Under the pieces are notes generated by a model that did no database searches, was not told the origin of the DNA, and saw only the letters and a program-made list of their open reading frames with translations. A stretch of DNA of 64,000 bases from Theionarchaea archaeon (GTDB taxonomy: Archaea > Methanobacteriota_B > Thermococci > Methanofastidiosales > SZ-28-30). Below are positions 1 to 64,000 of this stretch, one piece after another. The stretch covers positions 1-64,000 of the forward strand of contig JACVGT010000001.1 of the NCBI GenBank assembly GCA_018992685.1, given 5' to 3'. Made by a program: the position numbers and the translations under genes. The stretch's first letter is position 1, and the number at the start of each line of letters is the position of its first letter.

Positions 1-82
1 AGTCTGCAAGAAAGATCAGAGGAGGAGGAATCTTCTCCTGGTGCATCATCGAGATATTGGAAAGTTGGGAGTTGAATGACAT

Positions 83-340
83 ATGAGAGAAGAAATCCTA
101 AGAATCCTGACACAGAATACGGGAGATCTCCCAAAAAGAAGGCGACGCATGTATTCTATTCTGCATTTGCTATTTTTCAATATCCAATACATGGTCATTA
201 TATATATTGTTTTATTCTTGTCAAGGGAACATTCGTATCTCGGCATACTCGGGTTGGCCTATGCCTTTGTATTATTTGCCATGAGTGTCACTCTGGAGGT
301 AAGAAGGAATTCGGAACAGGACTCTGTACGAAACCTCTAG
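83..340 (+). CDS. small two-span membrane protein, unknown
   Basis: An 85-residue protein of no family I recognise. A basic patch (residues 18-22) precedes two hydrophobic stretches at about residues 24-46 and 51-70, so it is probably a membrane protein with two spans and a short polar tail. A frame starting at 76 also stays open to 363, but its product is polar and ragged and I treat it as a shadow. All three forward frames are open between 1 and 72, so an upstream gene probably ends here, perhaps coupled through ATGA at 83-86, but its frame cannot be chosen from this window. Confidence 0.5.
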   Translation: MREEILRILTQNTGDLPKRRRRMYSILHLLFFNIQYMVIIYIVLFLSREHSYLGILGLAYAFVLFAMSVTLEVRRNSEQDSVRNL

Positions 341-366
341 ATGGAGCTTGGAAAATGGTATAAACT

Positions 367-492
367 ATGCCTTTGTTTGTTGAAGGCAACTGGGTCCAAA
401 TGCCTGATGGCTGGAAACCAGAGGACCTTGCTTCTGAAAACCTACCTGCCTATAAAGTGAGGAAGATCGTAAAATGGAGAAAGAACAAATGA
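367..492 (+). CDS. possible 41-residue protein
   Basis: A short open frame between two better supported genes. The product is aromatic and charged (it contains NWVQMPDGWKPEDL and a basic C-terminus KIVKWRKNK) and has no membrane span. It overlaps by four bases (ATGA, 489-492) the ATG of the next reading frame, a typical operon junction. No clear ribosome binding site is visible. It could be a real small gene or the remnant of a longer one, and I cannot assign a function. Confidence 0.3.
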   Translation: MPLFVEGNWVQMPDGWKPEDLASENLPAYKVRKIVKWRKNK

Positions 493-571
493 AGAAGAAA
501 ATTTCCAAATTCTTGGCAGCTGACACTAGAGACATCCATGGGAATGGTCGCCACCTGAAACTGATGAACCT

Positions 572-1111
572 GTGACAATAGAGAAATATTCATATAGGGG
601 GAAGCAGAAAGGTGATTTTGTGAAACATTTGGTGATGATATCCTGGAATAGAGGGAATCGTACAGAAAAGATAGAGAGTATTCTGGAATCTCCTAGTCAG
701 TCAGGTCAGGCTGAGGTAGAATACTTGAAAGGGAAATCCTACTTATCCTGGCTCTTAGGAAGAGGAAAGGCGGAGCTATTACATGAGGATAATAATTGGA
801 ATCAGGTAAAAGTCTCATATAATGGGAAGTGTGCTCTAGACATTTTCGATTCAGCACTTGATGGACGTTATTTTGACAGCAGGTTTACGGAGGTTGAGAA
901 CCGGCACATTATGAATGCTCTTAAGAAAGCCGAAATTCTTACATGGCGGGACTACTACTCAGGGCATAAGCTGTTGAGACCTATTTTGTGGGTTTCAGCG
1001 ATGGCAGGGGCAATGGGGATGATCAAAGGATTGCTGGTTCATGATTTAATCAATGTTTTTCTTTTTGCTTGCATCACCATAGGTTTTGCATTTTTTATTC
1101 TTAGAAAATAA
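572..1111 (+). CDS. membrane-anchored protein, possibly frameshifted at its 5' end
   Basis: A 179-residue protein read from a GTG. The first 130 residues are soluble in character and the C-terminus holds two hydrophobic spans at about 136-155 and 158-177, so the bulk is probably anchored by its tail. The frame is open upstream to 530, giving a plausible proline/acid-rich lead-in (WEWSPPETDEP), and an ATG in another frame at 489 gives a good N-terminus (MKKKISKFLAADTRD). One base of shift near 527-537 would join them, so the true gene may start at 489 and be frameshifted. Family not recognised. Confidence 0.5.
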   Translation: MTIEKYSYRGKQKGDFVKHLVMISWNRGNRTEKIESILESPSQSGQAEVEYLKGKSYLSWLLGRGKAELLHEDNNWNQVKVSYNGKCALDIFDSALDGRYFDSRFTEVENRHIMNALKKAEILTWRDYYSGHKLLRPILWVSAMAGAMGMIKGLLVHDLINVFLFACITIGFAFFILRK

Positions 1112-1118
1112 TGGCTTC

Positions 1119-1256
1119 ATGGAGGATTTACCTTCATGGTGTAGGAATGGGAGCAACCATAATTCCGCGTCTTTTGTGTATGTAGGTATTCTCACTCTGG
1201 TTCTTGTTGCTGTTTTTTTAGGTGACTTGATTTCAAGGATGGGATATTCATGGTAG
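1119..1256 (+). CDS. 45-residue single-span membrane protein
   Basis: A short frame starting ATG GAG GAT just after the preceding stop and ending TAG at 1254. Residues 1-18 are polar. Residues 19-37 form one strongly hydrophobic segment (VYVGILTLVLVAVFLG) and a short tail follows. The hydrophobic segment and close spacing to the preceding membrane gene support a real small protein, but no ribosome binding site is obvious. Function unknown. It may work with the other small membrane proteins at 83-1111. Confidence 0.4.
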   Translation: MEDLPSWCRNGSNHNSASFVYVGILTLVLVAVFLGDLISRMGYSW

Positions 1257-1349
1257 ATTTTCCGTAATCATCATTGAACATAGTCTGCGCAGGCTTTTCT
1301 TTAGACTTGAGAAGGGAAGTATTCTTATATCCACGTACAGACTGAGAGC

Positions 1350-2042
1350 ATGACTGGTCACATTGGAATTGTTGCATGCAGTGCGGAAGGAGCAGCTTTG
1401 TGCTACCGGACTATTTGCATGGAAGGTGCAGCAGTAATGGGAACCCATTCTCATCCTGAAATTACCATGCATACCTACCCCCTCCATGAGTACATGAAAC
1501 AGGTTGAGCATAACGACTGGGAAGGCGTAGGGGCTTTGATGATTTCTTCTGTCAAAAAACTGGCGCAGGTGGGTGCAGATTTTGCCATATGCCCTGATAA
1601 CACTATCCACCAAGCCCTCGACATTGTTATAAGAGATTCTCCCATACCCTGGATGCACATAGCAGAAGAAGTTGCCAAAGAGGCTCAGAGGAAATCTTTC
1701 ACCTGTTTAGGCATTTTAGGTACAAAATATCTTATGGAAGGACCTGTGTACAAAGTAGTAGAAAACATGGGAATGCAGTACATGATCCCTGAGAAAAAGG
1801 AGAGAACAGAAATAAATAACGTCATTTTCAAGGAATTAGTATATGGAGTGTTTCGTTCAGAGTCCCGTCACTACTTTAACAACGTAATCAAGACGTTGAA
1901 AGAGAAAGGATGCGATGCAGTCGTTCTGGGATGTACTGAAATACCGTTGCTCGTCATACCCGAGGAATCTCCATTACCCGTTCTGGATTCCACCAGGCTG
2001 CTGGCACGTGCTGCCCTGAAAAAAGCAGTCCAGGAATACTAA
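1350..2042 (+). CDS. aspartate/glutamate racemase family protein
   Basis: A 230-residue member of the Asp/Glu racemase superfamily, cytoplasmic two-domain enzymes that invert the alpha-carbon of amino acids using a pair of acid/base residues. Visible motifs are GIVACSAEGAALCYRTI at the N-terminus, CPDNTIH where classical racemases have a Cys-Asn-Thr motif, and VLGCTEIPLL with the conserved second Cys. The first catalytic position is therefore Asp rather than Cys. I recall this CPDNTIH form from a recognisable subgroup, so it is not necessarily a defect. The true substrate is unknown. A TATA-like element (CTTATATCC, about 1323-1331) lies near the start, so the transcript may be leaderless. The neighbouring genes are transcribed the other way. 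Confidence 0.85.
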   Translation: MTGHIGIVACSAEGAALCYRTICMEGAAVMGTHSHPEITMHTYPLHEYMKQVEHNDWEGVGALMISSVKKLAQVGADFAICPDNTIHQALDIVIRDSPIPWMHIAEEVAKEAQRKSFTCLGILGTKYLMEGPVYKVVENMGMQYMIPEKKERTEINNVIFKELVYGVFRSESRHYFNNVIKTLKEKGCDAVVLGCTEIPLLVIPEESPLPVLDSTRLLARAALKKAVQEY

Positions 2043-2047
2043 CCTAC

Positions 2048-2683
2048 CTACTCCTCAAATTTCACAATGACTTCTTTCACATCCCACAGGGGTTCGATCT
2101 TATCCTTCACATCTTCTTTGATAGCTGCAGCAAATTGATGGTTCTCAGGCAGATCAACAGTAACAGTCACTCTGCCCTCTTTGACTTCTACTTTGATAAT
2201 CAACTCTGTTCTTACCACATCCAGCCCCGTCAGAGGATTCATTACGTGTCGTAATCTCTTTCTTACAATATCCTCTGTGGTGGGCACTTTTTCCTTTACT
2301 AGCCCATGTTTTTCCTCGTAGTCCTGGATGGCAGCTCTCAGGCCTTCGACAGCCAGGACAGAGCAGTGAGCCTTTATAGGGGGCAGCCCACCCAAAGCCT
2401 CTGATGCATCCTTCCAGCTCAAGTTCTTGGCTTCCTCCAGCGTCTTCCCCTTGGCCAGCTCAGTAATAATGGAACCTGTGGCAATATTGGATGCACATCC
2501 ATAGGACTCGAACTTGATATCAGTAATCCTCCTGGTCTCTTCATCCACCTTTATGTAGACAGAAACCATGTCCCCACAGGCAGGGGATCCTTCTGTGGAC
2601 TTCCCATCCGGGTCTTCTATCCTCCCCACATTCCGTGGGTTCTTGAAATGTTCAATAACCTTGTCAGTATATACTGTCTTCAT
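2048..2683 (-). CDS. iscU: Fe-S scaffold IscU fused to a MIP18/DUF59-like domain
   Basis: Scaffold on which iron-sulfur clusters are assembled from cysteine-derived sulfur. Residues 1-125 are IscU/NifU-N, with the conserved cysteines in SPACGDMVS, YGCAS and IKAHCSV plus the DKVIEHFKNPRNVG start typical of the family. Residues 135-211 resemble the MIP18/PaaD (DUF59) family, which functions in cluster transfer (PLTGLDVVRTELI, then a beta-rich segment ending VKEVIVKFEE). A scaffold covalently joined to a transfer-type domain is unusual, since ordinary IscU stops at about 130 residues. It is last in the tusA-dsrE-iscS-iscU operon, 4 bases after iscS, so sulfur donor and scaffold are made together. 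Confidence 0.9.
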   Translation of the reverse strand: MKTVYTDKVIEHFKNPRNVGRIEDPDGKSTEGSPACGDMVSVYIKVDEETRRITDIKFESYGCASNIATGSIITELAKGKTLEEAKNLSWKDASEALGGLPPIKAHCSVLAVEGLRAAIQDYEEKHGLVKEKVPTTEDIVRKRLRHVMNPLTGLDVVRTELIIKVEVKEGRVTVTVDLPENHQFAAAIKEDVKDKIEPLWDVKEVIVKFEE

Positions 2684-2687
2684 GATA

Positions 2688-3854
2688 TCAACCTCCTTTC
2701 CCCAGGGGGCTTATTTTTCTTAATGACTGGACCACATCAGATACAGCTTCCACCACAGCACCCACATCCTTTCCCGTGTTATACCTACCACAGGTAAACC
2801 GTACAGAGCCGTGAGCCCTTTCATGATCACCTCCAATGCCCATGATGACATGACTGGCTTCCAGTGACCTGCTGAAGCAGGCAGAACCCGTACTGACGGC
2901 AAATCCGCGCATGTCCAGGTGCAACGTAATGGATTCCCCTTCTACATAATGGAACGTAACATTGGCATTCTGGGGCGTTCTCTTGTGCCGGTGGCCATTC
3001 AACAGGGTATCTGGCACCTCTGCGAGGAGCCGGTCAATGAGCGTGTCCCGCATTCTCTTCAATCGTTCATTCTCCTGAGGAGTCACCAACTCCACCGCTC
3101 TGGCAAATCCCACAGCCCCGGGGATATTCTCCAGACCTGCCCTCACATCGAACTCCTGAAACCCGCCGTCCATGATCTTATCCAGAGGAGTCTCCTTCCT
3201 GATGTACAAGGCACCAATCCCTTTGGGGCCGTGAAGCGTATGGCAGCTCAAGGTGACCAGATCCACGGGTATCACAGAAACATCCAGGGGAACCCGGGTG
3301 AACGTATGGGTAGCATCAGTGTGGAAGATCACATCATGCTCCTTGCACATCTTCCCAATCTCTTTGATATCCTGGACAGTGCCGATTTCCTGGTTCGCAT
3401 GCTGGATGGACACCAGAATAGTCTCATCAGTAAAAGCATCTTCAAGAGCCTCACTTCCCACTAACCCAGTTTCATCAACCGCCAAGTACGTCACTTCAAA
3501 CCCCTGCTTCTCCAGCGTTCGTGCACTATTCAGCACTGGGAAATCCTCGATTCCAGATACAATGATGTGGTTCCCCTTCTTCTTCCTTTTCAAAGCCTGG
3601 GCACATCCCTTTACGGCAAGGTTCGAGGACTCAGTACTCCCTGACGTGAACACCAGTTCCTCACCTGCCCCATTGAGCACAGAAGCAATACTCTCCCGTG
3701 CCGCATCCAGGGCTTCCTTTGCTTCAATCCCGAGAGAATAACCAAATTCGGATGTAGCCACTGCATAGACATCAAAGAAATACGGGTTCATGGCCTGGGC
3801 CACCTTCTCATCCATGCGGGTGGCTGCTGCATTGTCCAAATAAACCAGATCCAT
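2688..3854 (-). CDS. iscS: cysteine desulfurase (NifS/IscS type)
   Basis: PLP enzyme that removes sulfur from cysteine and passes it as persulfide to IscU or other acceptors. At 388 residues it is full length for the class. The PLP-binding lysine is in SCHTLHGPKGIGALYI, the cofactor-binding TSGSTESSNLAV and SIQHANQEIG motifs are present, and the catalytic cysteine sits in STGSACFSRSLEASHV on the flexible loop. Upstream of iscU and downstream of dsrE in one leftward operon. The two neighbouring small sulfur-carrier proteins suggest that it also feeds a sulfur relay. Confidence 0.95.
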   Translation of the reverse strand: MDLVYLDNAAATRMDEKVAQAMNPYFFDVYAVATSEFGYSLGIEAKEALDAARESIASVLNGAGEELVFTSGSTESSNLAVKGCAQALKRKKKGNHIIVSGIEDFPVLNSARTLEKQGFEVTYLAVDETGLVGSEALEDAFTDETILVSIQHANQEIGTVQDIKEIGKMCKEHDVIFHTDATHTFTRVPLDVSVIPVDLVTLSCHTLHGPKGIGALYIRKETPLDKIMDGGFQEFDVRAGLENIPGAVGFARAVELVTPQENERLKRMRDTLIDRLLAEVPDTLLNGHRHKRTPQNANVTFHYVEGESITLHLDMRGFAVSTGSACFSRSLEASHVIMGIGGDHERAHGSVRFTCGRYNTGKDVGAVVEAVSDVVQSLRKISPLGKGG

Positions 3855-3863
3855 ACTACCACC

Positions 3864-4280
3864 TCAGATAAATAACGTTATCTCCGATTCTCTGGCTTCC
3901 TTTACATAGGTACCCACTGCACAGTATTCTGAGATCAAGTCCTGTCTCAAATCCTCCTTTCTTATGCCCATAATCTCCATGGTCATATCGCAGGCAAACA
4001 CCTTTCCACCAAGGTCGATGAAATCCTGCATCAGTCCCTCCAGAGTACGTACGTTAGCCTGTCTCATCTTCCTCTTCACCATCCACCTTCCCAGCCCCAG
4101 AAAATTCATCCGGGATAAAGAACCCGTCTCCAGTTCCCCCTTTTTCAACCGCATCAGCCCCCAGAAGGTAAAATACAGTGAGACATCCATGCCCATGGCC
4201 AGGGCACCATTCCCAATAATTAAGGCACTGTACACCTTGTCCAGGTCTCCACTGTGAACAACTATAGTTGCTTTGTTCAT
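3864..4280 (-). CDS. DsrE/DsrF-like sulfur-relay protein
   Basis: A 138-residue DsrE-superfamily protein, a small cytoplasmic fold that carries persulfide or binds partner sulfur carriers. The N-terminus (MNKATIVVHSGDLDKVYSALIIGNGALAMG) fits the DsrE/DrsH-like group, and a cysteine in KVFACDMTMEIMG is at the usual active position. A second cysteine is in SEYCAVGTYV. It lies between tusA and iscS, an association widely seen for persulfide relays. RBS in the preceding intergenic (GAGGAGAAATC before ATG). The exact acceptor is unknown. Confidence 0.85.
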   Translation of the reverse strand: MNKATIVVHSGDLDKVYSALIIGNGALAMGMDVSLYFTFWGLMRLKKGELETGSLSRMNFLGLGRWMVKRKMRQANVRTLEGLMQDFIDLGGKVFACDMTMEIMGIRKEDLRQDLISEYCAVGTYVKEARESEITLFI

Positions 4281-4291
4281 GATTTCTCCTC

Positions 4292-4516
4292 CTATCTTAT
4301 TTTGATCACGATTTTCCAGGTGTCTCCCTCTTCCTTAATTTCCAGCACCTCATGTCCCTGGGCTTCTACTGCCATGGGTATTTCCTTCTTGGAAGCAGGA
4401 TGCGTCCCAGTTACCTCAATAATGTCTCCTGATGATGCTTTCCGGATTGCCTTTCGGGTTTCAACTAATGGAACAGGGCATGTCTCCCCGACACAGTCCA
4501 CTTTAATGGTCGTCAT
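4292..4516 (-). CDS. tusA: TusA/SirA-type sulfur carrier
   Basis: A 74-residue sulfur carrier of the TusA family. The signature CPVPLVETRKAI (CPxP) holds the persulfide-bearing cysteine. I chose the ATG at 4516 over an upstream one because GGAGGATTAGT immediately precedes it. First gene of the leftward tusA-dsrE-iscS-iscU unit. With DsrE it probably hands sulfur from IscS to another pathway such as tRNA thiolation or cofactor synthesis, an inference from context. A TATA-like element lies about 85 bases upstream. Confidence 0.92.
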   Translation of the reverse strand: MTTIKVDCVGETCPVPLVETRKAIRKASSGDIIEVTGTHPASKKEIPMAVEAQGHEVLEIKEEGDTWKIVIKIR

Positions 4517-4600
4517 ACTAATCCTCCTCATTCTATGTGGGTTCGATGAATATGAACTTTTCCAGTGTTCTCACTACATCTCACATGAGAAGTGAACATA

Positions 4601-4610
4601 CTTAAAAGTG
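4601..4610 (-). promoter_or_regulatory. TATA-like promoter of the sulfur operon
   Basis: On the minus strand CACTTTTAAG lies 85 bases before tusA. Transcription would start about 25 bases on, near 4578, leaving a leader of about 60 bases that contains the tusA ribosome binding site. Assigned by motif and position only. Confidence 0.4.
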
Positions 4611-4734
4611 GCGGATATTTCCAAAAGGTGAATTATACAGATATCTTATAAAGAATAGACTCCCCCATGATACAACCAGTCTTAAGACCACACGGGATGT
4701 TAGTATTCCATCTTTTGCTGTTGACAGGCCCCGA

Positions 4735-5210
4735 CTACTTTCGTATGTTAACTACGCTGGCATAGGTGGCTTTTTGCAGTTCCATGGGTGATAGTCTGAT
4801 GAGAGAGGTTTCGCTCCCCCCTCCACCGTATACACTTTCCTTTTCCATGACTGCAGGATCAATGAGAACGGTGGCTCCGAACCCGAAGGGAGGAACACCA
4901 CCAGCAGGATATCCCGTTATTTCCAGCACTCCTCAGGTTTTGCCATCCGGAGGGATTCACCCGATACTCCCATTGCTTCAGCCACACGGGAGGTACTGAT
5001 TCTGTGGGTTCCCTTGACGATTGCCACAATCACGTTCCCTTCTCGATCTATCATGCACATGCTCTTGATAAAATCATCAGGAGAAGCATGTACTGCCTGT
5101 GCTGCCTCTGTGACAGAATGGCATGATTCGGAGAATCTCAGATGCTTTCCTTTGATATGGTGTTCCTTCAGGTAGGCCTTTATCTTTTCTTCACATTGAT
5201 GGTGAGTGAT
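4735..5210 (-). pseudogene. ybaK: broken YbaK/ProX-type aminoacyl-tRNA deacylase
   Basis: YbaK proteins hydrolyse mischarged tRNA. Family signatures are intact in two frames. The first part covers HHIKGKHLRFSESCHSVTEA and CMIDREGNVIVAIVKGTHR. The second covers LEITGYPAGGVPPFGFG and VYGGGGSETSLIRLSP. They meet at about 4927-4934, where PEE is followed by a one-base deficit that gives TGCTGGAAATAA instead of continuing VLEITGY. In addition, the place where the start codon should stand, right after AGGTGATCGC, reads ATC and no ATG/GTG/TTG is in frame. Two independent lesions favour a pseudogene over a sequencing error. It directly follows the stop of the DinB-like gene. Confidence 0.75.
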
Positions 5211-5219
5211 GCGATCACC

Positions 5220-6032
5220 TCATAGGGACTTGCTTCTGATGGGCGTTCCCAGGTACTCTCGAATGTTGTAGATATGTTCTCTTTCATGTTCCAGGAATCG
5301 TCTCATCACTTTGCGGGCTGTCCATTTCTCGTGCGGGTGGGCTGTATATGCCTCCTCAGTGAGTATGATGTTCCCCAACTGTGGAATCATATCCTGTAGT
5401 GTCTTGCAGGATGCAGTTCTCACGGTCTGCAGCCTCTGAAACACGGGCAACGAGTCCACGGCCTCGACAGGTAGCCCTGCATGAATTTCATACAGGGTGT
5501 GTGCTTCAGGACCCATCCGGGATAGGTAGAATTCTTCAGCATTACATATGTGGTGCAGGATATCAGTGATGCTGCGCAGTTTTCCCTCTGGTTTCATGGT
5601 GAGCTGATCCTCCGGGAGGTCCTGGACAATAGTGAGGAGATCGTCCCTGTTGTAGCTCATGAGCGTGACGAAATACTGGAGGTCTTCTGGAGTCACAGGG
5701 GTCATATCATAGTGAAAGAGCGCCACCTCGCCTCCTGACTCCCCCAGCCCGGGGACATTGTGCACTTCTTCAGCAACTACAAGGGCCATCTCATTACAGA
5801 CGGGCACCTGTTCTTGATGGTTGCCCAGCCAGTCCATGTGGTAGTAAACCTCCCGTTCCAACTCTTCAAGAAGCTCCTGGTTCTCCCCTCCCCATGCAAT
5901 GGTTCCAGGGAACTCAATGCACCGTCCATACCACGTTCTGGTAGTCCCCTGTTCAATGGCGACCTCCACGTACATAGGCACTCTTTGGACAGGGCACATA
6001 TAAGGTTCACTCCAGCGCCTCCTGCGGTTCAT
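5220..6032 (-). CDS. HicB-like plus DinB-like two-domain protein
   Basis: A 270-residue cytoplasmic protein. Residues about 20-75 look like a HicB-type fold (TRTWYGRCIEFPGTIAWG, then LLEELEREV). Residues about 120-265 are DinB/DfsB-like, a four-helix bundle that binds a metal through three histidines, seen here in ILHHICNAEEF and LEHEREHIYNIREYL. Such DinB-like proteins act as thiol-dependent transferases or are of unknown function. The start could be a few codons later (M12). A TATA-like element at 6073-6080 is well placed for a start site near 6048. The next gene downstream, ybaK, is broken. Confidence 0.75.
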   Translation of the reverse strand: MNRRRRWSEPYMCPVQRVPMYVEVAIEQGTTRTWYGRCIEFPGTIAWGGENQELLEELEREVYYHMDWLGNHQEQVPVCNEMALVVAEEVHNVPGLGESGGEVALFHYDMTPVTPEDLQYFVTLMSYNRDDLLTIVQDLPEDQLTMKPEGKLRSITDILHHICNAEEFYLSRMGPEAHTLYEIHAGLPVEAVDSLPVFQRLQTVRTASCKTLQDMIPQLGNIILTEEAYTAHPHEKWTARKVMRRFLEHEREHIYNIREYLGTPIRSKSL

Positions 6033-6072
6033 GAAGAGGGTCTGAGCTTACAACCTTTCTCTGCTGGAAAAA

Positions 6073-6080
6073 CTTATATT
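6073..6080. promoter_or_regulatory. TATA-like element, possibly serving both directions
   Basis: CTTATATT read rightward and AATATAAG read leftward lies between the two divergent genes that start at 6032 and 6130. It is 41 bases from the leftward start and 50 from the rightward one, so one element, or two overlapping ones, could drive both genes. Confidence 0.4.
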
Positions 6081-6129
6081 CCCTGACACCATAACAAGTG
6101 TGGAGCATGAGGTTCAGAAGGTGTGATGT

Positions 6130-7212
6130 GTGTCTTCAGAAGTTAAGGAAAGGGTGGTTTCATCTTTTTTCGGAACCAGGTATTTCACTTTGCTGGATCT
6201 AGAGATCAAGCAGCGTATCTCTGTGAATGGTCTTTGTTCCAGACAGGATTTGGGCAATAACCTTTGTCAAAAGGGATATGCAGAAGAAGATGTTGAAAAG
6301 GAACTCATAAGGCAAGGTCACTGCTCTACAATACGCTATCTTCCTGATAAGGATACTTACGTCAGCTTGGACATGGGAAAGGCCCTGTGGATGGATATTT
6401 GCCATCGTATCAATGAACAGGACCAACTGCTGGCAGGCAGCCTGTATTACAGAAAAGGATTCATCACTCTGGATGTATACCGCACAGATTTTCAGTCCCC
6501 CCAGCTGAGAAAGGCGGCCATATCTTCCGGACTGCGTCGAGCCCCTGTCATGAGGCGGACCGGCAGGTTCCAGCCAGGAGACGCTTCCCGCTGCTTAAAG
6601 GGTCTCTTGCACGTGTTGCCGGAAGCTGCCTGTGGGCCAGGAGACTATGCAGGAGTTCTCCAGAAGACAGGAGAAAAAATAGGTCGCAAACCACCAAAAA
6701 CACCGTGGGTGTGGCTGGCTGTTCACCCTGTTATAGAGGTAGATCTTCCTCCGTGGAGAAAGACTGTCTTGCGGGCGCTTTTCTCCCTAACCAATGGGCC
6801 TGCCACCTGGAGGGGAACTCCTGTCTCTCTCTACGAGCTGACTGGATATCTGGATGCCTCTCTTTCTGATATTGAGGAACCATTAACATATTTTCTGGGG
6901 ACGGGAATCATCCAGACTGCAGAGAATGATTATACTCCCACAGAGGAGGGCTATGCTTTACTGTCAGGGATTTTCAGGCCTCGTCACAGGGTCACGTTTG
7001 CAGTGACCCGCTGTGGACGACTTCTGTACCGGTTGGAGGTCAGTAGTCCCAGTTTTCTCTGTCCTGAAGTCCTGGATTTTCTTGTTGAAGCTGGTGGCTG
7101 CCCACATGAGAGCAGAGGTACACCCGTCGTCTTCTCGCCTGGCAGGAGATCCCACGTCATGGAGGTCATGGAAGGCCTCATGAAAACGATAGCGGCCATT
7201 GAGGATCGCTGA
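6130..7212 (+). CDS. conserved-looking protein of unknown function
   Basis: A 360-residue protein I do not recognise. GTG start after AAGGTGTGAT. It has no signal peptide or membrane span. Residues 20-120 alternate helices and charged stretches that could be winged-helix-like. Residues 215-290 (PPWRKTVLRALFSLTNGPATW, then TSVSLYELTGYLDA-like helices and TPTEEGYALLSG) also resemble a winged-helix DNA-binding segment. A cysteine pair CGRLLYR / FLCPEVL / GGCPHES in the C-terminal 70 residues might bind metal. It stands alone between divergent and downstream single genes. Confidence 0.7.
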   Translation: MSSEVKERVVSSFFGTRYFTLLDLEIKQRISVNGLCSRQDLGNNLCQKGYAEEDVEKELIRQGHCSTIRYLPDKDTYVSLDMGKALWMDICHRINEQDQLLAGSLYYRKGFITLDVYRTDFQSPQLRKAAISSGLRRAPVMRRTGRFQPGDASRCLKGLLHVLPEAACGPGDYAGVLQKTGEKIGRKPPKTPWVWLAVHPVIEVDLPPWRKTVLRALFSLTNGPATWRGTPVSLYELTGYLDASLSDIEEPLTYFLGTGIIQTAENDYTPTEEGYALLSGIFRPRHRVTFAVTRCGRLLYRLEVSSPSFLCPEVLDFLVEAGGCPHESRGTPVVFSPGRRSHVMEVMEGLMKTIAAIEDR

Positions 7213-7256
7213 TCATCCGCAGAATTTAAGAAGGAGAAAAGCACAACCAAGGTGCC

Positions 7257-7811
7257 ATGAAGAACGATCTCCCCCTGCACGTCAAAGGTGACCCTGATTA
7301 TGACCATCAGGATGCAACTGCGGCCGTAGCTCTGCTTTTGGCCTCCAACTCTGATCTTGAAATACTCCTTGTTGAACGCGTTAATAGTCCGGGAGATCCC
7401 TGGTCAGGACATATAGCTTTTCCCGGAGGGAAACGCAGCCCTTCCGATGCGACCTTGAAAGATACGGTAGTGAGAGAAGTAGCTGAGGAAGTTGGGATTG
7501 AGATACATGATCACGAGTTCCGTGGAGTTCTCCGCCCATTCATTTCACCACCCAAACCAGACATGAAGATCCTGCCCTTTGTCATACTCCTTGACGAAAG
7601 ACCTCAAGTTACCCTCAATAGGGAAGAACTGCAGTCCTTCATGTGGAGTTCTGTGAACCACCTCCATGAGTATGAGGGGACGACACGAACTTTTGTTGGA
7701 GAAGTCCCGGCCTTCACTATTGGTGAATATGTAGTCTGGGGGTTGACCTACAGGATTCTAACCCATTTTCTGACGGTACTGCACATGTCGGGACAGCAAC
7801 CCCGTGAATGA
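7257..7811 (+). CDS. Nudix hydrolase, CoA-pyrophosphatase-like
   Basis: A 184-residue Nudix enzyme that cleaves a nucleoside diphosphate linked to another moiety. The Nudix box is complete: GGKRSPSDATLKDTVVREVAEEVGI pattern at residues 57-81, with REVAEEVG supplying the metal-binding glutamates. The preceding SGHIAFPGG motif and the length resemble the CoA/NADH-diphosphatase (NudL-like) branch, so coenzyme A or an NADH-type substrate is likely but not proved. Start chosen after AAGGTGCC. A TATA-like AATTTAAG lies about 30 bases upstream. Confidence 0.9.
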   Translation: MKNDLPLHVKGDPDYDHQDATAAVALLLASNSDLEILLVERVNSPGDPWSGHIAFPGGKRSPSDATLKDTVVREVAEEVGIEIHDHEFRGVLRPFISPPKPDMKILPFVILLDERPQVTLNREELQSFMWSSVNHLHEYEGTTRTFVGEVPAFTIGEYVVWGLTYRILTHFLTVLHMSGQQPRE

Positions 7812-7919
7812 ATCCCGCCATTCCTCTTCTGGTTTGTATCTTCTGTTCTTATTTATCCACCGAGTTTCGAAAGGGTTGCTATCAGATAGGTTCTTAAGAG
7901 TGTCAAAGGTACAGGATGC

Positions 7920-8825
7920 ATGAGATTTCAGGTCCTGTATTTGATTTTGCTTTCTCCCATTGTTGCAGAGCTAGTATCAGGGTCCACGCCCTTTTTCACG
8001 TTCTTGAATCCTGTAGTGCTCATGGTGTATGTGGGATTCTATGGGATGGGCTGCCTTATTATTCGAGAGGTTGCCGCTCGTAAATCATTGTGTTATAGTT
8101 CAGTCTTACTGCTGGGAGCTGCTTTTGGTGTTCTGGAGGAAGGAATTCTCTTGAGGAGCTGGTTTGATCCTCACTGGATGGGTGCCCAGATTACGTCTCA
8201 GGCATTGAGGATCTACGGGGTGAGTGTTCTGCAGCCCTTTGCCAACGTGGTGTACCATGCTGTGGTGAGTATTGCAACTCCCATAGTCTTGATGAACGCA
8301 TTACATTCAAGAGAACCCTGGTTGTCCAGGAGGTCTCTCTTCCTGGCAGGGGTGCTCTGTGCTGGATCTGCTGTACTGCTTCATAGATTCAACGACTATC
8401 AGGTTGCGGGATGGCAGTACTTGATGGGGATTCTGTTGTTTGGGATCTTCGTGGCGTCAGGAATCAGGGGAGTCAGTATTCCGCCGGGGATAAAGAAAAG
8501 GAGCCCTCAGGTTCTCTGGGCCATGGGATCTGTCTTTGTGGTTTTGCTCTTCTTCATCTTTTACACTCTAAGCGCTGCAGGGGTATCCTGGGCAGTTATT
8601 CTGGTGTGTGCCTTCTCTCTCTATGTTGGCTATGCTGTACTGTATGCTGGAACTCGGTTCGAGCCGGCCCATTTTTTTGCCAGTGCGTCAGGGATACTCA
8701 CGGGGCTGGTCTTTATTGTGGTTGTCATGGCCAGACGTGATCCCTCCAAGATTCTCAATGTGGTGGCAGCACTCCTTTTGGTGATGTATCTGGTGGTCCT
8801 ATACAGGAGGCATTTCAAAGTATAA
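7920..8825 (+). CDS. multi-span membrane protein, possibly CPBP-like
   Basis: A 301-residue protein that is almost entirely hydrophobic, with about eight to nine membrane spans. A glutamate pair in GAAFGVLEEGILLRSW and histidines in NVVYHAVVS and GNVVYHA-type helices recall the CPBP (CAAX-protease-like) membrane family, but the EE spacing to arginine is one residue longer than the usual EExxxR, so this is a weak suggestion. TTCTTAAGAG about 27 bases before the ATG suggests a leaderless transcript. No operon partner is evident. Confidence 0.65.
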   Translation: MRFQVLYLILLSPIVAELVSGSTPFFTFLNPVVLMVYVGFYGMGCLIIREVAARKSLCYSSVLLLGAAFGVLEEGILLRSWFDPHWMGAQITSQALRIYGVSVLQPFANVVYHAVVSIATPIVLMNALHSREPWLSRRSLFLAGVLCAGSAVLLHRFNDYQVAGWQYLMGILLFGIFVASGIRGVSIPPGIKKRSPQVLWAMGSVFVVLLFFIFYTLSAAGVSWAVILVCAFSLYVGYAVLYAGTRFEPAHFFASASGILTGLVFIVVVMARRDPSKILNVVAALLLVMYLVVLYRRHFKV

Positions 8826-8895
8826 GGTATTCTGGTGTCGGTAGCACGTGAATGGGAAGAGAGAAGATTTTTAAGTACTCTTGGGAAGGAGAGTC

Positions 8896-10149
8896 ATGGT
8901 CTGTATTGAGAATGTCAGGTTTCTGGATGGGTCTGTGAAGCATATCGTCACGGAGGGAACCTTTATTGAGTCAGTGGGAGAGAAGAAGGACCGTTCTGAC
9001 AGTGTTATTGATGGGACGGGGTACCTGGTGATACCCGGGCTGGTCAATACGCACACGCATCTTGCTATGACGTTATTACGAGGGCATGGTGATGATCTGC
9101 CTTTACAGGAATGGCTGGAAACGAAGGTGTGGCCTGCGGAGAAGGGGCTGACGGGAGAAGCTGTGTACTACGGCAGCTTGCTGGGCGCAATGGAGATGGT
9201 GAAATCCGGGACGACGTGTTTTGTTGATATGTACTTTTTCTGCAGAGACGTTGCGCGGGCAGTGGAGGAAATTGGCATGAGAGGGTATCTGGGATCAGGT
9301 ATTTTTGATTTTCCTTCACCTGAGTCAGATGATCCTTTTGAGACTGCAGTGAAGTTTATAGAAGAGGCTAAGGGGAAGAGTGAGCTGGTGGTCCCGGTCA
9401 TGGCCCCCCATGCGTTGTACACGTGTTCTGAGGAGACCTTTCACAAGTGTCTGGAGGTTGCGAGGAAATATGATTTGATCTTCCACACGCATGTCAGTGA
9501 GACGGAGAGGGAAGTCAGGGAATTCGTGGATCAGAAGGGGACGACACCGGTTGAATTCCTGTATGAGGGAGGGTTTCTGGACGAGAAGTTTCTTGCTGCC
9601 CACTGTGTGTGGCTGAATGACAGAGAACTGGATGTGTTTGCTGAAAAAGGAGTAAAGGTTTCTCACAATCCAGTATCAAACATGAAGATTGCTGCAGGGA
9701 TCATGCGACTACCTGACATGGTGAAGAGAGGGATTGCTGTTTCTCTGGCCACCGACGGGGCTGCCTCGAATAATAGTCTGGATATGATTGAGGTCATGAA
9801 GGTGTGTGCATTGCTGCATAAGGTTCATGCGGGTGATCCCACTGTGGTGACTGCCGGGAATGTATTGCGGATGGGCACGGTAAATGGTGCAGAATCTCTG
9901 GGATTGAAGGCAGGGGTCATTGCAGAGGGATATCTGGCTGATTTGGTGTTAGTCGACGTGAAGAAGCCAAATGCTGTTCCCTATCATGATTTTACATCCA
10001 ATATGGTGTATGCTATGCAGAGTGGGAATGTGGATACTGTGATCTGTAATGGAAAGGTTATTATGGAGAACCGACAGTTCTTGGGTGTTGATGAAGGGGA
10101 AATACTGGAAAAGGCAGAGGAAGTTGCTCAAGATATGGTTGCTGGGTGA
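8896..10149 (+). CDS. mtaD: amidohydrolase, adenosine-derivative deaminase (MTA/SAH/5'-deoxyadenosine type)
   Basis: A 417-residue cytoplasmic metal-dependent deaminase of the amidohydrolase superfamily, most like enzymes that deaminate 5'-methylthioadenosine, S-adenosylhomocysteine or 5'-deoxyadenosine. The metal ligands are visible as NTHTHLAM, FHTHVSETE, AAHCVWL and ATDGAASNN. The ATG at 8896 follows GGAAGGAG, so I prefer it to an upstream TTG at 8881. TTTTTAAG at about 8868 could be the TATA box. The window encodes several radical SAM enzymes, which release 5'-deoxyadenosine. Salvage of that product would be a useful role, but this is inference. Confidence 0.88.
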   Translation: MVCIENVRFLDGSVKHIVTEGTFIESVGEKKDRSDSVIDGTGYLVIPGLVNTHTHLAMTLLRGHGDDLPLQEWLETKVWPAEKGLTGEAVYYGSLLGAMEMVKSGTTCFVDMYFFCRDVARAVEEIGMRGYLGSGIFDFPSPESDDPFETAVKFIEEAKGKSELVVPVMAPHALYTCSEETFHKCLEVARKYDLIFHTHVSETEREVREFVDQKGTTPVEFLYEGGFLDEKFLAAHCVWLNDRELDVFAEKGVKVSHNPVSNMKIAAGIMRLPDMVKRGIAVSLATDGAASNNSLDMIEVMKVCALLHKVHAGDPTVVTAGNVLRMGTVNGAESLGLKAGVIAEGYLADLVLVDVKKPNAVPYHDFTSNMVYAMQSGNVDTVICNGKVIMENRQFLGVDEGEILEKAEEVAQDMVAG

Positions 10150-10297
10150 ACTCTCCCTCCAGAATTGCAGACGTAGTCGACAAGAAGAAAGACAAGGACT
10201 AGCTTAATTCTTCAGGACTAAATGGTTCACAACCCATTTCTGGTTCAAGAACATTCGTAGAAAGAAACCTTTTTAAGACTGAGTGGTAAGCATCAGC

Positions 10298-10627
10298 ATG
10301 GTAAAATTGCTGAAGGACACCATGACCCTAAAAGAAATCAAGGCTCTCGATGTATACAAAGAAGTGATAGGGTTCATGGCAGTTAACGGATACTACCTTA
10401 ATCAGTCAGTGGAACCAGTTAAGATTGTGGGAAAGAAAAAGGTTGAAGCAGGAGAAGGAATTCTGGACTCTCTTTTGAGTTCCTACAAATCGGCAGAATT
10501 GCATGTGGGGTTATGGCAGCGGGGCACAGATTTGACTGTTGTACTTGATTTCACCAAAGAAGCTGCATCTGATGCAGATACCATAAAAGGAATTCTATTA
10601 CATCGGTTTGGTCAGGAAAAAACCTGA
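10298..10627 (+). CDS. small protein of unknown function
   Basis: A 109-residue soluble alpha/beta-looking protein (helical N-terminus, then beta-rich SAELHVGLWQRGTDLTVVLDF). Family not recognised. I place the start at 10298 because CTTTTTAAG at 10269-10277 puts transcription start at about that ATG, and no ribosome binding site is present, as in a leaderless mRNA. An alternative upstream start at 10283 has no support. Confidence 0.6.
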   Translation: MVKLLKDTMTLKEIKALDVYKEVIGFMAVNGYYLNQSVEPVKIVGKKKVEAGEGILDSLLSSYKSAELHVGLWQRGTDLTVVLDFTKEAASDADTIKGILLHRFGQEKT

Positions 10628-10655
10628 ATCCGGCTGAATAGGGCCCCTTTCTGTC

Positions 10656-11255
10656 ATGTCTATCCATGAAGCAACTGATGATCTGCGGTATCTTCTAAAC
10701 CGTGGATACAGGAAATCCTATGCTCTCACCGTTGTGTGTAACCACTACCAGCTTCACAATAAAGATCGTCATTTCTTGGCCCGCACCGTCTTCTCAGATC
10801 AAGAGGCCCAGTCAATCAGACAGAAGAATATCCCCTTGGAACGTATACGGGGAAAGGATATTGCCCTCGACGGATACAATGTACTCATATCTACTGAGGC
10901 TGTTCTGACCGGTGACACACTTATTTGTGATGATTCAGTGGTCAGAGACATCAAAGGTGTCTTCGGGAAATACACCATAACAGAACTCACCTATCAAGCA
11001 CTTCAAGAAATCTTTACCGTCCTTATCCATTATTCACCCCATATGGCAACGTTCTATTTCGACCAGCAGGTACCCCATTCCGGCGACCTCTGTTCTTTCG
11101 TGAGAACGCACTTCCCCTGCACCGCCACAAAGCACGTGGACCTGGTCCTAGCACAGTTGAACCTCATTACAGCCACCTCAGATTCAATACTCATCAGAAA
11201 GCTAGACCACTTCATTGACATTCCTTTTGAGATTCTGCTTTCCAAACCCTTATAA
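10656..11255 (+). CDS. DUF434/NYN-like domain protein
   Basis: A 199-residue protein resembling the archaeal DUF434 family. The N-terminal 60 residues are helical and charged (LRYLLNRGYRKSYALTVVCNHY, HFLARTVFS). The C-terminal part has a nuclease-like pattern (IALDGYNVLIST, conserved aspartates, ATSDSILIRK) similar to NYN/PIN folds. That a ribonuclease activity exists is inference. The stop codon overlaps the TATA-like element of the next gene. Confidence 0.7.
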   Translation: MSIHEATDDLRYLLNRGYRKSYALTVVCNHYQLHNKDRHFLARTVFSDQEAQSIRQKNIPLERIRGKDIALDGYNVLISTEAVLTGDTLICDDSVVRDIKGVFGKYTITELTYQALQEIFTVLIHYSPHMATFYFDQQVPHSGDLCSFVRTHFPCTATKHVDLVLAQLNLITATSDSILIRKLDHFIDIPFEILLSKPL

Positions 11256-11257
11256 AT
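11249..11257 (+). promoter_or_regulatory. TATA box of the PAC2 gene
   Basis: CTTATAAAT lies 21 bases before the ATG at 11278 and overlaps the TAA of the gene in front. Spacing predicts transcription starting on or next to the ATG, so a leaderless message. Confidence 0.5.
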
Positions 11258-11277
11258 GTCGAACCATACACTAAAAC

Positions 11278-11979
11278 ATGGTAGAAATTGTAGAAAAAGA
11301 ACCAATCAACATTGAAGGCGGTACGGCAATTGAAGCATTCCCCGGAGTTGGACTGGTAGGGCACATTGCGGGCAGTTACATGATTAGCGCTTTGGACATG
11401 AAGCTCGTTGGATATATCAATTCAGATAGCCTTCCCCCCGTTTCCATTGTGTACGAAGGGGACATTATACCACCACTTCGCCTGTATCTTCATAAGAACA
11501 TCATCCTCTTCATCTCTGACATCCCTCTGCCACCTGAATCAGTGCATGAGATTACCAGAGAGATCTCCGGATTCCTGAAGGAGAAAAAGGTGGGGAAATC
11601 ACTCTCTCTGGCCGGAATTGGAACAGGAAAACAGGGAGAAAAAGTATATGCAGCAGCCACGGACAAGAAGCTACTGGAAGCATTGAAAATCGAGCCGCTG
11701 CAGTTGGGCAGTATTGTGGGAGCTTCAGGTTCTCTGTTGCTGGAGTGCAAGAAGCTGGGCATTCCTGGCGTTGGGCTTCTGGCCGAGACTATTGGGAATG
11801 TGCCTGATCCCCGGGCCTCTGCAAACCTTGTGACACACCTGGGAAACATACTTGGATTGAAGATAGATGTGGGGCCTCTTTTGGAAGAAGCAGAAGCAGT
11901 AGAGGAACGGTTTGAACAAATGATGGAAAATATGCGACAGAAAGAAGAAGCAGGGGAGTACGTCCCCATGTACAGGTGA
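11278..11979 (+). CDS. PAC2-family proteasome assembly chaperone-like protein
   Basis: A 233-residue protein of the PAC2 family, related to chaperones that help assemble proteasomes and similar complexes. Signatures are EAFPGVGLVGHIAGSYMI at the N-terminus, the internal GIGTGKQGEKVY, and GVGLLAETIGNVPDPRASANL. The C-terminal 40 residues form a charged helix. It lacks an obvious HbYX tail for docking on a proteasome (it ends YVPMYR). Expressed from its own TATA box, and the following small gene starts a few bases after its stop. Confidence 0.88.
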   Translation: MVEIVEKEPINIEGGTAIEAFPGVGLVGHIAGSYMISALDMKLVGYINSDSLPPVSIVYEGDIIPPLRLYLHKNIILFISDIPLPPESVHEITREISGFLKEKKVGKSLSLAGIGTGKQGEKVYAAATDKKLLEALKIEPLQLGSIVGASGSLLLECKKLGIPGVGLLAETIGNVPDPRASANLVTHLGNILGLKIDVGPLLEEAEAVEERFEQMMENMRQKEEAGEYVPMYR

Positions 11980-11983
11980 GAGC

Positions 11984-12415
11984 ATGGCCCGCGTAACATT
12001 TTTATCGGAACACATCGGCAGGATTATGTTCATCAGGACTGACAGCATGCCTGCAATAGCCGGCATTTCAAACAAGGTATATGACCTGCTTTTCCAGAGA
12101 TCGCTGCTTTCCTTGGAGATTAAGAGTGCTGACAATGTCAGCTCCCTCCTGTCTGCAGAAGAAGGAGTCAGCCTCTTCTTAACCCCTGTGTTAAGAGAGG
12201 ACATGCTGCCGAAAGCGGAAGGAATGATCTGTGAACTGAAGGACAAGAAGGTCACGCTCCAGAAAGTGAAAAAATGGGACGAAGCTGAAATCGTTGCGGT
12301 GCGGATTCAGGTCAAACCCCTGTGTACTGGAAGGATCAAGACAGTGGAAAGGCACCATCTGGGAGGAGGAGTGGACGTAGGAGTGGAGCGAGCAGTCCGC
12401 TGTTCCATCAGTTGA
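11984..12415 (+). CDS. protein of unknown function
   Basis: A 143-residue soluble protein of no recognised family. It starts 4 bases after the PAC2 stop (GTGAGAGC before ATG), suggesting co-expression. The first 60 residues are mixed alpha/beta. Residues 75-110 are lysine/glutamate rich (ELKDKKVTLQKVKKWDEAE). The C-terminus has a glycine-rich GGGVDVGVERAV. Proximity to PAC2 and TrmO may be coincidental. Confidence 0.55.
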   Translation: MARVTFLSEHIGRIMFIRTDSMPAIAGISNKVYDLLFQRSLLSLEIKSADNVSSLLSAEEGVSLFLTPVLREDMLPKAEGMICELKDKKVTLQKVKKWDEAEIVAVRIQVKPLCTGRIKTVERHHLGGGVDVGVERAVRCSIS

Positions 12416-12429
12416 ACGTGACTGGTACC

Positions 12430-12852
12430 ATGTCAATCTCTCTTGTCCCCATTGGTGTCGTTAGAAATGGTGTAACTGAGAGACCACTCTCTTGGAAAGA
12501 CATTGTCTCAGAAATCCATGTCAGGAAGGACCTGCAGGAAGGCCTGATGGATCTGGAGGAATTCTCTCATGTGTTGGTGGTGTTCTATCTGCACCTCTCG
12601 ATGTCGTTTCGCCTAAAGGTGCATCCCAGGGGAGATGAATCGCTGCCTGCCGTTGGAGTGTTTGGGACAAGGGCACCTGTACGCCCGAATCCCCTGGGAG
12701 TCACTGTGGTCGAGTTACTCTCACTCAAGGAAAACGTCCTGACAGTGAAAGAGCTGGATGCATTTGATGAAACGCCTGTGCTTGACATCAAGCCACACTT
12801 CGCTACGCCAGACCCTTCGAGACTTCCATCATGGGCTGAGAGGACCAGGTAA
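12430..12852 (+). CDS. trmO: tRNA N6-threonylcarbamoyladenosine methyltransferase TrmO
   Basis: SAM-dependent methyltransferase of the TrmO (UPF0066/TsaA) family that N6-methylates threonylcarbamoyladenosine at position 37 of certain tRNAs. The N-terminus LVPIGVVRNGVTER and the hallmark GTRAPVRPNPLGVTVVELL, DAFDETPVLDIKPH are all present. The 141-residue length is the single-domain minimum, without a C-terminal extension. I start at 12430 because the family begins there. The frame upstream to 12322 is low-complexity read-through. Confidence 0.9.
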   Translation: MSISLVPIGVVRNGVTERPLSWKDIVSEIHVRKDLQEGLMDLEEFSHVLVVFYLHLSMSFRLKVHPRGDESLPAVGVFGTRAPVRPNPLGVTVVELLSLKENVLTVKELDAFDETPVLDIKPHFATPDPSRLPSWAERTR

Positions 12853-12935
12853 AGAACAGACCATACTCCCAGACCACTGGGAATACAATCAAAAAGCTGG
12901 GATTCTTTGCCACCCAAGAATGAGAAGAAGAGTGA

Positions 12936-13115
12936 TTACTTCCATATTCTGTTTATCAGTGATTTTCGTTCTTCTTTTGACTCGAAATACTCACATTCAA
13001 TGTGTCTTGCCAGGTAATAGGCGTCATGCACTTCACAATATTTCACGTTTTCCCTTCTGTACAGGGAATCCTCGCGGTCAATAAAGTGGATACACTCTCC
13101 ACATCTATGTGGCAT
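12936..13115 (-). CDS. 59-residue cysteine protein, zinc-finger-like
   Basis: A short gene with convincing protein character: it starts MPHRCGECIHFIDRED and has cysteines at 5, 8, 27 and 41 (CxxC, then two single Cys), suitable for binding one zinc or an iron-sulfur cluster, followed by a basic helix ending in RIWK. On the minus strand CTTTAAATAG (13138-13145) lies about 25 bases before the ATG, so the message would be leaderless. Function unknown. Similar small CxxC proteins often bind nucleic acid. It converges on trmO. Confidence 0.65.
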   Translation of the reverse strand: MPHRCGECIHFIDREDSLYRRENVKYCEVHDAYYLARHIECEYFESKEERKSLINRIWK

Positions 13116-13270
13116 ATAGGTAGAGAGGAGAGTTTCTATTTAAAGATTGTCCCTATCTGCTGCTACAGGATCACCGCATGCTGGCGGTTTACCTGCTGAC
13201 AGGATCTGTGTCACCCCGATTATGTGCATGGTGTATGCGATACCCACAGCGGATAGACAGAATTGAGCCA

Positions 13271-13317
13271 GGTACGTCAACCACTATGTCCCTTAGCGTG
13301 TTTACGAGTGACGTACC
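13271..13317. repeat. 9-bp perfect inverted repeat around a 29-base loop
   Basis: GGTACGTCA at 13271-13279 is exactly repeated as its complement TGACGTACC at 13309-13317. It lies in a stretch without a convincing gene, about 25 bases before a strong TATA box. It could be a terminator stem, an operator or the base of a structured RNA. None is proved. Confidence 0.55.
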
Positions 13318-13340
13318 CAGCACGTTCCCCCACACACAAG

Positions 13341-13350
13341 ATATATAAAA
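13341..13350 (+). promoter_or_regulatory. strong TATA box with no coding gene behind it
   Basis: ATATATAAAA is the best TATA match in this intergenic stretch and points to a start near 13371. No open frame with protein character follows, so it probably drives a non-coding RNA. Confidence 0.5.
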
Positions 13351-13370
13351 ATCTTTGCCTGTGTACTGCA

Positions 13371-13600
13371 TGTGGGCGACAAAGAAGGATTCGGGCTTTA
13401 TCTTGAAAATTAGCCACGAGGCAATGAGCCTAAAATGGGGATTCTACCATCATCCACTGCAGAGAGGAATAGCTCCAAAGGGGTAATACGAGGGGACGGA
13501 TGTTCTGAGGTGCTCAACGTCACCTACGCTCCGGTGAAAGGGCATCACCTCTCCTACAGGGGGCTGCAGATAGAGGATTTCCGGGAGATTTCGATTTGGG
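13371..13600 (+). ncRNA. candidate structured non-coding RNA
   Basis: About 230 bases between the TATA box at 13341 and the promoter of the ribosomal operon. Several short stems can be drawn by eye: AGGC/GCCT at 13420-13432, TCACC/GGTGA and then GGTGA/TCACC at about 13529-13549, and GAGGTG with CACCTC enclosing them. A frame open from 13435 to 13683 has no protein character and reads through the next promoter. I do not see SRP RNA or RNase P RNA signatures. Boundaries are guesses. Confidence 0.3.
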
Positions 13601-13604
13601 AATC

Positions 13605-13620
13605 CGAAACCTTTATAAAG
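13605..13620 (+). promoter_or_regulatory. promoter of the ribosomal protein operon (BRE and TATA)
   Basis: CGAAACCTTTATAAAG matches an archaeal BRE plus TATA box. Transcription would start near 13641, leaving a leader of about 124 bases before rpl3. Confidence 0.6.
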
Positions 13621-13700
13621 AAGAACCAGTGTAAAAATACAGGCTCGCTTCTATGCGATAATTCGGCGTTGAACAGTAGTTGAAAAAGCATTCAGTTATG

Positions 13701-13726
13701 TTGGAATGGGGTTAGCTTCATTCCAA
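13701..13726 (+). promoter_or_regulatory. hairpin in the leader of the ribosomal operon
   Basis: TTGGAATG at 13701-13708 pairs perfectly with CATTCCAA at 13719-13726 around a 10-base loop. It lies in the untranslated leader 38 bases before rpl3. Ribosomal protein operons are often controlled by a product binding such a structure, but which protein would bind here is unknown. Confidence 0.45.
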
Positions 13727-13764
13727 TTTCTGAAAATCATCACCTCTGGTTGGAGGCTATCCAC

Positions 13765-14769
13765 ATGACTAATTTCAAGCACCGCAGACCAAGACGAGGC
13801 TCCCTTGGCTACTCTCCCCGAAAACGGGCCAAGAAGCTTGTGCCAAGGGTTTCAGCCTGGAAAGACACAGGAGAAGCAAAACTCCTAGATTATCCTGGTT
13901 ACAAGGCAGGAATGACCCATGCCTACAAGATAGATGACCGTCCCCATGCTCTGAGCAAGGGGAAAGAAGTACTGGTTCCTGCCACTGTGATTGAAACTCC
14001 ACCTGTGTATGTATTTGGCATTAGAGGGTACAAGAAGACATCCAGTGGGCTACAGGCGATAGGAGAAGTGTGGAGCGATAATGGTCACTCTCACCTGGGT
14101 AAAAGACTGGTCCTGAACAAGAAAAAAGGTAAATCAAAGAGCAAGAAAAAGAAAGTCGATTTCTCCGGGGCAGATGATATTCGATTGCTCGTTTGCACCC
14201 AGCCTCACCTCATCCACCTCAAGAAGAATCCTGACATCATGGAGTGCGGTATAGGGGGGAAAGATACAACTTCCAAACTTGAATTTGCTGAAGGAGTCCT
14301 GGGTAAGGAAATCACGGTAGATCAGGTATTCGGAGAAGGAGACTTCGTTGACGTTGTCAGCGTTACCAAAGGAAAGGGTACCCAGGGCGTCATCAAGCGG
14401 TGGGGTGTGAAAATCCAGGATCGAAAGACAGATGATGCTCGACGGCATGTGGGCTGTATTGGTCCATGGAAGCCCCATAAAACCCTGTGGAGAGTACCAT
14501 TTTCTGGTCAGATGGGCAATCACACAAGGACTGCCCTGAACAAGCGGTTACTGAAGATGGGCTCTGTCCAGGACGATGATGTTACTCCAAAAGGAGGATT
14601 TATCAACTACGGGATTTTGAGAACCAGCTATGTACTGGTGAAGGGGAGTGTAGCAGGTCCTTCCAAGAGAATCGTGAGAATGCGGCAGGCCATCAGGCCG
14701 CCCCGGCATCTACCTCCAGGAAAACCAGTGATTACTCATGTTTCATTATCCAGCAAGCAGGGTGTGTAA
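13765..14769 (+). CDS. rpl3: large subunit ribosomal protein uL3
   Basis: Core 50S protein near the peptidyl-transferase centre. 334 residues. The archaeal/eukaryotic N-terminus HRPRRGSLGYSPRKRAKK is present. The ATG at 13765 is preferred to 13750 because GGAGG sits 8 bases before it. A lysine-rich stretch at about residues 118-130 and the conserved TKGKGTQGVIKRWG are visible. First gene of the operon; the uL4 ATG follows its stop directly. Confidence 0.97.
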   Translation: MTNFKHRRPRRGSLGYSPRKRAKKLVPRVSAWKDTGEAKLLDYPGYKAGMTHAYKIDDRPHALSKGKEVLVPATVIETPPVYVFGIRGYKKTSSGLQAIGEVWSDNGHSHLGKRLVLNKKKGKSKSKKKKVDFSGADDIRLLVCTQPHLIHLKKNPDIMECGIGGKDTTSKLEFAEGVLGKEITVDQVFGEGDFVDVVSVTKGKGTQGVIKRWGVKIQDRKTDDARRHVGCIGPWKPHKTLWRVPFSGQMGNHTRTALNKRLLKMGSVQDDDVTPKGGFINYGILRTSYVLVKGSVAGPSKRIVRMRQAIRPPRHLPPGKPVITHVSLSSKQGV

Positions 14770-15525
14770 ATGAAAGCGACTGTGTATTCAATTGAGGGCG
14801 AACCGTCAGGGAAGATAGAACTCCCATCCATCTTTGAGACAGAACACAGACCTGATCTCATCAAGAGGGCAGTTCTCTCCAGCATCAGTAACAGAATTCA
14901 GCCCAGGGGAACAAGTCCTCTGGCGGGAAAACGACGTGTTGTCCACTACATGGGGACCAACAGAGGAATCTCCCGGACACCGCGGACGGCTTCTGGAGGA
15001 AGAAGGGCAGCCTTCGTTCCTCAGGCAGTGGGGGGGCGCATAGCTCACCCTCCTAAAGTGGAAAAAATCCAGGCCGAGAAAATTAACAGGAAAGAGAAGA
15101 AACTGGCCCTTCGTTCAGCTGTCGCAATGTCTGCAGATTCTGACGTTGTGAGAAGGCGTGGCCACAGAATTGATGATGTGAAAGAGATTCCCCTGATTGT
15201 AGAAGATTCACTGGAGGATCTGGAACAAACCAAAGAAATCAGGGAGGTATTCGAAGCTCTGGGAGCATTGAAAGACGTTGAGCGAGCCCAGAATCGAAAA
15301 ATAAGAGCAGGTAAAGGTAAGATGAGAGGAAGAAAATACAAGAAAAAGAAAGGACCCCTGCTGGTGGTCACCAGACCGCTACGAAGTGCTCGGAACCTGC
15401 CGGGAGTGGATGTGGTAACAGTGGATAACCTGGGACCAGAACACTTGGCACCCGGAACGCACCCCGGGCGGTTTGTGATCTGGACCAAGTCAGCAATTGA
15501 GAACCTGGAGAGGATTGCATGGTAG
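14770..15525 (+). CDS. rpl4: large subunit ribosomal protein uL4
   Basis: 251-residue archaeal-type uL4, which lines the peptide exit tunnel. The extended tunnel loop is recognisable ([19 protein letters not shown], then [11 protein letters not shown]). In many organisms uL4 regulates its own operon, relevant to the leader hairpin upstream, though nothing here proves it. Its end overlaps the uL23 start by 7 bases. Confidence 0.97.
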
Positions 15526-15782
15526 ACCCGTACAGTATTGTAAGTCATCCCCTGGTAACTGAACAGACGGTTGCCTCCATGGACAGAGATAATGTCCTGG
15601 TATTCATTGTGAAGAGAACAGCGTCCAAGAGTGAGATCAAAAAGGCTATAGAGGAACTCTATGAGGTGGAACTGGTGTCAGTGAATACGCTGGTCCTGCT
15701 TGATGGAAGAAAGAAGGCCTACGTGAAACTGAGAGAGGAGTACCTGGCTGACGAAGTGGCTACCAAGATAGGAGTATTTTAG
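15519..15782 (+). CDS. rpl23: large subunit ribosomal protein uL23
   Basis: 87-residue protein at the tunnel exit, the docking point for SRP and the Sec translocon. Typical start [13 protein letters not shown] and [23 protein letters not shown]. Overlaps uL4 by 7 bases, so translation is probably coupled. Confidence 0.97.
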
Positions 15783-15790
15783 GTGATACT

Positions 15791-16489
15791 ATGGGAAAGA
15801 GACTGATTCAGCAGGCCCGGGGAAAAGGATCTACCAAGTACAGAGCACCCAGCCACCGGTATAAATACTCGGTAAAGTACCCTGTCCGGCCCTGCAAAGG
15901 AGTTGTGCGAGCGCTGATCAATGATCCTGCTCACACTGCCGTCATTGCCAAGGTGGTATATGAAGGTGGACAGAAAGGATTCTTACTGGCTCCTGAGGGA
16001 TTGTGTGTGAACCAGAAAATCTCTGTGGGAGGTGAAGATGTGTCCCCTGGAAATGTACTGCAGTTAGGATCGATACCAGAAGGGACTCTGGTGTATAACC
16101 TTGAAAAACAGCAGTTTGACGGGGGAAAACTTGTGCGGTCATCTGGTACTTATGCGACGATCATTTCTCATGAAGATGGAAAAACAGTGGTCCAGCTCCC
16201 TTCAAAGCAGATGAAGACCTTCCCTTCCACAGCACGAGCGACGGTGGGAGTGGCCTCAGGAGGGGGAAGGACAGAAAAGCCCATGCTGAAATCGGGAAAG
16301 CGATTCCACATGCTGCAGAGCAAGGCACGCTCATATCTGAGAGTTTCTGGAGTGAGCATGAATGTGGTGGACCATCCTTTTGGTGGTGGACAGCACGACA
16401 TCAAAGGACGACCCATGACAGTGTCCAAGAACGCTTCCCCGGGAAGAAAGGTGGGTTTGATTAAAGCCAAAAGAACCGGGAGGAAGTAA
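15791..16489 (+). CDS. rpl2: large subunit ribosomal protein uL2
   Basis: 232-residue uL2, essential for subunit joining and peptidyl transfer. The C-terminal [14 protein letters not shown] contains the conserved histidine region, and [14 protein letters not shown] is intact. RBS AGGTGATACT before the ATG. Length is normal for archaea. Confidence 0.97.
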
Positions 16490-16491
16490 GT

Positions 16492-16899
16492 ATGGCAAAG
16501 AAAGAATTCACGTACAGAGGCATACCTGTGGAAGAACTCCGGAAAATGCCTATGGATAAGTTTATCTCGTTGCTGCCCTCGAGGCAGAGGAGATCATTGA
16601 AGAAAGGACTTCCTCCAGAGAAGAGAAAGCTTCTGTTGCGGCTACGAAAGGCAAAGGAAGCAGCGAAAGATGGTGAAAATGTCATTGTACGCACCCACTG
16701 CAGAGACATGATTGTCCTGCCTGAAATGGTGGGATTGACGGTGGGTATATACAATGGGAAGGAATTCAAAGTCGTGGAGATTAAGCCGGAAATGGTGGGA
16801 CATTTTTTCGGTGAGTTTGCGTTGACTCGCCGGAAGGTTGTCCATTCAGCTCCGGGTATTGGTGCAACCAAGTCTTCAATGTACGTACCTTTGAAGTAA
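16492..16899 (+). CDS. rps19: small subunit ribosomal protein uS19
   Basis: 135-residue archaeal uS19 of the 30S head. Characteristic [17 protein letters not shown] at the start and [23 protein letters not shown] pattern near the end. Two bases separate it from rpl2. Confidence 0.96.
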
Positions 16900-16908
16900 G
16901 GTGTAACT

Positions 16909-17367
16909 ATGGGATACTCACGAACAATTAATCAGGAAGAAGAATCCAAGATTGCAAGAGTGTGCGGACGGAATCTGAGGATCTCCCCCAAGCACTCTGT
17001 TGAGATAGCCCGGACTATCAAAGGGATGAGGGTTGATCAGGCAAAAGCATATCTGGAGCAAGTCCAGAGGAAAAAAGCAGCAGTCCCTTTCAGACGACAC
17101 AAGAAGAAAGTGGGACACAAGAGTCTATTCAAGTGGTATGCAGGACGTTATCCTGTAAAGGCTTCCAGCCACTTCTACCGGCTTCTAAAAGAAGCAGAAG
17201 CCAATGCTGAGTACAAGGGATTGGACAGCGAACGGTTGAGGATTATCCACGCTTCTGCCTACAAAGGAAGAGTGTATCAAGGATATATTCCCCGTGCCTA
17301 CGGTAGATCAAGTCCTTACAACCATGAAACAACAAACGTAGAACTAATTGTGGAAGAGGTGGGTTAA
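16909..17367 (+). CDS. rpl22: large subunit ribosomal protein uL22
   Basis: 152-residue uL22, which contacts all domains of 23S rRNA and the exit tunnel. Motifs include RNLRISPKHSVEIARTIKGM, VPFRRHKKKVGHK and the hairpin YIPRAYGRSSPYN. Its stop abuts the ATG of rps3. Confidence 0.97.
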   Translation: MGYSRTINQEEESKIARVCGRNLRISPKHSVEIARTIKGMRVDQAKAYLEQVQRKKAAVPFRRHKKKVGHKSLFKWYAGRYPVKASSHFYRLLKEAEANAEYKGLDSERLRIIHASAYKGRVYQGYIPRAYGRSSPYNHETTNVELIVEEVG

Positions 17368-18003
17368 ATGGCAATTGAACGACGATTCATTGAGGAAAAT
17401 GTCAAAAATGCAACGCTAAACGAGTATCTGGCCAGTTCTCTGGACCGTGCTGGATATGGTGGCATGGACCTAAAGCGCAGTCCTTTGGGAACCCGCATCA
17501 TTGTCAGGATTGAGAGACCAGGACTGGTAATCGGCAGGAAGGGAAAAAATATCAAGCGGCTCACTGAGAGGGTTGAGAGTGATTTCGGCATGGAGAACCC
17601 CCAGATTGAAGTAGAGGAAATCGGTAAACCGGAACTGAATGCAAATGTCATGGCGGGGAAGATTGCAGACTCGTTGGTGAAAGGAGTGAACTTCAGACGG
17701 GCAGCATACGGCGCTCTGAGGAGAATGATGGAAGCAGGCGCCAGAGGTGTTGAGATTGTCATTTCAGGAAAGATAACAGGCGGGAGATCCCGGTCAGTAC
17801 GGTTTGCAGATGGATACCTTAAGAAGTGTGGAGCCCCTGCCATTGAACAGGTTTCCCATGGGTATGCAGTAGCCAAGAAGAAGGTAGGAGTCCTGGGCGT
17901 TACCGTACAGATCATGCCTCCCGACGTGGTACTCCCTGACGAGATTGAGTTTATTGAAGAAGAAAATGCAGGAGAAGAATCTGAAGAACAGGAGGAGACA
18001 TAA
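17368..18003 (+). CDS. rps3: small subunit ribosomal protein uS3
   Basis: 211-residue uS3 at the mRNA entry. The N-terminal KH domain is clear (RPGLVIGRKGKNIKRLTERV), followed by the S3 C-terminal domain (GARGVEIVISGKITGGRSRSV). The last 20 residues are almost entirely acidic, as in many archaeal uS3 proteins. Confidence 0.97.
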   Translation: MAIERRFIEENVKNATLNEYLASSLDRAGYGGMDLKRSPLGTRIIVRIERPGLVIGRKGKNIKRLTERVESDFGMENPQIEVEEIGKPELNANVMAGKIADSLVKGVNFRRAAYGALRRMMEAGARGVEIVISGKITGGRSRSVRFADGYLKKCGAPAIEQVSHGYAVAKKKVGVLGVTVQIMPPDVVLPDEIEFIEEENAGEESEEQEET

Positions 18004-18222
18004 GTGGCAATATTGAGAGCAGAAAGTATTCGGGATATGTCCTTTGAGGAAATGAAAGAAAAGAGGCGGGAACTACGAGCAGAATACTCCAAGGAACATG
18101 CGCTCCTGGCCACGGGTACTGCTCCTGAAAATCCGGGAAGGATACGAGCTTTGAGACGCACCATAGCTCGGTTGAATACCTTAATTTACCAGAGGGAGGA
18201 AGAAGAGAGGTTGAATAAATGA
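18004..18222 (+). CDS. rpl29: large subunit ribosomal protein uL29
   Basis: 72-residue helical uL29 with a GTG start directly after the rps3 stop. Typical [20 protein letters not shown] and [15 protein letters not shown]. Overlaps the next gene by four bases (ATGA). Confidence 0.95.
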
Positions 18223-18527
18223 GTGAGATATGTTCAGTCTGCGGCTTGCCCAAGGAGCTGTGTGTATGCGAAGAGATTGCCATGGAAGAACAGCACATCC
18301 AGATATATACAACACGAAGGCGGTTCGGCAAGCTCATGACGATAATTGACGGGATTAACCGGAAGGACATCGATCTCAAAGACCTGAGCAGTCAGCTCAA
18401 AACTAAATGCGCCTGTGGTGGTACAGTGAAAGACGGGAGAATCGAACTGCAAGGAGACCAGAAAAATAGAGTGTTTGATATTCTGGTCAAGACAGGATAC
18501 AGTGAAGACATGATCGACGTCAGATGA
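18219..18527 (+). CDS. translation initiation factor aIF1 (SUI1 family)
   Basis: 102-residue homologue of eIF1, which checks start-codon selection on the small subunit. The SUI1 fold spans residues 25-100 ([34 protein letters not shown]). A cysteine-rich N-terminus ([15 protein letters not shown]) may bind zinc, a feature of a subset of archaeal aIF1. Overlaps both neighbours by four bases. Confidence 0.95.
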
Positions 18528-18754
18528 CCTACAGAACCATGATAATCGGGAAGGAGCTTGAAGTTGTATTCAGTACGAACCCCACAGATCTCCACTGCAG
18601 GGGAACTGTGGTGGATGAAACACAGAACATGATTCAGATCGAGAATGAGAAGCTCAAGTGGCTTATCAAGAAGAATGTGGTTGTCCTGCTGGATGGACGC
18701 ATGATTGACGGAAGAGAACTCATAGGACGACCTGAAGACAGAATGAAAAGGTGA
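18524..18754 (+). CDS. rnp1: RNase P protein component 1 (Rpp29/Pop4-like)
   Basis: 76-residue Sm-like beta-barrel subunit of archaeal RNase P, which matures tRNA 5' ends. Recognisable by [27 protein letters not shown] and [11 protein letters not shown]. It is short even for archaea and lacks flexible tails. Its location between aIF1 and uS17 is the usual one. Confidence 0.92.
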
Positions 18755-18758
18755 GAAA

Positions 18759-19049
18759 ATGGCAAAGAAGAAATGCACTGACGCAAATTGCCCTATTCAC
18801 GGGACCCTGAGTACGCGGGGACAAGTACTGGAAGGTGAGGTTGTATCAGACAAGATGCAGTCCACCATCGTGGTACGAAGGGATTACGTCAGGTATGTTC
18901 CCAAGTATGAACGGTACAAGAAATGCAGTTCCCGTATTCCTGCTCACAATCCCCCCTGCATTGCAGCGAAAATTGGAGATACGGTGAGAATAGCTGAATG
19001 CAGACCCTTATCCAAGACCAAGCACTTCGTTGTGACGGAGGTGATGTGA
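18759..19049 (+). CDS. rps17: small subunit ribosomal protein uS17
   Basis: 96-residue archaeal uS17. Cysteines in the N-terminal [10 protein letters not shown] are typical of archaeal/eukaryotic forms, followed by [20 protein letters not shown]. The last base of its stop is the first base of the uL14 ATG. Confidence 0.96.
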
Positions 19050-19474
19050 TGGGGAAGAAAGGTGCAGGAGCCACCAGGGGACGGTCCCTGGCCAGACCTA
19101 CGAGGGCTCTCACTACTGGTTCTCGCCTGGTGTGTGCTGATAATACTGGGGCAAAAGAACTGGAAATCGTCTCAGTGAGGGAATACCATGGAGTCCTGAG
19201 AAGATATCCCAAGGCGGGCGTGGGTGACATGGTTATGGCTTCTGTGAAAAAAGGGCGTCCTGACGTCAGGAAGAAAGTGGTCAATGCCGTAATTGTCAGA
19301 CAGAAGAAGGAATACAGACGGGCATCAGGAATCAGAATAAAATTCGAAGACAATGCAGCCGTCATTACTGGAGAAGATGGGGTCCCCACGGGTACAGAAA
19401 TCAGGGGCCCAGTAGCAAAAGAAGCTGTGGAAAAGTGGGTCAGACTTTCCAGTGCAGCAAATATCGTGGTGTAA
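19049..19474 (+). CDS. rpl14: large subunit ribosomal protein uL14
   Basis: 141-residue uL14. I start at the ATG at 19049 because GGAGGTGATGTG precedes it and the family begins there. The frame is open further up but overlaps rps17. Conserved [20 protein letters not shown] and [11 protein letters not shown] are present. Confidence 0.96.
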
Positions 19475-19477
19475 CCT

Positions 19478-19870
19478 ATGAACAGGAAAACGCAACCCAA
19501 GCCGAGCTACAGGATAAAGTCCAAGCATCCCCGGAGGCAGAGAAAAGTATTATATACTGCCCCTGCGCACAGAAGACGCAGAATGATGACCGCACCTCTC
19601 TCTAAGGATCTCCAGAACCGATATGGTGTAAAAAGGCTTCCAGTTAAACTCAAAGACAAGGTGCTGGTGGCTCGCGGGGATTTTGCCTACACCGAGGGAG
19701 AAGTCGTCGAGGTAGATTTGAAAAGAATGCGTATTCACATCGATGGAGTCACCATTGAAAAAGCAGATGGGACTGAACGCTACTACGCCGTACACCCCTC
19801 AAAGGTAGTCATTACTGATCTCAATTTGAAAGATGACAGGCGTTCCAGGATCATAGAGAGAAAGGTGTAA
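19478..19870 (+). CDS. rpl24: large subunit ribosomal protein uL24
   Basis: 130-residue archaeal uL24 with a KOW motif (KDKVLVARGDFAYTEGEVVEVD) that binds 23S rRNA, plus the basic N-terminus RKVLYTAPAHRRRRMM. Three bases after rpl14. Confidence 0.96.
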   Translation: MNRKTQPKPSYRIKSKHPRRQRKVLYTAPAHRRRRMMTAPLSKDLQNRYGVKRLPVKLKDKVLVARGDFAYTEGEVVEVDLKRMRIHIDGVTIEKADGTERYYAVHPSKVVITDLNLKDDRRSRIIERKV

Positions 19871-19872
19871 CC

Positions 19873-20571
19873 ATGGCGAGAAAAGGACAGAAGAAAGGAT
19901 TGAAGAGAACAAAAGCTCCCAGAGGATGGCCCATTGCCAGAAAGAGGATGAAGTGGACCATCAACCCTCACTCGGGTCCTCACAACAGAGAAGCACTCCC
20001 CCTGGCATTTATCCTCAGAGATTATCTTGGGTATGCTCGTACACTGAGAGAATCAAAGCGCATTCTCAATGAACGTAGAGTGAAAATAAATGGTAAAGTG
20101 AGAACAGACTTTAAGTTCCCGGTGGGGATTCTGGATGTTGTGGAAATACCCTTGACCAACGAGTGCTACAGGGTGCTTCCCAACCAGAAAGGAGCCTTTA
20201 TTCTGCACCCGATAACGGGTGAAGAACGGCACATGAGACTCTTGAAGATTACCGGGAAAAGGCTGGGGAAAAGCCAGAAAATCCAGCTGGGATTCCACGA
20301 TGGCACGTCTCTGCATGTAGACAGGAAGGAGTATGCTACCTTCGGAACACTGCTCTACGATTTCGAATCACAGAGTATTGCTGAGTATTTCCCCTTTGCC
20401 ACAGGCAGTTATGCTATGATAACTGCTGGAAGGAACGTTTCCAGAACAGGAAAGATCACATCGGTGCGAGACAAACTGGTGGAAATCCAGGGAGAAGAAG
20501 TGTTCAGAACGCTGAGAGACTATATTTTCGTTCTGGGTACAAAACAGAGTGCCATATCACTGGGTGATTAA
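19873..20571 (+). CDS. rps4e: small subunit ribosomal protein eS4
   Basis: 232-residue archaeal/eukaryotic eS4 with an S4-like RNA-binding region (LREILRDYLGYARTLRESKR pattern near residues 45-65), a central domain and a C-terminal KOW-like segment (GRNVSRTGKITSV). Absent from bacteria, so it supports archaeal origin. Confidence 0.96.
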   Translation: MARKGQKKGLKRTKAPRGWPIARKRMKWTINPHSGPHNREALPLAFILRDYLGYARTLRESKRILNERRVKINGKVRTDFKFPVGILDVVEIPLTNECYRVLPNQKGAFILHPITGEERHMRLLKITGKRLGKSQKIQLGFHDGTSLHVDRKEYATFGTLLYDFESQSIAEYFPFATGSYAMITAGRNVSRTGKITSVRDKLVEIQGEEVFRTLRDYIFVLGTKQSAISLGD

Positions 20572-21078
20572 ATGAACATCATGCGCAGGCCGAGAATCGG
20601 GAAAGTCGTTGTTAATATGGGACTGGGGGAATCCGGAGAGTTACTGGAGAAGGCAGAGAAGCTCCTTCAGCAGCTCACTGACCAGGCCCCGGTACGGACG
20701 AAGGCAAAGATCACCAACAGAGACTTTGGGATCAGGAAAGGAGAACCCATTGGGGTGAAGGTGACCTTGCGCAGTGCGAAGGCAGATTCTTTTCTGAAAA
20801 GAGCCTTGGAGGCCAAGGAGAAGACTCTGGCTGCGCGAAATTTTGATGATAAGGGGAACTTCGCTTTTGGGATTGGGGAACACATTGATCTCCCCGGTGT
20901 GAGATATGATCCATCCGTGGGTATTTTCGGGATGGACGTTGCTGTAACCTTGGAGAGATCCGGGTTCAGGATAAAGAAGAGGAAAATCCAGAAGAAACCC
21001 ATTCATCATCGCGATTATGTGACCATAGATGAAGCCAAGGAGTTTGTTATGGAGAACTTCGGGGTGAGAATTGTATGA
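20572..21078 (+). CDS. rpl5: large subunit ribosomal protein uL5
   Basis: 168-residue uL5, which binds 5S rRNA and the P-site tRNA. Features include [33 protein letters not shown] and [15 protein letters not shown]. Ends in a four-base overlap with rps14. Confidence 0.97.
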
Positions 21079-21215
21079 AGAAATTCGGAAAAGGCAGCAG
21101 AACGTGTAGACGGTGCGGGAGCCATGGGCCAGTCATCAGGGCCTACGGATTGAATATTTGCAGACAATGCTTTAGAGAATTTGCTCCCAAGATCGGATTC
21201 AAGAAATATTCATAG
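21075..21215 (+). CDS. rps14: small subunit ribosomal protein uS14, zinc form
   Basis: 46-residue uS14. The zinc knuckle is complete, CRRCGSHG and ICRQCFRE, and the end [13 protein letters not shown] is typical. The ATG overlaps the rpl5 stop (ATGA). Confidence 0.96.
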
Positions 21216-21223
21216 GTGATATC

Positions 21224-21610
21224 ATGCTCAACGATCCCCTATCCAATACCCTGTCCAACATCAATATCCACGAAAAAGCTCGGAAGCGGTACTGCGTTGT
21301 TCCCTATTCCAAGACCATAGGGAATGTCCTGCGGGTTATGCAGAAGCACAACTACATTGGAACATTCGAGTACATCGACGACCCACAGAATGGAAAATTC
21401 AAGGCAGAACTTCTTGGGAACGTCAACAGGTGCGGGGTTATTAAGCCCAGGCATGCAGCCAAATGGAACGAGTTTGAGAAATGGGAGAGGCGGTATCTCC
21501 CTGCCAAGGGATTCGGCATCCTCATTGTGTCAACACCCAAAGGTGTCATGGACCACCTGGAAGCTGAATCGCGAGAGACGGGGGGGCGCCTGCTGGCATA
21601 CGTGTACTAG
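21224..21610 (+). CDS. rps8: small subunit ribosomal protein uS8
   Basis: 128-residue uS8, an early 16S rRNA binder. N-terminus DPLSNTLSNINIHEKARKR and C-terminal FGILIVSTPKGVMDHLEA. RBS GGTGATATC before the ATG. Confidence 0.96.
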   Translation: MLNDPLSNTLSNINIHEKARKRYCVVPYSKTIGNVLRVMQKHNYIGTFEYIDDPQNGKFKAELLGNVNRCGVIKPRHAAKWNEFEKWERRYLPAKGFGILIVSTPKGVMDHLEAESRETGGRLLAYVY

Positions 21611-21618
21611 GTGATAGC

Positions 21619-22155
21619 ATGGAAGAAAAAGAAGTCCTCATACCAGATGGAGTCACCGTGGAACTTGAGGGAAAAACCCTCACTGTGAAAGGAAAAAAAG
21701 GCACACTGACCAGGACCTTCAAGGTACCCTCAGCAGCCATCCGCATAGACAGCGGGAGAATCGTGGTGTCCACACCTTCCAGCAGAAAGAATGATGTGGC
21801 GGCACTGGGTACCATTGCATCTCATGCCTCCAACATGTTGCATGGGGTACAGGAAGGGTTTGAATACAAGTTGAAAATCTTCTATGCTCACTTCCCCATG
21901 AATGTCTCTGTCACCGGGAACAGGATTAAGATAGACAATTTTCTGGGTGAGAAGTATCCCCGCTATGCAGACATTATGGGGGATGCTGAGGTCAAAATAC
22001 AGGCAGATGCAATTACTGTTACTGGCGTCAGCAAAGAAAACGTTGGTCAGACAGCAGCCAACTTGGAACAGGCCACCCGGGTAAGGCACAGGGATCCACG
22101 GGTATTTCAGGATGGTATCTACCTCATTGAAAGAGACGGGGTGAAACTGAAATGA
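21619..22155 (+). CDS. rpl6: large subunit ribosomal protein uL6
   Basis: 178-residue uL6 near the elongation-factor binding site. Contains IPDGVTVELEGKTLTVKGKKG in the first of two similar domains and FLGEKYPRYADIMG, QATRVRHRDPRVFQDG in the second. RBS GGTGATAGC. Overlaps eL32 by four bases. Confidence 0.96.
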   Translation: MEEKEVLIPDGVTVELEGKTLTVKGKKGTLTRTFKVPSAAIRIDSGRIVVSTPSSRKNDVAALGTIASHASNMLHGVQEGFEYKLKIFYAHFPMNVSVTGNRIKIDNFLGEKYPRYADIMGDAEVKIQADAITVTGVSKENVGQTAANLEQATRVRHRDPRVFQDGIYLIERDGVKLK

Positions 22156-22778
22156 AGGACAAGAATCGCTTATTGCGGCTGCGACGAAATATGAAGCGGA
22201 AGAGACCTGCGTTTCTGCATCAGGAGCACTGGAAGCTGAATCGGTTCAAGAAAGCTTCTTGGAGAAAACCCAGAGGGAAGAGAAGCAAGATGAGGGCCAA
22301 AGAACGAGCCAAGCCATTCTTGGTTACAGTGGGATACAGGAGCCCGAAGGCAATTCGAGGATGGCATCCTCGCGGAGCGCCAGAAATTACTGTTCACTCG
22401 CTCCAGGACATCGAGCGCCTGCCAGAGGAGAACCAGGCAGCAGAGGCAGCTCAACGTTCCAAGAGAAAACCAAAAGGAAAGTCTCAGTCAGGTCAGAAGT
22501 CCGGGAGAAAAGTCCAACCATCCTACGTTCTCCGGATTGGTTCTGGAGTGGGAAGTCGCAAGAAACTGGACCTTTTGAGAGCAGCCCAGGAAAAGAACCT
22601 GTACGTTGTAAATCCCAGGGTGAAGGCTGCAAAGATCTCATCTCTTGAAGAGCTTGAATCCCTTCTCCCGGTGAGAGATTTTATTGAATCATGGTACATA
22701 TCTGACAAGCTCACTGAAGATGAACGGGACGAGGTACTGGAACGTGCAGAAGAAGTGGGAGTCGAGGTGGTTGAATGA
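22152..22778 (+). CDS. rpl32e: large subunit ribosomal protein eL32, with insertion and C-terminal extension
   Basis: 208 residues. The eL32 core is clear (NRFKKASWRKPRGKRSKMR, then VGYRSPKAIRGWHPRGA). The family core is usually about 130 residues. Here a lysine/serine-rich insert (about residues 98-125) splits it and an acidic tail of about 50 residues (SLEELESLLPVRDF onward, ending EVGVEVVE) follows. Extended eL32 forms are known in archaea. The role of the tail is unknown. Confidence 0.92.
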   Translation: MKDKNRLLRLRRNMKRKRPAFLHQEHWKLNRFKKASWRKPRGKRSKMRAKERAKPFLVTVGYRSPKAIRGWHPRGAPEITVHSLQDIERLPEENQAAEAAQRSKRKPKGKSQSGQKSGRKVQPSYVLRIGSGVGSRKKLDLLRAAQEKNLYVVNPRVKAAKISSLEELESLLPVRDFIESWYISDKLTEDERDEVLERAEEVGVEVVE

Positions 22779-23230
22779 ATCTCAGTGTTCAGAAACGAAT
22801 CGCATCAGATGTGATGGACTGTGGAATTAACCGGGTATGGCTGGATACAGAAAGAACAGAAGAGATTTCCATGGCTATTACGCGGGAAGACATCAGGAAG
22901 CTGGTTCACAGGGGACTCATCAAGAAGAAACCTGAGCAAGCGAATTCCCGTGTGAGAGCGAGAAAGAGAACTCTCCAGAGAAAGAAAGGCCGAAGAAAGG
23001 GCCAGGGAACAAGAAAAGGCACTTTGAACGCACGGAATCCCCGGAAAAACCGATGGATGCAGAGAATCAGACCCTTGAGACGTGAACTGAAAACCATGAG
23101 AGACACGCGTTACATCGAGCGGAACATCTACCGCAGGTTGTACCGGATGGCCAAAGGTGGAGCCTTCAGGAGTGTGGCCCACCTGCGCACATATGTTGAA
23201 GAACACAGTCTTATAAGGAAGAGGCGATAA
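22775..23230 (+). CDS. rpl19e: large subunit ribosomal protein eL19
   Basis: 151-residue basic protein with [21 protein letters not shown] at the start, a long basic helix ([20 protein letters not shown]) and the [18 protein letters not shown] segment. Archaeal/eukaryotic only. Four-base overlap with eL32. Confidence 0.96.
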
Positions 23231-23232
23231 TC

Positions 23233-23733
23233 ATGGCTCATGGACCCCGTTACCGAGTAGCATCCAGAAGGAGACGAGAAGGAAAGACAGATTATCACCA
23301 GCGAATCACCATGGTACAATCAGGGTGGGACAGGCTCGTGGTGAGAAAGTCACTGAAGCATGTGACTGTTCAGGTTGTCAGGGCAGAAACTCAGGGTGAC
23401 AAAACACTGGCCTGTGCGCATTCTGGTGAACTCAAGAGCTTTGGATGGAACCTGGCCACCTCAAACATACCTGCAGCATATCTGACAGGGTACCTGTGTG
23501 GAGTTCGCGCCCTCAAGCACGGGATTGACAAGGCAGTTCTGGACATTGGTGTCAACCGGATTGTTCCCGGGTCCCGACTGTTTGCAGCCCTCAAGGGAGC
23601 TGCTGATGCAGGACTCGATATTCCCTACGGCGAGTCAATACTCCCGTCTGAAGACAGGACCAAGGGGGTTCACATCAAAGCTGAAGATGCAGTGGATGTA
23701 GTACTCAAGAACCTGAAGGAGGCGGCAGCATGA
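23233..23733 (+). CDS. rpl18: large subunit ribosomal protein uL18
   Basis: 166-residue archaeal uL18, a 5S rRNA binder. Typical [21 protein letters not shown] and the C-terminal [16 protein letters not shown]. Four-base overlap with rps5. Confidence 0.96.
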
Positions 23734-24383
23734 ATGAATGGATTCCTCAGACCGAGCTGGGAAAGAAAGTCAAAGAAGGATCTGTAACCAGCATGTCCGA
23801 TGTATTACGCTCATCAAATAGGATCATGGAAATAGGCATCATCGATGCCTTGATGCCAGAGTTGAATGAAAAGGATTATCAGGAAGTGCTCAATGTAAAC
23901 ATGGTGCAGAGAATGACTGACTCAGGGAGGAGGGTCAAGTTCTCTGTAGTGGCCGTGGTGGGAAACAAGAATGGCTTTGTGGGGCTGGGAGAGGCAAAGG
24001 CGGGAGAAGTGGGTCCTGCCATACGGAAAGCCCTTGATAATGCCAAGATTAACCTTATTGAGGTGCGACGAGGCTGTGGGAGCTGGGAATGTGCCTGCGG
24101 GAGGCATCATTCTGTCCCCTTTAAAGTGACAGGGAAGTCTTCCAGTGTGCATGTGATCCTCAAACCAGCACCCAGAGGACTGGGACTGGCTATTGGAGAC
24201 GTCGGAAAGAAAATACTCACACTGGCAGGCGTCCGGGATGTATGGTCCTTCACAGCGGGTCAGACCCAGACAACGGTGAACTTCGCCAAGGCAGTGTTTG
24301 GTGCATTGAAGCAGACAACGACTACCAGTGTGCAGGAAGGAGCGGCCCGGCAGATTGGAGTGGTCACCGGGAAGGTGGAATAA
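23730..24383 (+). CDS. rps5: small subunit ribosomal protein uS5
   Basis: 217-residue uS5, which lies at the decoding site. Contains [20 protein letters not shown] and the archaeal [19 protein letters not shown] cysteine/histidine stretch. The last base of its stop codon is the first base of the uL30 ATG. Confidence 0.96.
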
Positions 24384-24844
24384 TGAACAGGATAATCGTG
24401 GTGGCGGTTCGAAGCACATCAACAGTGAGGAAGGATATCAAAGATACCCTCAAAATGCTTAATCTGACCAGGATAAACCATGCTGTTCTTGTAGATGACA
24501 GGCCTGGCTTTCTGGGCATGCTGAACAAGGCTAAAGACTACGTAACCTATGGGGAGATCGAACAACCTGTTCTGGAAGCCCTGCTTTCCAAGTGGGCCAG
24601 ACTTCCTGGAGATGAAAAGGTAACAGAGCAGTATGTAGAGGAGACAGTAGGTCAGACCATTTCGGAGTTCGCTGCAAGTGTCATGAGGTTTGAAAAAGAG
24701 CTGGATGAGCTGGGGACCAAGCCGCTGTTCAGGCTGCACCCTCCCCGAAAAGGATATAAAGACATCAAGCGTGCCTTCTCTCAGGGAGGTTCTGTGGGAT
24801 ACAGGGGCCCAGCCATCAATGACCTGGTAAGACGGATGATCTAA
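24383..24844 (+). CDS. rpl30: large subunit ribosomal protein uL30
   Basis: 153-residue archaeal uL30. I start at the ATG at 24383, as the family begins IIVVAVRSTSTVRKDIKDTL. The longer open frame upstream lies inside rps5. Contains LVDDRPGFLGMLNKAKDYVTYG and a C-terminal extension typical of archaea. Confidence 0.96.
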   Translation: MNRIIVVAVRSTSTVRKDIKDTLKMLNLTRINHAVLVDDRPGFLGMLNKAKDYVTYGEIEQPVLEALLSKWARLPGDEKVTEQYVEETVGQTISEFAASVMRFEKELDELGTKPLFRLHPPRKGYKDIKRAFSQGGSVGYRGPAINDLVRRMI

Positions 24845-24854
24845 AGGTGATTGC

Positions 24855-25304
24855 GTGAGAAGAAAACGAAAGAAGATCAGGACCATGAGAGGTTCCCGGA
24901 CCTGTGGAGGCGGCAACGCCAAGAAGAGGCGGGGAGCCGGAAACAGAGGAGGCAGAGGACTGGCAGGTGGTGGAAAGAACAAGAAGACGAAATACGATTG
25001 GGTCAGACAGAATTTTCCGAATCACCTGGGCAGGAGAGGGTTCAAGCGTCCCTCAGCCGTCCTGGTCAGAGAAGAAACTATCAGCGTGCAGGAGCTGGAT
25101 CAGAACGTTGAGTACTACCTTCAGAAGGGACTGGCCCAGAAGAAGAAAGGCAGTATTTCAATCGATGTGAAAGCTCTAGGAGTGACCAAGGTTTTGGGAG
25201 GAGGGAGAGTGACCCAGAAGTTGGATATCACAGCGTCCAAGTTCTCAAAGTCTGCTATTCAGAAGATAGAGGAAAAGGGAGGAGTGTGCAATGTCACTGG
25301 CTGA
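24855..25304 (+). CDS. rpl15: large subunit ribosomal protein uL15
   Basis: 149-residue uL15 starting with GTG after AAGGTGATTGC. The glycine/arginine-rich N-terminus (RTCGGGNAKKRRGAGNRGG) is typical. It overlaps secY by 14 bases if secY starts at its first ATG. Confidence 0.95.
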   Translation: MRRKRKKIRTMRGSRTCGGGNAKKRRGAGNRGGRGLAGGGKNKKTKYDWVRQNFPNHLGRRGFKRPSAVLVREETISVQELDQNVEYYLQKGLAQKKKGSISIDVKALGVTKVLGGGRVTQKLDITASKFSKSAIQKIEEKGGVCNVTG

Positions 25305-26658
25305 AAGATTAATGCCCGTGTTTCACGTGCTCCCAGAGGTGAGTATTCCCAAAAGACATATTCCATTTAAAGAGAAGGTCACCTGGTCAGCAGTCATCTT
25401 GATAATTTACTTTGTTCTGGGGGAAATTCCTCTGTACGGCATGACAGGAACCTCGCAGGATTATTTTGGCTATTTCAAAGCAGTGCTGGCCAGCGAGCAG
25501 GGTACCCTTATCACGCTGGGTATCGGTCCTGTGGTGATGGCTGGTATTTTCATGCAGCTGTTCCAGGGAGCAGAAATTTTTAAGTTCGATCTGACTACGC
25601 ATGAAGGCAAAACTGTATTCCAGGGCCTTCAGAAAATTCTGGCTATCTTCCTCTGTTTCTTCGAATCCTTCATGTTTGTATGGGGAGGAGCCTTTGGAAG
25701 GCCGGGAACGAATGTCATGATTTTCCTCATGCTGCAGATGGCAGCGGGTGCATTTCTTGTCCTTCTCATGGATGAAGTCGTCACCAAGTGGGGATTTGGT
25801 TCTGGAATCTCCCTGTTCATTGCGGGGGGTGTTGCCAAGGACATTATCTGGAGAACGTTCAGCTTTCTGGAAGTTGAAGAATATCCTGGACAGTGGATAG
25901 GAGCTATTCCCCAGTTTGTGCGGTCAGTGATTGCAGGAACACCCACCTGGACCAGGCAGGGTCTCCCTGACATGCTGCAGGTGTCGTTCACAATTCTCAT
26001 ATTCCTGGTGGTAGTATATGCTGAATCCATGCGAGTGGAGATACCTCTCTCATATGGCAAATACAAGGGAGTGAGGGGGAGATACCCCATCAGGTTCATC
26101 TATGCCAGTGTTATCCCTGTGATTCTCACATCTGCCATGATTGGATCAGCAAACCTGGTAGCCCGCCTGCTGAACACTCGATTTGGATGGGAGTTTCTAG
26201 GGACCTTTGAAGGGTCTCAGGCAACCGGTGGGCTCATGTACTATCTGTCGCCCCCTGTGGGGCTGGACCAGGTAGCCAGTGAACCGATTCGTGCTCTTGT
26301 GTACCTCTTGATCATGGTTGGTGGGTGCATTCTGTTCGCTACCATGTGGATTGAACTGACCAACATGGGGCCGAGATCAGTAGCTGAACGGCTGCAGCAG
26401 TCAGGTATGCAGATTCCCGGCTTCAGGAGAGATCCCAGAGTTGTGGAGAAGGTACTCAATCGGTACATACCCAAGGTGACTATCATGGGAGGGGCCACAA
26501 TTGGACTTCTGGCCGCCTTTGCCACCTTCACAAATGCACTGGGAACGGGGACAGGTATATTACTGACGGTGGGTATTGTATACAGAATGTATGAAGACTT
26601 GATGAGGGAGCAGATGTCTGAGATGTTCCCCGCATTGAGGAGCTTCCTAGGAGAGTGA
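25291..26658 (+). CDS. secY: protein translocase channel subunit SecY
   Basis: 455-residue Sec61-alpha/SecY, the protein-conducting channel. Ten membrane spans are expected and are visible as hydrophobic blocks. Motifs include the plug-proximal TLITLGIGPVVMAGIFMQ, GFGSGISLFIAGGV and GMQIPGFRRDPRV near the C-terminus. A later ATG at 25312 is an alternative start. Downstream comes an EMC3-like insertase, so two membrane-insertion genes sit together with the ribosomal genes. Confidence 0.96.
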   Translation: MSLAERLMPVFHVLPEVSIPKRHIPFKEKVTWSAVILIIYFVLGEIPLYGMTGTSQDYFGYFKAVLASEQGTLITLGIGPVVMAGIFMQLFQGAEIFKFDLTTHEGKTVFQGLQKILAIFLCFFESFMFVWGGAFGRPGTNVMIFLMLQMAAGAFLVLLMDEVVTKWGFGSGISLFIAGGVAKDIIWRTFSFLEVEEYPGQWIGAIPQFVRSVIAGTPTWTRQGLPDMLQVSFTILIFLVVVYAESMRVEIPLSYGKYKGVRGRYPIRFIYASVIPVILTSAMIGSANLVARLLNTRFGWEFLGTFEGSQATGGLMYYLSPPVGLDQVASEPIRALVYLLIMVGGCILFATMWIELTNMGPRSVAERLQQSGMQIPGFRRDPRVVEKVLNRYIPKVTIMGGATIGLLAAFATFTNALGTGTGILLTVGIVYRMYEDLMREQMSEMFPALRSFLGE

Positions 26659-26662
26659 TAGA

Positions 26663-27184
26663 ATGATATTAGGAATTTGGGATACCCTCGGTGAAGTTGC
26701 AAGCTACTTTTACGGGTTCTTGGACAGTGCACTGGGGTTTATCTGGGACTGGCCTGGCGTGTACGCGGTATTCATTGTCTCTATCCTGGTGGGAGTGGTA
26801 TCTGTGGGTACGCAGTACTTCCTGGTGGACCAGGAGAAACTAAAAGTCATTCGAAAAGAGATGTCTGATTACCAGAACCGGCTGCTCCAGGCCAAAAAAA
26901 CAGGGAACAAGAAAGAACTGCGGAAACTTGAAGCCAAAGGAAAGAAAGTGAAGGAACAGCAGGCAGAAATGACAGGAATGACCATGAAACCCATGATGCT
27001 TACCATTGTTCCCATCATGGTCTTTTTTGGATGGGTGCGCAGCCAACCTGCAGCCGCCAACTTGGTGATTGATCTTCCCTTTACTCTGCCGTACTTTGGG
27101 AGTACACTGGGCTGGCTGGGCTGGTACTTTCTGTGCAGCTTCTTCTTCTCAACGGCCTTCCGCAAAGTGCTGGACATGGCGTGA
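26663..27184 (+). CDS. EMC3/TMCO1-like (DUF106) membrane insertase homologue
   Basis: 173-residue membrane protein of the archaeal DUF106 family, related to Oxa1/YidC/EMC3, which inserts membrane proteins. Three hydrophobic spans (about residues 35-55, 112-130 and 150-168) with a charged coiled-coil between the first two (KVIRKEMSDYQNRLLQAKKT, then RKLEAKGKKVKEQQAEM). The position after secY is usual in euryarchaea. Confidence 0.9.
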   Translation: MILGIWDTLGEVASYFYGFLDSALGFIWDWPGVYAVFIVSILVGVVSVGTQYFLVDQEKLKVIRKEMSDYQNRLLQAKKTGNKKELRKLEAKGKKVKEQQAEMTGMTMKPMMLTIVPIMVFFGWVRSQPAAANLVIDLPFTLPYFGSTLGWLGWYFLCSFFFSTAFRKVLDMA

Positions 27185-27193
27185 GGTGATGAT

Positions 27194-27430
27194 ATGAGGG
27201 GAATGTACCGTTCAGGTTCAATGAAACGTAAGAAGATCAAGACTCCCAAGAGAACTGTGCTCCGGTTCAGGAGAAAGAAGGGAGGCCTGCATGCCTGTGC
27301 AGAATGCGGCGCAGTGCTCCACGGAGTCGGCACCAGGAAAGGAAAAGGCTCAACACCTTCCCGCATCTATGGTGGGTACTTGTGCCATGCCTGTGTGCGT
27401 AAGAGGTTGGTGGAGTCTGTCAGATCATGA
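27194..27430 (+). CDS. rpl34e: large subunit ribosomal protein eL34
   Basis: 78-residue eL34. Two CxxC pairs (CAECGAVL and CHACVRKR) form the zinc site. The basic N-terminus SGSMKRKKIKTPKRT is typical. Overlaps cmk by four bases. Confidence 0.93.
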   Translation: MRGMYRSGSMKRKKIKTPKRTVLRFRRKKGGLHACAECGAVLHGVGTRKGKGSTPSRIYGGYLCHACVRKRLVESVRS

Positions 27431-27945
27431 TTATCACAGTGGGCGGCTATCCTGGCAGCGGCACGACCACACTGTGTCGCAGGCTGGCTGAGACCTTTGG
27501 GCTCACTCACGTGTATGCAGGACAGATTTTTAGGGAGATGGCTGCCCAGACTGGTGTGACATTAGAGGAATTTGGTGCGACTGCAGAGTCAACTGAGCGC
27601 ATTGATGTGGAAGTGGACAGAAGACAGAGAGAAGCCGCAGTGGACAACACGGTGGTTGAAGGACGGATAACGGCATTCATTGTGGACGCTGACCTGAAGA
27701 TCTGGCTCGTTGCCCCCCTGGAGGTGCGGGCACAGCGCGTGGCCAGCAGGGAGACGATCCCGATTGAAGAAGCTGTCGTCAAGATCACAGAACGGGAAGA
27801 ATCGGAAAGGAAAAGGTATAAAAAGTATTATGATATTGTGATGGAAGATCTCTCATTATATGACCTGATCATTAACACTGAGTTGTGGGACGCCGAAGGT
27901 GTCTTCGAGATCACAAAAGCAGCAATCGAGGTGAGAAAATGGTGA
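27427..27945 (+). CDS. cmk: archaeal-type cytidylate kinase
   Basis: 172-residue kinase that phosphorylates CMP/dCMP using ATP. P-loop in VGGYPGSGTTTLCRRLAE, CMP-binding region EVDRRQREAAVDNTVVEGR, and lid ITEREESERKRYKKYYDI. The archaeal short form is regularly found in this position. Overlaps eL14 by 7 bases. Confidence 0.93.
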   Translation: MIITVGGYPGSGTTTLCRRLAETFGLTHVYAGQIFREMAAQTGVTLEEFGATAESTERIDVEVDRRQREAAVDNTVVEGRITAFIVDADLKIWLVAPLEVRAQRVASRETIPIEEAVVKITEREESERKRYKKYYDIVMEDLSLYDLIINTELWDAEGVFEITKAAIEVRKW

Positions 27946-28172
27946 TGAAAGTAGGACGTGTCTGCACGAAACTGATGGGAAGAGAGGCTGGAGAACTGTG
28001 TGTCGTCGTTGATGTGGTGGATCGGACCTATGCTGTGGTGACAGGACCCAATGTGCGCAGAAGAAAATGCAATGTCAAACATCTGGAACCTCATGCCGCA
28101 GTGGTAGCTGTGGAGAAGGGTGCTTCAGATGAGGTTGTGACAAGAGCACTGGAAAGCGAGGGCTTGGTGTGA
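27939..28172 (+). CDS. rpl14e: large subunit ribosomal protein eL14
   Basis: 77-residue eL14 with an SH3/KOW-like barrel (VGRVCTKLMGREAGELCVVVD, then RRRKCNVKHLEP). ATG at 27939 follows GAGGTGAGAAA. Overlaps both neighbours. Confidence 0.92.
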   Translation: MVMKVGRVCTKLMGREAGELCVVVDVVDRTYAVVTGPNVRRRKCNVKHLEPHAAVVAVEKGASDEVVTRALESEGLV

Positions 28173-29119
28173 TCTTTGAAAGGACCGAGGCAGAAACGTC
28201 AGAGAAATTCGGGAAAAAGCCTGAAGAGAGAAGTGTAGAGGAGCTCTTGTCCTTTGCAGTTATTAACCTGGATAAGCCACGTGGTCCCACCAGTCACGAG
28301 GTCGTTTCCTGGGTTAAGGGGATTTTGCATGTTGATAAGGCTGGACACAGTGGCACGCTGGATCCAAAAGTGACAGGAGTTCTCCCTGTGGCTGTCAAGA
28401 AAGCTACCAAAGCACTGCAGGTTCTCTTGTTGGGGAGCAAGGAATATGTGGGTGTCATGCATCTCCACGGAACTGTGGGTGAAAAGGAGGTCCTCAGTGT
28501 GTTTAAGGAGTTTACCACAGTCATCTATCAGAAGCCTCCGGTAAAATCTGCAGTTGCCAGGAGAGTGAGAAGGAGAAAGATTCATAAGCTCGAGCTTCTA
28601 GAAATGGATGGGAAGGACGTGCTCTTCCGCGTTTCCACACAGGCAGGAACCTATATCAGAAAGTTGTGCTATGATATGGGACTGGTGCTGGGTGTGGGAG
28701 CAAACATGGCTGAACTGAGGCGGACCAGGGTTTCCCACTTCGTTGAAGAGGAGAGCGTGTATCTGCAGGATGTCCTGGATTCATATATCTTTTACCAAGA
28801 GGAACGAGATGAGACAGAACTGCGACGATGCTTGAAGCCCGTGGAGACTGTGGTGCGGAACATTGCCAAGGTATGGATTCAGGATTCAGCCGTGGATTCA
28901 GTGTGTCATGGCGCTGAGCTGGCAGTTCCAGGGGTGGTCAGGTTGGAGCCTGTTGAAGAGCTGGGACAGACCGTAGCGGTCATGACGCTGAAGGATGAGC
29001 TGGTGGCTCTGGGACGATCGGAGATGACCACAAAAGATATATTGGAGAGGAACAAAGGTATCGCAGTGACAACAGAACGAGTGCTCATGGAACGCGGAAC
29101 CTATCCTAGAAATTGGTGA
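28169..29119 (+). CDS. cbf5: tRNA/rRNA pseudouridine synthase Cbf5
   Basis: 316-residue catalytic subunit of H/ACA RNPs and tRNA pseudouridine-55 synthase. The catalytic aspartate is in HSGTLDPKVTGVLPV. The motif INLDKPRGPTSHEVVSWVK precedes it, and a PUA domain occupies about residues 235-310. GTG start overlapping the eL14 stop. A tRNA-Ser follows after one base, so the two are probably co-transcribed. Confidence 0.94.
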   Translation: MIFERTEAETSEKFGKKPEERSVEELLSFAVINLDKPRGPTSHEVVSWVKGILHVDKAGHSGTLDPKVTGVLPVAVKKATKALQVLLLGSKEYVGVMHLHGTVGEKEVLSVFKEFTTVIYQKPPVKSAVARRVRRRKIHKLELLEMDGKDVLFRVSTQAGTYIRKLCYDMGLVLGVGANMAELRRTRVSHFVEEESVYLQDVLDSYIFYQEERDETELRRCLKPVETVVRNIAKVWIQDSAVDSVCHGAELAVPGVVRLEPVEELGQTVAVMTLKDELVALGRSEMTTKDILERNKGIAVTTERVLMERGTYPRNW

Positions 29120-29120
29120 T

Positions 29121-29209
29121 GCCGGGGTTGTCGAGTTCGGTAAGGCGCGGGCCTGGAGAGCCCGTGGGGCGCAAGCCCCGCGAGGGTTCAAATCCCTCCC
29201 CCGGCGCCA
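29121..29209 (+). tRNA. tRNA-Ser(GGA), CCA encoded
   Basis: A complete class II tRNA. The acceptor stem GCCGGGG/CCCCGGC closes at 29121-29127 and 29199-29205. The anticodon stem CGGGC/GCCCG holds a 7-base loop CTGGAGA with anticodon GGA. A long variable arm (GGGGC/GCCCC) and T arm GAGGG-TTCAAAT-CCCTC follow. Discriminator G and encoded CCA end at 29209. A tyrosine integrase remnant starts 59 bases later, so this gene is a likely integration site. Confidence 0.95.
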
Positions 29210-29267
29210 GACATCCTGTCCAAATCCTAAGCCAAATGTTCATGAAGGAGAGGGTTGAAGAGGGGGT

Positions 29268-29786
29268 ATGAAGTCTGAAGAATTAGAAAGACGGGTTGAT
29301 AGTAGTTATGAGAAATATGGGTGGACTGAAGAGCAGAGAAAGGTTTTTGATAAGTTTATTGATGAACGGTATGCTAATTTCAGGAAGCCAGAGAACACAT
29401 TGCGTTCTTACCTTGACCTTTTGAACCAGGTTGTCCTGAAGATAAAGAAGCCTTTCTCAGAGATTACCTATGATGATCTCATACCTCTGTTGAGGGACTG
29501 GCAGAATCGATATGGAAAGAGTACGATGCACGGCAGGAAATGTAAGTTGAAAGCTTTTCTCCGCTGGGAAAGTGGTAACAAGCACGATCCACGGGTGGAT
29601 AGGATTCGTTCAGGGGGATATGTGTCACCAGTGACAATCCATGATCTACTGACAGATGATGAGATTATCGCCTTGAGGAATGTGGCCAAGGATGATCCTC
29701 GAGACCTTGCTTTAGTTGATTTTCATTTGCTTTGAGGTCCTCGTCCTGCAGAGAGTGCTAAATTGAAAATCAAAGATGTGCCTTAA
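29268..29786 (+). pseudogene. tyrosine recombinase (integrase), broken
   Basis: The first 155 codons encode the core-binding domain and start of the catalytic domain of an XerC/phage-type tyrosine recombinase (FRKPENTLRSYLDLLNQV, LTDDEIIALRNVA). A TGA at 29733-29735 interrupts the hallmark box around the first catalytic arginine: reading continues in frame as GPRPAESAKLKIKDV before a TAA at 29784. Beyond that only scraps such as IKKIPFIVKEKN remain, and the later catalytic residues are missing. RBS GAGGGGGT overlaps the ATG region. Its place beside tRNA-Ser points to an old integrated element. Confidence 0.8.
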
Positions 29787-29936
29787 AAAGCTCATAATAA
29801 AGAAGATTCCCTTCATCGTCAAAGAGAAAAACACTGAATAGCTGATCTTGCCTAAGAGTTGGGTATCCGGGTCCTGGTATTGTTTAGTAACCATATTCTA
29901 CAATTATATTCCCCGAACGACCATAAACATCAAGTG

Positions 29937-30164
29937 TTATGATAATCCCATGGGTAAAGTTATCTGAATTTCAATTGGAGGGGGTGGAGGGGCCGGAGGA
30001 GGGCTATCCTTTTCTTCTTGGTCATCGCCCTCATTATCATTTCCACTGCTTCCCTCTGAGCGCATGGCTTTTCCTCGCCAGTGATGACTGATCAAAGCTA
30101 CTACTGCAATTGTCATCCCCACAAACAGACAAAAGGGCAGGATAGTGACAGAGAGCAAAATCAA
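29937..30164 (-). CDS. small membrane protein with proline-rich tail
   Basis: A 75-residue frame with a TTG start after GAGTGAT. One hydrophobic span at residues 1-27 is followed by a charged, low-complexity tail (GNDNEGDDQEEKDS, then a run of prolines). Family unknown. It is the last of three leftward genes after the large RHS gene. A start further upstream is not available. Confidence 0.4.
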   Translation of the reverse strand: MILLSVTILPFCLFVGMTIAVVALISHHWRGKAMRSEGSSGNDNEGDDQEEKDSPPPAPPPPPIEIQITLPMGLS

Positions 30165-30205
30165 TCACTCTTTCTTGTACATTGATAAATATAGGTGATT
30201 TTTTA

Positions 30206-30703
30206 TCAGAAAGACTCTCCAGTTTCTTTTGACCTCGCAGCCAGTAGTAACTCATCGTATATCTTGTGTGTCTTTTCCATAGTTCCTTTCAGAATAGAGC
30301 ATGTTTCTGCCGTAAAATAGTATCTTATGCTAGAATTTTGAATCATCAACCAGTTAAATCCACCATTGGTATATAACTTCATTCCTATCCATTCTATCTT
30401 CGATTCATGCAAGTTAAATGCAAATTCGAGGATTTCTCCTGATTTTAAGTAGAAATATGTAGCTCTAGAATTTATAATCAGTAGTATTCCATCGCTGTCT
30501 GAAAAAGAAAAACGCCAAGCCTGAGAAAATCGTATTTGAGAACAATACCTGACGGGAAACCACCTTCCTTGATCCAACAAGTGAGTCCTGGCTTCTATTA
30601 TCTTTTCGCGATCTTTTCTCCTCTTTTTTGCCTCATATCGTTCTTGAAGAAACATTGAGACTGTTGCGGCTCCAACTAAGATAAGCATTATTTCAATTAG
30701 CAT
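30206..30703 (-). CDS. single-span membrane protein downstream of the RHS gene
   Basis: 165 residues. The ATG at 30703 is chosen because GAGGAGGA lies 5 bases upstream. An N-terminal membrane span (MLIEIMLILVGAATVSMFLQ) is followed by a basic stretch and about 110 soluble residues rich in aromatics. Not recognised. RHS toxins are commonly followed by an immunity gene, and a membrane-anchored protein of this size directly downstream is a candidate, but this rests on position only. Confidence 0.6.
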   Translation of the reverse strand: MLIEIMLILVGAATVSMFLQERYEAKKRRKDREKIIEARTHLLDQGRWFPVRYCSQIRFSQAWRFSFSDSDGILLIINSRATYFYLKSGEILEFAFNLHESKIEWIGMKLYTNGGFNWLMIQNSSIRYYFTAETCSILKGTMEKTHKIYDELLLAARSKETGESF

Positions 30704-30827
30704 TATATTCCTCCTCATGTTGTATACAGACACTCTGTCTGTTTCTATCTTCTTGGGTAAATTGGTCCAAGATATCCTGGTCACTGCAGAGATATTCAAA
30801 TCTCACATCATCTTACCTTCCTGTGAC

Positions 30828-33800
30828 TTATTTAGCTTTCGGAACAGCATTTCCTCTCCTGTCCCAAATACTTTCCATGTGCCTATAATAAATATATGAG
30901 AACACTGTGTATCCAAGTCCTGCAATGGCACCTGCGAGGCCAAAATAAGCAAAAAGTATTTTCTTTCCTATAAAGGAAAGAATACCAAGAATACCCGACG
31001 CTCCTCCAACTAGCAGCCCTCTTAGGCTGCTTTTATTTTCATACTCCAGTTCCTTGTCGTGACAAAATTCTTGGAGAGCATCGATCGCGATCGCAAAGTC
31101 TTCCGGATCGATATCATGCTTATCTAGAAATTCCATGGCTGTCTTTACGCCCACCGGTCTTTCATCTTCCACAGGGACAAAATCATCAAATGAAATGAAA
31201 ACGTAGTCTGCAATGTTGCCATCATTATCATAGTAGATGATAGCAAGTCCTTCCTGGGTATTATAGAATCCATTTTCATCTAGTGTCCACAATTCAGCCA
31301 CTGCAACGCCTACGTTCCCAGACCGCTGAACTGGAGTTCTCAGAACCAGCAATTCGTCATCTCCATAGGGAAGTGTATGTGGAGTTTCTTGCTCTCCCTC
31401 TCCTTCACCTCCTCCTCCATCATCTTCTTTCTCTTCCTCTTCCTTTTCTTCTGAATTGTATGAACTTCCAGGATTACCTATGTCATGGAGAGTTCTATCC
31501 AATCCCATGGGGTCTACATATCTCACAGGATTATTCTGGCAATATGAATATCCATTTAAACTCTGAGGATTTGAAATCATGCCTTTGAATGGATCTCTGG
31601 TGATGAACCGCCCGATCTCAGGGTCATAATAACGCGCGCCGCAATAATATAATCCAGTAATATCTCTCTCCTGTCCAGAGAACAAGTAATCTTCAGAGCC
31701 TTCCTCAATGCAAGCCTCACCAAAGGGATGATAAGTTATTGCAGCAACAATGTTTTTATCATTATCAGTTATTTGCCTTGTAGAACCAATATGATCAGTA
31801 TGGTAGTAGAAGATATTTGATTCACCCTGAATAGTGGTTCTTTTTGCTATTCTTCCAGTTGGACCGTAAATATAGGAAGCAGAACCGTTAGAATTCTCTT
31901 CATACAACACATTTGCACCAAAATATATATATCTCGTGGTGACCCCATTTTCTGCCACTTGTAGTCGCCTTCCGATTCCATCATACTTGTATTCTCCCAG
32001 TGTTGCGCTGTTTTTTTCAACTCCAGTTAGTCTATTGGCATAATCATAAGTGTAAACCCAAGAATCAGTGCTTGTTGTTCTTTCCGTCATATTCCCATTG
32101 GAATTATAGGAAAAAGAAGTATCATTTGACAACGCAGTGACCTCATTGACAGAATTGACCGTATAAGTAATCCCATCTTTTCCTATTCTATTTCCTGTTT
32201 TATCATAGGAATACGTATGAGACCAGGAAGTACAGCTAGCAGATGTCAATCGATCAAGCCCATCATAACTATAGGATTCAGTGTTAGAATGCCATGAATC
32301 ACTGGTGTCTCTCCATGCGTTGGCGAGTTGGGTGATGTTGCTATTATTATCATACGTGTAATCAAGGTCCAAGAAGAAGGTTTCACCATTCTTTAAATCA
32401 ATAGTAGATATCCTATCCCTTGAATCATAAGAGAAAGTTGCCCGCAGATCATTCCCATAATCAACTTGTGTCAACAGACTTTCCACATTGTATTGCACAT
32501 TATCAAGGATGATTTCATCATTTGAGCCATCTACATACCGCTTGACATCAGTAATCCTGTTAAGATCGTCATATGAATATGTGATTTCCATGGTGTCTGG
32601 ATAGGTCAACTTTATGAGCCGACCAGCGATATCGTACTGGTATGACACAATATATGCCTCTATTGAGATATGTCTTGTCTCAGAAATTATTCTTTCCCAA
32701 GAATCATAGGTATTTTCGGTATAGTCTCCGGTGCTTATTGCATCATCATCCATTCTCACTACATTCGAATTCAAATCATAGGTCACAGTAACGGTAGAGG
32801 TGTCCTGATACTGTACCTGCAACAGCCTATTCAAGGAATCGTACGTAATAGTGGTTTCGTTATCTTCAGCATCAGTCAGAGATGTCACATTTCCAACATT
32901 ATTGTATTGATATTCTTCCCAAGTGGAATCAGGATAGGTGATTCTTGTTACTCCGAACAAAGAGGTATAGGTATAAGAGGTGGTGTGGCTTTCCGCATCT
33001 GTGAAAGACGTCAAATTACCAACTTCGTTGTATTGATAAGTCGTGGTTGCAAAGGTATCAGCAGTGTACTCTTCTTCCACTTTCACCAATTGACCAAGCC
33101 AATTGAACCAACCGATCTTATCATATCCTCGCCCATTTGTTAAGGTGACTTTGTTGTTGCTATCATCATATGACCAAGAGACTGAAGAAGAATCTGGGTA
33201 TGAGATCTGGAGTGCACGACCCAAAAAGTCGTAGGTGTATGTTTGCATTTGATTGAGTGGATTTGTCACCGTTGATATAAGATCATTGTATAACCAGGCA
33301 TATGATACTGTAGCATAAAGTGTACCTGATCCATAAGTTCCAGTGTACCATCTAGAACTCTGCAGCCTACCCAGTCTATCGTATTCTTGCACTATATGAT
33401 GCCTCAGTTGGTCTATAATGGTGATTTTTCTATTGGTATCATCAAAGATAGCTTCTATATAAGATCTCTGGGCTTGACCAGATAGTAATGGGAACTCTTT
33501 CTTGGTCACTCTACCCAAGAGATCATATGTAAATAAGTAATCATAGCCAGATCCAATGCTAACTCCTTCAGGCTGTTGTATGGAAGTAATCCATCCCCTG
33601 TTGGAGTCATAGGTGGCTTTGCTGGTGATAGTATCCTGACCCACAGTAGCTGAGATTTCTGTCAAGTATGCATAAGAATAGGTGGCAGAATAGGTTAAAG
33701 AGAGGTTATTGGATTCAGCATCGGTAATGGACGTGACATTTCCATAGGTGTCATACTGCATACTCGTGGTGTAGGTATCTGGTGAATTATCCACAGGGAC

Positions 33801-36509
33801 ATACAGTGCCCAGGAGAACTTGGTGTTCTGTGCAGAGGATTCAGTGAAATACAAGGTATTTTCACCATTTGTCAATCCAGTAACAGCGACCTGAGCTGTG
33901 GTATTCTTCAGATTGCTGGAAATAAGTTTCCAGTTGGATTCATTTACATCATACTGGACCTGTGCAGGATACGCTTTCCAATACGCAGTTACTGAAAAGC
34001 TATGTGACTGCTGGTTACAAGAAGGATTTGTCGAACAGCCTTGATACCCCAGAGTGTTGGGGTAGTGGGTAAAAGGTCCAATGTAGGCCCAGCCCTGGTA
34101 TATAGTAACGTCGGGGAAAACACCGCATGAATAGGTATAGTATGTCTTGTAATTACTGGACTGCCAGCTACAGAGTGTCCAGGTGGCATCATGGCATCCA
34201 GTTCCGTAATTTGGAGTGTAGGAATGTACTTCTGAGTAGGTGGGATCAGAGGCTAGCCCGGTGATCTGTAATATGGCATTTCCAGCTACCGAATAGCCTG
34301 TTAAATCCACGGGGAAAGAAGTGCTGCTTGTATTCTCATTAAAGGTCCCAGAAAAGGTTTGATATGAGGTGTAATTTCCAAATAAAGAGTCAGATTCTGT
34401 GGGATGAGCCTCCCCGTCATAGGTCACATATACTTCTTTCACATAGGTACTGTCCTGCTTTTCTGCCATGCCGATCAAGGCTGTATGTACAGAGGAGGGG
34501 ACAGTGCTATTGGAGAATTTGTTGGTGAAGGTCTGTTTTATGGCACCTGTATTATCCATGAAGAACCCCGAACCATTAGTGTTAGAATACGAGAAAAACG
34601 TCTCATGGCCTTCTGCATTTTTAGTATAGGTGATGTTCCCCCAGTTATCATAAGAAAAGTAGGTAGTATAAGAAAGTGTCGATCCATCATTATATACATT
34701 TGATTGCGTAACCGCCTTTTGGGAATTATAAGTATATGTGTATTTTCTGATGGGTGTTGCTGATTCATCCTTGGTTATCTGTTCTGTGATTAATCCACTG
34801 CTGTTTATAGTGAAGTGATTAGAACCTTTCGTAGTATCTGATTCATTCTTTACGGTGGCGACAGAAGATGTGATTGCCTCTAATGTCCCTGTGTAGGAGA
34901 AAACCATGTGGCGCACCTGACTCGTCTCATATACCCTCTGGTCAGTGACATAGTACTTATAGTAATCATTATCGGAGAACCTATCATACGAGTATGTTGT
35001 ATACCCCGTGGTGGCATACGCTATCTGGGATAGCAACCAGTAGTTATATCCACTGTTGTAGTAGTAACTGGTTCTCCTATCCAGGAAATCATCCATCCAC
35101 TGCAGACACCCGTTTCCATCATATGAGTATTCTAATTCGGCACTGTTATACGTGATTTTCCATAATCGACCACTGGAGTAACTGAGGCTGAGTGTCCGTC
35201 CAATGGTGTCCGTTATAGTGGTTAAAATGCCACTCTGATAGGTAAAATCAATACTGTTCCCATCAATATCTCGGATTTGAGTCAACTTCCCGGAGGTATC
35301 AAACTCATAAACTGTACCGCTGGCCATGGTCAACGTATATGTGTTATTCCCATTCTTCACTAGGGTGAAATGAGAGCCGACATGATTTTCAAAGGTATTA
35401 CTCACCCAAGAGATCTTGTATGCTGTCCCCCCCCATAGGTGCAGGTATTTCGTCCCAACATATGGGAAGTCGAGCGACCAGCCCTTACCCAGATCTACAG
35501 GAGGAGCTTCATAATCATAGGGGCTACTTCCATAGAATACTGCAGGGGTCTGGTATACCCTACTGATGTTTACGTTTAGACTTCGTCCTGGAATCACTAA
35601 ATCCGTTTGGGTAATAGTTAGTAACCCATTGGCAGGGTTGACAAACTCCTTCAGATTCCTGAAATACTGTCCATACGGTGTCAACCCTGAAGACTCCCAA
35701 GCATCTTCAAAAGTCTGCATGGAAGGGTCAATCACTACAGGGTATTGAGCAGACCTAAGCCATTCTTGTCCTGATGCATCAATCACTTTGTGCAGTTCAT
35801 ATCCTGTTTCCGTCTCAACTAGATCATAATGGACATCAGTACAAACTGAGCCTCTATCGTCCTTCATAAACGGAGCAAGTATTTCAACTATAGGGTTCCC
35901 ATCTGAAGAGAACAGCAACGATCCAGTTTCAGTATACTCTGGTGTCATTTTATCCCAGGAAATCTCATATATGAACCATTCACTCTTTATGAACTCAGAA
36001 AGTACCAGTCTCTCTGTTAATAACGATGTGTCTACCTCATATTCCATATCTACAGAACTAAATACACCAGAGACAGAAAGTGTATTGTCCTCAGAATCAC
36101 TCTCCTCAGCCTGCACTTCCCCCGAATCACTCTCCACCAATTCCAGTTCAATCCAAGTTTCTCCAATCTCCATTCTCATGGTTTGTCCATCGAAGAATGC
36201 TGTATAATATGGAGAATTTGCCATATACTCATAATCCTGGTTGCTACTGGAGTGAACCTGCAATGGCTCATGACTGGGAGATTCTGTATATCCATAATTC
36301 TCTTCAATACCATAAACTCCATCCTGCAGCGTAACATGTCGTAACCTGTCAAGTGAACTTCCGAACACTATTTCTTCGGAAGGTATATCTGTCATTCCAG
36401 CCAAGAGTTGGACATTAAATAGGAGACCCATAAAAAGAATGGCACCAATATAAGTAACTTTTGAGATTCTGAGAACCTCATTAACTGTACCTACATCTCT
36501 CATCTTCAT
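30828..36509 (-). CDS. giant secreted RHS/YD-repeat protein
   Basis: 1,893 residues. A signal peptide (hydrophobic segment YIGAILFMGLLFNVQLLAG) is followed by an N-terminal domain of about 300 residues, a DUF6531-like entry (FVNPANGLLTITQTDLVIPG), and more than twenty YD repeats (for example SYDDSNNKVTLTNGRGYDK, TYSYDKTGNRIGKDG). It ends in a complete RHS core (YHTDHIGSTRQITDNDKNIV, FSGQERDITGLYYCGARYYD, IGRFITRDP, NNPVRYVDPMGL). After the DPxGL box, where RHS proteins carry variable toxin or effector tips, about 230 residues follow. They consist of an acidic/glycine linker, a domain with WTLDENGFYNTQEG, and two hydrophobic spans near the end. Start 36509 follows GGAGGT. RHS shells enclose their tip. 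The target here is unknown. Confidence 0.93.
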   Translation of the reverse strand: MKMRDVGTVNEVLRISKVTYIGAILFMGLLFNVQLLAGMTDIPSEEIVFGSSLDRLRHVTLQDGVYGIEENYGYTESPSHEPLQVHSSSNQDYEYMANSPYYTAFFDGQTMRMEIGETWIELELVESDSGEVQAEESDSEDNTLSVSGVFSSVDMEYEVDTSLLTERLVLSEFIKSEWFIYEISWDKMTPEYTETGSLLFSSDGNPIVEILAPFMKDDRGSVCTDVHYDLVETETGYELHKVIDASGQEWLRSAQYPVVIDPSMQTFEDAWESSGLTPYGQYFRNLKEFVNPANGLLTITQTDLVIPGRSLNVNISRVYQTPAVFYGSSPYDYEAPPVDLGKGWSLDFPYVGTKYLHLWGGTAYKISWVSNTFENHVGSHFTLVKNGNNTYTLTMASGTVYEFDTSGKLTQIRDIDGNSIDFTYQSGILTTITDTIGRTLSLSYSSGRLWKITYNSAELEYSYDGNGCLQWMDDFLDRRTSYYYNSGYNYWLLSQIAYATTGYTTYSYDRFSDNDYYKYYVTDQRVYETSQVRHMVFSYTGTLEAITSSVATVKNESDTTKGSNHFTINSSGLITEQITKDESATPIRKYTYTYNSQKAVTQSNVYNDGSTLSYTTYFSYDNWGNITYTKNAEGHETFFSYSNTNGSGFFMDNTGAIKQTFTNKFSNSTVPSSVHTALIGMAEKQDSTYVKEVYVTYDGEAHPTESDSLFGNYTSYQTFSGTFNENTSSTSFPVDLTGYSVAGNAILQITGLASDPTYSEVHSYTPNYGTGCHDATWTLCSWQSSNYKTYYTYSCGVFPDVTIYQGWAYIGPFTHYPNTLGYQGCSTNPSCNQQSHSFSVTAYWKAYPAQVQYDVNESNWKLISSNLKNTTAQVAVTGLTNGENTLYFTESSAQNTKFSWALYVPVDNSPDTYTTSMQYDTYGNVTSITDAESNNLSLTYSATYSYAYLTEISATVGQDTITSKATYDSNRGWITSIQQPEGVSIGSGYDYLFTYDLLGRVTKKEFPLLSGQAQRSYIEAIFDDTNRKITIIDQLRHHIVQEYDRLGRLQSSRWYTGTYGSGTLYATVSYAWLYNDLISTVTNPLNQMQTYTYDFLGRALQISYPDSSSVSWSYDDSNNKVTLTNGRGYDKIGWFNWLGQLVKVEEEYTADTFATTTYQYNEVGNLTSFTDAESHTTSYTYTSLFGVTRITYPDSTWEEYQYNNVGNVTSLTDAEDNETTITYDSLNRLLQVQYQDTSTVTVTYDLNSNVVRMDDDAISTGDYTENTYDSWERIISETRHISIEAYIVSYQYDIAGRLIKLTYPDTMEITYSYDDLNRITDVKRYVDGSNDEIILDNVQYNVESLLTQVDYGNDLRATFSYDSRDRISTIDLKNGETFFLDLDYTYDNNSNITQLANAWRDTSDSWHSNTESYSYDGLDRLTSASCTSWSHTYSYDKTGNRIGKDGITYTVNSVNEVTALSNDTSFSYNSNGNMTERTTSTDSWVYTYDYANRLTGVEKNSATLGEYKYDGIGRRLQVAENGVTTRYIYFGANVLYEENSNGSASYIYGPTGRIAKRTTIQGESNIFYYHTDHIGSTRQITDNDKNIVAAITYHPFGEACIEEGSEDYLFSGQERDITGLYYCGARYYDPEIGRFITRDPFKGMISNPQSLNGYSYCQNNPVRYVDPMGLDRTLHDIGNPGSSYNSEEKEEEEKEDDGGGGEGEGEQETPHTLPYGDDELLVLRTPVQRSGNVGVAVAELWTLDENGFYNTQEGLAIIYYDNDGNIADYVFISFDDFVPVEDERPVGVKTAMEFLDKHDIDPEDFAIAIDALQEFCHDKELEYENKSSLRGLLVGGASGILGILSFIGKKILFAYFGLAGAIAGLGYTVFSYIYYRHMESIWDRRGNAVPKAK

Positions 36510-37109
36510 ATTCCAAACCTCCAAAAGCTTTGCATTGACTTCGCCACCTGCATGTGCATATTCTTCAATCTGCAGGCTTTGCTGTCAATATAGCTAAGCC
36601 GTAGACATTTAGCCGGTACTTTATTTAAACCTTTCGGTTTAATCTGTAGGAAATGCATTCATATCTCAACAGTGTTGAGATGAATACCAGTCACATGAGT
36701 CTCAGTTTGGGCTCTTGTCTTTGATTAGATTTTCAGAATGACCTATTTCGTTATCGATATTTGAAAGAGTTATTTAGAGTAATAGAAAAATGAATCTCAT
36801 TCCCGTGTGTATCTTTAGTCAATCGGATGTTTACCTAGAGAAAGAGAGTTGCATAATCCTCGTTTCTAGGTACAATACATAGGCCTCATCAGTACGTTTG
36901 ATCAGTCTAAAGTGATCTCTCTGGTGATGCTGACGGTCTTTTCAAGTGATAGGGCAGAATAGTGGCTGGGCTTGTCATGAAGTGTCTTTTGTGTATCTAT
37001 TAGAAGGGCCTTCCACTAGAAAGAATTTGATAGTTCGATGTTTCATTCCTCGTCGATGATATCATTGATTGATAGGTAACCCTTTATATTCTCACAGGTA
37101 TTTCATTCC
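36510..37109. other. gene-free stretch with promoters and a palindrome
   Basis: About 600 bases without a convincing reading frame between the divergent RHS and methyltransferase genes. On the minus strand GTTTAAATAA at 36621-36630 could be the TATA box of the RHS gene, giving a leader of about 85 bases. On the plus strand TTTATATT at 37083-37090 fits the methyltransferase. A perfect palindrome at 36663-36681 is listed separately. Confidence 0.5.
36663..36681. promoter_or_regulatory. 19-bp palindrome, possible operator
   Basis: ATCTCAACA G TGTTGAGAT, nine perfectly paired bases on each side of one base. It lies about 40 bases upstream of the presumed RHS TATA box, a position for a dimeric regulator. 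No regulator gene is adjacent. Confidence 0.35.
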
Positions 37110-37919
37110 ATGGTTCAAGCAAAGGACACTCGAGAGGAAGTTGACTGGTCTAAATGGTACAATTTCCAGGGTCGTATGGGTATTCCTATTATCCACTTGG
37201 GCGGGACAAGAGCAACCACAGATCTCTTGGCCCTCTGTGACCTTTCTGAAAAGAGTGAAGTGCTTGATGTGGGATGTGGCACTGGATACACGGCGTGTGA
37301 GATTGCACAAAAGTACAGTGCTCATGTTGTCGGTATCGATGTCTCTGAAGACATGATAGCAAAAGCACAGGAAAGAGCACGTCAAAACCACCTGAAATCA
37401 GTTGAATTTCAAGTTGCTGATGTATTGGAGCTCCCATTTCAGGATGAAACCTTTGACACGGTCATCATGGAATCAGTCCTCATCGTTTTACCTGGTGAAA
37501 AGCGTGACGCTCTGACTGAAATTGTGAGGGTTCTCAAACCAGGAGGAGTACTGGGCGCAAACGAGGATTTTGCACGTAGCGAAACGCCTGATGAAGTTCT
37601 GGATTGTCTCGCTACCGCATTACCCCTCATGAGCCTCTTGACTCCCCAGGATTTGAGGAAGCTCTTTGAAGACTCAGGGTTAGAAGTCATGCACTGTATA
37701 GAGAACTCATCAAAAGGTGTGATCACTCCAAGAGAAGTGGTGAACATCATCAAAACAATGGGCGTGGTTAGACTCCTATCTTACTCTCTACGGTCAGTAG
37801 TTGATCCAGAAATCCGGATGTTTGCCAGGCATTACAGGGAAGGTTCAAATATTATGATTAAACGTAAGGATACCATGGATTTCTTTGGATATGTTTTGAT
37901 TGTCGGAAGAAAATTATGA
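37110..37919 (+). CDS. class I SAM-dependent methyltransferase
   Basis: 269 residues with a Rossmann-fold methyltransferase core. Motif I LDVGCGTGYTACEIAQK binds SAM, with the acidic VVGIDVSEDMI and later VADVLELPF, IVRVLKPGGVLG. The C-terminal third (about residues 160-269) is a helical cap and the substrate is not evident. The pattern resembles UbiE/small-molecule methyltransferases. TTTATATT at 37083 puts transcription start at about the ATG, so leaderless. Confidence 0.88.
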   Translation: MVQAKDTREEVDWSKWYNFQGRMGIPIIHLGGTRATTDLLALCDLSEKSEVLDVGCGTGYTACEIAQKYSAHVVGIDVSEDMIAKAQERARQNHLKSVEFQVADVLELPFQDETFDTVIMESVLIVLPGEKRDALTEIVRVLKPGGVLGANEDFARSETPDEVLDCLATALPLMSLLTPQDLRKLFEDSGLEVMHCIENSSKGVITPREVVNIIKTMGVVRLLSYSLRSVVDPEIRMFARHYREGSNIMIKRKDTMDFFGYVLIVGRKL

Positions 37920-37940
37920 TACTAAAGGTTATTGACTGCT

Positions 37941-37983
37941 TTCAAGTGCCTTGAACAACACTTTTGGATGGGTGTGATCCAAA
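37941..37983 (+). terminator. paired stems after the methyltransferase
   Basis: TTCAAG-TGC-CTTGAA at 37941-37955 and TTTGGAT-7 bases-ATCCAAA at 37963-37983 lie just past the stop. They could stop or stabilise the transcript. The rest of the 325-base gap to 38245 shows only a TATA-like element (CTTATAAAC near 38176). Confidence 0.3.
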
Positions 37984-38244
37984 TGAAAAAACAAGAAAGG
38001 CAGTATAGGCCAGGAGCACGAACACGAAAATGTATCCCCCTACTACACGAAAGCTTGTTGTATGTGTTGTGCATCAGGTAACTGCGATTCAGGGCATTCA
38101 TCTTTCTACTGGACGCCCGAATTTCACGGAATGACTGCTGCACCTCAAGACTAGGATTCAGATTGGTGGAAAGTCTTATAAACTACTACATCCCTTAATA
38201 GCTACTATAGTCGGTAGACAATTCACAGGAGAAAGGTGGAAAGA

Positions 38245-39282
38245 ATGAATGGAAAGTCATGTATCATCCCACGCAAAGTATGCTGGCTCTTACTTTTTGC
38301 CTTAATGCCATTGTGCAGCGGCAGTATTGATGGCTCAACCCCTCTGGAGACGTTATCACGAGATGTTATCATACTCAACCAGCATGCACCTGGAGAAAAG
38401 GTTGAAATCACGTTCATCAGCAATGCTGGATTCCTCATAGTCTCTGGTGATAAGAAGATCCTGGTGGATGCTCTGTGGGAGGCAAGTGCTGGAGATCAAA
38501 CTCCACAGGAAGTTCGAGAATTAGTAGGGAATGCATCGCCCCCATTTGATGATATTGACCTTGCTTTGACCACTCATGTTCATATTGACCATTTTAGTCC
38601 GTCAGTGGCCGGAGCACATCTGGAAAATGACCCACATACAATTTTCGTTTCTACAGAGGAAGTGGTACGGACTCTAAGATCATCCTTTCCCGGGTTCAGC
38701 TCAATTCAGGACAGGGTGAAAGCAGTTCAACCAGAAGAGGGAGAACGAGTTTCATTGACTCTCAATGGCATTGACATTGAAGTATTGAACCTCCATCATG
38801 GCATTGATGTTCCTGTGAGAAATAATGCCTACCTCTTCACGATTGGTGGACTGAAAATGTTTCATACAGGAGATATTGATGTGACATTCGAAGAAATTCA
38901 AGCTTACGAGCTGTTCAATGATGAAATTGATATTGCCTTCGTTCCATACTTCTTTATGGTATTCGGGGGAGAGGAAGAACGAATACTCAGGGAAAGCATC
39001 AAAGCAAACCGCATCATCCCCATACATATTCAACCTAATTCTGGTAGATACACTCTTGAGAACATAGATGAAGAATACCCTGAAGCTTGTGTGTTCTATG
39101 GAAAAATGCAGACGATCGTTGTGTCTCCCCAATTGGAAGCGATAGAAGAACACGCAGAAGATGAAGAAGAACAGGAAGAACCTGTGGAGGAAGTGCCAGA
39201 AGAAGGAGGATTTTGTCTCGGTACTCTCTTACTCTTGAGTCTGTTGGCTGCAGGTGGTATTGTTGGAAAGAGAGAAGAATAG
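38245..39282 (+). CDS. secreted metallo-beta-lactamase-fold hydrolase with C-terminal anchor
   Basis: 345 residues. The ATG at 38245 follows GGTGG. A signal peptide (VCWLLLFALMPLCSGSI) leads into an MBL-fold domain whose metal ligands are seen in TTHVHIDHFSP, NLHHGIDVP and MFHTGDIDV. It resembles UlaG-like MBL proteins rather than true beta-lactamases. After an acidic linker (EEEQEEPVEEVPEE) the protein ends with GGFCLGTLLLLSLLAAGG and a charged tail, a tripartite sorting signal also found at the end of the 43.4-46.7 kb protease. So it is probably displayed on the cell surface. Confidence 0.85.
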   Translation: MNGKSCIIPRKVCWLLLFALMPLCSGSIDGSTPLETLSRDVIILNQHAPGEKVEITFISNAGFLIVSGDKKILVDALWEASAGDQTPQEVRELVGNASPPFDDIDLALTTHVHIDHFSPSVAGAHLENDPHTIFVSTEEVVRTLRSSFPGFSSIQDRVKAVQPEEGERVSLTLNGIDIEVLNLHHGIDVPVRNNAYLFTIGGLKMFHTGDIDVTFEEIQAYELFNDEIDIAFVPYFFMVFGGEEERILRESIKANRIIPIHIQPNSGRYTLENIDEEYPEACVFYGKMQTIVVSPQLEAIEEHAEDEEEQEEPVEEVPEEGGFCLGTLLLLSLLAAGGIVGKREE

Positions 39283-39372
39283 ATTAATACATCGATTATT
39301 GTGACCAGGTGCTCATGTACTCCCCCTGAACTCATACTGCAGATTATGCGCTTTGGGAGTGGTACAGCTCCA

Positions 39373-40677
39373 CTAGTTTCCCTCAAAGAATATGCGATCT
39401 GTGATTTTCTTCTTCCGTGCGATTCGGAGCACTTCCTTGATGAAGTCACTGGCGCCACACACACAGAAATCGTTGAACATGGAATGGGAAAGAGCAGCAC
39501 AACGGAAGTTGCACACATCTTCAACATCGCACGTTTTACATTCTGAAAAAGAATCCTTTGTAATCTGTCTGAATGCAGTCCCACCTTTTCCATTTTCCCA
39601 GATTTCCTTAAATGATGTATCTCTCAAGTTTCCCATGCAAAATTCTTCCAGCGCTGCAGTATCAGCGCACGGGTACACATTGCCGTCAAATCTCACCCAG
39701 ACATCAGTTCTGGAACCTTCACAAGCGAGAAAAGCTTTTTGGAAAAGCTCTGGCATATCGTCCACATGGAGGGGATGAGGACCTCCATACAGTTTTCGAT
39801 CCCGTGATTTCACACGACGAATCTTGAGTTCTCTGATCCTGATGAAATCGTGTGCATCTTCCTTCCTGAGCCAGAGTTGCTTTTGATGTTCAGAAGATCT
39901 GCCAAATGGAAGTACAGGATTAAGGCTCACTTTTATCCCTCTGTTCAGCCAGTGTGCCATCAGTCGTTCTGCTTCCCCTTTGTTTATCTGGGACAGGGTG
40001 AAGTTGATCCCAAACTTTGTTTCTTCCCTCAGGAACATTTCTAAAACTTCTGTAGTCCTTGCAAATGAGCCCTTTCCCCGTATCTTGTCATGACTCTCCT
40101 CGAACCCATCAAGACTCACACCATACCTGACACTTCTTGGTAGAACCTGAAAATCATCCTCTGTCACGAGAGTGGCATTGGTGACCACGTACTGCTGGAG
40201 ACCGACCTCATCACCATAATTCAAGATTTCAACGATGTCTTCTCTCATGAAGGGCTCACCTCCTGAGATGTTTACTTTAAAGACCTTCATGTCAGCCCAT
40301 TCATCATACAGGGCTTTGATCTCCTCAGTTGTGAGCTCATCCGGATGCTTCTTCCCTGCTGCGAAAAGGCAGTGTGGACAATTCAAGTTGCAGGCATGGG
40401 TTACCTCAATGCAGGCTGTAATAGGTGCTGAAAGATGTGTACATCCATCATCAAACTCGAATGCTTTGAGCTGAAATGGAGTGTAATCCATGGATTTCTT
40501 CTCACCGGGAATCATGCCTGCATTTGTAAGATACTGCATGAGGGGGTCATCAATATCTCCCTTCTCAATACGTTGGAGAGTTTTCTCATTGATAAAGAAC
40601 ATTGAAGCATCTGCATTGATCATGAGTCCTCCAAAATGCTCTCTCCTACAAGCACAATACTTATTGAATTCGATCAT
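39373..40677 (-). CDS. radical SAM/SPASM peptide maturase with N-terminal recognition domain
   Basis: 434 residues. Residues 1-60 look like a PqqD-type RiPP recognition element (RREHFGGLMINADASMFFIN, then helices). The radical SAM cluster is THACNLNCPHC with cysteines 96, 100 and 103, followed by ISGGEPFMREDI. The C-terminal SPASM region has the expected cysteines (NVYPCADTAAL, FSECKTCDVEDVCNFRC). Such proteins form carbon-carbon or thioether links in peptides. I prefer the ATG at 40677 to the GTG at 40686. A 31-residue peptide gene lies 36 bases upstream, the probable substrate. Confidence 0.9.
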   Translation of the reverse strand: MIEFNKYCACRREHFGGLMINADASMFFINEKTLQRIEKGDIDDPLMQYLTNAGMIPGEKKSMDYTPFQLKAFEFDDGCTHLSAPITACIEVTHACNLNCPHCLFAAGKKHPDELTTEEIKALYDEWADMKVFKVNISGGEPFMREDIVEILNYGDEVGLQQYVVTNATLVTEDDFQVLPRSVRYGVSLDGFEESHDKIRGKGSFARTTEVLEMFLREETKFGINFTLSQINKGEAERLMAHWLNRGIKVSLNPVLPFGRSSEHQKQLWLRKEDAHDFIRIRELKIRRVKSRDRKLYGGPHPLHVDDMPELFQKAFLACEGSRTDVWVRFDGNVYPCADTAALEEFCMGNLRDTSFKEIWENGKGGTAFRQITKDSFSECKTCDVEDVCNFRCAALSHSMFNDFCVCGASDFIKEVLRIARKKKITDRIFFEGN

Positions 40678-40692
40678 CAGTACCACTTGATT

Positions 40693-40713
40693 TAAAAGAA
40701 ATAAAAAAAAGGG
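40693..40713 (-). terminator. T-rich, probably leaky terminator between peptide and maturase
   Basis: On the minus strand CCCTTTTTTTTATTTCTTTT directly follows the peptide stop and precedes the radical SAM gene. Archaeal termination occurs at T-runs, so this could give much peptide message and little maturase message. A similar T-run follows the peptide gene at 54.6 kb. Confidence 0.5.
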
Positions 40714-40809
40714 TTAGGGTGCCCAGACTATACCGCCCTTTGGGAACACAATTGGGTTCACACTTCCGATTACAATTGTTCTCGTCATGCGTAGAGTTAC
40801 TTTCTTCAT
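40714..40809 (-). CDS. 31-residue putative modified-peptide precursor
   Basis: A tiny gene with every sign of expression: TATA at 40843-40852, perfect GGAGGTGA at 40816-40823 six bases before ATG, and a stop at 40714. The product has a basic start (MKKVTLRMTRT), a hydrophobic middle and ends PKGGIVWAP, with no cysteine and a single tryptophan near the C-terminus. Placed in front of a radical SAM/SPASM protein that carries a recognition-type domain, it is best explained as the substrate peptide. Trp or the GGIV residues would be the likely modification sites, by inference. Confidence 0.75.
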   Translation of the reverse strand: MKKVTLRMTRTIVIGSVNPIVFPKGGIVWAP

Positions 40810-40842
40810 TTGCTTTCACCTCCACTTTCAACTCCCCCGTCT

Positions 40843-40852
40843 CTATATAAAT
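40843..40852 (-). promoter_or_regulatory. TATA box of the peptide/maturase unit
   Basis: TTATATAGAG on the minus strand, 34 bases before the peptide ATG. Transcription would begin about at the ribosome binding site, giving a very short leader. Confidence 0.55.
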
Positions 40853-41059
40853 CTTTCTATTAGATCAATTGCCAAAAGAAAGAGACATTATCCTGTATGG
40901 AAGATATTGAGTCTTCGAGACAGAATTACTTCTCCACGAATTTAGATATTGTAGGCTAATAGCAGGTTAGTTCTTTCTGAAATCATGAAGTCTTCATGTG
41001 AGTACTTTCCTGGAGCATGTGTCCTCTCAATCTACTGCTTTCTCGTTTCCCGCAATCAA

Positions 41060-42799
41060 TTACTTCAAGTTCAATATCTTTTCTGTTTCCTCATCCCTTC
41101 CTAGATATGTCAGCTGGCTGGCTGCTCCATCTACCATCCATTCCTGCTTACAGTGTTCAGGGCTCCTGAATAGTTCTGTAATAGTAGTCACTGGATCATC
41201 AATTCTCACCCATTTCACATTATCGTACCACACATGGTCCTTTTCAAACACAACTGGAGTGCCATTGAACTCAAAGAAGAGGTTCGACACGTCTTCGTGC
41301 TGGTACAACCGTTCACTCTGATCACACTTCAAATGGAGATATCCATCATCTTCAATCTTGACTCCACAGAAGACAGGTTCAGTACCGTAAATATTCATGT
41401 GATACAACCCGGCAAATGCTTTCCACGCAGGGTTATGTGGTCCAGGAGATTCGGGTGGTCTGCCCCTGTAGTCCATGTGGAGGATTCCAGAGTTTTCTGA
41501 ATACATCTTCAAAGAGACAGGTTCCCCATCGTCGACCTGAAATACCACTCCCTTGGGAGACTCAGCACTGAAGGCTGTTTCATTGTGTGGAGTGAGCTCA
41601 ACTGCTCTGTCAGGATAATCCAGATATATTGTGCCATTCCGTACATTAACTGATACGGTGCCCCAGAACCCACTATAAACTCCTGTGAGCCGTTTCAGCA
41701 ATGCCTCATCAATCTTCACAGAAGTTTCAAATGGAAACTCAGCAGGACGTAAAGGTACCCCCTTAGCCTCCAGAACACGCCTTACAGCATTCTTTGCAAG
41801 TACGCTAATATAATCACTGTATTCCTGATTTGTAAAGACAGCCACTCCACAATCATACTCAGGCAGCCAGTACATTTCAGAACGCAGCCCAAAGCCACCC
41901 CCTGGATGATATGATAGAGAAATACCCCATTCTCTGTTCACCAGTGTTCCCAGGCCATACCATCCTTCCTTATCCACAGACCGCATGACATCAATTAACG
42001 CGGAATTCAGGACGTTATCACCTTCAACCTGCCCCCTGTTCAGGAGAAATTGCACGAATACAGCTTGCTCTTGAATAGAGAGAGAAGCTGCACCACATCC
42101 AAGTCCCACAGGATCTATCTGTGCTGCTTTGACTTCACCCAGGTATCCCTTTGCTGCATTCTGGGTATTGTACACCTCTCTTGTGTTGTAGTGGAAGTGT
42201 ATACCAAGAGGATCACCAACCACTCTCTGTACATACTCGGTGTATGATTCACCTGTGATACGCTCTAGGAGATACGTAACCAGGTCCATTCCCACGTTAG
42301 AATACGCAATTCCTTTCCCCACGGGAAATTTCAGCCATGTACCATTAATACCCTCAATGTGTTCCTCCCAGGTACAGGGTACATAATTAAAGACTCCACC
42401 CACTTTTGATTCCCGAACGAGACCAGATGTGTGTGATAACAGGTGCCTAAACGTAATCTTTTTGTACTGATCTCTACCAAACCTGCTGTTGACTTTGAAT
42501 TCAGGACAGATCTTGAATACACAATCATCAAGGGTAACTAGTCCCTCCTGGACAGCCAGCAAAAACGCAACTGTCGTGACAGTTTTTGTGGTTGATTGGA
42601 GGGAAAATAGGGTGTCTATGTTAACTGCCTGTCGTCCTGATACATCAGTAACCCCAAAACATCCGCACCATACCAACCCTTTCTTGGAGACCAGAGCTAT
42701 CGCTAGCCCTGGGATATTCTCTTTTTTCATCTTTTCAGGTATTTCTTTCTGAAAATCTTCAATTATGTCCATATAGTTACGTTTCATTTCATTTTTCAT
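41060..42799 (-). CDS. serine hydrolase of the beta-lactamase / penicillin-binding class C family
   Basis: 579 residues. The ATG at 42799 follows GGAGAATTGACA. The class C-like catalytic domain covers residues 10-370, with nucleophile Ser69 and Lys72 in SLQSTTK, the Tyr-x-Asn motif in IAYSNVGMD and HPGGGFG in the third motif position. A beta-rich C-terminal domain of about 200 residues follows. No signal peptide is visible, so it may be cytoplasmic. Archaeal members act as peptidases or esterases. The substrate is unknown. Confidence 0.88.
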   Translation of the reverse strand: MKNEMKRNYMDIIEDFQKEIPEKMKKENIPGLAIALVSKKGLVWCGCFGVTDVSGRQAVNIDTLFSLQSTTKTVTTVAFLLAVQEGLVTLDDCVFKICPEFKVNSRFGRDQYKKITFRHLLSHTSGLVRESKVGGVFNYVPCTWEEHIEGINGTWLKFPVGKGIAYSNVGMDLVTYLLERITGESYTEYVQRVVGDPLGIHFHYNTREVYNTQNAAKGYLGEVKAAQIDPVGLGCGAASLSIQEQAVFVQFLLNRGQVEGDNVLNSALIDVMRSVDKEGWYGLGTLVNREWGISLSYHPGGGFGLRSEMYWLPEYDCGVAVFTNQEYSDYISVLAKNAVRRVLEAKGVPLRPAEFPFETSVKIDEALLKRLTGVYSGFWGTVSVNVRNGTIYLDYPDRAVELTPHNETAFSAESPKGVVFQVDDGEPVSLKMYSENSGILHMDYRGRPPESPGPHNPAWKAFAGLYHMNIYGTEPVFCGVKIEDDGYLHLKCDQSERLYQHEDVSNLFFEFNGTPVVFEKDHVWYDNVKWVRIDDPVTTITELFRSPEHCKQEWMVDGAASQLTYLGRDEETEKILNLK

Positions 42800-43355
42800 T
42801 GTCAATTCTCCTTTTCCATTTTAACTACGTCAGTTCTACCTCCAAGATTCCCACTTCCAGATCGTTGATGAGTCTGTCCAGAATGGATTGTCGGGCAGAA
42901 TCTGAAGCACTGAGTACTAGCCTCTCTCAATGAGCTCACTAATGAACTATGCACCTTCTCAGGAATCTTGCTTGCCTTCAGCTACATCTCTTATCGCAGT
43001 AGCTGCTTTTGTGTCCTCCACAAAGGACACTTTGAGGCTTTTCTTAGATCATATAAAAGTTTTCGGGTTCTCGTCATGTGTTGTGGGCCAGCCACGACCC
43101 CGAAATCACAGCACTCTCAAGTCCTTAGAGGTGAAGAATCCGAGATCATCATCTCTAGGGTGAATGACAGTGGAGCCCAAGAATTCTCATGTGGAATTTG
43201 ATAGTGAACAGCGCTCTGACACGGTCCAAGAGACTCGTGGAGAAGAGGTCAACCTGACCCTCGGGAGACCCTGAAAAGTAGAATAGTAAAGGATATGAGG
43301 AAGATTGTGACCTCAAAATCCAAAATAGAAAATTAAAAAAAGAGAGAAAATAAAT
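42800..43355. other. gap without a convincing gene, possible decayed ORF
   Basis: About 556 bases. Just before the hydrolase gene, the minus-strand frame 42825-42926 reads as a protein-like C-terminus (ARQSILDRLINDLEVGIL) that ends 25 bases before the next ATG. No start can be found, and a second scrap in another frame (FVEDTKAATAIRDVAEGK) lies upstream, so this may be a decayed gene. Otherwise I see nothing. Confidence 0.4.
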
Positions 43356-44219
43356 TTAGCGTCTTCTGTATAGTGCTGCAGATCCAAACAATACGAGCAT
43401 GAAAACAAGGGTAGTTCCTAAACAGGATCCACCGTTGTCAACTTCGCAGGTGACTGTGTCCTGAGCTTCCGGTGTGCTTGACGCGTATCCCTCAGCCAGT
43501 ATGGTGTGGTTGCCGTCAGAATAGTCAGTCGTATCCCAGCTGTACTGGAAGGGTGCTGTGTAGTCAGTTCCCACGAGCGAGCCATCAATATAGAACCTTA
43601 CCTCTTCACAGTTGGTGTCTGTAGTTATTGTAACAGTATCAGACACAACCTCACCATCAGATGGGTTGGTGATGGTAAGATAGTATTCGATGACATTGTC
43701 CACGGTGACGGTAACAGAGTCGGTGTCTTCCAAGGTACCAGATACGTATCCCTCAACCATTATGGTGTGGTTACCATCAGGGTAGGCTGTCGTGTCCCAG
43801 GTGTACTGGAAGGGTGACGATGTATCATCATACACGAAAGTGCCATCAATGTAGAACCTCACTTCATCGCAGTTGGTGTCTACTGTAATGATGACAGTTC
43901 CTGAAACTGTTGACCCATTGGGTGGATTGGTAATGGTAATGTAGTACGTGATGTTTTCCACCGTGACGGTAACAGAATCACTGTCTTCCAAGGTACCTGA
44001 TACGTATCCCTCAGCCAGTATGGTGTGGGTTCCATTGGAATATCCAGTGGTGTCCCAGGTGTAATCGAATGGTGATGCTGTATCATCCTTCACCAGAGTG
44101 CCGTCAATGTAGAACTTCACTTCATCGCAGTTGGTGTCTGTGGTAACGCTGACTGTTCCAGAAACAGTGGACCCGTTGGCTGGATTCGTAATGGTAACGT
44201 AGTAGCTGATGTTGTCCAC
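43356..44219 (-). pseudogene. 3' part of the C25 protease gene: three Ig-like repeats and surface-sorting tail
   Basis: 287 codons in a frame separated from the main protease by two deletions. They encode three complete Big_7-like Ig repeats (each with VTITNPxxGSTVSGTV, FYIDGTLV, YTWDTTGYSNGTHTI) and end EVDNGGSCLGTTLVFMLVLF followed by YRRR, a tripartite cell-surface signal like that at 39.2 kb. No start codon with a ribosome binding site belongs to it, so in the present sequence it is not translated separately. Together with 44236-46676 it was clearly one gene. Confidence 0.8.
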
Positions 44220-44935
44220 GGTGACGGTAACAGAGTCAGTGTCTTATGGTGTGGGTTCCATCAGAGTACGCTGTGGTGTCCCAGGTGTAATCGAATGGTG
44301 ATGCTGTATCATCCTTCACCAGAGTCCCGTCAATGTAGAACTTCACTTCATCGCAGTTGGTGTCTGTGGTAACGCTGACTGTTCCAGAAACAGTGGACCC
44401 GTTGGCTGGATTCGTAATGGTAACGTAGTAGCTGATGTTGTCCACGGTGACGGTAACAGAGTCAGTGTCTGAGCCAGAATGGTGTGGCTGCCGTTGGAAT
44501 ATCCAGTGGTGTCCCAGGTGTAATCGAATGGTGATGCTGTATCATCCTTCACCAGGGTGCCGTCAATGTAGAATTTCACTTCATCGCAGTTGGTGTTTGT
44601 GGTAACGCTGACTGTTCCAGCAACAGTTTCTCCTTCTGAGGGGTTCGTAATGGTAACGTAGTAGACGACATTATCCACGGTGACAGTAACAGAATCACTG
44701 TCTTTCAATATACCTGACACGTATCCCTCAGCCAGTATGGTGTGGTTCCCATTGGAATATCCAGTGGTGTCCCAGGTGTAATCGAATGGTGATGATGTAT
44801 CATCCTTCACCAGGGTGCCGTCAATGTAGAACTTCACTTCATTGATTGATCCTGTTGTGTACGTGGTAACGCTAACTGTTCCAGATACAACTTCCCCTTC
44901 GTTCGGGCTCGTAATGGTCACTGTGTCCTGTACTC
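43435..44935 (-). repeat. six tandem Ig-like (Big_7) repeats, about 86-89 codons each
   Basis: Six copies of a unit with SGTVSVTT, CDEVKFYIDGTLVKDD, FDYTWDTT and GNHTILAEGYVSG. Copies two and three (about 44468-44678 and 44246-44463) each lack about 25 and 32 bases at the same place, between HTI and DSVTVTV. The missing stretch contains the palindromes GATACGTATC and GGTACC. The others are complete. Confidence 0.85.
44236..44445 (-). pseudogene. middle fragment of the C25 protease gene: one truncated Ig-like repeat
   Basis: 70 codons forming most of one repeat, cut off after THTI where about 32 bases present in the other copies are missing (near 44238-44248), which shifts the frame. Nucleotide identity with the neighbouring repeats is visibly very high, so recombination, replication slippage or misassembly could all explain it. 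Confidence 0.75.
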
Positions 44936-46676
44936 CTCTCTTGGTCAGACAGGGGGTCTCTGGGTCTCCCATGAGATTTCTTTCATAGAAGCACCACCTG
45001 TAGTATGTGTCGCTCTGAGCTGAGGCTGCCATGTAGTATCGTGACCTGTTCAGAATGTCACCCAGCTTCTGATAGCCATCGCCCCAACAAGCTCTTACCT
45101 CCATCTCGCAGAATTCTCCACTCAGTGCGCATGCGTCATTCGTCATGTACCAGCCGTAGTTGTCATTGTAGAGGGCACCAATAGCCCCACAGTCGTCTTT
45201 AACGTAAAACTCAGCCAGACAGTCAGAAGCCTCAAATTCACCGGTAATGCAGGCAACACTGGTGGTCCAGGGATAGAAGGTGTTGTTCAAACTGGCTACA
45301 TCTGTCGTGTACCAGCTCACGGTGCCACCCACTTCGTAGTTGATGTAGTACACAGTCGTATTTCCATGTCCAATGTGGACTACCGCTATGGGGTTAGCAG
45401 CCCATGCAGCTATCCAATCGCTCTTTGTCACCGTGCCGTCTTCTTCGAAGAGATATTCGATGGTGTAACTGCTAGGGATGTAATCATCACAGTTCCAAGC
45501 CAGACAGCGGGCATCTGGACTGTTGTTGCTGCCCACTCGAGATTCGTGCAGGCAGACTCTCTCCGGCTTATCCATCTGCTCGTAGGCAATGACCTTGTTG
45601 ACAAATATCTGGGCTTCCGTAGTGTTATCCACAGGTGCTCGACCTACTGCAACCTCCGCATAGAAGTCGACATTATCATTGGTCTCACCGTAGTAGCTGT
45701 CACCATCCGAGTTGTGACTGCCGTCCAGGTGAGCGTAATACATGTCTGCTGCCATGTCACTGTCAGTATATCCACCTGTGCTGACGTAAAATCCTCTATA
45801 GGGGACAACGCCAGTATCACCACCAAGTAGGACGTATAGTGTACCGTTGTTGGTGTACTTGTCAATGATGAAGTTTCGGATCTTCATCTGGTTGTCAGTA
45901 CCACTGTAGTTGGATGTAATCCAGGACACTGTGTAAACGGAAGCGCCGTCCACGAAGCCAGCTTTCCAGTCTGCTAAGTCCTGGAATGTGGACTGCAATG
46001 TGTCGTTGGTGATGATGATGTACTCTTCTGTCGCCAGTGGAACAGGTTCACTCTCATAGGTACTCAGTGTGTCAATGTTATCTACAATGTCAGCGACTGC
46101 AACTTTGTCCTTTTCCAACCCTCTATACAGCTTGTTCTTCATGCCATTACCAAACTGTACCTCAACAGTCAACCTCTGATAGAAGTGGACTGTGCCAGAC
46201 TTTGGCTGGTACTGCACAGGGAACAAGAGTAGGTTCAGGATGTCGTATCCTCTGAACGATTCTATGCCCACGACTTGGAACAGTGTCTTGGGGTATAGAC
46301 TGTTGGAGTTGTATGTCTCTTCATTTCTGCCAACCATCACAGGTGTATCGCTGAATGTGCAGGGGGGGTGACCCCATGGCAGGTCAAAGCCTGTCAGGAT
46401 AGTGGGGTTGCCATGCTTTACCTTCACGTCCTTCACCTCTACACCCTGAGGCAGGAGAATCGAGGCAGTTCTGTAGGGCACTAGCGGCTCTCCCGGGACA
46501 GAATAAATCTGGGTATCCTCAATCAGATAGCTGCCGCATCCACCACACAGACCATCTACCATGACTGGCGTGAATGTGTAGTCTACACCGAAATTGTCGT
46601 TCTTAGAAAAAGCTGTTGGAATACTCATGCAAAGCATTAGTACCAATGCTAGTATTGTCACTTTTCTACCTTTCAA
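44343..46676 (-). CDS. secreted gingipain-like (C25) cysteine protease, frame-broken in its repeats
   Basis: The main reading frame. The start is TTG at 46676, 5 bases after GGAGGTGA; the apparent GTG at 46685 lies inside that ribosome binding site. A signal peptide (KVTILALVLMLCMSIPTAF) is followed by a propeptide-like region and a C25 peptidase domain with catalytic His437 in VVHIGHGN and Cys476 in SVACITGEFE. Two Ig-like repeats follow. In the second the frame shifts at about 44465-44476 (LAQTLTLLPS), so the natural C-terminus is lost. C25 enzymes cleave after basic residues and are usually surface attached. TATA at 46724-46733. Confidence 0.88.
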   Translation of the reverse strand: MKGRKVTILALVLMLCMSIPTAFSKNDNFGVDYTFTPVMVDGLCGGCGSYLIEDTQIYSVPGEPLVPYRTASILLPQGVEVKDVKVKHGNPTILTGFDLPWGHPPCTFSDTPVMVGRNEETYNSNSLYPKTLFQVVGIESFRGYDILNLLLFPVQYQPKSGTVHFYQRLTVEVQFGNGMKNKLYRGLEKDKVAVADIVDNIDTLSTYESEPVPLATEEYIIITNDTLQSTFQDLADWKAGFVDGASVYTVSWITSNYSGTDNQMKIRNFIIDKYTNNGTLYVLLGGDTGVVPYRGFYVSTGGYTDSDMAADMYYAHLDGSHNSDGDSYYGETNDNVDFYAEVAVGRAPVDNTTEAQIFVNKVIAYEQMDKPERVCLHESRVGSNNSPDARCLAWNCDDYIPSSYTIEYLFEEDGTVTKSDWIAAWAANPIAVVHIGHGNTTVYYINYEVGGTVSWYTTDVASLNNTFYPWTTSVACITGEFEASDCLAEFYVKDDCGAIGALYNDNYGWYMTNDACALSGEFCEMEVRACWGDGYQKLGDILNRSRYYMAASAQSDTYYRWCFYERNLMGDPETPCLTKRGVQDTVTITSPNEGEVVSGTVSVTTYTTGSINEVKFYIDGTLVKDDTSSPFDYTWDTTGYSNGNHTILAEGYVSGILKDSDSVTVTVDNVVYYVTITNPSEGETVAGTVSVTTNTNCDEVKFYIDGTLVKDDTASPFDYTWDTTGYSNGSHTILAQTLTLLPSPWTTSATTLPLRIQPTGPLFLEQSALPQTPTAMK

Positions 46677-47041
46677 TCCTTTCACCTCCTTTAGGATTTT
46701 ATGAGCCTCTATTTGAATACTAGCTTATATAGTTTTTGGTAGTCTGGAATTATTGAGATTTGTGCTTTAAATTCATAGAGTTCTGGATGGAGGTCTCGCT
46801 TCATTAAGAGACGAATGAGCCGTGGATTTCCAAAAAGACACCCTAAGAATTCCATTTATGAGGTTCATAGAAAAGCCAGAGATGAGGCATGACCTTGAAA
46901 ACATGGTTTCATGTTTGAGATTTGACTGGGATTGGACAGTCTGATGTGAGATTTGCCAGTCTGATAATTCCGGTTTGTAGTGAAAAGGCAAACCCAACGC
47001 TTATATGTGTGTGATCCCTTCCTGAAAAAGGAGGTAATGGT
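46677..47041. other. intergenic stretch with divergent promoters
   Basis: 365 bases. AACTATATAAGC on the minus strand (46722-46733) serves the protease, giving a leader of about 25 bases. CTTATATG at about 46998 serves the small gene at 47042. CAGTCTGAT occurs twice, 22 bases apart, between them (about 46938 and 46960). No gene is visible. Confidence 0.45.
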
Positions 47042-47302
47042 ATGGCAAAGCTGAATGTAGAGGGACCGCTTCCGTCTAACTGGAAGAAAGCAGTCAGCTG
47101 GCGAGTTGTGTACGAACCCAATTCTGGCAAGTTTAGAGTGTGCATTTGGGTTGAAGGCGTACAGCAGTGCTTCGTGTGGGATAACCTGTCTGCGGATACA
47201 GTCCATGTTATCATCTACTTGCTAGGTCTCGATGGGCGCAGATGGGGAGACCCAAGTTCAAGAGTGGTGCAGGTAGAAGGCGGAGTAGGCAAATGGACAT
47301 GA
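47042..47302 (+). CDS. 86-residue protein of unknown function
   Basis: A compact soluble protein with a strong ribosome binding site (AAGGAGGTAATGGT) and a TATA box. It is rich in Trp and Val (PLPSNWKKAVSWRVVYEPNSG, then FRVCIWVEG, CFVWDNLS) and looks beta-stranded. I do not recognise it. The strong signals suggest high expression. Last gene of the island before the ribosomal genes resume. The 510 bases after it hold a T-rich terminator (CTCTTTTTTCTTTTCTCTTT, about 47349-47368) and the rps13 promoter. Confidence 0.65.
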   Translation: MAKLNVEGPLPSNWKKAVSWRVVYEPNSGKFRVCIWVEGVQQCFVWDNLSADTVHVIIYLLGLDGRRWGDPSSRVVQVEGGVGKWT

Positions 47303-47348
47303 TGCCCAAAGTCCAAGGGCAGAGCACAGGAGTTCTTACGTTCTATTC

Positions 47349-47368
47349 TCTTTTTTCTTTTCTCTTTC
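47349..47368 (+). terminator. T-rich terminator after the 86-residue gene
   Basis: CTCTTTTTTCTTTTCTCTTT without a clear stem lies about 50 bases after the stop, the usual form of an intrinsic archaeal terminator. Confidence 0.5.
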
Positions 47369-47665
47369 TAGTTAGTTTTTGAAAGGAGATCACGCTGGAA
47401 CGAACAAGAAATGGAAAGTCAGTAGGTTCTCCCTATGAAAGTGAAAATCGTTTCAACTGAACAGAGGTAAGATGCTGAGAGACAAACTCTGAAAGGAACA
47501 TAACGTGGGACCTCATTGACTGGTTGAGCGCCCTCTCAAAGAGTGTAATATTTCGAAGGTACTCTCCAACAAACCTCTGAGGAATGTCTCATGAAAATGA
47601 GCAGGAATAATCATCCATGTAGCAATGCCTGGTACTGTGCTGATAACGCACGCCTTCACGGAAAC

Positions 47666-47710
47666 ATTTAAAAGCACATGAAGTATAAAGCTTCTGTGAC
47701 CTCAAAGGTC
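47666..47710 (+). promoter_or_regulatory. promoter and 5' hairpin of the rps13 operon
   Basis: ATTTAAAAG at 47666-47674 predicts a start near 47697. Exactly there a small stem GACCT-CAA-AGGTC (47698-47710) would form the 5' end of a leader of about 115 bases. A second stem GCGCC/GGCGT lies at about 47741-47758. Possible autoregulatory structure. Confidence 0.4.
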
Positions 47711-47812
47711 TCTCTTGTGAGCGATTTGAGCACATCATACTGCGCCATTTCTCAGGCGTCTTAGAAAGAAATCAAGATTATTAACCATAAAGAAAGATAT
47801 GGAGATGTGACT

Positions 47813-48274
47813 ATGTCTGAATTCAAGGGTATCGTGCGTATACATGGCACTGATCTCAAAGGAGATAGAAATCTGGAGTTAGCCCTCACAGGTATCAGGG
47901 GGATCGGCACCATGATGGCGAGAGGTATAGCCAACACAATCAATATCGATCCCAGAGAAAAACTGGGAAATCTCTCTGATGAAAAGATTGAGGAAATTGA
48001 AGAAGTCCTCAGAAATCCTTCAGAACATGGGATTCCACGCTGGATGCTTAACAGAAGACGAGATTACTATTCCGGGGAAGATTCTCACCTGGTGGGCGCT
48101 GACCTCATTATGATTCTCAGGGAAGATCTGAACAGACTCAGGAAGACTCGATCATACCGTGGAATTCGCCATGAGTCAGGGCTGCCGGTAAGAGGACAAC
48201 GAACCAAGTCCAGCTTCCGTACAGGGAGAACTATTGGCGTGAGCCGGAAGAGGGCCAAGGAGAAGAAGAGGTGA
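47813..48274 (+). CDS. rps13: small subunit ribosomal protein uS13
   Basis: 153-residue uS13 of the 30S head, contacting tRNA. Contains GIVRIHGTDLKGDRNLELAL, LTGIRGIGTMMARGIA and the basic C-terminal RGQRTKSSFRTGRTIGVSRKR. The ATG at 47813 is better placed after GGAG than the GTG at 47807. Starts the rps13-rps4-rps11-rpoD operon. Confidence 0.96.
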   Translation: MSEFKGIVRIHGTDLKGDRNLELALTGIRGIGTMMARGIANTINIDPREKLGNLSDEKIEEIEEVLRNPSEHGIPRWMLNRRRDYYSGEDSHLVGADLIMILREDLNRLRKTRSYRGIRHESGLPVRGQRTKSSFRTGRTIGVSRKRAKEKKR

Positions 48275-48278
48275 TTGT

Positions 48279-48755
48279 ATGGGAGATCCCAAGAAACCAA
48301 GAAAATCCTATGACACACCTTCTCACCCCTGGAGAAAGGAGAGAATAGAACTGGAAAAGGAGATGGCCAGAAAATACGGGCTCAAGAACAAGAGAGACAT
48401 ATGGAAGGCTGAATCCAAATTGAGGAGTATCAGGAGACTGGCCAGAAACCTTCTCGGTTCACATGGGGAACAGGCAGAACAGGAAGAAGAAAAGCTCATG
48501 GCCAAACTGCAGAAACTGGGACTGTTGAAAGGAGATTCTGACCTTGATTCGGTCCTGGGATTGACCATAGAAGACATCCTGGAGCGCCGTCTTCAATCAC
48601 TGGTGCACAGGAAAGGCCTTGCCCAGAGCCCCAAACATGCCAGGCAGATGGTAGTACACGGTCATGTCCGGGTGGGGGGCAGGCGCATTACGTCTCCCAG
48701 TTATCTCGTCCCTGTGGAACAGGAAGAGACGATTGTTAGTGAGGTGTTTTCATGA
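48279..48755 (+). CDS. rps4: small subunit ribosomal protein uS4
   Basis: 158-residue archaeal uS4, a primary 16S binder, with an S4 RNA-binding domain ([37 protein letters not shown]). Overlaps rps11 by four bases. Confidence 0.96.
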
Positions 48756-49141
48756 AGAAAGAAGGATGGGGCGTTGCCCATATTTTTGCATCATTCAACA
48801 ACACCATAGTCCATATTACTGATTTGACAGGTGCAGAAACCATTGCCATGGTATCTGGTGGCATGATTGTCAAGTCTGACCGGGAGGAGTCCTCTCCCTA
48901 TGCAGCAATGAAGGCTGCATTCCAGGCTGCCGATCAGGCGCTGGAGAAGGGCATTGTAGGTGTCCACATAAAAGTGAGAGCTCCAGGCGGAAGCAGAATG
49001 AAGAACCCAGGACCGGGAGCCCAGGCGGCAATTCGTGCTCTCTCCAGGGCCCGGCTCAAAATAGGGTCCATAGAAGATGTCACACCAATCCCTCACGATG
49101 GTACAAAGCCCAAAGGAGGAAAGCGCGGAAGAAGGGTCTAA
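48752..49141 (+). CDS. rps11: small subunit ribosomal protein uS11
   Basis: 129-residue uS11 on the 30S platform. [21 protein letters not shown] near the start and [20 protein letters not shown] plus [24 protein letters not shown] end ([19 protein letters not shown]). Two bases before rpoD. Confidence 0.96.
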
Positions 49142-49143
49142 CC

Positions 49144-49926
49144 ATGGAACTACGTGTACTGCACCGCGGAGAAGACAAGATCCGATTTGTTGTCGAAGGA
49201 GTGAATGCTGCCTTTGTTAATGCGCTGCGCAGGACATTCATCAGCGGAATTCCCACCTTCGCCATAGACTACGTCGTATTCTACTCCAACATCTCTCCAT
49301 TATTTGACGAGATCATTGCTCATCGTCTGGGAATGGTCCCCTTGACCACCGAGACCACCCGCTATATTCCCAGAGATCAGTGCTGTCAGGATGGGTGTGA
49401 GAAATGCTCTGTCACCCTGAGCCTCTCCAAGGAGGGTCCCTGCACGGTGATGTCGGGAGATCTGATTAGCGAAGACTCGGATGTTGTCCCTGTCTATGAG
49501 AATATCCCGCTGGTGAAATTAGGCCCAGATCAGAAGCTGACTCTCAATGCCATTGCACGCATAGGATATGCCAGGCATCATGCTAAGTGGCAGGCAGCTC
49601 TAGCCTCTTTCCAGCATGTAGCTCGAATTTCGGTGGATACTGACATGTGTGATCTGGGAGGAGCCTGCATCAGAGAATGCCCCCGGGGTGTCCTGGACAT
49701 CATGGGAGACGAGCTGGTTCCAAAATATCTGTATAACTGCACTCTGTGCAAGGCGTGCACCGATGTGTGCGATTTCGATGCCATAAAGGTAGAGCCACTC
49801 GATGACAGCTTCATTTTTACTCTGGAATCATATGGGAACGTGCCTGTGGAAGTTTTAGTCCAGGAAGTAGTCCGTATCTTCAACGGAAAGGCTGATTCGC
49901 TATTGGAAGAAACAGAAAAACTCTAG
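49144..49926 (+). CDS. rpoD: RNA polymerase subunit D (Rpo3) with Fe-S domain
   Basis: 260-residue alpha-like subunit that nucleates polymerase assembly. N-terminal dimerisation part (VNALRRTFISGIPTFAID), a cysteine-rich loop (DQCCQDGCEKCSVTL), and a ferredoxin-like insert with cysteines in CDLGGACIRECPRG and NCTLCKACTDVCDF, enough for at least one 4Fe-4S cluster. Some archaeal lineages keep such clusters in subunit D. It ends the operon here. The genes that usually follow (eL18, uL13, uS9) are not adjacent in this window. Confidence 0.95.
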   Translation: MELRVLHRGEDKIRFVVEGVNAAFVNALRRTFISGIPTFAIDYVVFYSNISPLFDEIIAHRLGMVPLTTETTRYIPRDQCCQDGCEKCSVTLSLSKEGPCTVMSGDLISEDSDVVPVYENIPLVKLGPDQKLTLNAIARIGYARHHAKWQAALASFQHVARISVDTDMCDLGGACIRECPRGVLDIMGDELVPKYLYNCTLCKACTDVCDFDAIKVEPLDDSFIFTLESYGNVPVEVLVQEVVRIFNGKADSLLEETEKL

Positions 49927-50152
49927 ATACTGGAGATCAGAGATTCCAGCTTGTCTAGTGTTCATGTGGTCACGTGATTAGTTCTCTCTGCAAATGGGTG
50001 TACTGAAATTCAAGAGATTTTTATTCCCATCCCCTTCTCTCTTTGACATTTCTACCTTTAGCACCTGTATCAGTGACTGTATTTGAAGAAGATAATGACT
50101 GTCTGCTCATGACAAAGGAAAGACTTATATTGGAGTAATCACCCTTTTCTGC

Positions 50153-50644
50153 ATGGAGAAAGATGTGGAATACGACCTGGATGAGTTTATTAGAAAGGCC
50201 AGGAGACGTTCAGCTGAGTACGAGGAACAGCCCTACGACGAGACAACATTCAGAAACTACAGAAGGTTTTCCAATCTAGAGGAACACGAGGATTATTACC
50301 AGCAAATAAAGGTTTGCAAGGCCATTCTAAATGATATCAGATCCAGATCCCACTTTTTGTCTAAGATGGAGAAGTATTCTCCAGGTATTAGTTCACTCTC
50401 CATAGAGGATGTAGCAAAGATCAGGTACAGTTCAGAGAATGAATCATACATTGTTTATGCAGATGGAACTGAGTTCGACATTTACGAGGACGACATGAAA
50501 TTCATTTACCCCTCAATTGTCGACATTCCTGATTCATATGAGTTTGAGGTCGTCATCGAGGACTCTTCAGTGTACGTGTACAACAAGTTTACTGCAGATC
50601 AGCCCTTCAGGGTGTTCGGGGCAGCTGAGGCGGCTGAAGAGTAG
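50153..50644 (+). CDS. soluble protein of unknown function
   Basis: 163 residues, acidic, with a helical N-terminal half (EYDLDEFIRKARRRSAEY, DYYQQIKVCKAILNDI) and a beta-rich C-terminal half (SYIVYADGTEFDIYEDDM). Not recognised. CTTATATTG at about 50124 lies 25 bases from the ATG, so the message is probably leaderless. Its end overlaps the convergent gene by 38 bases. Confidence 0.6.
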   Translation: MEKDVEYDLDEFIRKARRRSAEYEEQPYDETTFRNYRRFSNLEEHEDYYQQIKVCKAILNDIRSRSHFLSKMEKYSPGISSLSIEDVAKIRYSSENESYIVYADGTEFDIYEDDMKFIYPSIVDIPDSYEFEVVIEDSSVYVYNKFTADQPFRVFGAAEAAEE

Positions 50645-51722
50645 AGAAATACAGTGAATACAAGTCACTGGTGAGAGTTTTGATGCCTTCCAGAAGTATT
50701 TCGGCCTGGGCAGCATCTGGCCCCAGGTTTCGCACCTGCAGGGTCAAGGTTCTGGCACGTTCAGGAATGTCGGGAATGGCTCTAATCGACTGTTGAAGTT
50801 CAAGAAAGCTGACCAGCTTGAAGCAGGCCTGGAAAAAGTAGGCCAGTCGCTCGGGGTCATACATTTTCTCTCCAATTTTCCACTGATAGTTCTGCAGGCC
50901 AAAAGCAGCCAGTCTGCCATTGGATACCCACCGTTTCACTTCCTTAATCCAAGTTCGCTTTTCATTTCCTTTGATCTGGGAGCCCGTGGGTTCCACGTGA
51001 TATCCTCTGTGAGGTATCTTCGAAAGCAGGGCTATCAGTTCTCGGTTAGCGTCTGGGAAGTGAGGATGTTCAAAATGAGGTCCAAATAAGTAGAGACACC
51101 CTCTCGAAACCTTCTTGGTTATCAGGGCTCTCTTCCCAAGGAGAGCCTGTCGTGCTTCCTCTTTCCCGCAGAGGAACATGGTCTTGGGAGTGAACTGGGA
51201 GTAGGACGCCAGAGGTTCAGCGTTTGCAGAGAGGATTCCCGGACCTCCATATAACGGTGCCTGTATGGTGTATCCATTGTATTCCAGAGTTACAGCCTCC
51301 CTTACGGGGTGGAATACGAACCCGTCTCTGTATTTTACCAGATACTTGTGAGGCATTCGTATGTTGGGAGGGGGTTCAATTGCGAAGTTTGAAATCTCCC
51401 CGTCCACTAGGTTGAGCCAGGGATAGGGATTCTCATGGAACCGGAGGGCAAAGTATGTCCCAGCACAGATCCCAATATAAGTTCCCCCCTTCTCAATGAA
51501 AGACCGTATCCGGGAAACGCCATGCTTCCCGATATGAGAAAAGAGGGCAAAAGGATCACCTCCCGAAACTACCAGGACATCTGCTGCAATATCCCCGGTA
51601 TCGGTGATGAATTCAATGGTGTTGATCCCGTGGGAACTCAGGGTATCAACGAACCAGATCCATGAATGGGAAGCTCCCTTGCCAGTGTATAACGCAATTT
51701 TCAGCGGTAATTCTGCAGTCAT
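50607..51722 (-). CDS. class I glutamine amidotransferase-like (BPL_N type) protein
   Basis: 371 residues. The N-terminal 220 residues resemble the biotin-protein-ligase N-terminal/GATase1-like family (LVVSGGDPFALFSHIG, then nucleophile elbow YIGICAGTYFAL, with a late PHFEHPHFPDA). The C-terminal 150 residues are helical and specific to this protein. It overlaps the preceding oxidoreductase gene by four bases and is third in a leftward operon with a ferredoxin and an AOR-like protein. A role in maturing or regulating that oxidoreductase is conceivable but unproved. Confidence 0.75.
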   Translation of the reverse strand: MTAELPLKIALYTGKGASHSWIWFVDTLSSHGINTIEFITDTGDIAADVLVVSGGDPFALFSHIGKHGVSRIRSFIEKGGTYIGICAGTYFALRFHENPYPWLNLVDGEISNFAIEPPPNIRMPHKYLVKYRDGFVFHPVREAVTLEYNGYTIQAPLYGGPGILSANAEPLASYSQFTPKTMFLCGKEEARQALLGKRALITKKVSRGCLYLFGPHFEHPHFPDANRELIALLSKIPHRGYHVEPTGSQIKGNEKRTWIKEVKRWVSNGRLAAFGLQNYQWKIGEKMYDPERLAYFFQACFKLVSFLELQQSIRAIPDIPERARTLTLQVRNLGPDAAQAEILLEGIKTLTSDLYSLYFSTLQPPQLPRTP

Positions 51723-52807
51723 AGACGAGACACAATATCGTCCAGGGTATCAGCAGAGATTTCCAGTCCTGTGCCTGCCGTAATGGCTCGAACGGCAGCT
51801 TCTTCATCAATGCCAAACTGGTCCAGTATGGGGCATACACCAAGAGTGTAGTACCATCCTTCCTTGTCTTCCAGGGGCTGAGCAGGTTGTGATCCCATGG
51901 TGGTTAATGCGTTGGGATCTTTTCCATACTTGGGATTGACACCCAGCTGGTAGCAGGTCTGAAGGGTTTCTGCAGCCTTCTTGACATCGAGACCATGTGC
52001 CATCAGATCTTTCAAATGTCTCTCAAAGATGACCACACCCTCATTCTCGCCTGTCTCTACGAAATTCCTGCAGGCATAGGGACAGTTGAAACATGCATCA
52101 AACCGCTGTGTAATGGCTTCCAACCCTTCAACAGGAGCACCTTTCTTCTGTATCTTTGACTTCAGCCCAGTCAGGACCTCTTCGGCTGCCGAGATGAACT
52201 CTTCAGGTTCTGAGATTTCTACTTCACCCATTCCTCTCATGGCCACAGCCTTGACGTTTTTCTCTCCCAGTACTGCAGCAAGCCCGTTCCTATCGTCAGT
52301 TCCCCAGTAATTATTCACCAGGAGGGCTGCTCCGGATTTCTTCTCTCCTCCTTCGCCAATGACCAGAGTTTGTATCCGGTTCTCACCTAGTTCTTCTCTC
52401 AAGTAGGCTGTCGTTTCCCAGGTGTTCTTCCCCCACAGATCAGTGGATTCAATGTCAGCAATTTCATCGTGCAGCCACAGATAGACCGGATTCTCAGCCT
52501 TGCCTTTTAGCACCACAAAGCTGAACCCCGATAGTTTCAGTTCCGGTCCTGAGAACCAGTTGAAGGCTGAATGACACACTGTTCCATTTTTCTTTGCTGT
52601 CACAACACCCAGAGCCGATCCCGGGAAGAGTGTCCCTGTCAAGACACCTGTTCCCAGTATGACAGAATCAGGATATTGGGATAATAACGCATTGTTAGCA
52701 CAGGCTCCACCAATATTTTTCTCAATAAAATCCTCTTCAATATCTACTTCTTCTACTTCGCCTGCATCCAGATCTACAACCGCAATTAAATCAGTGTACA
52801 ATTCCAT
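51719..52807 (-). CDS. miniature aldehyde:ferredoxin oxidoreductase-like protein
   Basis: 362 residues against about 600 for the tungsten-pterin AOR family. The N-terminal domain is recognisable (NIGGACANNALLS, GSALGVVTAKKNG, WGKNTWET) and the four likely cluster ligands are all retained: CFNCPYAC at 239, 242 and 246 and the distal Cys325 in TLGVCPILDQFG. About 200 residues between and after are missing, so the third domain is compressed. I start at the ATG at 52807, 5 bases after GAGGTG. Two bases after the ferredoxin gene. Probably an electron-transfer or binding relative; catalytic competence is uncertain. Confidence 0.85.
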   Translation of the reverse strand: MELYTDLIAVVDLDAGEVEEVDIEEDFIEKNIGGACANNALLSQYPDSVILGTGVLTGTLFPGSALGVVTAKKNGTVCHSAFNWFSGPELKLSGFSFVVLKGKAENPVYLWLHDEIADIESTDLWGKNTWETTAYLREELGENRIQTLVIGEGGEKKSGAALLVNNYWGTDDRNGLAAVLGEKNVKAVAMRGMGEVEISEPEEFISAAEEVLTGLKSKIQKKGAPVEGLEAITQRFDACFNCPYACRNFVETGENEGVVIFERHLKDLMAHGLDVKKAAETLQTCYQLGVNPKYGKDPNALTTMGSQPAQPLEDKEGWYYTLGVCPILDQFGIDEEAAVRAITAGTGLEISADTLDDIVSRL

Positions 52808-52809
52808 GC

Positions 52810-53136
52810 TCACACCTCTTTAAGACACCCTGTTGGGCAGAATCGAACGCACATGGCATCGGTGCAGTTGTCACAGGGTTCTCTTAGCAAAATGGGTTTT
52901 CCTCCGCCACCAGTATCACTTGATTCTCCTTCTTTCATCACTTCGACACCTTCTGGCCTTCCCAGGAGGACTTCTCCCTCCCGTTTGAGCATGACACCGT
53001 AGTAGTTCTTTCTCTCCTCTCTGTGCAGAATGATGCTGGATCGCATAGTGGTGAATACTTCTTCTTCTCTGTATAAACTGCATGCCACTTCACAGGCACC
53101 ACATGCTGTACAGATTTGGGGATCGATTTCTATCAT
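52810..53136 (-). CDS. polyferredoxin-type 4Fe-4S protein, AOR partner
   Basis: 108 residues from the ATG at 53136, which follows AGGTGAT. The longer open frame upstream is not needed. First cluster motif CTACGACEVACS at the N-terminus and the second near the C-terminus, PCDNCTDAMCVRFCPTGCL. This split pattern is typical of the small electron-carrier subunit encoded with AOR-family oxidoreductases. TATA (CTTTATATTATG) at about 53169-53180. First gene of the operon. Confidence 0.9.
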   Translation of the reverse strand: MIEIDPQICTACGACEVACSLYREEEVFTTMRSSIILHREERKNYYGVMLKREGEVLLGRPEGVEVMKEGESSDTGGGGKPILLREPCDNCTDAMCVRFCPTGCLKEV

Positions 53137-53298
53137 TGTAATCACCTGACATGACAGACCTATGACATAATATAAAGGTTTTCCATCTTCTTTTGGGTAG
53201 GTTGTGATAGCAGATAGAGTCAAGAATGATCTGGAATCAACCATTGAGAAAAGAAGGGCGAAATTACGGGGTTGCTGCAGCCTCTACAATTCGAAAGA

Positions 53299-53307
53299 TT
53301 TATATAG
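53299..53307 (+). promoter_or_regulatory. TATA box of tRNA-Tyr
   Basis: TTTATATAG, 21 bases before the mature 5' end of the tRNA, predicts initiation within a few bases of the gene. Confidence 0.55.
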
Positions 53308-53328
53308 CCACACCCACTCCATAGGGTA

Positions 53329-53402
53329 CCCGGCGTAGTTCAATCTGGCAGAACGGCGGACTGTAGATCCGCATGTTGGTGGTTCAAATCCGCCCGCCGG
53401 GA
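53329..53402 (+). tRNA. tRNA-Tyr(GTA), CCA not encoded
   Basis: Acceptor CCCGGCG/CGCCGGG at 53329-53335 and 53395-53401, D arm GTTC/GAAC, anticodon stem GCGGA/TCCGC with loop CTGTAGA giving anticodon GTA, T arm GGTGG-TTCAAAT-CCGCC, discriminator A. Unlike the tRNA-Ser in this window no CCA follows (the DNA reads TTAT). Confidence 0.95.
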
Positions 53403-53476
53403 TTATTTTGGTGCATCAGCAACAGGTGAAGTGTCAATGTCTCAGATCACAGCCTTTGAGTTCCTGTCCAGGCATG

Positions 53477-53836
53477 CTATCCCATTTTCTGCGATAACCG
53501 CAAGATTTCTATCCATGTATGAACAAACTGATGAAAAGGGTAACTCAAAGGTATGTTTCCCTTAGCAGTGTAGTTCCACAGAGTTTTTCTCGTTTTGCTG
53601 TGTATACAGGTCATTGTTCTTAAGTTCGCTACAAAGATGAACCCGTCCACTAGCATCGGATCTCCTAAATAGTATCCCACGTCCCTTTTCCACCTCACGT
53701 GACGTATTCCAGCCTTCCCTTCAGGTGAGATTGCAGGTTCACTGTAGGGAAAATAAGGGGAAAAGTCCTTGTCAAGGTAATATTCCGGTGCCATGGGCGA
53801 ATAACACCCCCAGCGAGCTATCTTACCACCATCTTG
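53477..53836 (-). pseudogene. fragment of a PQQ-type beta-propeller protein
   Basis: An open stretch of about 120 codons bounded by stops. It contains one clear PQQ-like blade (DPMLVDGFIFVANLRTMTCI, then SKTRKTLWNYTAKGN) preceded by KIARWGCYSPMAPEYYL. After NIPL the reading turns unlike a propeller and ends. Such domains come in groups of six to eight blades, so this is a remnant. The ATG at 53794 is possible but has no ribosome binding site. Confidence 0.55.
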
Positions 53837-53851
53837 TATACCATTGTTTCT

Positions 53852-54370
53852 CTAGTGATCATCTAATTCTATTAGAATCTTAAAAAGGGCAGAAGGTATC
53901 TTTCCGTTGAATTGTACGAATTTCTTCCCACAGAAATCAATGTCCCAGGGAATAAAACAGTGAAACCCGGAATGTGAATAAGGCATAATCTTCCCTTCTG
54001 TTGAGGTAATGGTGACTTCAATATGAGGATAATAGTCGAATCTGATGAAGTCATTATAGGATGGTTCGGGAACTTCAACTTCATAGAAATCAGTAAAATT
54101 CGCCATCAGATTATCAATGAGTTCTGGATCAATATTCTTACCCGTATCGGAGAAATATCCTGCATTTTTGCGTGTTATTGTATAGTACTTATCATCCTTC
54201 CCCGGAAAGTACACAACTCCATAATATATTTCAATCTTCTCAACAGTAGCAAGCTCTTCTCTAATTTTTGTCACAGGGAAGAATGATCCTTGTTGAATCA
54301 GAGAGAGCACCACAATAACTGCAATACATGCCCTGAGAGCATTCGTACAACAAGTAAAATACCCTGGCAT
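53852..54370 (-). CDS. exported or membrane-anchored protein of unknown function
   Basis: 172 residues if it starts at the ATG at 54370, where a hydrophobic N-terminal segment (RACIAVIVVLSLIQQ) begins. The longer frame upstream to 54658 runs through the promoter and peptide gene of the opposite strand and is not credible. The remaining 140 residues look like a small extracellular domain (KIEIYYGVVYFPGKDDKYYT, FIPWDIDFCGKKF). Not recognised. It is divergent to the RiPP-like cluster. Confidence 0.55.
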   Translation of the reverse strand: MPGYFTCCTNALRACIAVIVVLSLIQQGSFFPVTKIREELATVEKIEIYYGVVYFPGKDDKYYTITRKNAGYFSDTGKNIDPELIDNLMANFTDFYEVEVPEPSYNDFIRFDYYPHIEVTITSTEGKIMPYSHSGFHCFIPWDIDFCGKKFVQFNGKIPSALFKILIELDDH

Positions 54371-54489
54371 AAAAGGACTTTCTGAAGAACTTAAGGATAT
54401 GTGAGTCTGTGACAGATTCTGTAAACCGTATCTCCCCTTACTTCTACTACTAATCTCGCTACCTATTACATCACAATGTGGACAGAAAG

Positions 54490-54498
54490 ATTTATAAG
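54490..54498 (+). promoter_or_regulatory. TATA box of the peptide cluster
   Basis: ATTTATAAG, 57 bases before the peptide ATG. Start expected near 54518 with a leader of about 37 bases containing GAGGTGATAAA. Confidence 0.55.
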
Positions 54499-54554
54499 CA
54501 CGCGAAAAGAGAGGTAAGTATTTCTGAATAGGACATAGACAAAGAGGTGATAAA

Positions 54555-54665
54555 ATGATGAAAACGTGGATAGATCCGTTAGCCCAAAAGATGGAAGGAG
54601 CAGAAATTGATCCATTGGGAGTCTCAAAGTGTTCATGCGGTTGTGACCCCACGCTCATTCCATAG
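54555..54665 (+). CDS. 36-residue cysteine-containing RiPP precursor peptide
   Basis: A short gene with a good ribosome binding site (AGAGGTGATAAA) and its own TATA box. The first 25 residues look like a leader (MMKTWIDPLAQKMEGAEIDP) in which a DPL motif occurs twice. The last part, SKCSCGCDPTLIP, has cysteines at 26, 28 and 30, a dense pattern like substrates of thioether-forming radical SAM enzymes. It is followed by a T-run and then by four maturation-type genes including a PqqD-like recognition protein. No homologue comes to mind. Confidence 0.8.
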   Translation: MMKTWIDPLAQKMEGAEIDPLGVSKCSCGCDPTLIP

Positions 54666-54685
54666 GAATATTTCTCGCAGAACTA

Positions 54686-54706
54686 TTTCATTTTTTTTAT
54701 TTTTTT
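54686..54706 (+). terminator. T-rich, probably leaky terminator after the peptide gene
   Basis: TTTCATTTTTTTTATTTTTT follows the peptide stop by about 20 bases and ends just before the ribosome binding site of the next gene. It would favour peptide message over enzyme message. The same arrangement occurs at 40.7 kb. Confidence 0.5.
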
Positions 54707-54722
54707 GTGGGAAGGGAATACT

Positions 54723-55694
54723 ATGAATGGAAGTAACAAGAAAATAGACGTTCGGGAGATAGTCATTGCTCTGAGAAGAGCAAAGATTTTTATTGCGAGG
54801 ATAATCTATACTCACAGGAATCTCCTAGAGTATTACCCTGCACACATTTCAGCGCTATTTTGTTATGCAAGACTATTGGACATCGTAGTACCGCGCGATA
54901 TAGACGAAAGCTTCGAAAAATTCATGCTTGAGAATCTCAACCGTAACTATGAGAGAATGTCTTTCTTGGACATTTTTTGGGGAATTTCCTACTTCAGTTT
55001 AAAAGGATATGGGTCCGGGAAATTGAGTGAATTCATTGAGCAGATTTTTTCTTTTCAAAATGAGAATGGTGGAATCGGATCTCACAGAGGAGATATAGGC
55101 AGAATTCCTCACACAGGAAGATTCTTGACCGCACTTCTTTCTACAGAATATGAGAGTGAAGATCTTTTCAAGTCCCATGAACAAAAAATCTTGAAGGCAT
55201 GTGATTTTCTAATTACTGAATGGAGCAAGGACGTTTCATCAGGAAATGCCCTGTCTCACAAGGGTGCAGCGGTATTGAGTGGTCTCTCCAAGTGTTCAGA
55301 AGTGAATCTGGGAATACAGGGGTTAGACCAACAAATAGTGGATACGATAAGAGTGCTTCTGGATCTGCAGATTCAAAACGGTGCCTGGACATTTCTCACG
55401 AAACAGACTGATGACAGGATTTCACTGGAATTGTCAGCCCCTAACATAACTGCTATGGTAGTGCGCTCGCTAAGCGAGGCATACCTTAAGGAAAAAGGTA
55501 ATGAAGCGCCCAAAATGAGTGAAGAACTCTCAAGGGATGTACTCCTGGCAATTGAGAGAGGGAGCAAGTACCTTTGTGAAACTCAAAGCGAATTTGGGTT
55601 TTGGCCTGCTAGTAACAGTGGAGATCTATCCGTTTTTGCCGGGGAGAGCGCATTGGCGTTGAAACCGGCTTTGGAGGTTCTTGAAGATGGGTAG
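54723..55694 (+). CDS. alpha-toroid (terpene-cyclase/prenyltransferase-repeat-like) protein
   Basis: 323 residues, start ATG at 54723 after GGAAGGGAA. It is helical throughout with repeats of the QxxxGxW/QNExGGIG type seen in squalene cyclases, protein prenyltransferase beta subunits and related alpha-toroids (FSFQNENGGIGSHRGDIG, LDLQIQNGAWTF, CETQSEFGFWPASNSG). I see no DxDD or zinc-ligand set, so an ordinary cyclase or prenyltransferase reaction is doubtful. It could act as a binding or modifying enzyme on the peptide. It overlaps the next gene by 8 bases. Confidence 0.75.
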   Translation: MNGSNKKIDVREIVIALRRAKIFIARIIYTHRNLLEYYPAHISALFCYARLLDIVVPRDIDESFEKFMLENLNRNYERMSFLDIFWGISYFSLKGYGSGKLSEFIEQIFSFQNENGGIGSHRGDIGRIPHTGRFLTALLSTEYESEDLFKSHEQKILKACDFLITEWSKDVSSGNALSHKGAAVLSGLSKCSEVNLGIQGLDQQIVDTIRVLLDLQIQNGAWTFLTKQTDDRISLELSAPNITAMVVRSLSEAYLKEKGNEAPKMSEELSRDVLLAIERGSKYLCETQSEFGFWPASNSGDLSVFAGESALALKPALEVLEDG

Positions 55695-56895
55695 TAGAGT
55701 ATCTGAATATGAAAAGGCCATATCCAGTATCGTGGAAAGGAAATATGAGGATAAGAGAGTTTTTTCTGTGCAGTGGCATATAACTGATCATTGCAACCTG
55801 GCATGCAAGCACTGCTATTCCAGCAACAATTCGATAAGGGATCTACCATTGAATGTACTCAAGGCTATCTTTGATAAGTATCTGAAAGCCATACTCAAAT
55901 GGGGTGTGGAAGGGTATCTTAGCCTGACCGGAGGAGAGGCAATTCTGCGGAGTGATTTCTTTGAACTTCTTGACTTCATACATGCAAGATGGGAAGAACA
56001 CCCAGTTTTTGTTGTGAGCTTGATGTCAAATGGGACTCTTATCGATGAAGAACGTGTCTCTCATCTGAAAGAGTACTTGCCCATGTTGTCGCATGTTCAA
56101 ATCAGTCTGGATGGTGTTAACGAAGAGACACACGACTTCTTACGAGGAGAAGGGTCCTTTTCGAGAAGCAAGAAGGGCTTTTCCTTGTTGCGTGAGGGTG
56201 GGTTCACCACTGCATTGCACTATGTGGTGCACAAAGGAAATTACAGAGATGCTTTCAACATACTGGAGCTGGGAGATGAACTCAAAGTAATCAGGGTCAC
56301 CTTATCAAGGCTGGTCCCCGAGGGCGGAGGGAAAACTTTGGAAATGCTAGCACCTTCCGAACTAAGGGATTTATGGGACTATCTGGGCAGCAGATGTTTG
56401 GATTACTACCCAAAGGGAGTCTTCTTGGCAAGGGGCAGGTGTGATCTGTGGCACCTCCCAGACATAGCTTCTGCCTTATACTCCCTGAAGTTGAACTCAC
56501 AGGGAAATGCATTTCCTGCACTATACAGGGTTGGTCAGAGATGTCCTGTAGGGCTCAATGGACTCGCCGTGGATACGGACGGGACCGTCTATCCTTGCAG
56601 AAGACTGCCCATTTCAGTAGGGAACATCGTCCAGGATACATTTTTCAAAATATGGTATAGCTCCAGACTTCTATGGAAATTCAGGCACAAGGAAGAATAC
56701 ATGAAAGGAAAGTGCCGTGATTGCCCGTTTCTCACTGATACACAGTTGAGAACCTTGTGTGCTGGAGGCAGTCCCTGCATTTCCTATGGTAATTGTGGAG
56801 ATTGCTTTGAGCCCGATCCGCAATGCTGGTTTGATCCGTACTCGGAGGAACAGAGAGAGGAGGTGGAAAAATGGAGAAAAAGGATCCTAGAATGA
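55687..56895 (+). CDS. radical SAM/SPASM peptide maturase
   Basis: 402 residues, ATG at 55687 after GGAGG and overlapping the preceding stop. Radical SAM cluster in ITDHCNLACKHCYSS with cysteines 36, 40 and 43, SAM-binding SLTGGEAILRSDFF, and a cysteine-rich SPASM region (RCPVGLNGLAVDTDGTVYPC, GKCRDCPF, LCAGGSPCISYGNCGDC). These carry two auxiliary Fe-S clusters and modify peptides (thioether or C-C bonds). The natural substrate is probably the peptide at 54555. Coupled to the PqqD-like gene by a 25-base overlap. Confidence 0.93.
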   Translation: MGSRVSEYEKAISSIVERKYEDKRVFSVQWHITDHCNLACKHCYSSNNSIRDLPLNVLKAIFDKYLKAILKWGVEGYLSLTGGEAILRSDFFELLDFIHARWEEHPVFVVSLMSNGTLIDEERVSHLKEYLPMLSHVQISLDGVNEETHDFLRGEGSFSRSKKGFSLLREGGFTTALHYVVHKGNYRDAFNILELGDELKVIRVTLSRLVPEGGGKTLEMLAPSELRDLWDYLGSRCLDYYPKGVFLARGRCDLWHLPDIASALYSLKLNSQGNAFPALYRVGQRCPVGLNGLAVDTDGTVYPCRRLPISVGNIVQDTFFKIWYSSRLLWKFRHKEEYMKGKCRDCPFLTDTQLRTLCAGGSPCISYGNCGDCFEPDPQCWFDPYSEEQREEVEKWRKRILE

Positions 56896-57140
56896 GAGAG
56901 AACTTGTTCGTTATAAACGAAGAAGGAAGATACGTAGTCTTCGATCCAGAAGAGGGAGATCAGTGGAAACTGAACGAAACAGGAGCCCTGATTGTGGATT
57001 GCCTGATGCAAGGAGCCTCAATGGAAGACATAAAAAGTAAAATAATGGAAGAATATGATATAGATTCGGAAAAAGCGGAGGAATCGTTGAACAAATATAT
57101 AGAAGTGCTCAAGAAAGAGGGAATTATTCTGGAGGATTGA
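56871..57140 (+). CDS. PqqD-like RiPP recognition element protein
   Basis: 89 residues with the PqqD fold pattern: beta strands (NLFVINEEGRYVVFDPEEG), then the WKLNETGALIVDCLMQG helix and a helical tail. Stand-alone PqqD proteins bind the leader peptide and present it to the radical SAM enzyme. RBS GGAGGTGGAAAA. It lies between two radical SAM genes and could serve both. Its presence is the best evidence that the 36-residue peptide is a RiPP substrate. Confidence 0.9.
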   Translation: MEKKDPRMRENLFVINEEGRYVVFDPEEGDQWKLNETGALIVDCLMQGASMEDIKSKIMEEYDIDSEKAEESLNKYIEVLKKEGIILED

Positions 57141-57175
57141 ATGAAGGTGTTTGAAAGGAGGGATGGTACATTAGA

Positions 57176-58810
57176 TTGGCTAGAATTGAGGTAGATTCTC
57201 CATGTAATAACCGCTGTATTCACTGTCTCACCGGAAGGAGAGAGCAGAAAGACGTCATAGGATGTGAAGAACAGATCAAGAGGGCTCACAATGAAAAAAA
57301 AGATGGGATCGTCATATTGGGGGGAGAACCAACCCTGAGAGGGGATATTCTTGATATCGTCTCCTGTGCCAGAGAGATCGGGTTCAAGAGAATAAACCTC
57401 ATAACGAATGCGAGGACCCTTTCAAACAGGGAGTTTGCCGGTAACCTGATACGCGTAGGAATTTCTGATTTTGTGGTAAAACTGTGGGGAGCCAGAAGGG
57501 AGGTTCATGACAAGATAACTGGAGCGAAAGGGAGTTTTGAACAAACAGTGAGCGGAATAAAGAATATTGTGTCCCTCAAGGGTGAAGGAGTTATTATGGG
57601 ATATTCAGGAATACTCATGGAGAATTACGTGTCGTTAGCTGAGCTGATACAGCTTTTTGCCGATCTCCGTGTAAGATGGGTACGGTTGAGGCTGCCCCCA
57701 GTGGAAGATGCACTCATCCCTCTGACCCAGGAAACCATGAAGTACATCTACAGTGCCATAGAGACTGCCAACAGACTGAATGTTGGTCTGGAGATAGAGA
57801 ACATTCCCTTCTGTTTCATGAGAGGCTATGAAGATTATGTATACATTTCCACAACGCGCAAAGACAGACTGGAAGATTGTGATTTCTTGGACTTTGTCAA
57901 GGTCGAACAACACGATGGCAAAACAAAAGTGCCCGAGTGCAACCAATGCAAGTACTCTTTTCTTTGTGGCGGAGTTTGGAACAAGTATCTGGAAAAAGAC
58001 TCTGTATGTGAAGTCAATCCAGTTGAAAACATGGGAGAATCGAGAATGCTCCAGAGAATTGATGACCTGATAGGTAAAGAAGGGCTGTTTCATCCACTGG
58101 TGGAGAGCGGAGAAGTGCCCGAAGGACTTCGAGCAGATGCTATTGTCCACTTCAGCGGCGGCATTGATTCTACAGTAGCAGCAGGAATATATGCCAGCAG
58201 AAACAAGGAGAGAAAAGTGGTGCTCGTTACATATTGTCATCAAGGTCTGCTGAATGTAAATAGCTCGAGAGTCAACGGCTCATATCTCATGGAGAAATAC
58301 CCCAATATAGTGGCACACCTCCACATCTCTCTCCTGCAGGAGCTGTATGTTCCCCTTTGCTTTGGCAGGGATTACAAAGAACACGCCATGAGGCTGTCGG
58401 GAAATTACGGATGCATAGCCTGCAAGCTCCTGATGTATGCTTACTCTGTATTTCTGCAAACTGCTTACTTCAAGGGAGACACCATTATTTCCGGAAATAA
58501 CCTAACCATAATTCCAGACAGAGGGGGTCACCCGATACCACAGATGCCGGAGGTAGTGACCCTCATCAAGGACTTTGTAGGTGAGTATGGCATGGCATGT
58601 GTCAATCCTGTCTACGCTGTGTCGAGCAAGCAAAGGATTGTACTCTTGGCAGAAACGATGGGCCTTCCGGCCACCAGCATGTTTCAATCCAAGTGCATCC
58701 TGGGGGTTCCAATTCTCTGTAAGGATATGGAACCCGTGGTTCAATTCTTAAGAGAGAGAATTCTGCCGATTCTTCGAAATGTATTGACAGCCAACATGAA
58801 GAGGCTGTAG
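57176..58810 (+). CDS. radical SAM protein fused to a PP-loop ATP pyrophosphatase
   Basis: About 544 residues. Residues 1-290: radical SAM domain with DSPCNNRCIHC (Cys 10, 14, 17), GGEPTLRGDILD, and an auxiliary-cluster region with cysteines near 235, 255, 258, 264 and 278 (ECNQCKYSFLCGG). Residues 320-544: a PP-loop domain with AIVHFSGGIDSTVAAGIY at 323-340, which adenylates substrates, plus a cysteine pair CIACKLL. The combination could activate and modify a peptide carboxyl or thiolate. The start is uncertain: TTG at 57176 is 14 bases from the GGAGG, while an in-frame ATT at 57170 is at the normal distance. Confidence 0.88.
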   Translation: MARIEVDSPCNNRCIHCLTGRREQKDVIGCEEQIKRAHNEKKDGIVILGGEPTLRGDILDIVSCAREIGFKRINLITNARTLSNREFAGNLIRVGISDFVVKLWGARREVHDKITGAKGSFEQTVSGIKNIVSLKGEGVIMGYSGILMENYVSLAELIQLFADLRVRWVRLRLPPVEDALIPLTQETMKYIYSAIETANRLNVGLEIENIPFCFMRGYEDYVYISTTRKDRLEDCDFLDFVKVEQHDGKTKVPECNQCKYSFLCGGVWNKYLEKDSVCEVNPVENMGESRMLQRIDDLIGKEGLFHPLVESGEVPEGLRADAIVHFSGGIDSTVAAGIYASRNKERKVVLVTYCHQGLLNVNSSRVNGSYLMEKYPNIVAHLHISLLQELYVPLCFGRDYKEHAMRLSGNYGCIACKLLMYAYSVFLQTAYFKGDTIISGNNLTIIPDRGGHPIPQMPEVVTLIKDFVGEYGMACVNPVYAVSSKQRIVLLAETMGLPATSMFQSKCILGVPILCKDMEPVVQFLRERILPILRNVLTANMKRL

Positions 58811-58855
58811 AACCAGTCATAGTGGGAGAAGAGGCTGTTGCTGATAGTGGTAGTT

Positions 58856-58889
58856 CCTCAGGAGCGAGTCAGATTCTCTGATCCTGAGG
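58856..58889. terminator. inverted repeat between convergent genes
   Basis: CCTCAGGA at 58856-58863 pairs with TCCTGAGG at 58882-58889 around an 18-base loop. It lies between the rSAM/PP-loop gene and the end of the leftward gene whose stop is at 58869, so it may end both transcripts. Confidence 0.45.
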
Positions 58890-60695
58890 AGCAAGTTCCC
58901 TTCTCCATGCTTCTACTATTGAAATAATAGTGTGCATATCCTTGTCATAGTACACCAGTCCGGCTTCTCTTAGGGTGTTGAGTGTTTCAAGAAGATCTTC
59001 TTCTTTCTTGTGCTTGAATTTCTGTTTTACTTGGCGCAAGGTCTTAATTGAATCGCAAAAAACCAGAAGGTCTGTCTCGTCGCGGTCCAGCACATATGTA
59101 CAGGTGCTCGATCCCTTTTCCTCAATGAAAGAACCATCCTCATACTCAATCCAGATATAAGAGCAATTCTCTTGTACATAAGATTTCATCATCATTTCAA
59201 AGTCATCCCACAGGGCATGATGAGGTCTTTCCCTGTGAAAACCGGAGAACTCAAATCTATCAGAGACTGGCACGAGACCAGTGGGATGGATTTCAGCCCA
59301 GAATTGGTCGAAATTCCAATCTTTTCTCTCTTCTTCTGACATCTCATCATAAAATACAGATCCTTTGTATAGGACAAAAGGAATCAGATTGAGAGCATGA
59401 GTCCTGAGGAGAAATCGCAAGAACCTGAGATTGACGCAGCTTTCCAAGATATCCTCTTCCGTCTCTGTGGGAATTCCCTGCAATATGTTGAGATAGTCAA
59501 TTCTCAAATTATACTGACTGCCAAGTTTCAATGCCTGGATATTGTGAGCAAACCTGTGGCGTTTCTCCATTTTTCTTAGGAGTGAATCCGTGAGCGCCTC
59601 AAACCCAATCTGTAATGAGGTGAATGATGCAAAGCGAATGTACCTCCCTGTCTCGGAATCCAAGAAGATGGGAGATATTTCGCCGAAAAAATGGTACGGC
59701 TCTCTTCGACTTGCCGAAAGCTTTGATAAGGCTTTCAATAGGATTCTGAACCTTTTCTTATTCCCGGGAAATTCGTTATCCACAAAGATGAATGAATCAA
59801 TGTGGTGTCTATTTGATTGAAACCGTATTTCCTCAATGACATTCTCAGGCGATCGCGCATGATATGAATACTCTTCATTCAGGACACAGAATTTGCATTT
59901 GTTCCACGGACAAGACCTGCTTCCCCAGATAGGGATGAGAATTCGCATTTCGCGGGGTAAATATGTCCTCAGTGTACTAAAGTAGTCAGAATGATCTGCG
60001 AAAGGATACAAATCCAAATCAAGAAATTCACTGTTTTTCTGCGTAGAATGGGCAGTTGTGTCCTTCCGGTAGATGAGTTGTGGCACATCTCTGATGTCCG
60101 TGTTTTCTTCCAACGCCCTGGTCAGATAAAGGAGTGGAAATTCGCCTTCCCCCCAGATGGCAAAATCAGCCAGAGGGAAGAGGTTCATGAAAGAGTATCC
60201 CTGTGACTCGCTGCGGATTCCTCCAACAAGTATCTTGATCTCAGGATTCATTTCTTTCAGCCGGTGAATCAAATAGTAACTCATCATCCACTGTCGGGTC
60301 TTCAGGGTGAATCCAGCAAGAGTCGCCTTGTGGAGATTATTATCTCCAATATATTGGTCAATCTTGTCTTCAATTGAGGTTACGAGCTCTTCGATTTTCC
60401 CTTTGGGAAAAAAAGATGAGAAAAATACATCAAGTGGCGTTTTGTTGAAATTCCAATTATCTTTTATCAGCAAATGCTTGCATATGAGTACGGTGAAAAC
60501 ATAGAAAGGAGGTAATTTCGAGAGCATTGGAAGATCTTTCATTATTCTTCCATATTTCATTATTTCTTGGAACAAGATTAGGTTCCAGTACACATTCTGC
60601 ACGTTGATTCCTTTTGCTTCAAGAAATCCTTTTAGGTATCCTAGTGCGGGATTCGAAATGTCCCATCTATATGGAGGCATGCAATTCAAAATCAC
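58869..60695 (-). CDS. B12-type radical SAM protein, RiPP C-methyltransferase-like
   Basis: 608 residues, GTG start after GGAGGG. Residues 1-200 form a cobalamin-binding-type domain (ISNPALGYLKGFLEAKG, ILVGGIRSES, FAIWGEGEFPLLY). The radical SAM cysteines are 262, 267 and 270 in SRSCPWNKCKFCVLNEEYSY, which resembles the CPWG...C.FCGLN motif of the RiPP maturation radical SAM C-methyltransferase group. Those enzymes methylate unactivated carbons in peptides. Convergent with the peptide cluster but with its own TATA (GCTTTATAAG at 60731-60740). Probably part of the same pathway. Confidence 0.85.
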   Translation of the reverse strand: MILNCMPPYRWDISNPALGYLKGFLEAKGINVQNVYWNLILFQEIMKYGRIMKDLPMLSKLPPFYVFTVLICKHLLIKDNWNFNKTPLDVFFSSFFPKGKIEELVTSIEDKIDQYIGDNNLHKATLAGFTLKTRQWMMSYYLIHRLKEMNPEIKILVGGIRSESQGYSFMNLFPLADFAIWGEGEFPLLYLTRALEENTDIRDVPQLIYRKDTTAHSTQKNSEFLDLDLYPFADHSDYFSTLRTYLPREMRILIPIWGSRSCPWNKCKFCVLNEEYSYHARSPENVIEEIRFQSNRHHIDSFIFVDNEFPGNKKRFRILLKALSKLSASRREPYHFFGEISPIFLDSETGRYIRFASFTSLQIGFEALTDSLLRKMEKRHRFAHNIQALKLGSQYNLRIDYLNILQGIPTETEEDILESCVNLRFLRFLLRTHALNLIPFVLYKGSVFYDEMSEEERKDWNFDQFWAEIHPTGLVPVSDRFEFSGFHRERPHHALWDDFEMMMKSYVQENCSYIWIEYEDGSFIEEKGSSTCTYVLDRDETDLLVFCDSIKTLRQVKQKFKHKKEEDLLETLNTLREAGLVYYDKDMHTIISIVEAWRRELAPQDQRI

Positions 60696-60843
60696 GTGGA
60701 ACCCTCCTAAGTAGCTGGAGTTCCCTTTCTCTTATAAAGCTTTGTTCTATAGAAGTACTTCTGATTCTAAGGGAATGCTTTGAAGAAGTGGCTTGTCAGT
60801 CTGCTAGCCCAATAATCCTGCGCAAGGGAATTTTCTCTGGGAG

Positions 60844-61287
60844 ATGAACCCGCACCTTACTGCAAAGCAGCTGGCCTCCTGGAAGAGGGTATATTCGGGT
60901 CTTTTGTATTCCATGCTGCTTTTTGGTTCTCGAAGAATCTCTCGTATGCTTGAATCGTTTGTTGCAGGAGATGAAGGCTTCATTATTGCCATCAATGTCA
61001 CGAGGATGAAACCTACAGAGAAGTGTGTAGATGCGAAACCAGGATTTCATGAAGTGTCAGTTATTCGAAATGTGATCAATGCTTTCTTTTGTGTGGGGTG
61101 TGCATACAGGGCTTTCATAGGGGTGATCATCTGCGAGATGGGGTATTTTCTCTTTGCGAATAAAAGGTTTTCGTCGACAACTATCCCGGAACTGGATAGT
61201 CATTCCTCCTGCTCTCTTGTTGATGGTTTCTTTTGTGGAGACATTCACGTTAGATATTCTGTTCAGGCCGTTGAATTGCTGAAGTAA
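60844..61287 (+). CDS. possible protein of unknown function
   Basis: A 147-residue open frame with a weak GGGAG before the ATG. The middle has a hydrophobic, cysteine-bearing stretch (NVINAFFCVGCAYRAFIGVI) that could cross a membrane. The protein character is moderate only. The opposite strand (60796-61050) is also open but reads worse. I keep this as possible, with no functional assignment. Confidence 0.3.
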   Translation: MNPHLTAKQLASWKRVYSGLLYSMLLFGSRRISRMLESFVAGDEGFIIAINVTRMKPTEKCVDAKPGFHEVSVIRNVINAFFCVGCAYRAFIGVIICEMGYFLFANKRFSSTTIPELDSHSSCSLVDGFFCGDIHVRYSVQAVELLK

Positions 61288-61473
61288 AGTGTGTGATGAC
61301 TTTTCATATGTCGGCTACCTGATAGGAAGATTTTTTTTGGAAGGTGTGAGTTCATGGTATACATTGTAGTGATTCAGGTTGACCCTTCACCATGTGAGGG
61401 AGATGCAACGGGTACCATACCACAACCAGAAACATTTTAAAGAGCAGTCTCTCAGTCCACCTGGTGATCATCA

Positions 61474-63213
61474 ATGAAAGAACTGCTCATGGGAAATGAA
61501 GCAATTGCCAGAGGCGCTGTTGAAGCTGGCGTGAAAGTCGTTGCAGCGTATCCTGGCACTCCTTCCTCTGAAATTCCCAACACCATCTCAAAGATAGCCA
61601 AAAAGCATGGCATCTACTTTGAATGGTCTACTAATGAAAAAGTCGCATACGAAGTTGCCTTTGCAGGGGCTTTAACAGGACTGCGTTCCATGGTGACCAT
61701 GAAGCACGTTGGGCTGAATGTAGCCTCAGATGCGTTTATGGCTTCTGCGCAAGTGGGTGTAGAAGGAGGATACGTGGTCGTTTCTGCAGATGATCCTTCT
61801 TTACATTCTTCCCAGAATGAACAGGATAACAGGTACTATGCCCGACTGGCCAATATCCCCTGTATTGAGCCTGTTTCCCCACAAGAAGCCAAAGATTATA
61901 CTATTAAGGCATTTGAAATCAGCGAACAATACAAGATCCCTGTCATGTTGAGGACAACCACCAGGGTCAACCATACTCGAGGTGACGTAGAACTGGGTGA
62001 CATCCTTTCACTGGGGCGCACTCCGGAGTTTGAGAAGAATCCCCGCCGTTACGTTACTGTCCCCACTAATGCACGAGTCTTGAGAGAGAACATCATCAAG
62101 AAGATGGACTCGCTCAAATCAGACCTGGATACTGTAGAAGGAAAGGGGTCTTTAGGAGTCATTGCTTCAGGGATTGCCTACAACTACGTGAAAGAGACAC
62201 TCATGCTACTCGACATTGAAGCAGAGATTTACAAGGTTGCGGTCACTCATCCTCTCAGCAGTGCTATCATCGACTTTCTCAACCGGCATGATGAAGTCAT
62301 TGTGGTAGAGGAACTCGAACCCATCGTAGAGACAGATGTACGTTTCATGGCTCAGAGAGAGAACATACCAGTGACGATCTATGGAAAAGACATTGTCCCC
62401 AGGGCCTTCGAGTTAAATACTACCAGAGTGGCCAATGCTTTCAGGCAATACAAGAACCTTCCTTTGGAAGAAGTCCAGGAATTTGGCATACCCGCGCGAC
62501 CTCCTATTCTATGTCCAGGGTGTCCTCACCGAGCTTCTTTCTATGCCATCAGAAAAGCAGCTCCCAAAGGTATCTATCCCTCTGGGATCGGGTGTTACAC
62601 ATTGGGATTTGTTCCTCCTCTCGGCGCTGTAGACACCTGCTTCTGTATGGGTGCTTCCATTGGGGTTTCCTGCGGATTGTCTGAATTTGTCTCCGATCCC
62701 ATCATCTGTACCATCGGAGATTCCAGTTTCTTTCATGCAGGTATCCCTCCCTTGCTGGATGCCGTGTATAACCAGCACAGGTTTGTGGTAGTGATCCTGG
62801 ACAATGAAACCACTGCCATGACAGGCCATCAACCCCACCCGGGAACAGGTGTCACTGGCATGGGAGATAGCGTGACTAAGATCTACCCAGAGAGACTCAC
62901 TGAAGCGATGGGTATCACCACAGAGGTGGTGGATCCGCATGACGTCAAGAAGACCATTGACGTGCTCAAAGAGGCGGTTGCATCTAAGGAATTGCGCGTA
63001 GTCATTGCACGCAGACCGTGTATTTTCCTGGAGAGTGCAGAAAGAAACCCTCCATACACAGTCACAGATGAGTGCACAGGATGTAAATTATGTCTGAATC
63101 AGCTGGGATGTCCCGCCATGGACATGGTGGAAGGAAAAGCAGTCATTAATGAGTTATGCAATGGATGCGGCGTTTGTGCCCAGATTTGTCCTGCAAAAGC
63201 TATTACGGGGTGA
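61474..63213 (+). CDS. iorA: indolepyruvate:ferredoxin oxidoreductase, alpha subunit
   Basis: 579 residues. Oxidatively decarboxylates aryl pyruvates from aromatic amino acids to aryl-acetyl-CoA with reduction of ferredoxin. The N-terminal pyrimidine domain (MGNEAIARGAVEAGVKVVAA), the TPP-binding domain (CTIGDSSFFHAGIPPLLD) and a C-terminal double 4Fe-4S ferredoxin domain (CTGCKLCLNQLGCPAMDM, CNGCGVCAQICPAKA) are all present. GGTGATCATCA precedes the ATG; TATA at about 61434. Five bases from iorB. Confidence 0.95.
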   Translation: MKELLMGNEAIARGAVEAGVKVVAAYPGTPSSEIPNTISKIAKKHGIYFEWSTNEKVAYEVAFAGALTGLRSMVTMKHVGLNVASDAFMASAQVGVEGGYVVVSADDPSLHSSQNEQDNRYYARLANIPCIEPVSPQEAKDYTIKAFEISEQYKIPVMLRTTTRVNHTRGDVELGDILSLGRTPEFEKNPRRYVTVPTNARVLRENIIKKMDSLKSDLDTVEGKGSLGVIASGIAYNYVKETLMLLDIEAEIYKVAVTHPLSSAIIDFLNRHDEVIVVEELEPIVETDVRFMAQRENIPVTIYGKDIVPRAFELNTTRVANAFRQYKNLPLEEVQEFGIPARPPILCPGCPHRASFYAIRKAAPKGIYPSGIGCYTLGFVPPLGAVDTCFCMGASIGVSCGLSEFVSDPIICTIGDSSFFHAGIPPLLDAVYNQHRFVVVILDNETTAMTGHQPHPGTGVTGMGDSVTKIYPERLTEAMGITTEVVDPHDVKKTIDVLKEAVASKELRVVIARRPCIFLESAERNPPYTVTDECTGCKLCLNQLGCPAMDMVEGKAVINELCNGCGVCAQICPAKAITG

Positions 63214-63217
63214 TCAG

Positions 63218-63775
63218 ATGAAATATGACATTGTATTGGGTGGTGTTGGGGGCCAAGGCATCTTGCTGGCCTCCCAGGTTGTGGCTCAGGCAGCTATGAA
63301 GAAAGGGTTGAAGGTGATGATGGCGGAAACCCATGGAATGGCCCAGAGAGGGGGGTCAGTGATTTCCCACGTCAGACTGGGTGATATCTACGGTGCACTG
63401 GTCCCTGAAGGTCATGCTGATCTGGTGGTGGGATTTGAGTTCATGGAGGCATTCAGGCAGCTGAAATTCCTGGCAAAGGGAAAGAAGTTGATTATAAACA
63501 CTCACAGAATAAAACCTGTAACACTGGAGACATACCCCGAGATGGATTACGATCTCAGTGACTATGATGTGTTGAAGCTTGATGCTTCAAGAATTGCTTT
63601 CAGGCTGGGAAATGCTATTGTAACCAACATGGTCATTCTGGGTGCCATGTCTGAGTTTGCTGAACTCCCTGCTTCGAAGGCAGAGATGCAGGATGCAATC
63701 CGAGAAAGTGTGCCCCCCAGATTTGCCGAGATTGACTTGAAGGCTTTTGAAGAAGGTGTTAAGGCAGCGCAATAA
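63218..63775 (+). CDS. iorB: indolepyruvate:ferredoxin oxidoreductase, beta subunit
   Basis: 185 residues; the gamma-type domain of 2-oxoacid oxidoreductases (GGVGGQGILLASQVVAQAAM, then GMAQRGGSVISHVRLG). I start at the ATG at 63218 after GGTGATCAG; the longer frame from 63149 lies within iorA. Pairs with iorA. Its last 17 bases overlap the convergent gene. Confidence 0.95.
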   Translation: MKYDIVLGGVGGQGILLASQVVAQAAMKKGLKVMMAETHGMAQRGGSVISHVRLGDIYGALVPEGHADLVVGFEFMEAFRQLKFLAKGKKLIINTHRIKPVTLETYPEMDYDLSDYDVLKLDASRIAFRLGNAIVTNMVILGAMSEFAELPASKAEMQDAIRESVPPRFAEIDLKAFEEGVKAAQ

Positions 63776-64000
63776 CACTTTCCCCCGCCTTCACCTGATC
63801 TCCTTCCTCCGCTGTAATCTGGAATTGCTGAGACAGAATAATGACGACCTGAGAACCGAGTACAATTCTCCCTATCCTTTCCCCTTTCTCGATGCAATCC
63901 CCCTCCTTCACAAAACACTGGATTCTCCTCACGAATTTCCCTGCAATCTGGATGACAATCATCCGGGTTTTCTCCCCATTATCTATGACAACAATATTCC
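63759..64000 (-). CDS. phosphatidylserine/archaetidylserine decarboxylase, partial (window edge)
   Basis: The C-terminal part of a PSD-family enzyme: VIQIAGKFVRRIQCFVKEG, then GERIGRIVLGSQVVIIL with the LGS maturation site where the proenzyme cuts itself to make the pyruvoyl group, ending GDQVKAGESVIA. The frame is open through the window edge, so the N-terminus and start lie outside. In archaea it makes the ethanolamine headgroup of ether lipids. Convergent with iorB, overlapping it by 17 bases. Confidence 0.88.
   Translation of the reverse strand, partial: NIVVIDNGEKTRMIVIQIAGKFVRRIQCFVKEGDCIEKGERIGRIVLGSQVVIILSQQFQITAEEGDQVKAGESVIALP

Follow-up and report, generated by a model that had tools for sequence, protein, structure and literature searches.

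A predicted archaeal ribosomal peptide locus with a radical SAM/PP-loop fusion that may transfer sulfur

What might be made by a run of genes in which a short cysteine-rich peptide frame directly precedes an alpha-toroid protein and radical SAM enzymes, one of them joined to a PP-loop ATPase? We addressed this question in a window of 64,000 nucleotides, the whole stretch of Theionarchaea archaeon DNA that was analyzed (contig JACVGT010000001.1). The six frames were found at the expected positions, five on the + strand at 54555-58810 and one convergent to them, and the arrangement given in the earlier note (peptide, toroid, SPASM enzyme, PqqD, fusion and convergent B12 gene) was verified in both frames and domains. 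The toroid gene (54723..55694, + strand) most likely starts at ATG 54723, which yields a 323-aa alpha-toroid protein (P0050) with a squalene-hopene-cyclase-like predicted fold, rather than at TTG 54705. The radical SAM/SPASM gene (55681..56895, + strand), with a CX3CX2C motif at residue 38, starts at either TTG 55681 or ATG 55687. It is followed by the gene of a PqqD-like protein, a predicted leader-binding element (PF05402; 56871..57140, + strand), and by the fusion gene (57176..58810, + strand), whose product contains a radical SAM half at residues 1 to about 265 and a PP-loop ATPase half at residues about 320-544. The sixth gene (58869..60695, minus strand) encodes a B12-type radical SAM protein resembling RiPP C-methyltransferases, with TIGR03975 and Radical_SAM matches. 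Two overlaps, of 8 and 25 bases, had been described; the 25-base overlap of the SPASM and PqqD frames held, while that of the toroid and SPASM frames is 8 bases only with ATG 55687 and 14 bases with TTG 55681. The gaps between PqqD and the fusion and between the fusion and the convergent B12 gene are 35 and 58 bases, respectively.

The predicted precursor peptide (54555..54665, + strand) has 36 aa, comprising a leader-like MMKTWID... region and the core KCSCGCDPTLIP. Its 36-codon frame lies directly before the enzyme genes and carries a putative ribosome-binding site, GAGGTGAT (54544..54551, + strand), and a promoter-like BRE/TATA motif, GAAAGATTTATAAG (54485..54498, + strand), located 70 bases 5' of the peptide start and present once in the window, as would be expected of a RiPP precursor gene. 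Between the peptide and the toroid, a T-rich tract (T8 A T7; 54691..54706, + strand) appears terminator-like; no other 16-base stretch of the window, on either strand, contains 15 or more T. A K-x-W-x-[DG] motif was common to the peptide and four paralogous candidates. Because of the promoter motif, the ribosome site, the T-rich tract and these paralogous candidates, we set aside the reading of the peptide as a chance frame. On conservation of the 36-residue frame, on which the earlier note had placed weight, the results were mixed; the frame matched no Pfam family alone and found zero homologues as a direct search query, and the one inferred counterpart at homologous loci was a frame with a C-G-C core upstream of the toroid homologue P0058. 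As for the promoter motif, two genomes (about 5.8 Mb) contained nine exact copies of GAAAGATTTATAAG versus none of the reversed pattern; four of the nine preceded Cys-rich small peptides and five preceded other genes, two of them for ribosomal protein L21e. GAAAGATTTATAAG thus reads as a general strong promoter. Two observations weaken the case for the peptide, namely that GAAAGATTTATAAG is generic and that Cys-rich small ORFs are present in control DNA as well.

Comparison of loci with close SPASM paralogues revealed seven Cys-rich small ORFs with ribosome sites in 132 kb, versus two in 224 kb of controls. When the ribosome-site filter was removed, the enrichment fell to 10 in 131.8 kb versus 8 in 224.2 kb. 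With a looser ORF filter, four Cys-rich small ORFs were found within the window itself and three in the six fetched loci that lack a close SPASM paralogue (L024, L036 and L037). The peptide was excluded by the small-ORF filters at a gene cut-off of 150 aa, as it lies opposite a 268-aa antisense frame, and was retained at a cut-off of 300 aa. The candidate peptides within one genus were varied. If the RiPP reading is true, this archaeal genus would possess numerous, diverse peptide loci of the radical SAM type, a class that an archaeal RiPP paper of 2025 gives as predicted and flags for further exploration (PMC12144867). Since Cys-rich small ORFs with ribosome sites are enriched near close SPASM paralogues, the genes at 54555-58810 are likely a RiPP cluster. 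This reading, proposed in the earlier note, is also supported by the promoter, the ribosome site, the PqqD match and the C-G-C frame of P0058. Outside the window, toroid and fusion relatives shared no reported longest contig (fusions on contigs of 22.6 and 14.0 kb, toroids on contigs of 31.1 and 35.1 kb), so conservation of the set as a unit, and with it the co-occurrence of the six genes in other archaea that the earlier note named as a check, is unsupported; the toroid and the fusion may not be obligate partners. For the related concern that the enzymes might be widespread with no peptide gene nearby, the picture was mixed. SPASM relatives were common (37 of 115 genomes, E <= 1e-25), but toroid and fusion relatives were rare in the genome searches.

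The fusion matched Radical_SAM (1.4e-15) in Pfam and, weakly, ThiI (0.0022) and QueC (0.035). Models of the maturase-type HxsC scored best over its radical SAM half, below their cut-offs. In the PP-loop half, an SGGxDS motif (S327-G-G-x-D331-S-T) and a CxxC plus distal Cys (C413xxC416 and C507) were found in all seven fusion sequences. On comparison with AANH enzymes of the TtcA/TtuA/CtaC type, made by order and rough spacing rather than full alignment, this putative triad is one resembling that of iron-sulfur sulfur-transferases. The spacings are 82 and 91 in the fusion versus 96 and 81 in the distant relative P0007, and the NcsA-like protein of the same genome contains C129xxC132xxC135 and C224. 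The ATP motif and the triad were kept in fusion relatives at 53-61% identity, which argues for retained PP-loop activity. The predicted fold of the PP-loop half resembles that of YcfA, which makes thioamides; the fusion model had a middling pLDDT of 67.5, with values below 50 at residues 209-290 and at residues 500-515, around C507. YcfA, which forms 6-thioguanine and has a purine nucleotide as its substrate, differs from the fusion in that the two share 18% identity and the solved YcfA chains have 214-222 aa and no radical SAM domain. Among PDB sequences, the PP-loop half found just two matches, both at chance level, and hhalign of its profile against three PP-loop proteins of the same genome aligned only the surroundings of the ATP motif. 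Scans of genome contigs and viral contigs confirmed no fusion relatives. A close known parallel is CtaC, the AANH-type closthioamide thioamide synthetase, which like the fusion has a PP-loop ATP site and three cysteines; in CtaC these are for a [4Fe-4S] cluster, and the enzyme acts on peptide-like amides (PMC6772006). The substrate of CtaC is a nonribosomal chain bound to a carrier protein and its C157-C284 spacing is 127, whereas the fusion sits beside a ribosomal peptide gene and has a spacing of 91. Unlike in CtaC, the PP-loop domain here shares one protein with a radical SAM enzyme.

The reading that we favor, at just under even chances, is a RiPP pathway whose peptide would receive sulfur, in a thioamide or a related group, from the PP-loop half of the fusion acting as an iron-sulfur sulfur-transferase. 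This role for the PP-loop half is a reading from the present follow-up; the earlier note had given that half no job. The peptide would be overproduced owing to a strong promoter and, past its gene, a T-rich tract that terminates part of the transcripts, its KTW-containing leader would be bound by PqqD, and the presented CSCGC core would be cross-linked by the SPASM enzyme through a thioether or another C-centred bond. The fusion would then use ATP to adenylate a peptide carbonyl, whose oxygen it would exchange for sulfide from a [4Fe-4S] cluster bound through C413, C416 and C507, and its radical SAM half would make a second change to the peptide. The toroid would bind or further modify the peptide in its cavity, and the B12 enzyme, expressed from a separate promoter, may methylate carbon. 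We infer these steps from the order and families of the genes, their motifs and conserved cysteines, the predicted folds, the loci of paralogues and a negative YcaO search. Weighing against this reading, the eight proteins scanned for domains included neither a protease nor an exporter. YcaO is the usual enzyme for exchanging oxygen for sulfur in ribosomal peptides, and its catalytic fold is unrelated to the AANH-type PP-loop fold. A search for YcaO gave no match in the source genome (91% complete), while 5 of 14 control genomes matched. A ribosomal peptide that contains sulfur is also what YcaO-TfuA thioamitide pathways yield, but the YcaO gene of those pathways was not found in the source genome, so the predicted pathway would reach such peptides by a new route. 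The stronger claim, that this is the first member of a YcaO-independent class of sulfur-containing ribosomal peptides, with a radical SAM/AANH fusion thiolating a leader-guided, radically cross-linked archaeal peptide that a terpene-cyclase-like toroid then handles and a B12 enzyme C-methylates, is offered tentatively and is rather doubtful as a whole. Searches of the open-licence literature returned no paper joining radical SAM, PP-loop and RiPP, and none joining thioamide, AANH and RiPP. If the sulfur-transfer reading is true, ribosomal peptides would exchange oxygen for sulfur by a second enzymatic route, built on the AANH superfamily, which is known from tRNA thiolation and closthioamide synthesis, and joined to radical chemistry in one protein.

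It is also conceivable, though unlikely, that within the same RiPP cluster the PP-loop half performs amide, nitrile or ligation chemistry of a QueC- or synthetase-like kind instead of sulfur insertion. Weak Pfam matches to QueC in 7/7 fusion sequences (best 0.00021) and to Asn_synthase in 1/7 are consistent with such chemistry, and PP-loop enzymes adenylate diverse substrates (PMC6772006); the weak matches favor QueC over ThiI, which matched 5/7.

Alternatively, the fusion might thiolate or otherwise modify a tRNA or small molecule and adjoin an ordinary SPASM/PqqD cluster through coincidence or common regulation. Nucleotides or tRNA are the substrates of YcfA and ThiI, and the separate longest contigs of fusion and toroid relatives agree with this idea. 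However, the fusion lies close behind PqqD on the same strand, its radical SAM half is closest to the sub-cut-off HxsC models, and the domain scan found no THUMP or other RNA-binding domain on it, and we regard this explanation as improbable.

Both the SPASM enzyme and PqqD belong to common types, and the novelty of the locus is in the fusion. The SPASM protein matched Radical_SAM (1.6e-22) and SPASM (2e-11) in Pfam, and its top NCBIfam match was TIGR04340 of the ACGX system (150.4 bits; curated cut-off 400, not reached). The PqqD-like protein passed the cut-offs of PF05402 (59 bits, E 6e-16; cut-off 23.4) and TIGR04353 (38.9 bits; cut-off 35), and leader binding is predicted from the former. 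The locus thus resembles ACGX-system proteins and sacti/ranthipeptide maturases in pairing a SPASM enzyme with a small Cys-containing peptide, but its peptide has no visible ACGX repeats and it adds the toroid and the PP-loop fusion. Given that thioether cross-linking suits Cys-rich cores, the locus could be an ordinary ranthipeptide/sactipeptide-type cluster with the toroid and fusion as accessories and no new class of chemistry; we consider this quite improbable, as the conservation of the ATP motif and Cys triad noted above argues against an idle PP-loop half. A short peptide combined with PqqD and a radical SAM/SPASM enzyme also follows the logic of PQQ and mycofactocin, and no exporter was found among the eight proteins scanned for domains, but a small redox cofactor as the product, instead of a secreted bioactive peptide, is very improbable, since the SPASM and PqqD scores are far under the PqqE, PqqD (TIGR03859) and mycofactocin cut-offs and the varied candidate peptides of one genus look less like a single cofactor source.

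For the toroid of the favored sulfur-transfer pathway, no Pfam family was matched by the protein alone. The predicted alpha-toroid fold is that of class II terpene cyclases, but DxDD, their catalytic motif, was absent in all 10 toroid sequences. A LanC-like cyclase was rejected, as the CHG motif was absent in the 10 toroids. Identity to single-domain squalene-hopene-cyclase-like toroids was 12-13% in the two rows concerned (8pak and MstE). A search of 61 genomes also picked up a single weak match over part of the sequence, in G029 (4.4e-4, residues 108-168), and the viral contigs scan confirmed no relatives.

The B12 gene matched Radical_SAM (6e-16) and, below the cut-off, B12-binding (6.3e-05) in Pfam. 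TIGR03975, the family of RiPP C-methyltransferases (rSAM_ocin_1), matched over nearly its whole length, but at 175.6 bits, below the curated cut-off of 281.85; three paralogues scored 156-178 bits, likewise under the cut-off. Anti-phage viperin was rejected, as the PADLOC pVip matches were partial and within the shared radical SAM core. In eight of nine cases from two genomes, B12 genes of the same kind had other radical SAM genes in their vicinity. The B12 gene of the window is preceded, at a distance of 43 bases, by a TATA-like TTTATAAG (60738, minus strand).

We consider the region at 54555-58810 quite likely to be a RiPP cluster, a judgement held slightly less firmly than before because the matched control revealed Cys-rich small ORFs in ordinary DNA. 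Re-reading of the frames recovered all six genes claimed in the earlier note, five reading rightward and the sixth convergent. The predicted precursor peptide (MMKTWIDPLAQKMEGAEIDPLGVSKCSCGCDPTLIP) is encoded at 54555-54665 (+), and the alpha-toroid gene begins in the same frame 57 bases downstream, at ATG 54723 (+), where the toroid protein P0050 also starts. The radical SAM/SPASM gene (+) runs from either 55681 or 55687 to 56895; its proposed 8-base overlap with the toroid gene holds from 55687 and becomes 14 bases from 55681, and the 25-base overlap claimed between the SPASM and PqqD genes (PqqD, 56871-57140, +) was borne out by the frame coordinates. The radical SAM/PP-loop fusion (57176-58810, +) follows after a gap of 35 bases, and its TTG start fits because four of the five near homologues begin with MAR or MTR. 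The B12-type radical SAM gene (58869-60695, -) ends 58 bases from the fusion and has a TATA-like box at 60738 (-), as revealed by a motif scan.

Pfam assigned Radical_SAM and SPASM domains to the SPASM gene, a PqqD domain to the PqqD gene, Radical_SAM followed by a weak ThiI/QueC tail to the fusion, and Radical_SAM to the B12 gene, in which the B12-binding match lay under the cut-off (23.2 vs 32.1 bits). The window's toroid matched no Pfam family; nine of the 10 toroid alignment members matched SQHop_cyclase_C weakly (best 6.5e-05). The PqqD gene passed one NCBIfam model (TIGR04353, 38.9 vs a cut-off of 35). No NCBIfam cut-off was passed by the SPASM gene among the best 25 of 78 families (top, ACGX, 150 vs 400), by the fusion among the best 25 of 38 (top, HxsC4, 114 vs 500) or by the B12 gene (top, TIGR03975, 175.6 vs 281.85). 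Sulfur insertion into the peptide by the fusion is our preferred mechanism, at roughly an even chance.

The fusion search returned 49 proteins, namely the window's own, five full-length near relatives (53-61% identity), the distant relative P0007 and 42 partial matches covering 22-58% of the query. P0007 is a full-length fusion of 664 aa with 28% identity and both motifs retained, which shows that the predicted architecture extends beyond the near relatives. The toroid search returned 11 proteins (the window's own, nine full-length and one fragment). The toroid and the fusion were confined to their own genome of those searched (61 genomes for a convincing toroid; 115 in the phylum at E <= 1e-40 for the fusion). 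Enzymes of the SPASM kind are frequent, occurring at E <= 1e-25 in 37 of the 115 genomes. One scan of viral contigs found no toroid, and two scans of genome_contigs and one of viral_contigs confirmed no fusion relative. When the reported lengths of the longest contig per protein cluster were compared, toroid and fusion homologues agreed only in the window; the clusters of P0007 and of the toroid homologues P0054 and P0055 each span several contigs but are represented by the longest, and the two genes may thus co-occur elsewhere. As a conserved unit, the set of six genes is putative.

At least 10 close SPASM paralogues (38-42% identity), apart from the window's gene, were spread over eight fetched loci, as counted from the 16 of 44 (G000) and 16 of 68 (G001) first-look candidates scored in the two genomes. 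A fitting Cys-rich small ORF was present in the locus of eight of 10 paralogues by a looser pattern, the misses being L025 and L031; the ribosome-site filter dropped the L032 candidate and gave six of 10. In the matched design, the filtered search found seven such ORFs in 131.8 kb (five of eight SPASM loci) and two in 224.2 kb of control DNA (two of 12 stretches), one of them in the window at 5004. The signal is real, and it is partly due to the filter, because its removal gave 10 against eight, and partly to near-duplicate peptides in L026 and L034. These two loci (L026:4155-4646; L034:5391-5872), from two genomes, each hold two tandem small peptide genes with the pattern MY...EI.EIS.EIDQCMCCA... 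and a GGTGAT ribosome site before each, which are likely duplicated precursors; both loci hold a SPASM radical SAM gene, and L026 also has a PqqD gene. The motif K-x-W-x-[DG], spotted before being tested, occurred in five of 10 candidate peptides, including the window's and counting an L032 peptide of uncertain start in the ten; three of the ten are near-copies of one another without the motif. Shuffled peptides gave a mean of 0.12 and never five (20000 shuffles).

With its 36 residues, the peptide was below the length usable in the protein search, and its stop-to-stop frame, used as the query instead, found no homologue by sequence search. Indirect support may come from the toroid homologue P0058, annotated with additional N-terminal residues. 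With the reading frame moved on by one base, the DNA behind its protein sequence has to specify C-x-x-[AV]-C-G-C-G-[AV]-[IT]; a stop may come seven residues beyond the final Cys of C-G-C (the window has six), and the stretch lies about 83 bases ahead of where the toroid begins (in the window, 87). At the window's composition, chance predicts roughly 0.004 occurrences of C-G-C in each frame of 35 codons; three toroid N-terminal ends were checked in both shifted frames, and P0058 alone was long enough to reach the core.

G000 carries five copies of the B12 gene and G001 carries four (E <= 1e-30). Eight of the nine have a second radical SAM gene (by family match or CX3CX2C) no more than about 1.3 kb away, a raw count from genomes rich in such genes; the ninth, on a 3.4 kb contig, has no such neighbour. 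These neighbourhoods support a putative general role in RiPP pathways rather than action on the window's peptide. Stand-alone PqqD domains were found in L026, L030 and L035, and one fused to SPASM in L027. L027:5962-15286 holds genes for a Cys-rich peptide and for a B12 radical SAM enzyme with 58% identity to that of the window, together with the PqqD-SPASM fusion and three further genes of 454-493 aa, of which Pfam confirmed one as a radical SAM. In L030:6212-11456, another rSAM/PqqD/B12 locus, the gene of a Cys-containing peptide (ending VCCYNDTDGDYYCCIKTEVL) precedes a pair of radical SAM-like genes, a gene for a PqqD protein and one for a B12 radical SAM.

Upstream of the peptide, the promoter-like motif GAAAGATTTATAAG lies at 54485 (+). 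It has nine copies in G000 and G001 (reversed control, 0): four precede Cys-rich peptides (one in the window, one in L026 and a pair in L034), another two stand before ribosomal protein L21e (L050, identified by Pfam; L054, by likeness) and the remaining three before other genes. Since five of nine copies precede L21e or other genes, the motif was taken as a strong promoter and not a RiPP promoter. L21e and this promoter type, along with the view of the earlier note, are the grounds for an archaeal origin. The T-rich stretch at 54691 (+), the only 16-base stretch in the window with at least 15 T, may be a terminator favouring peptide RNA over enzyme RNA. A 268-aa frame runs antisense to the peptide (53852-54658, -); the C-terminal half of this frame resembles a genuine secreted protein that would start internally, near residue 97, and the peptide promoter region therefore probably lies between two divergent genes. 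Elsewhere in the window, near-identical small frames at 44069-44146 and 44528-44605, 459 bases apart, indicate a repeated region.
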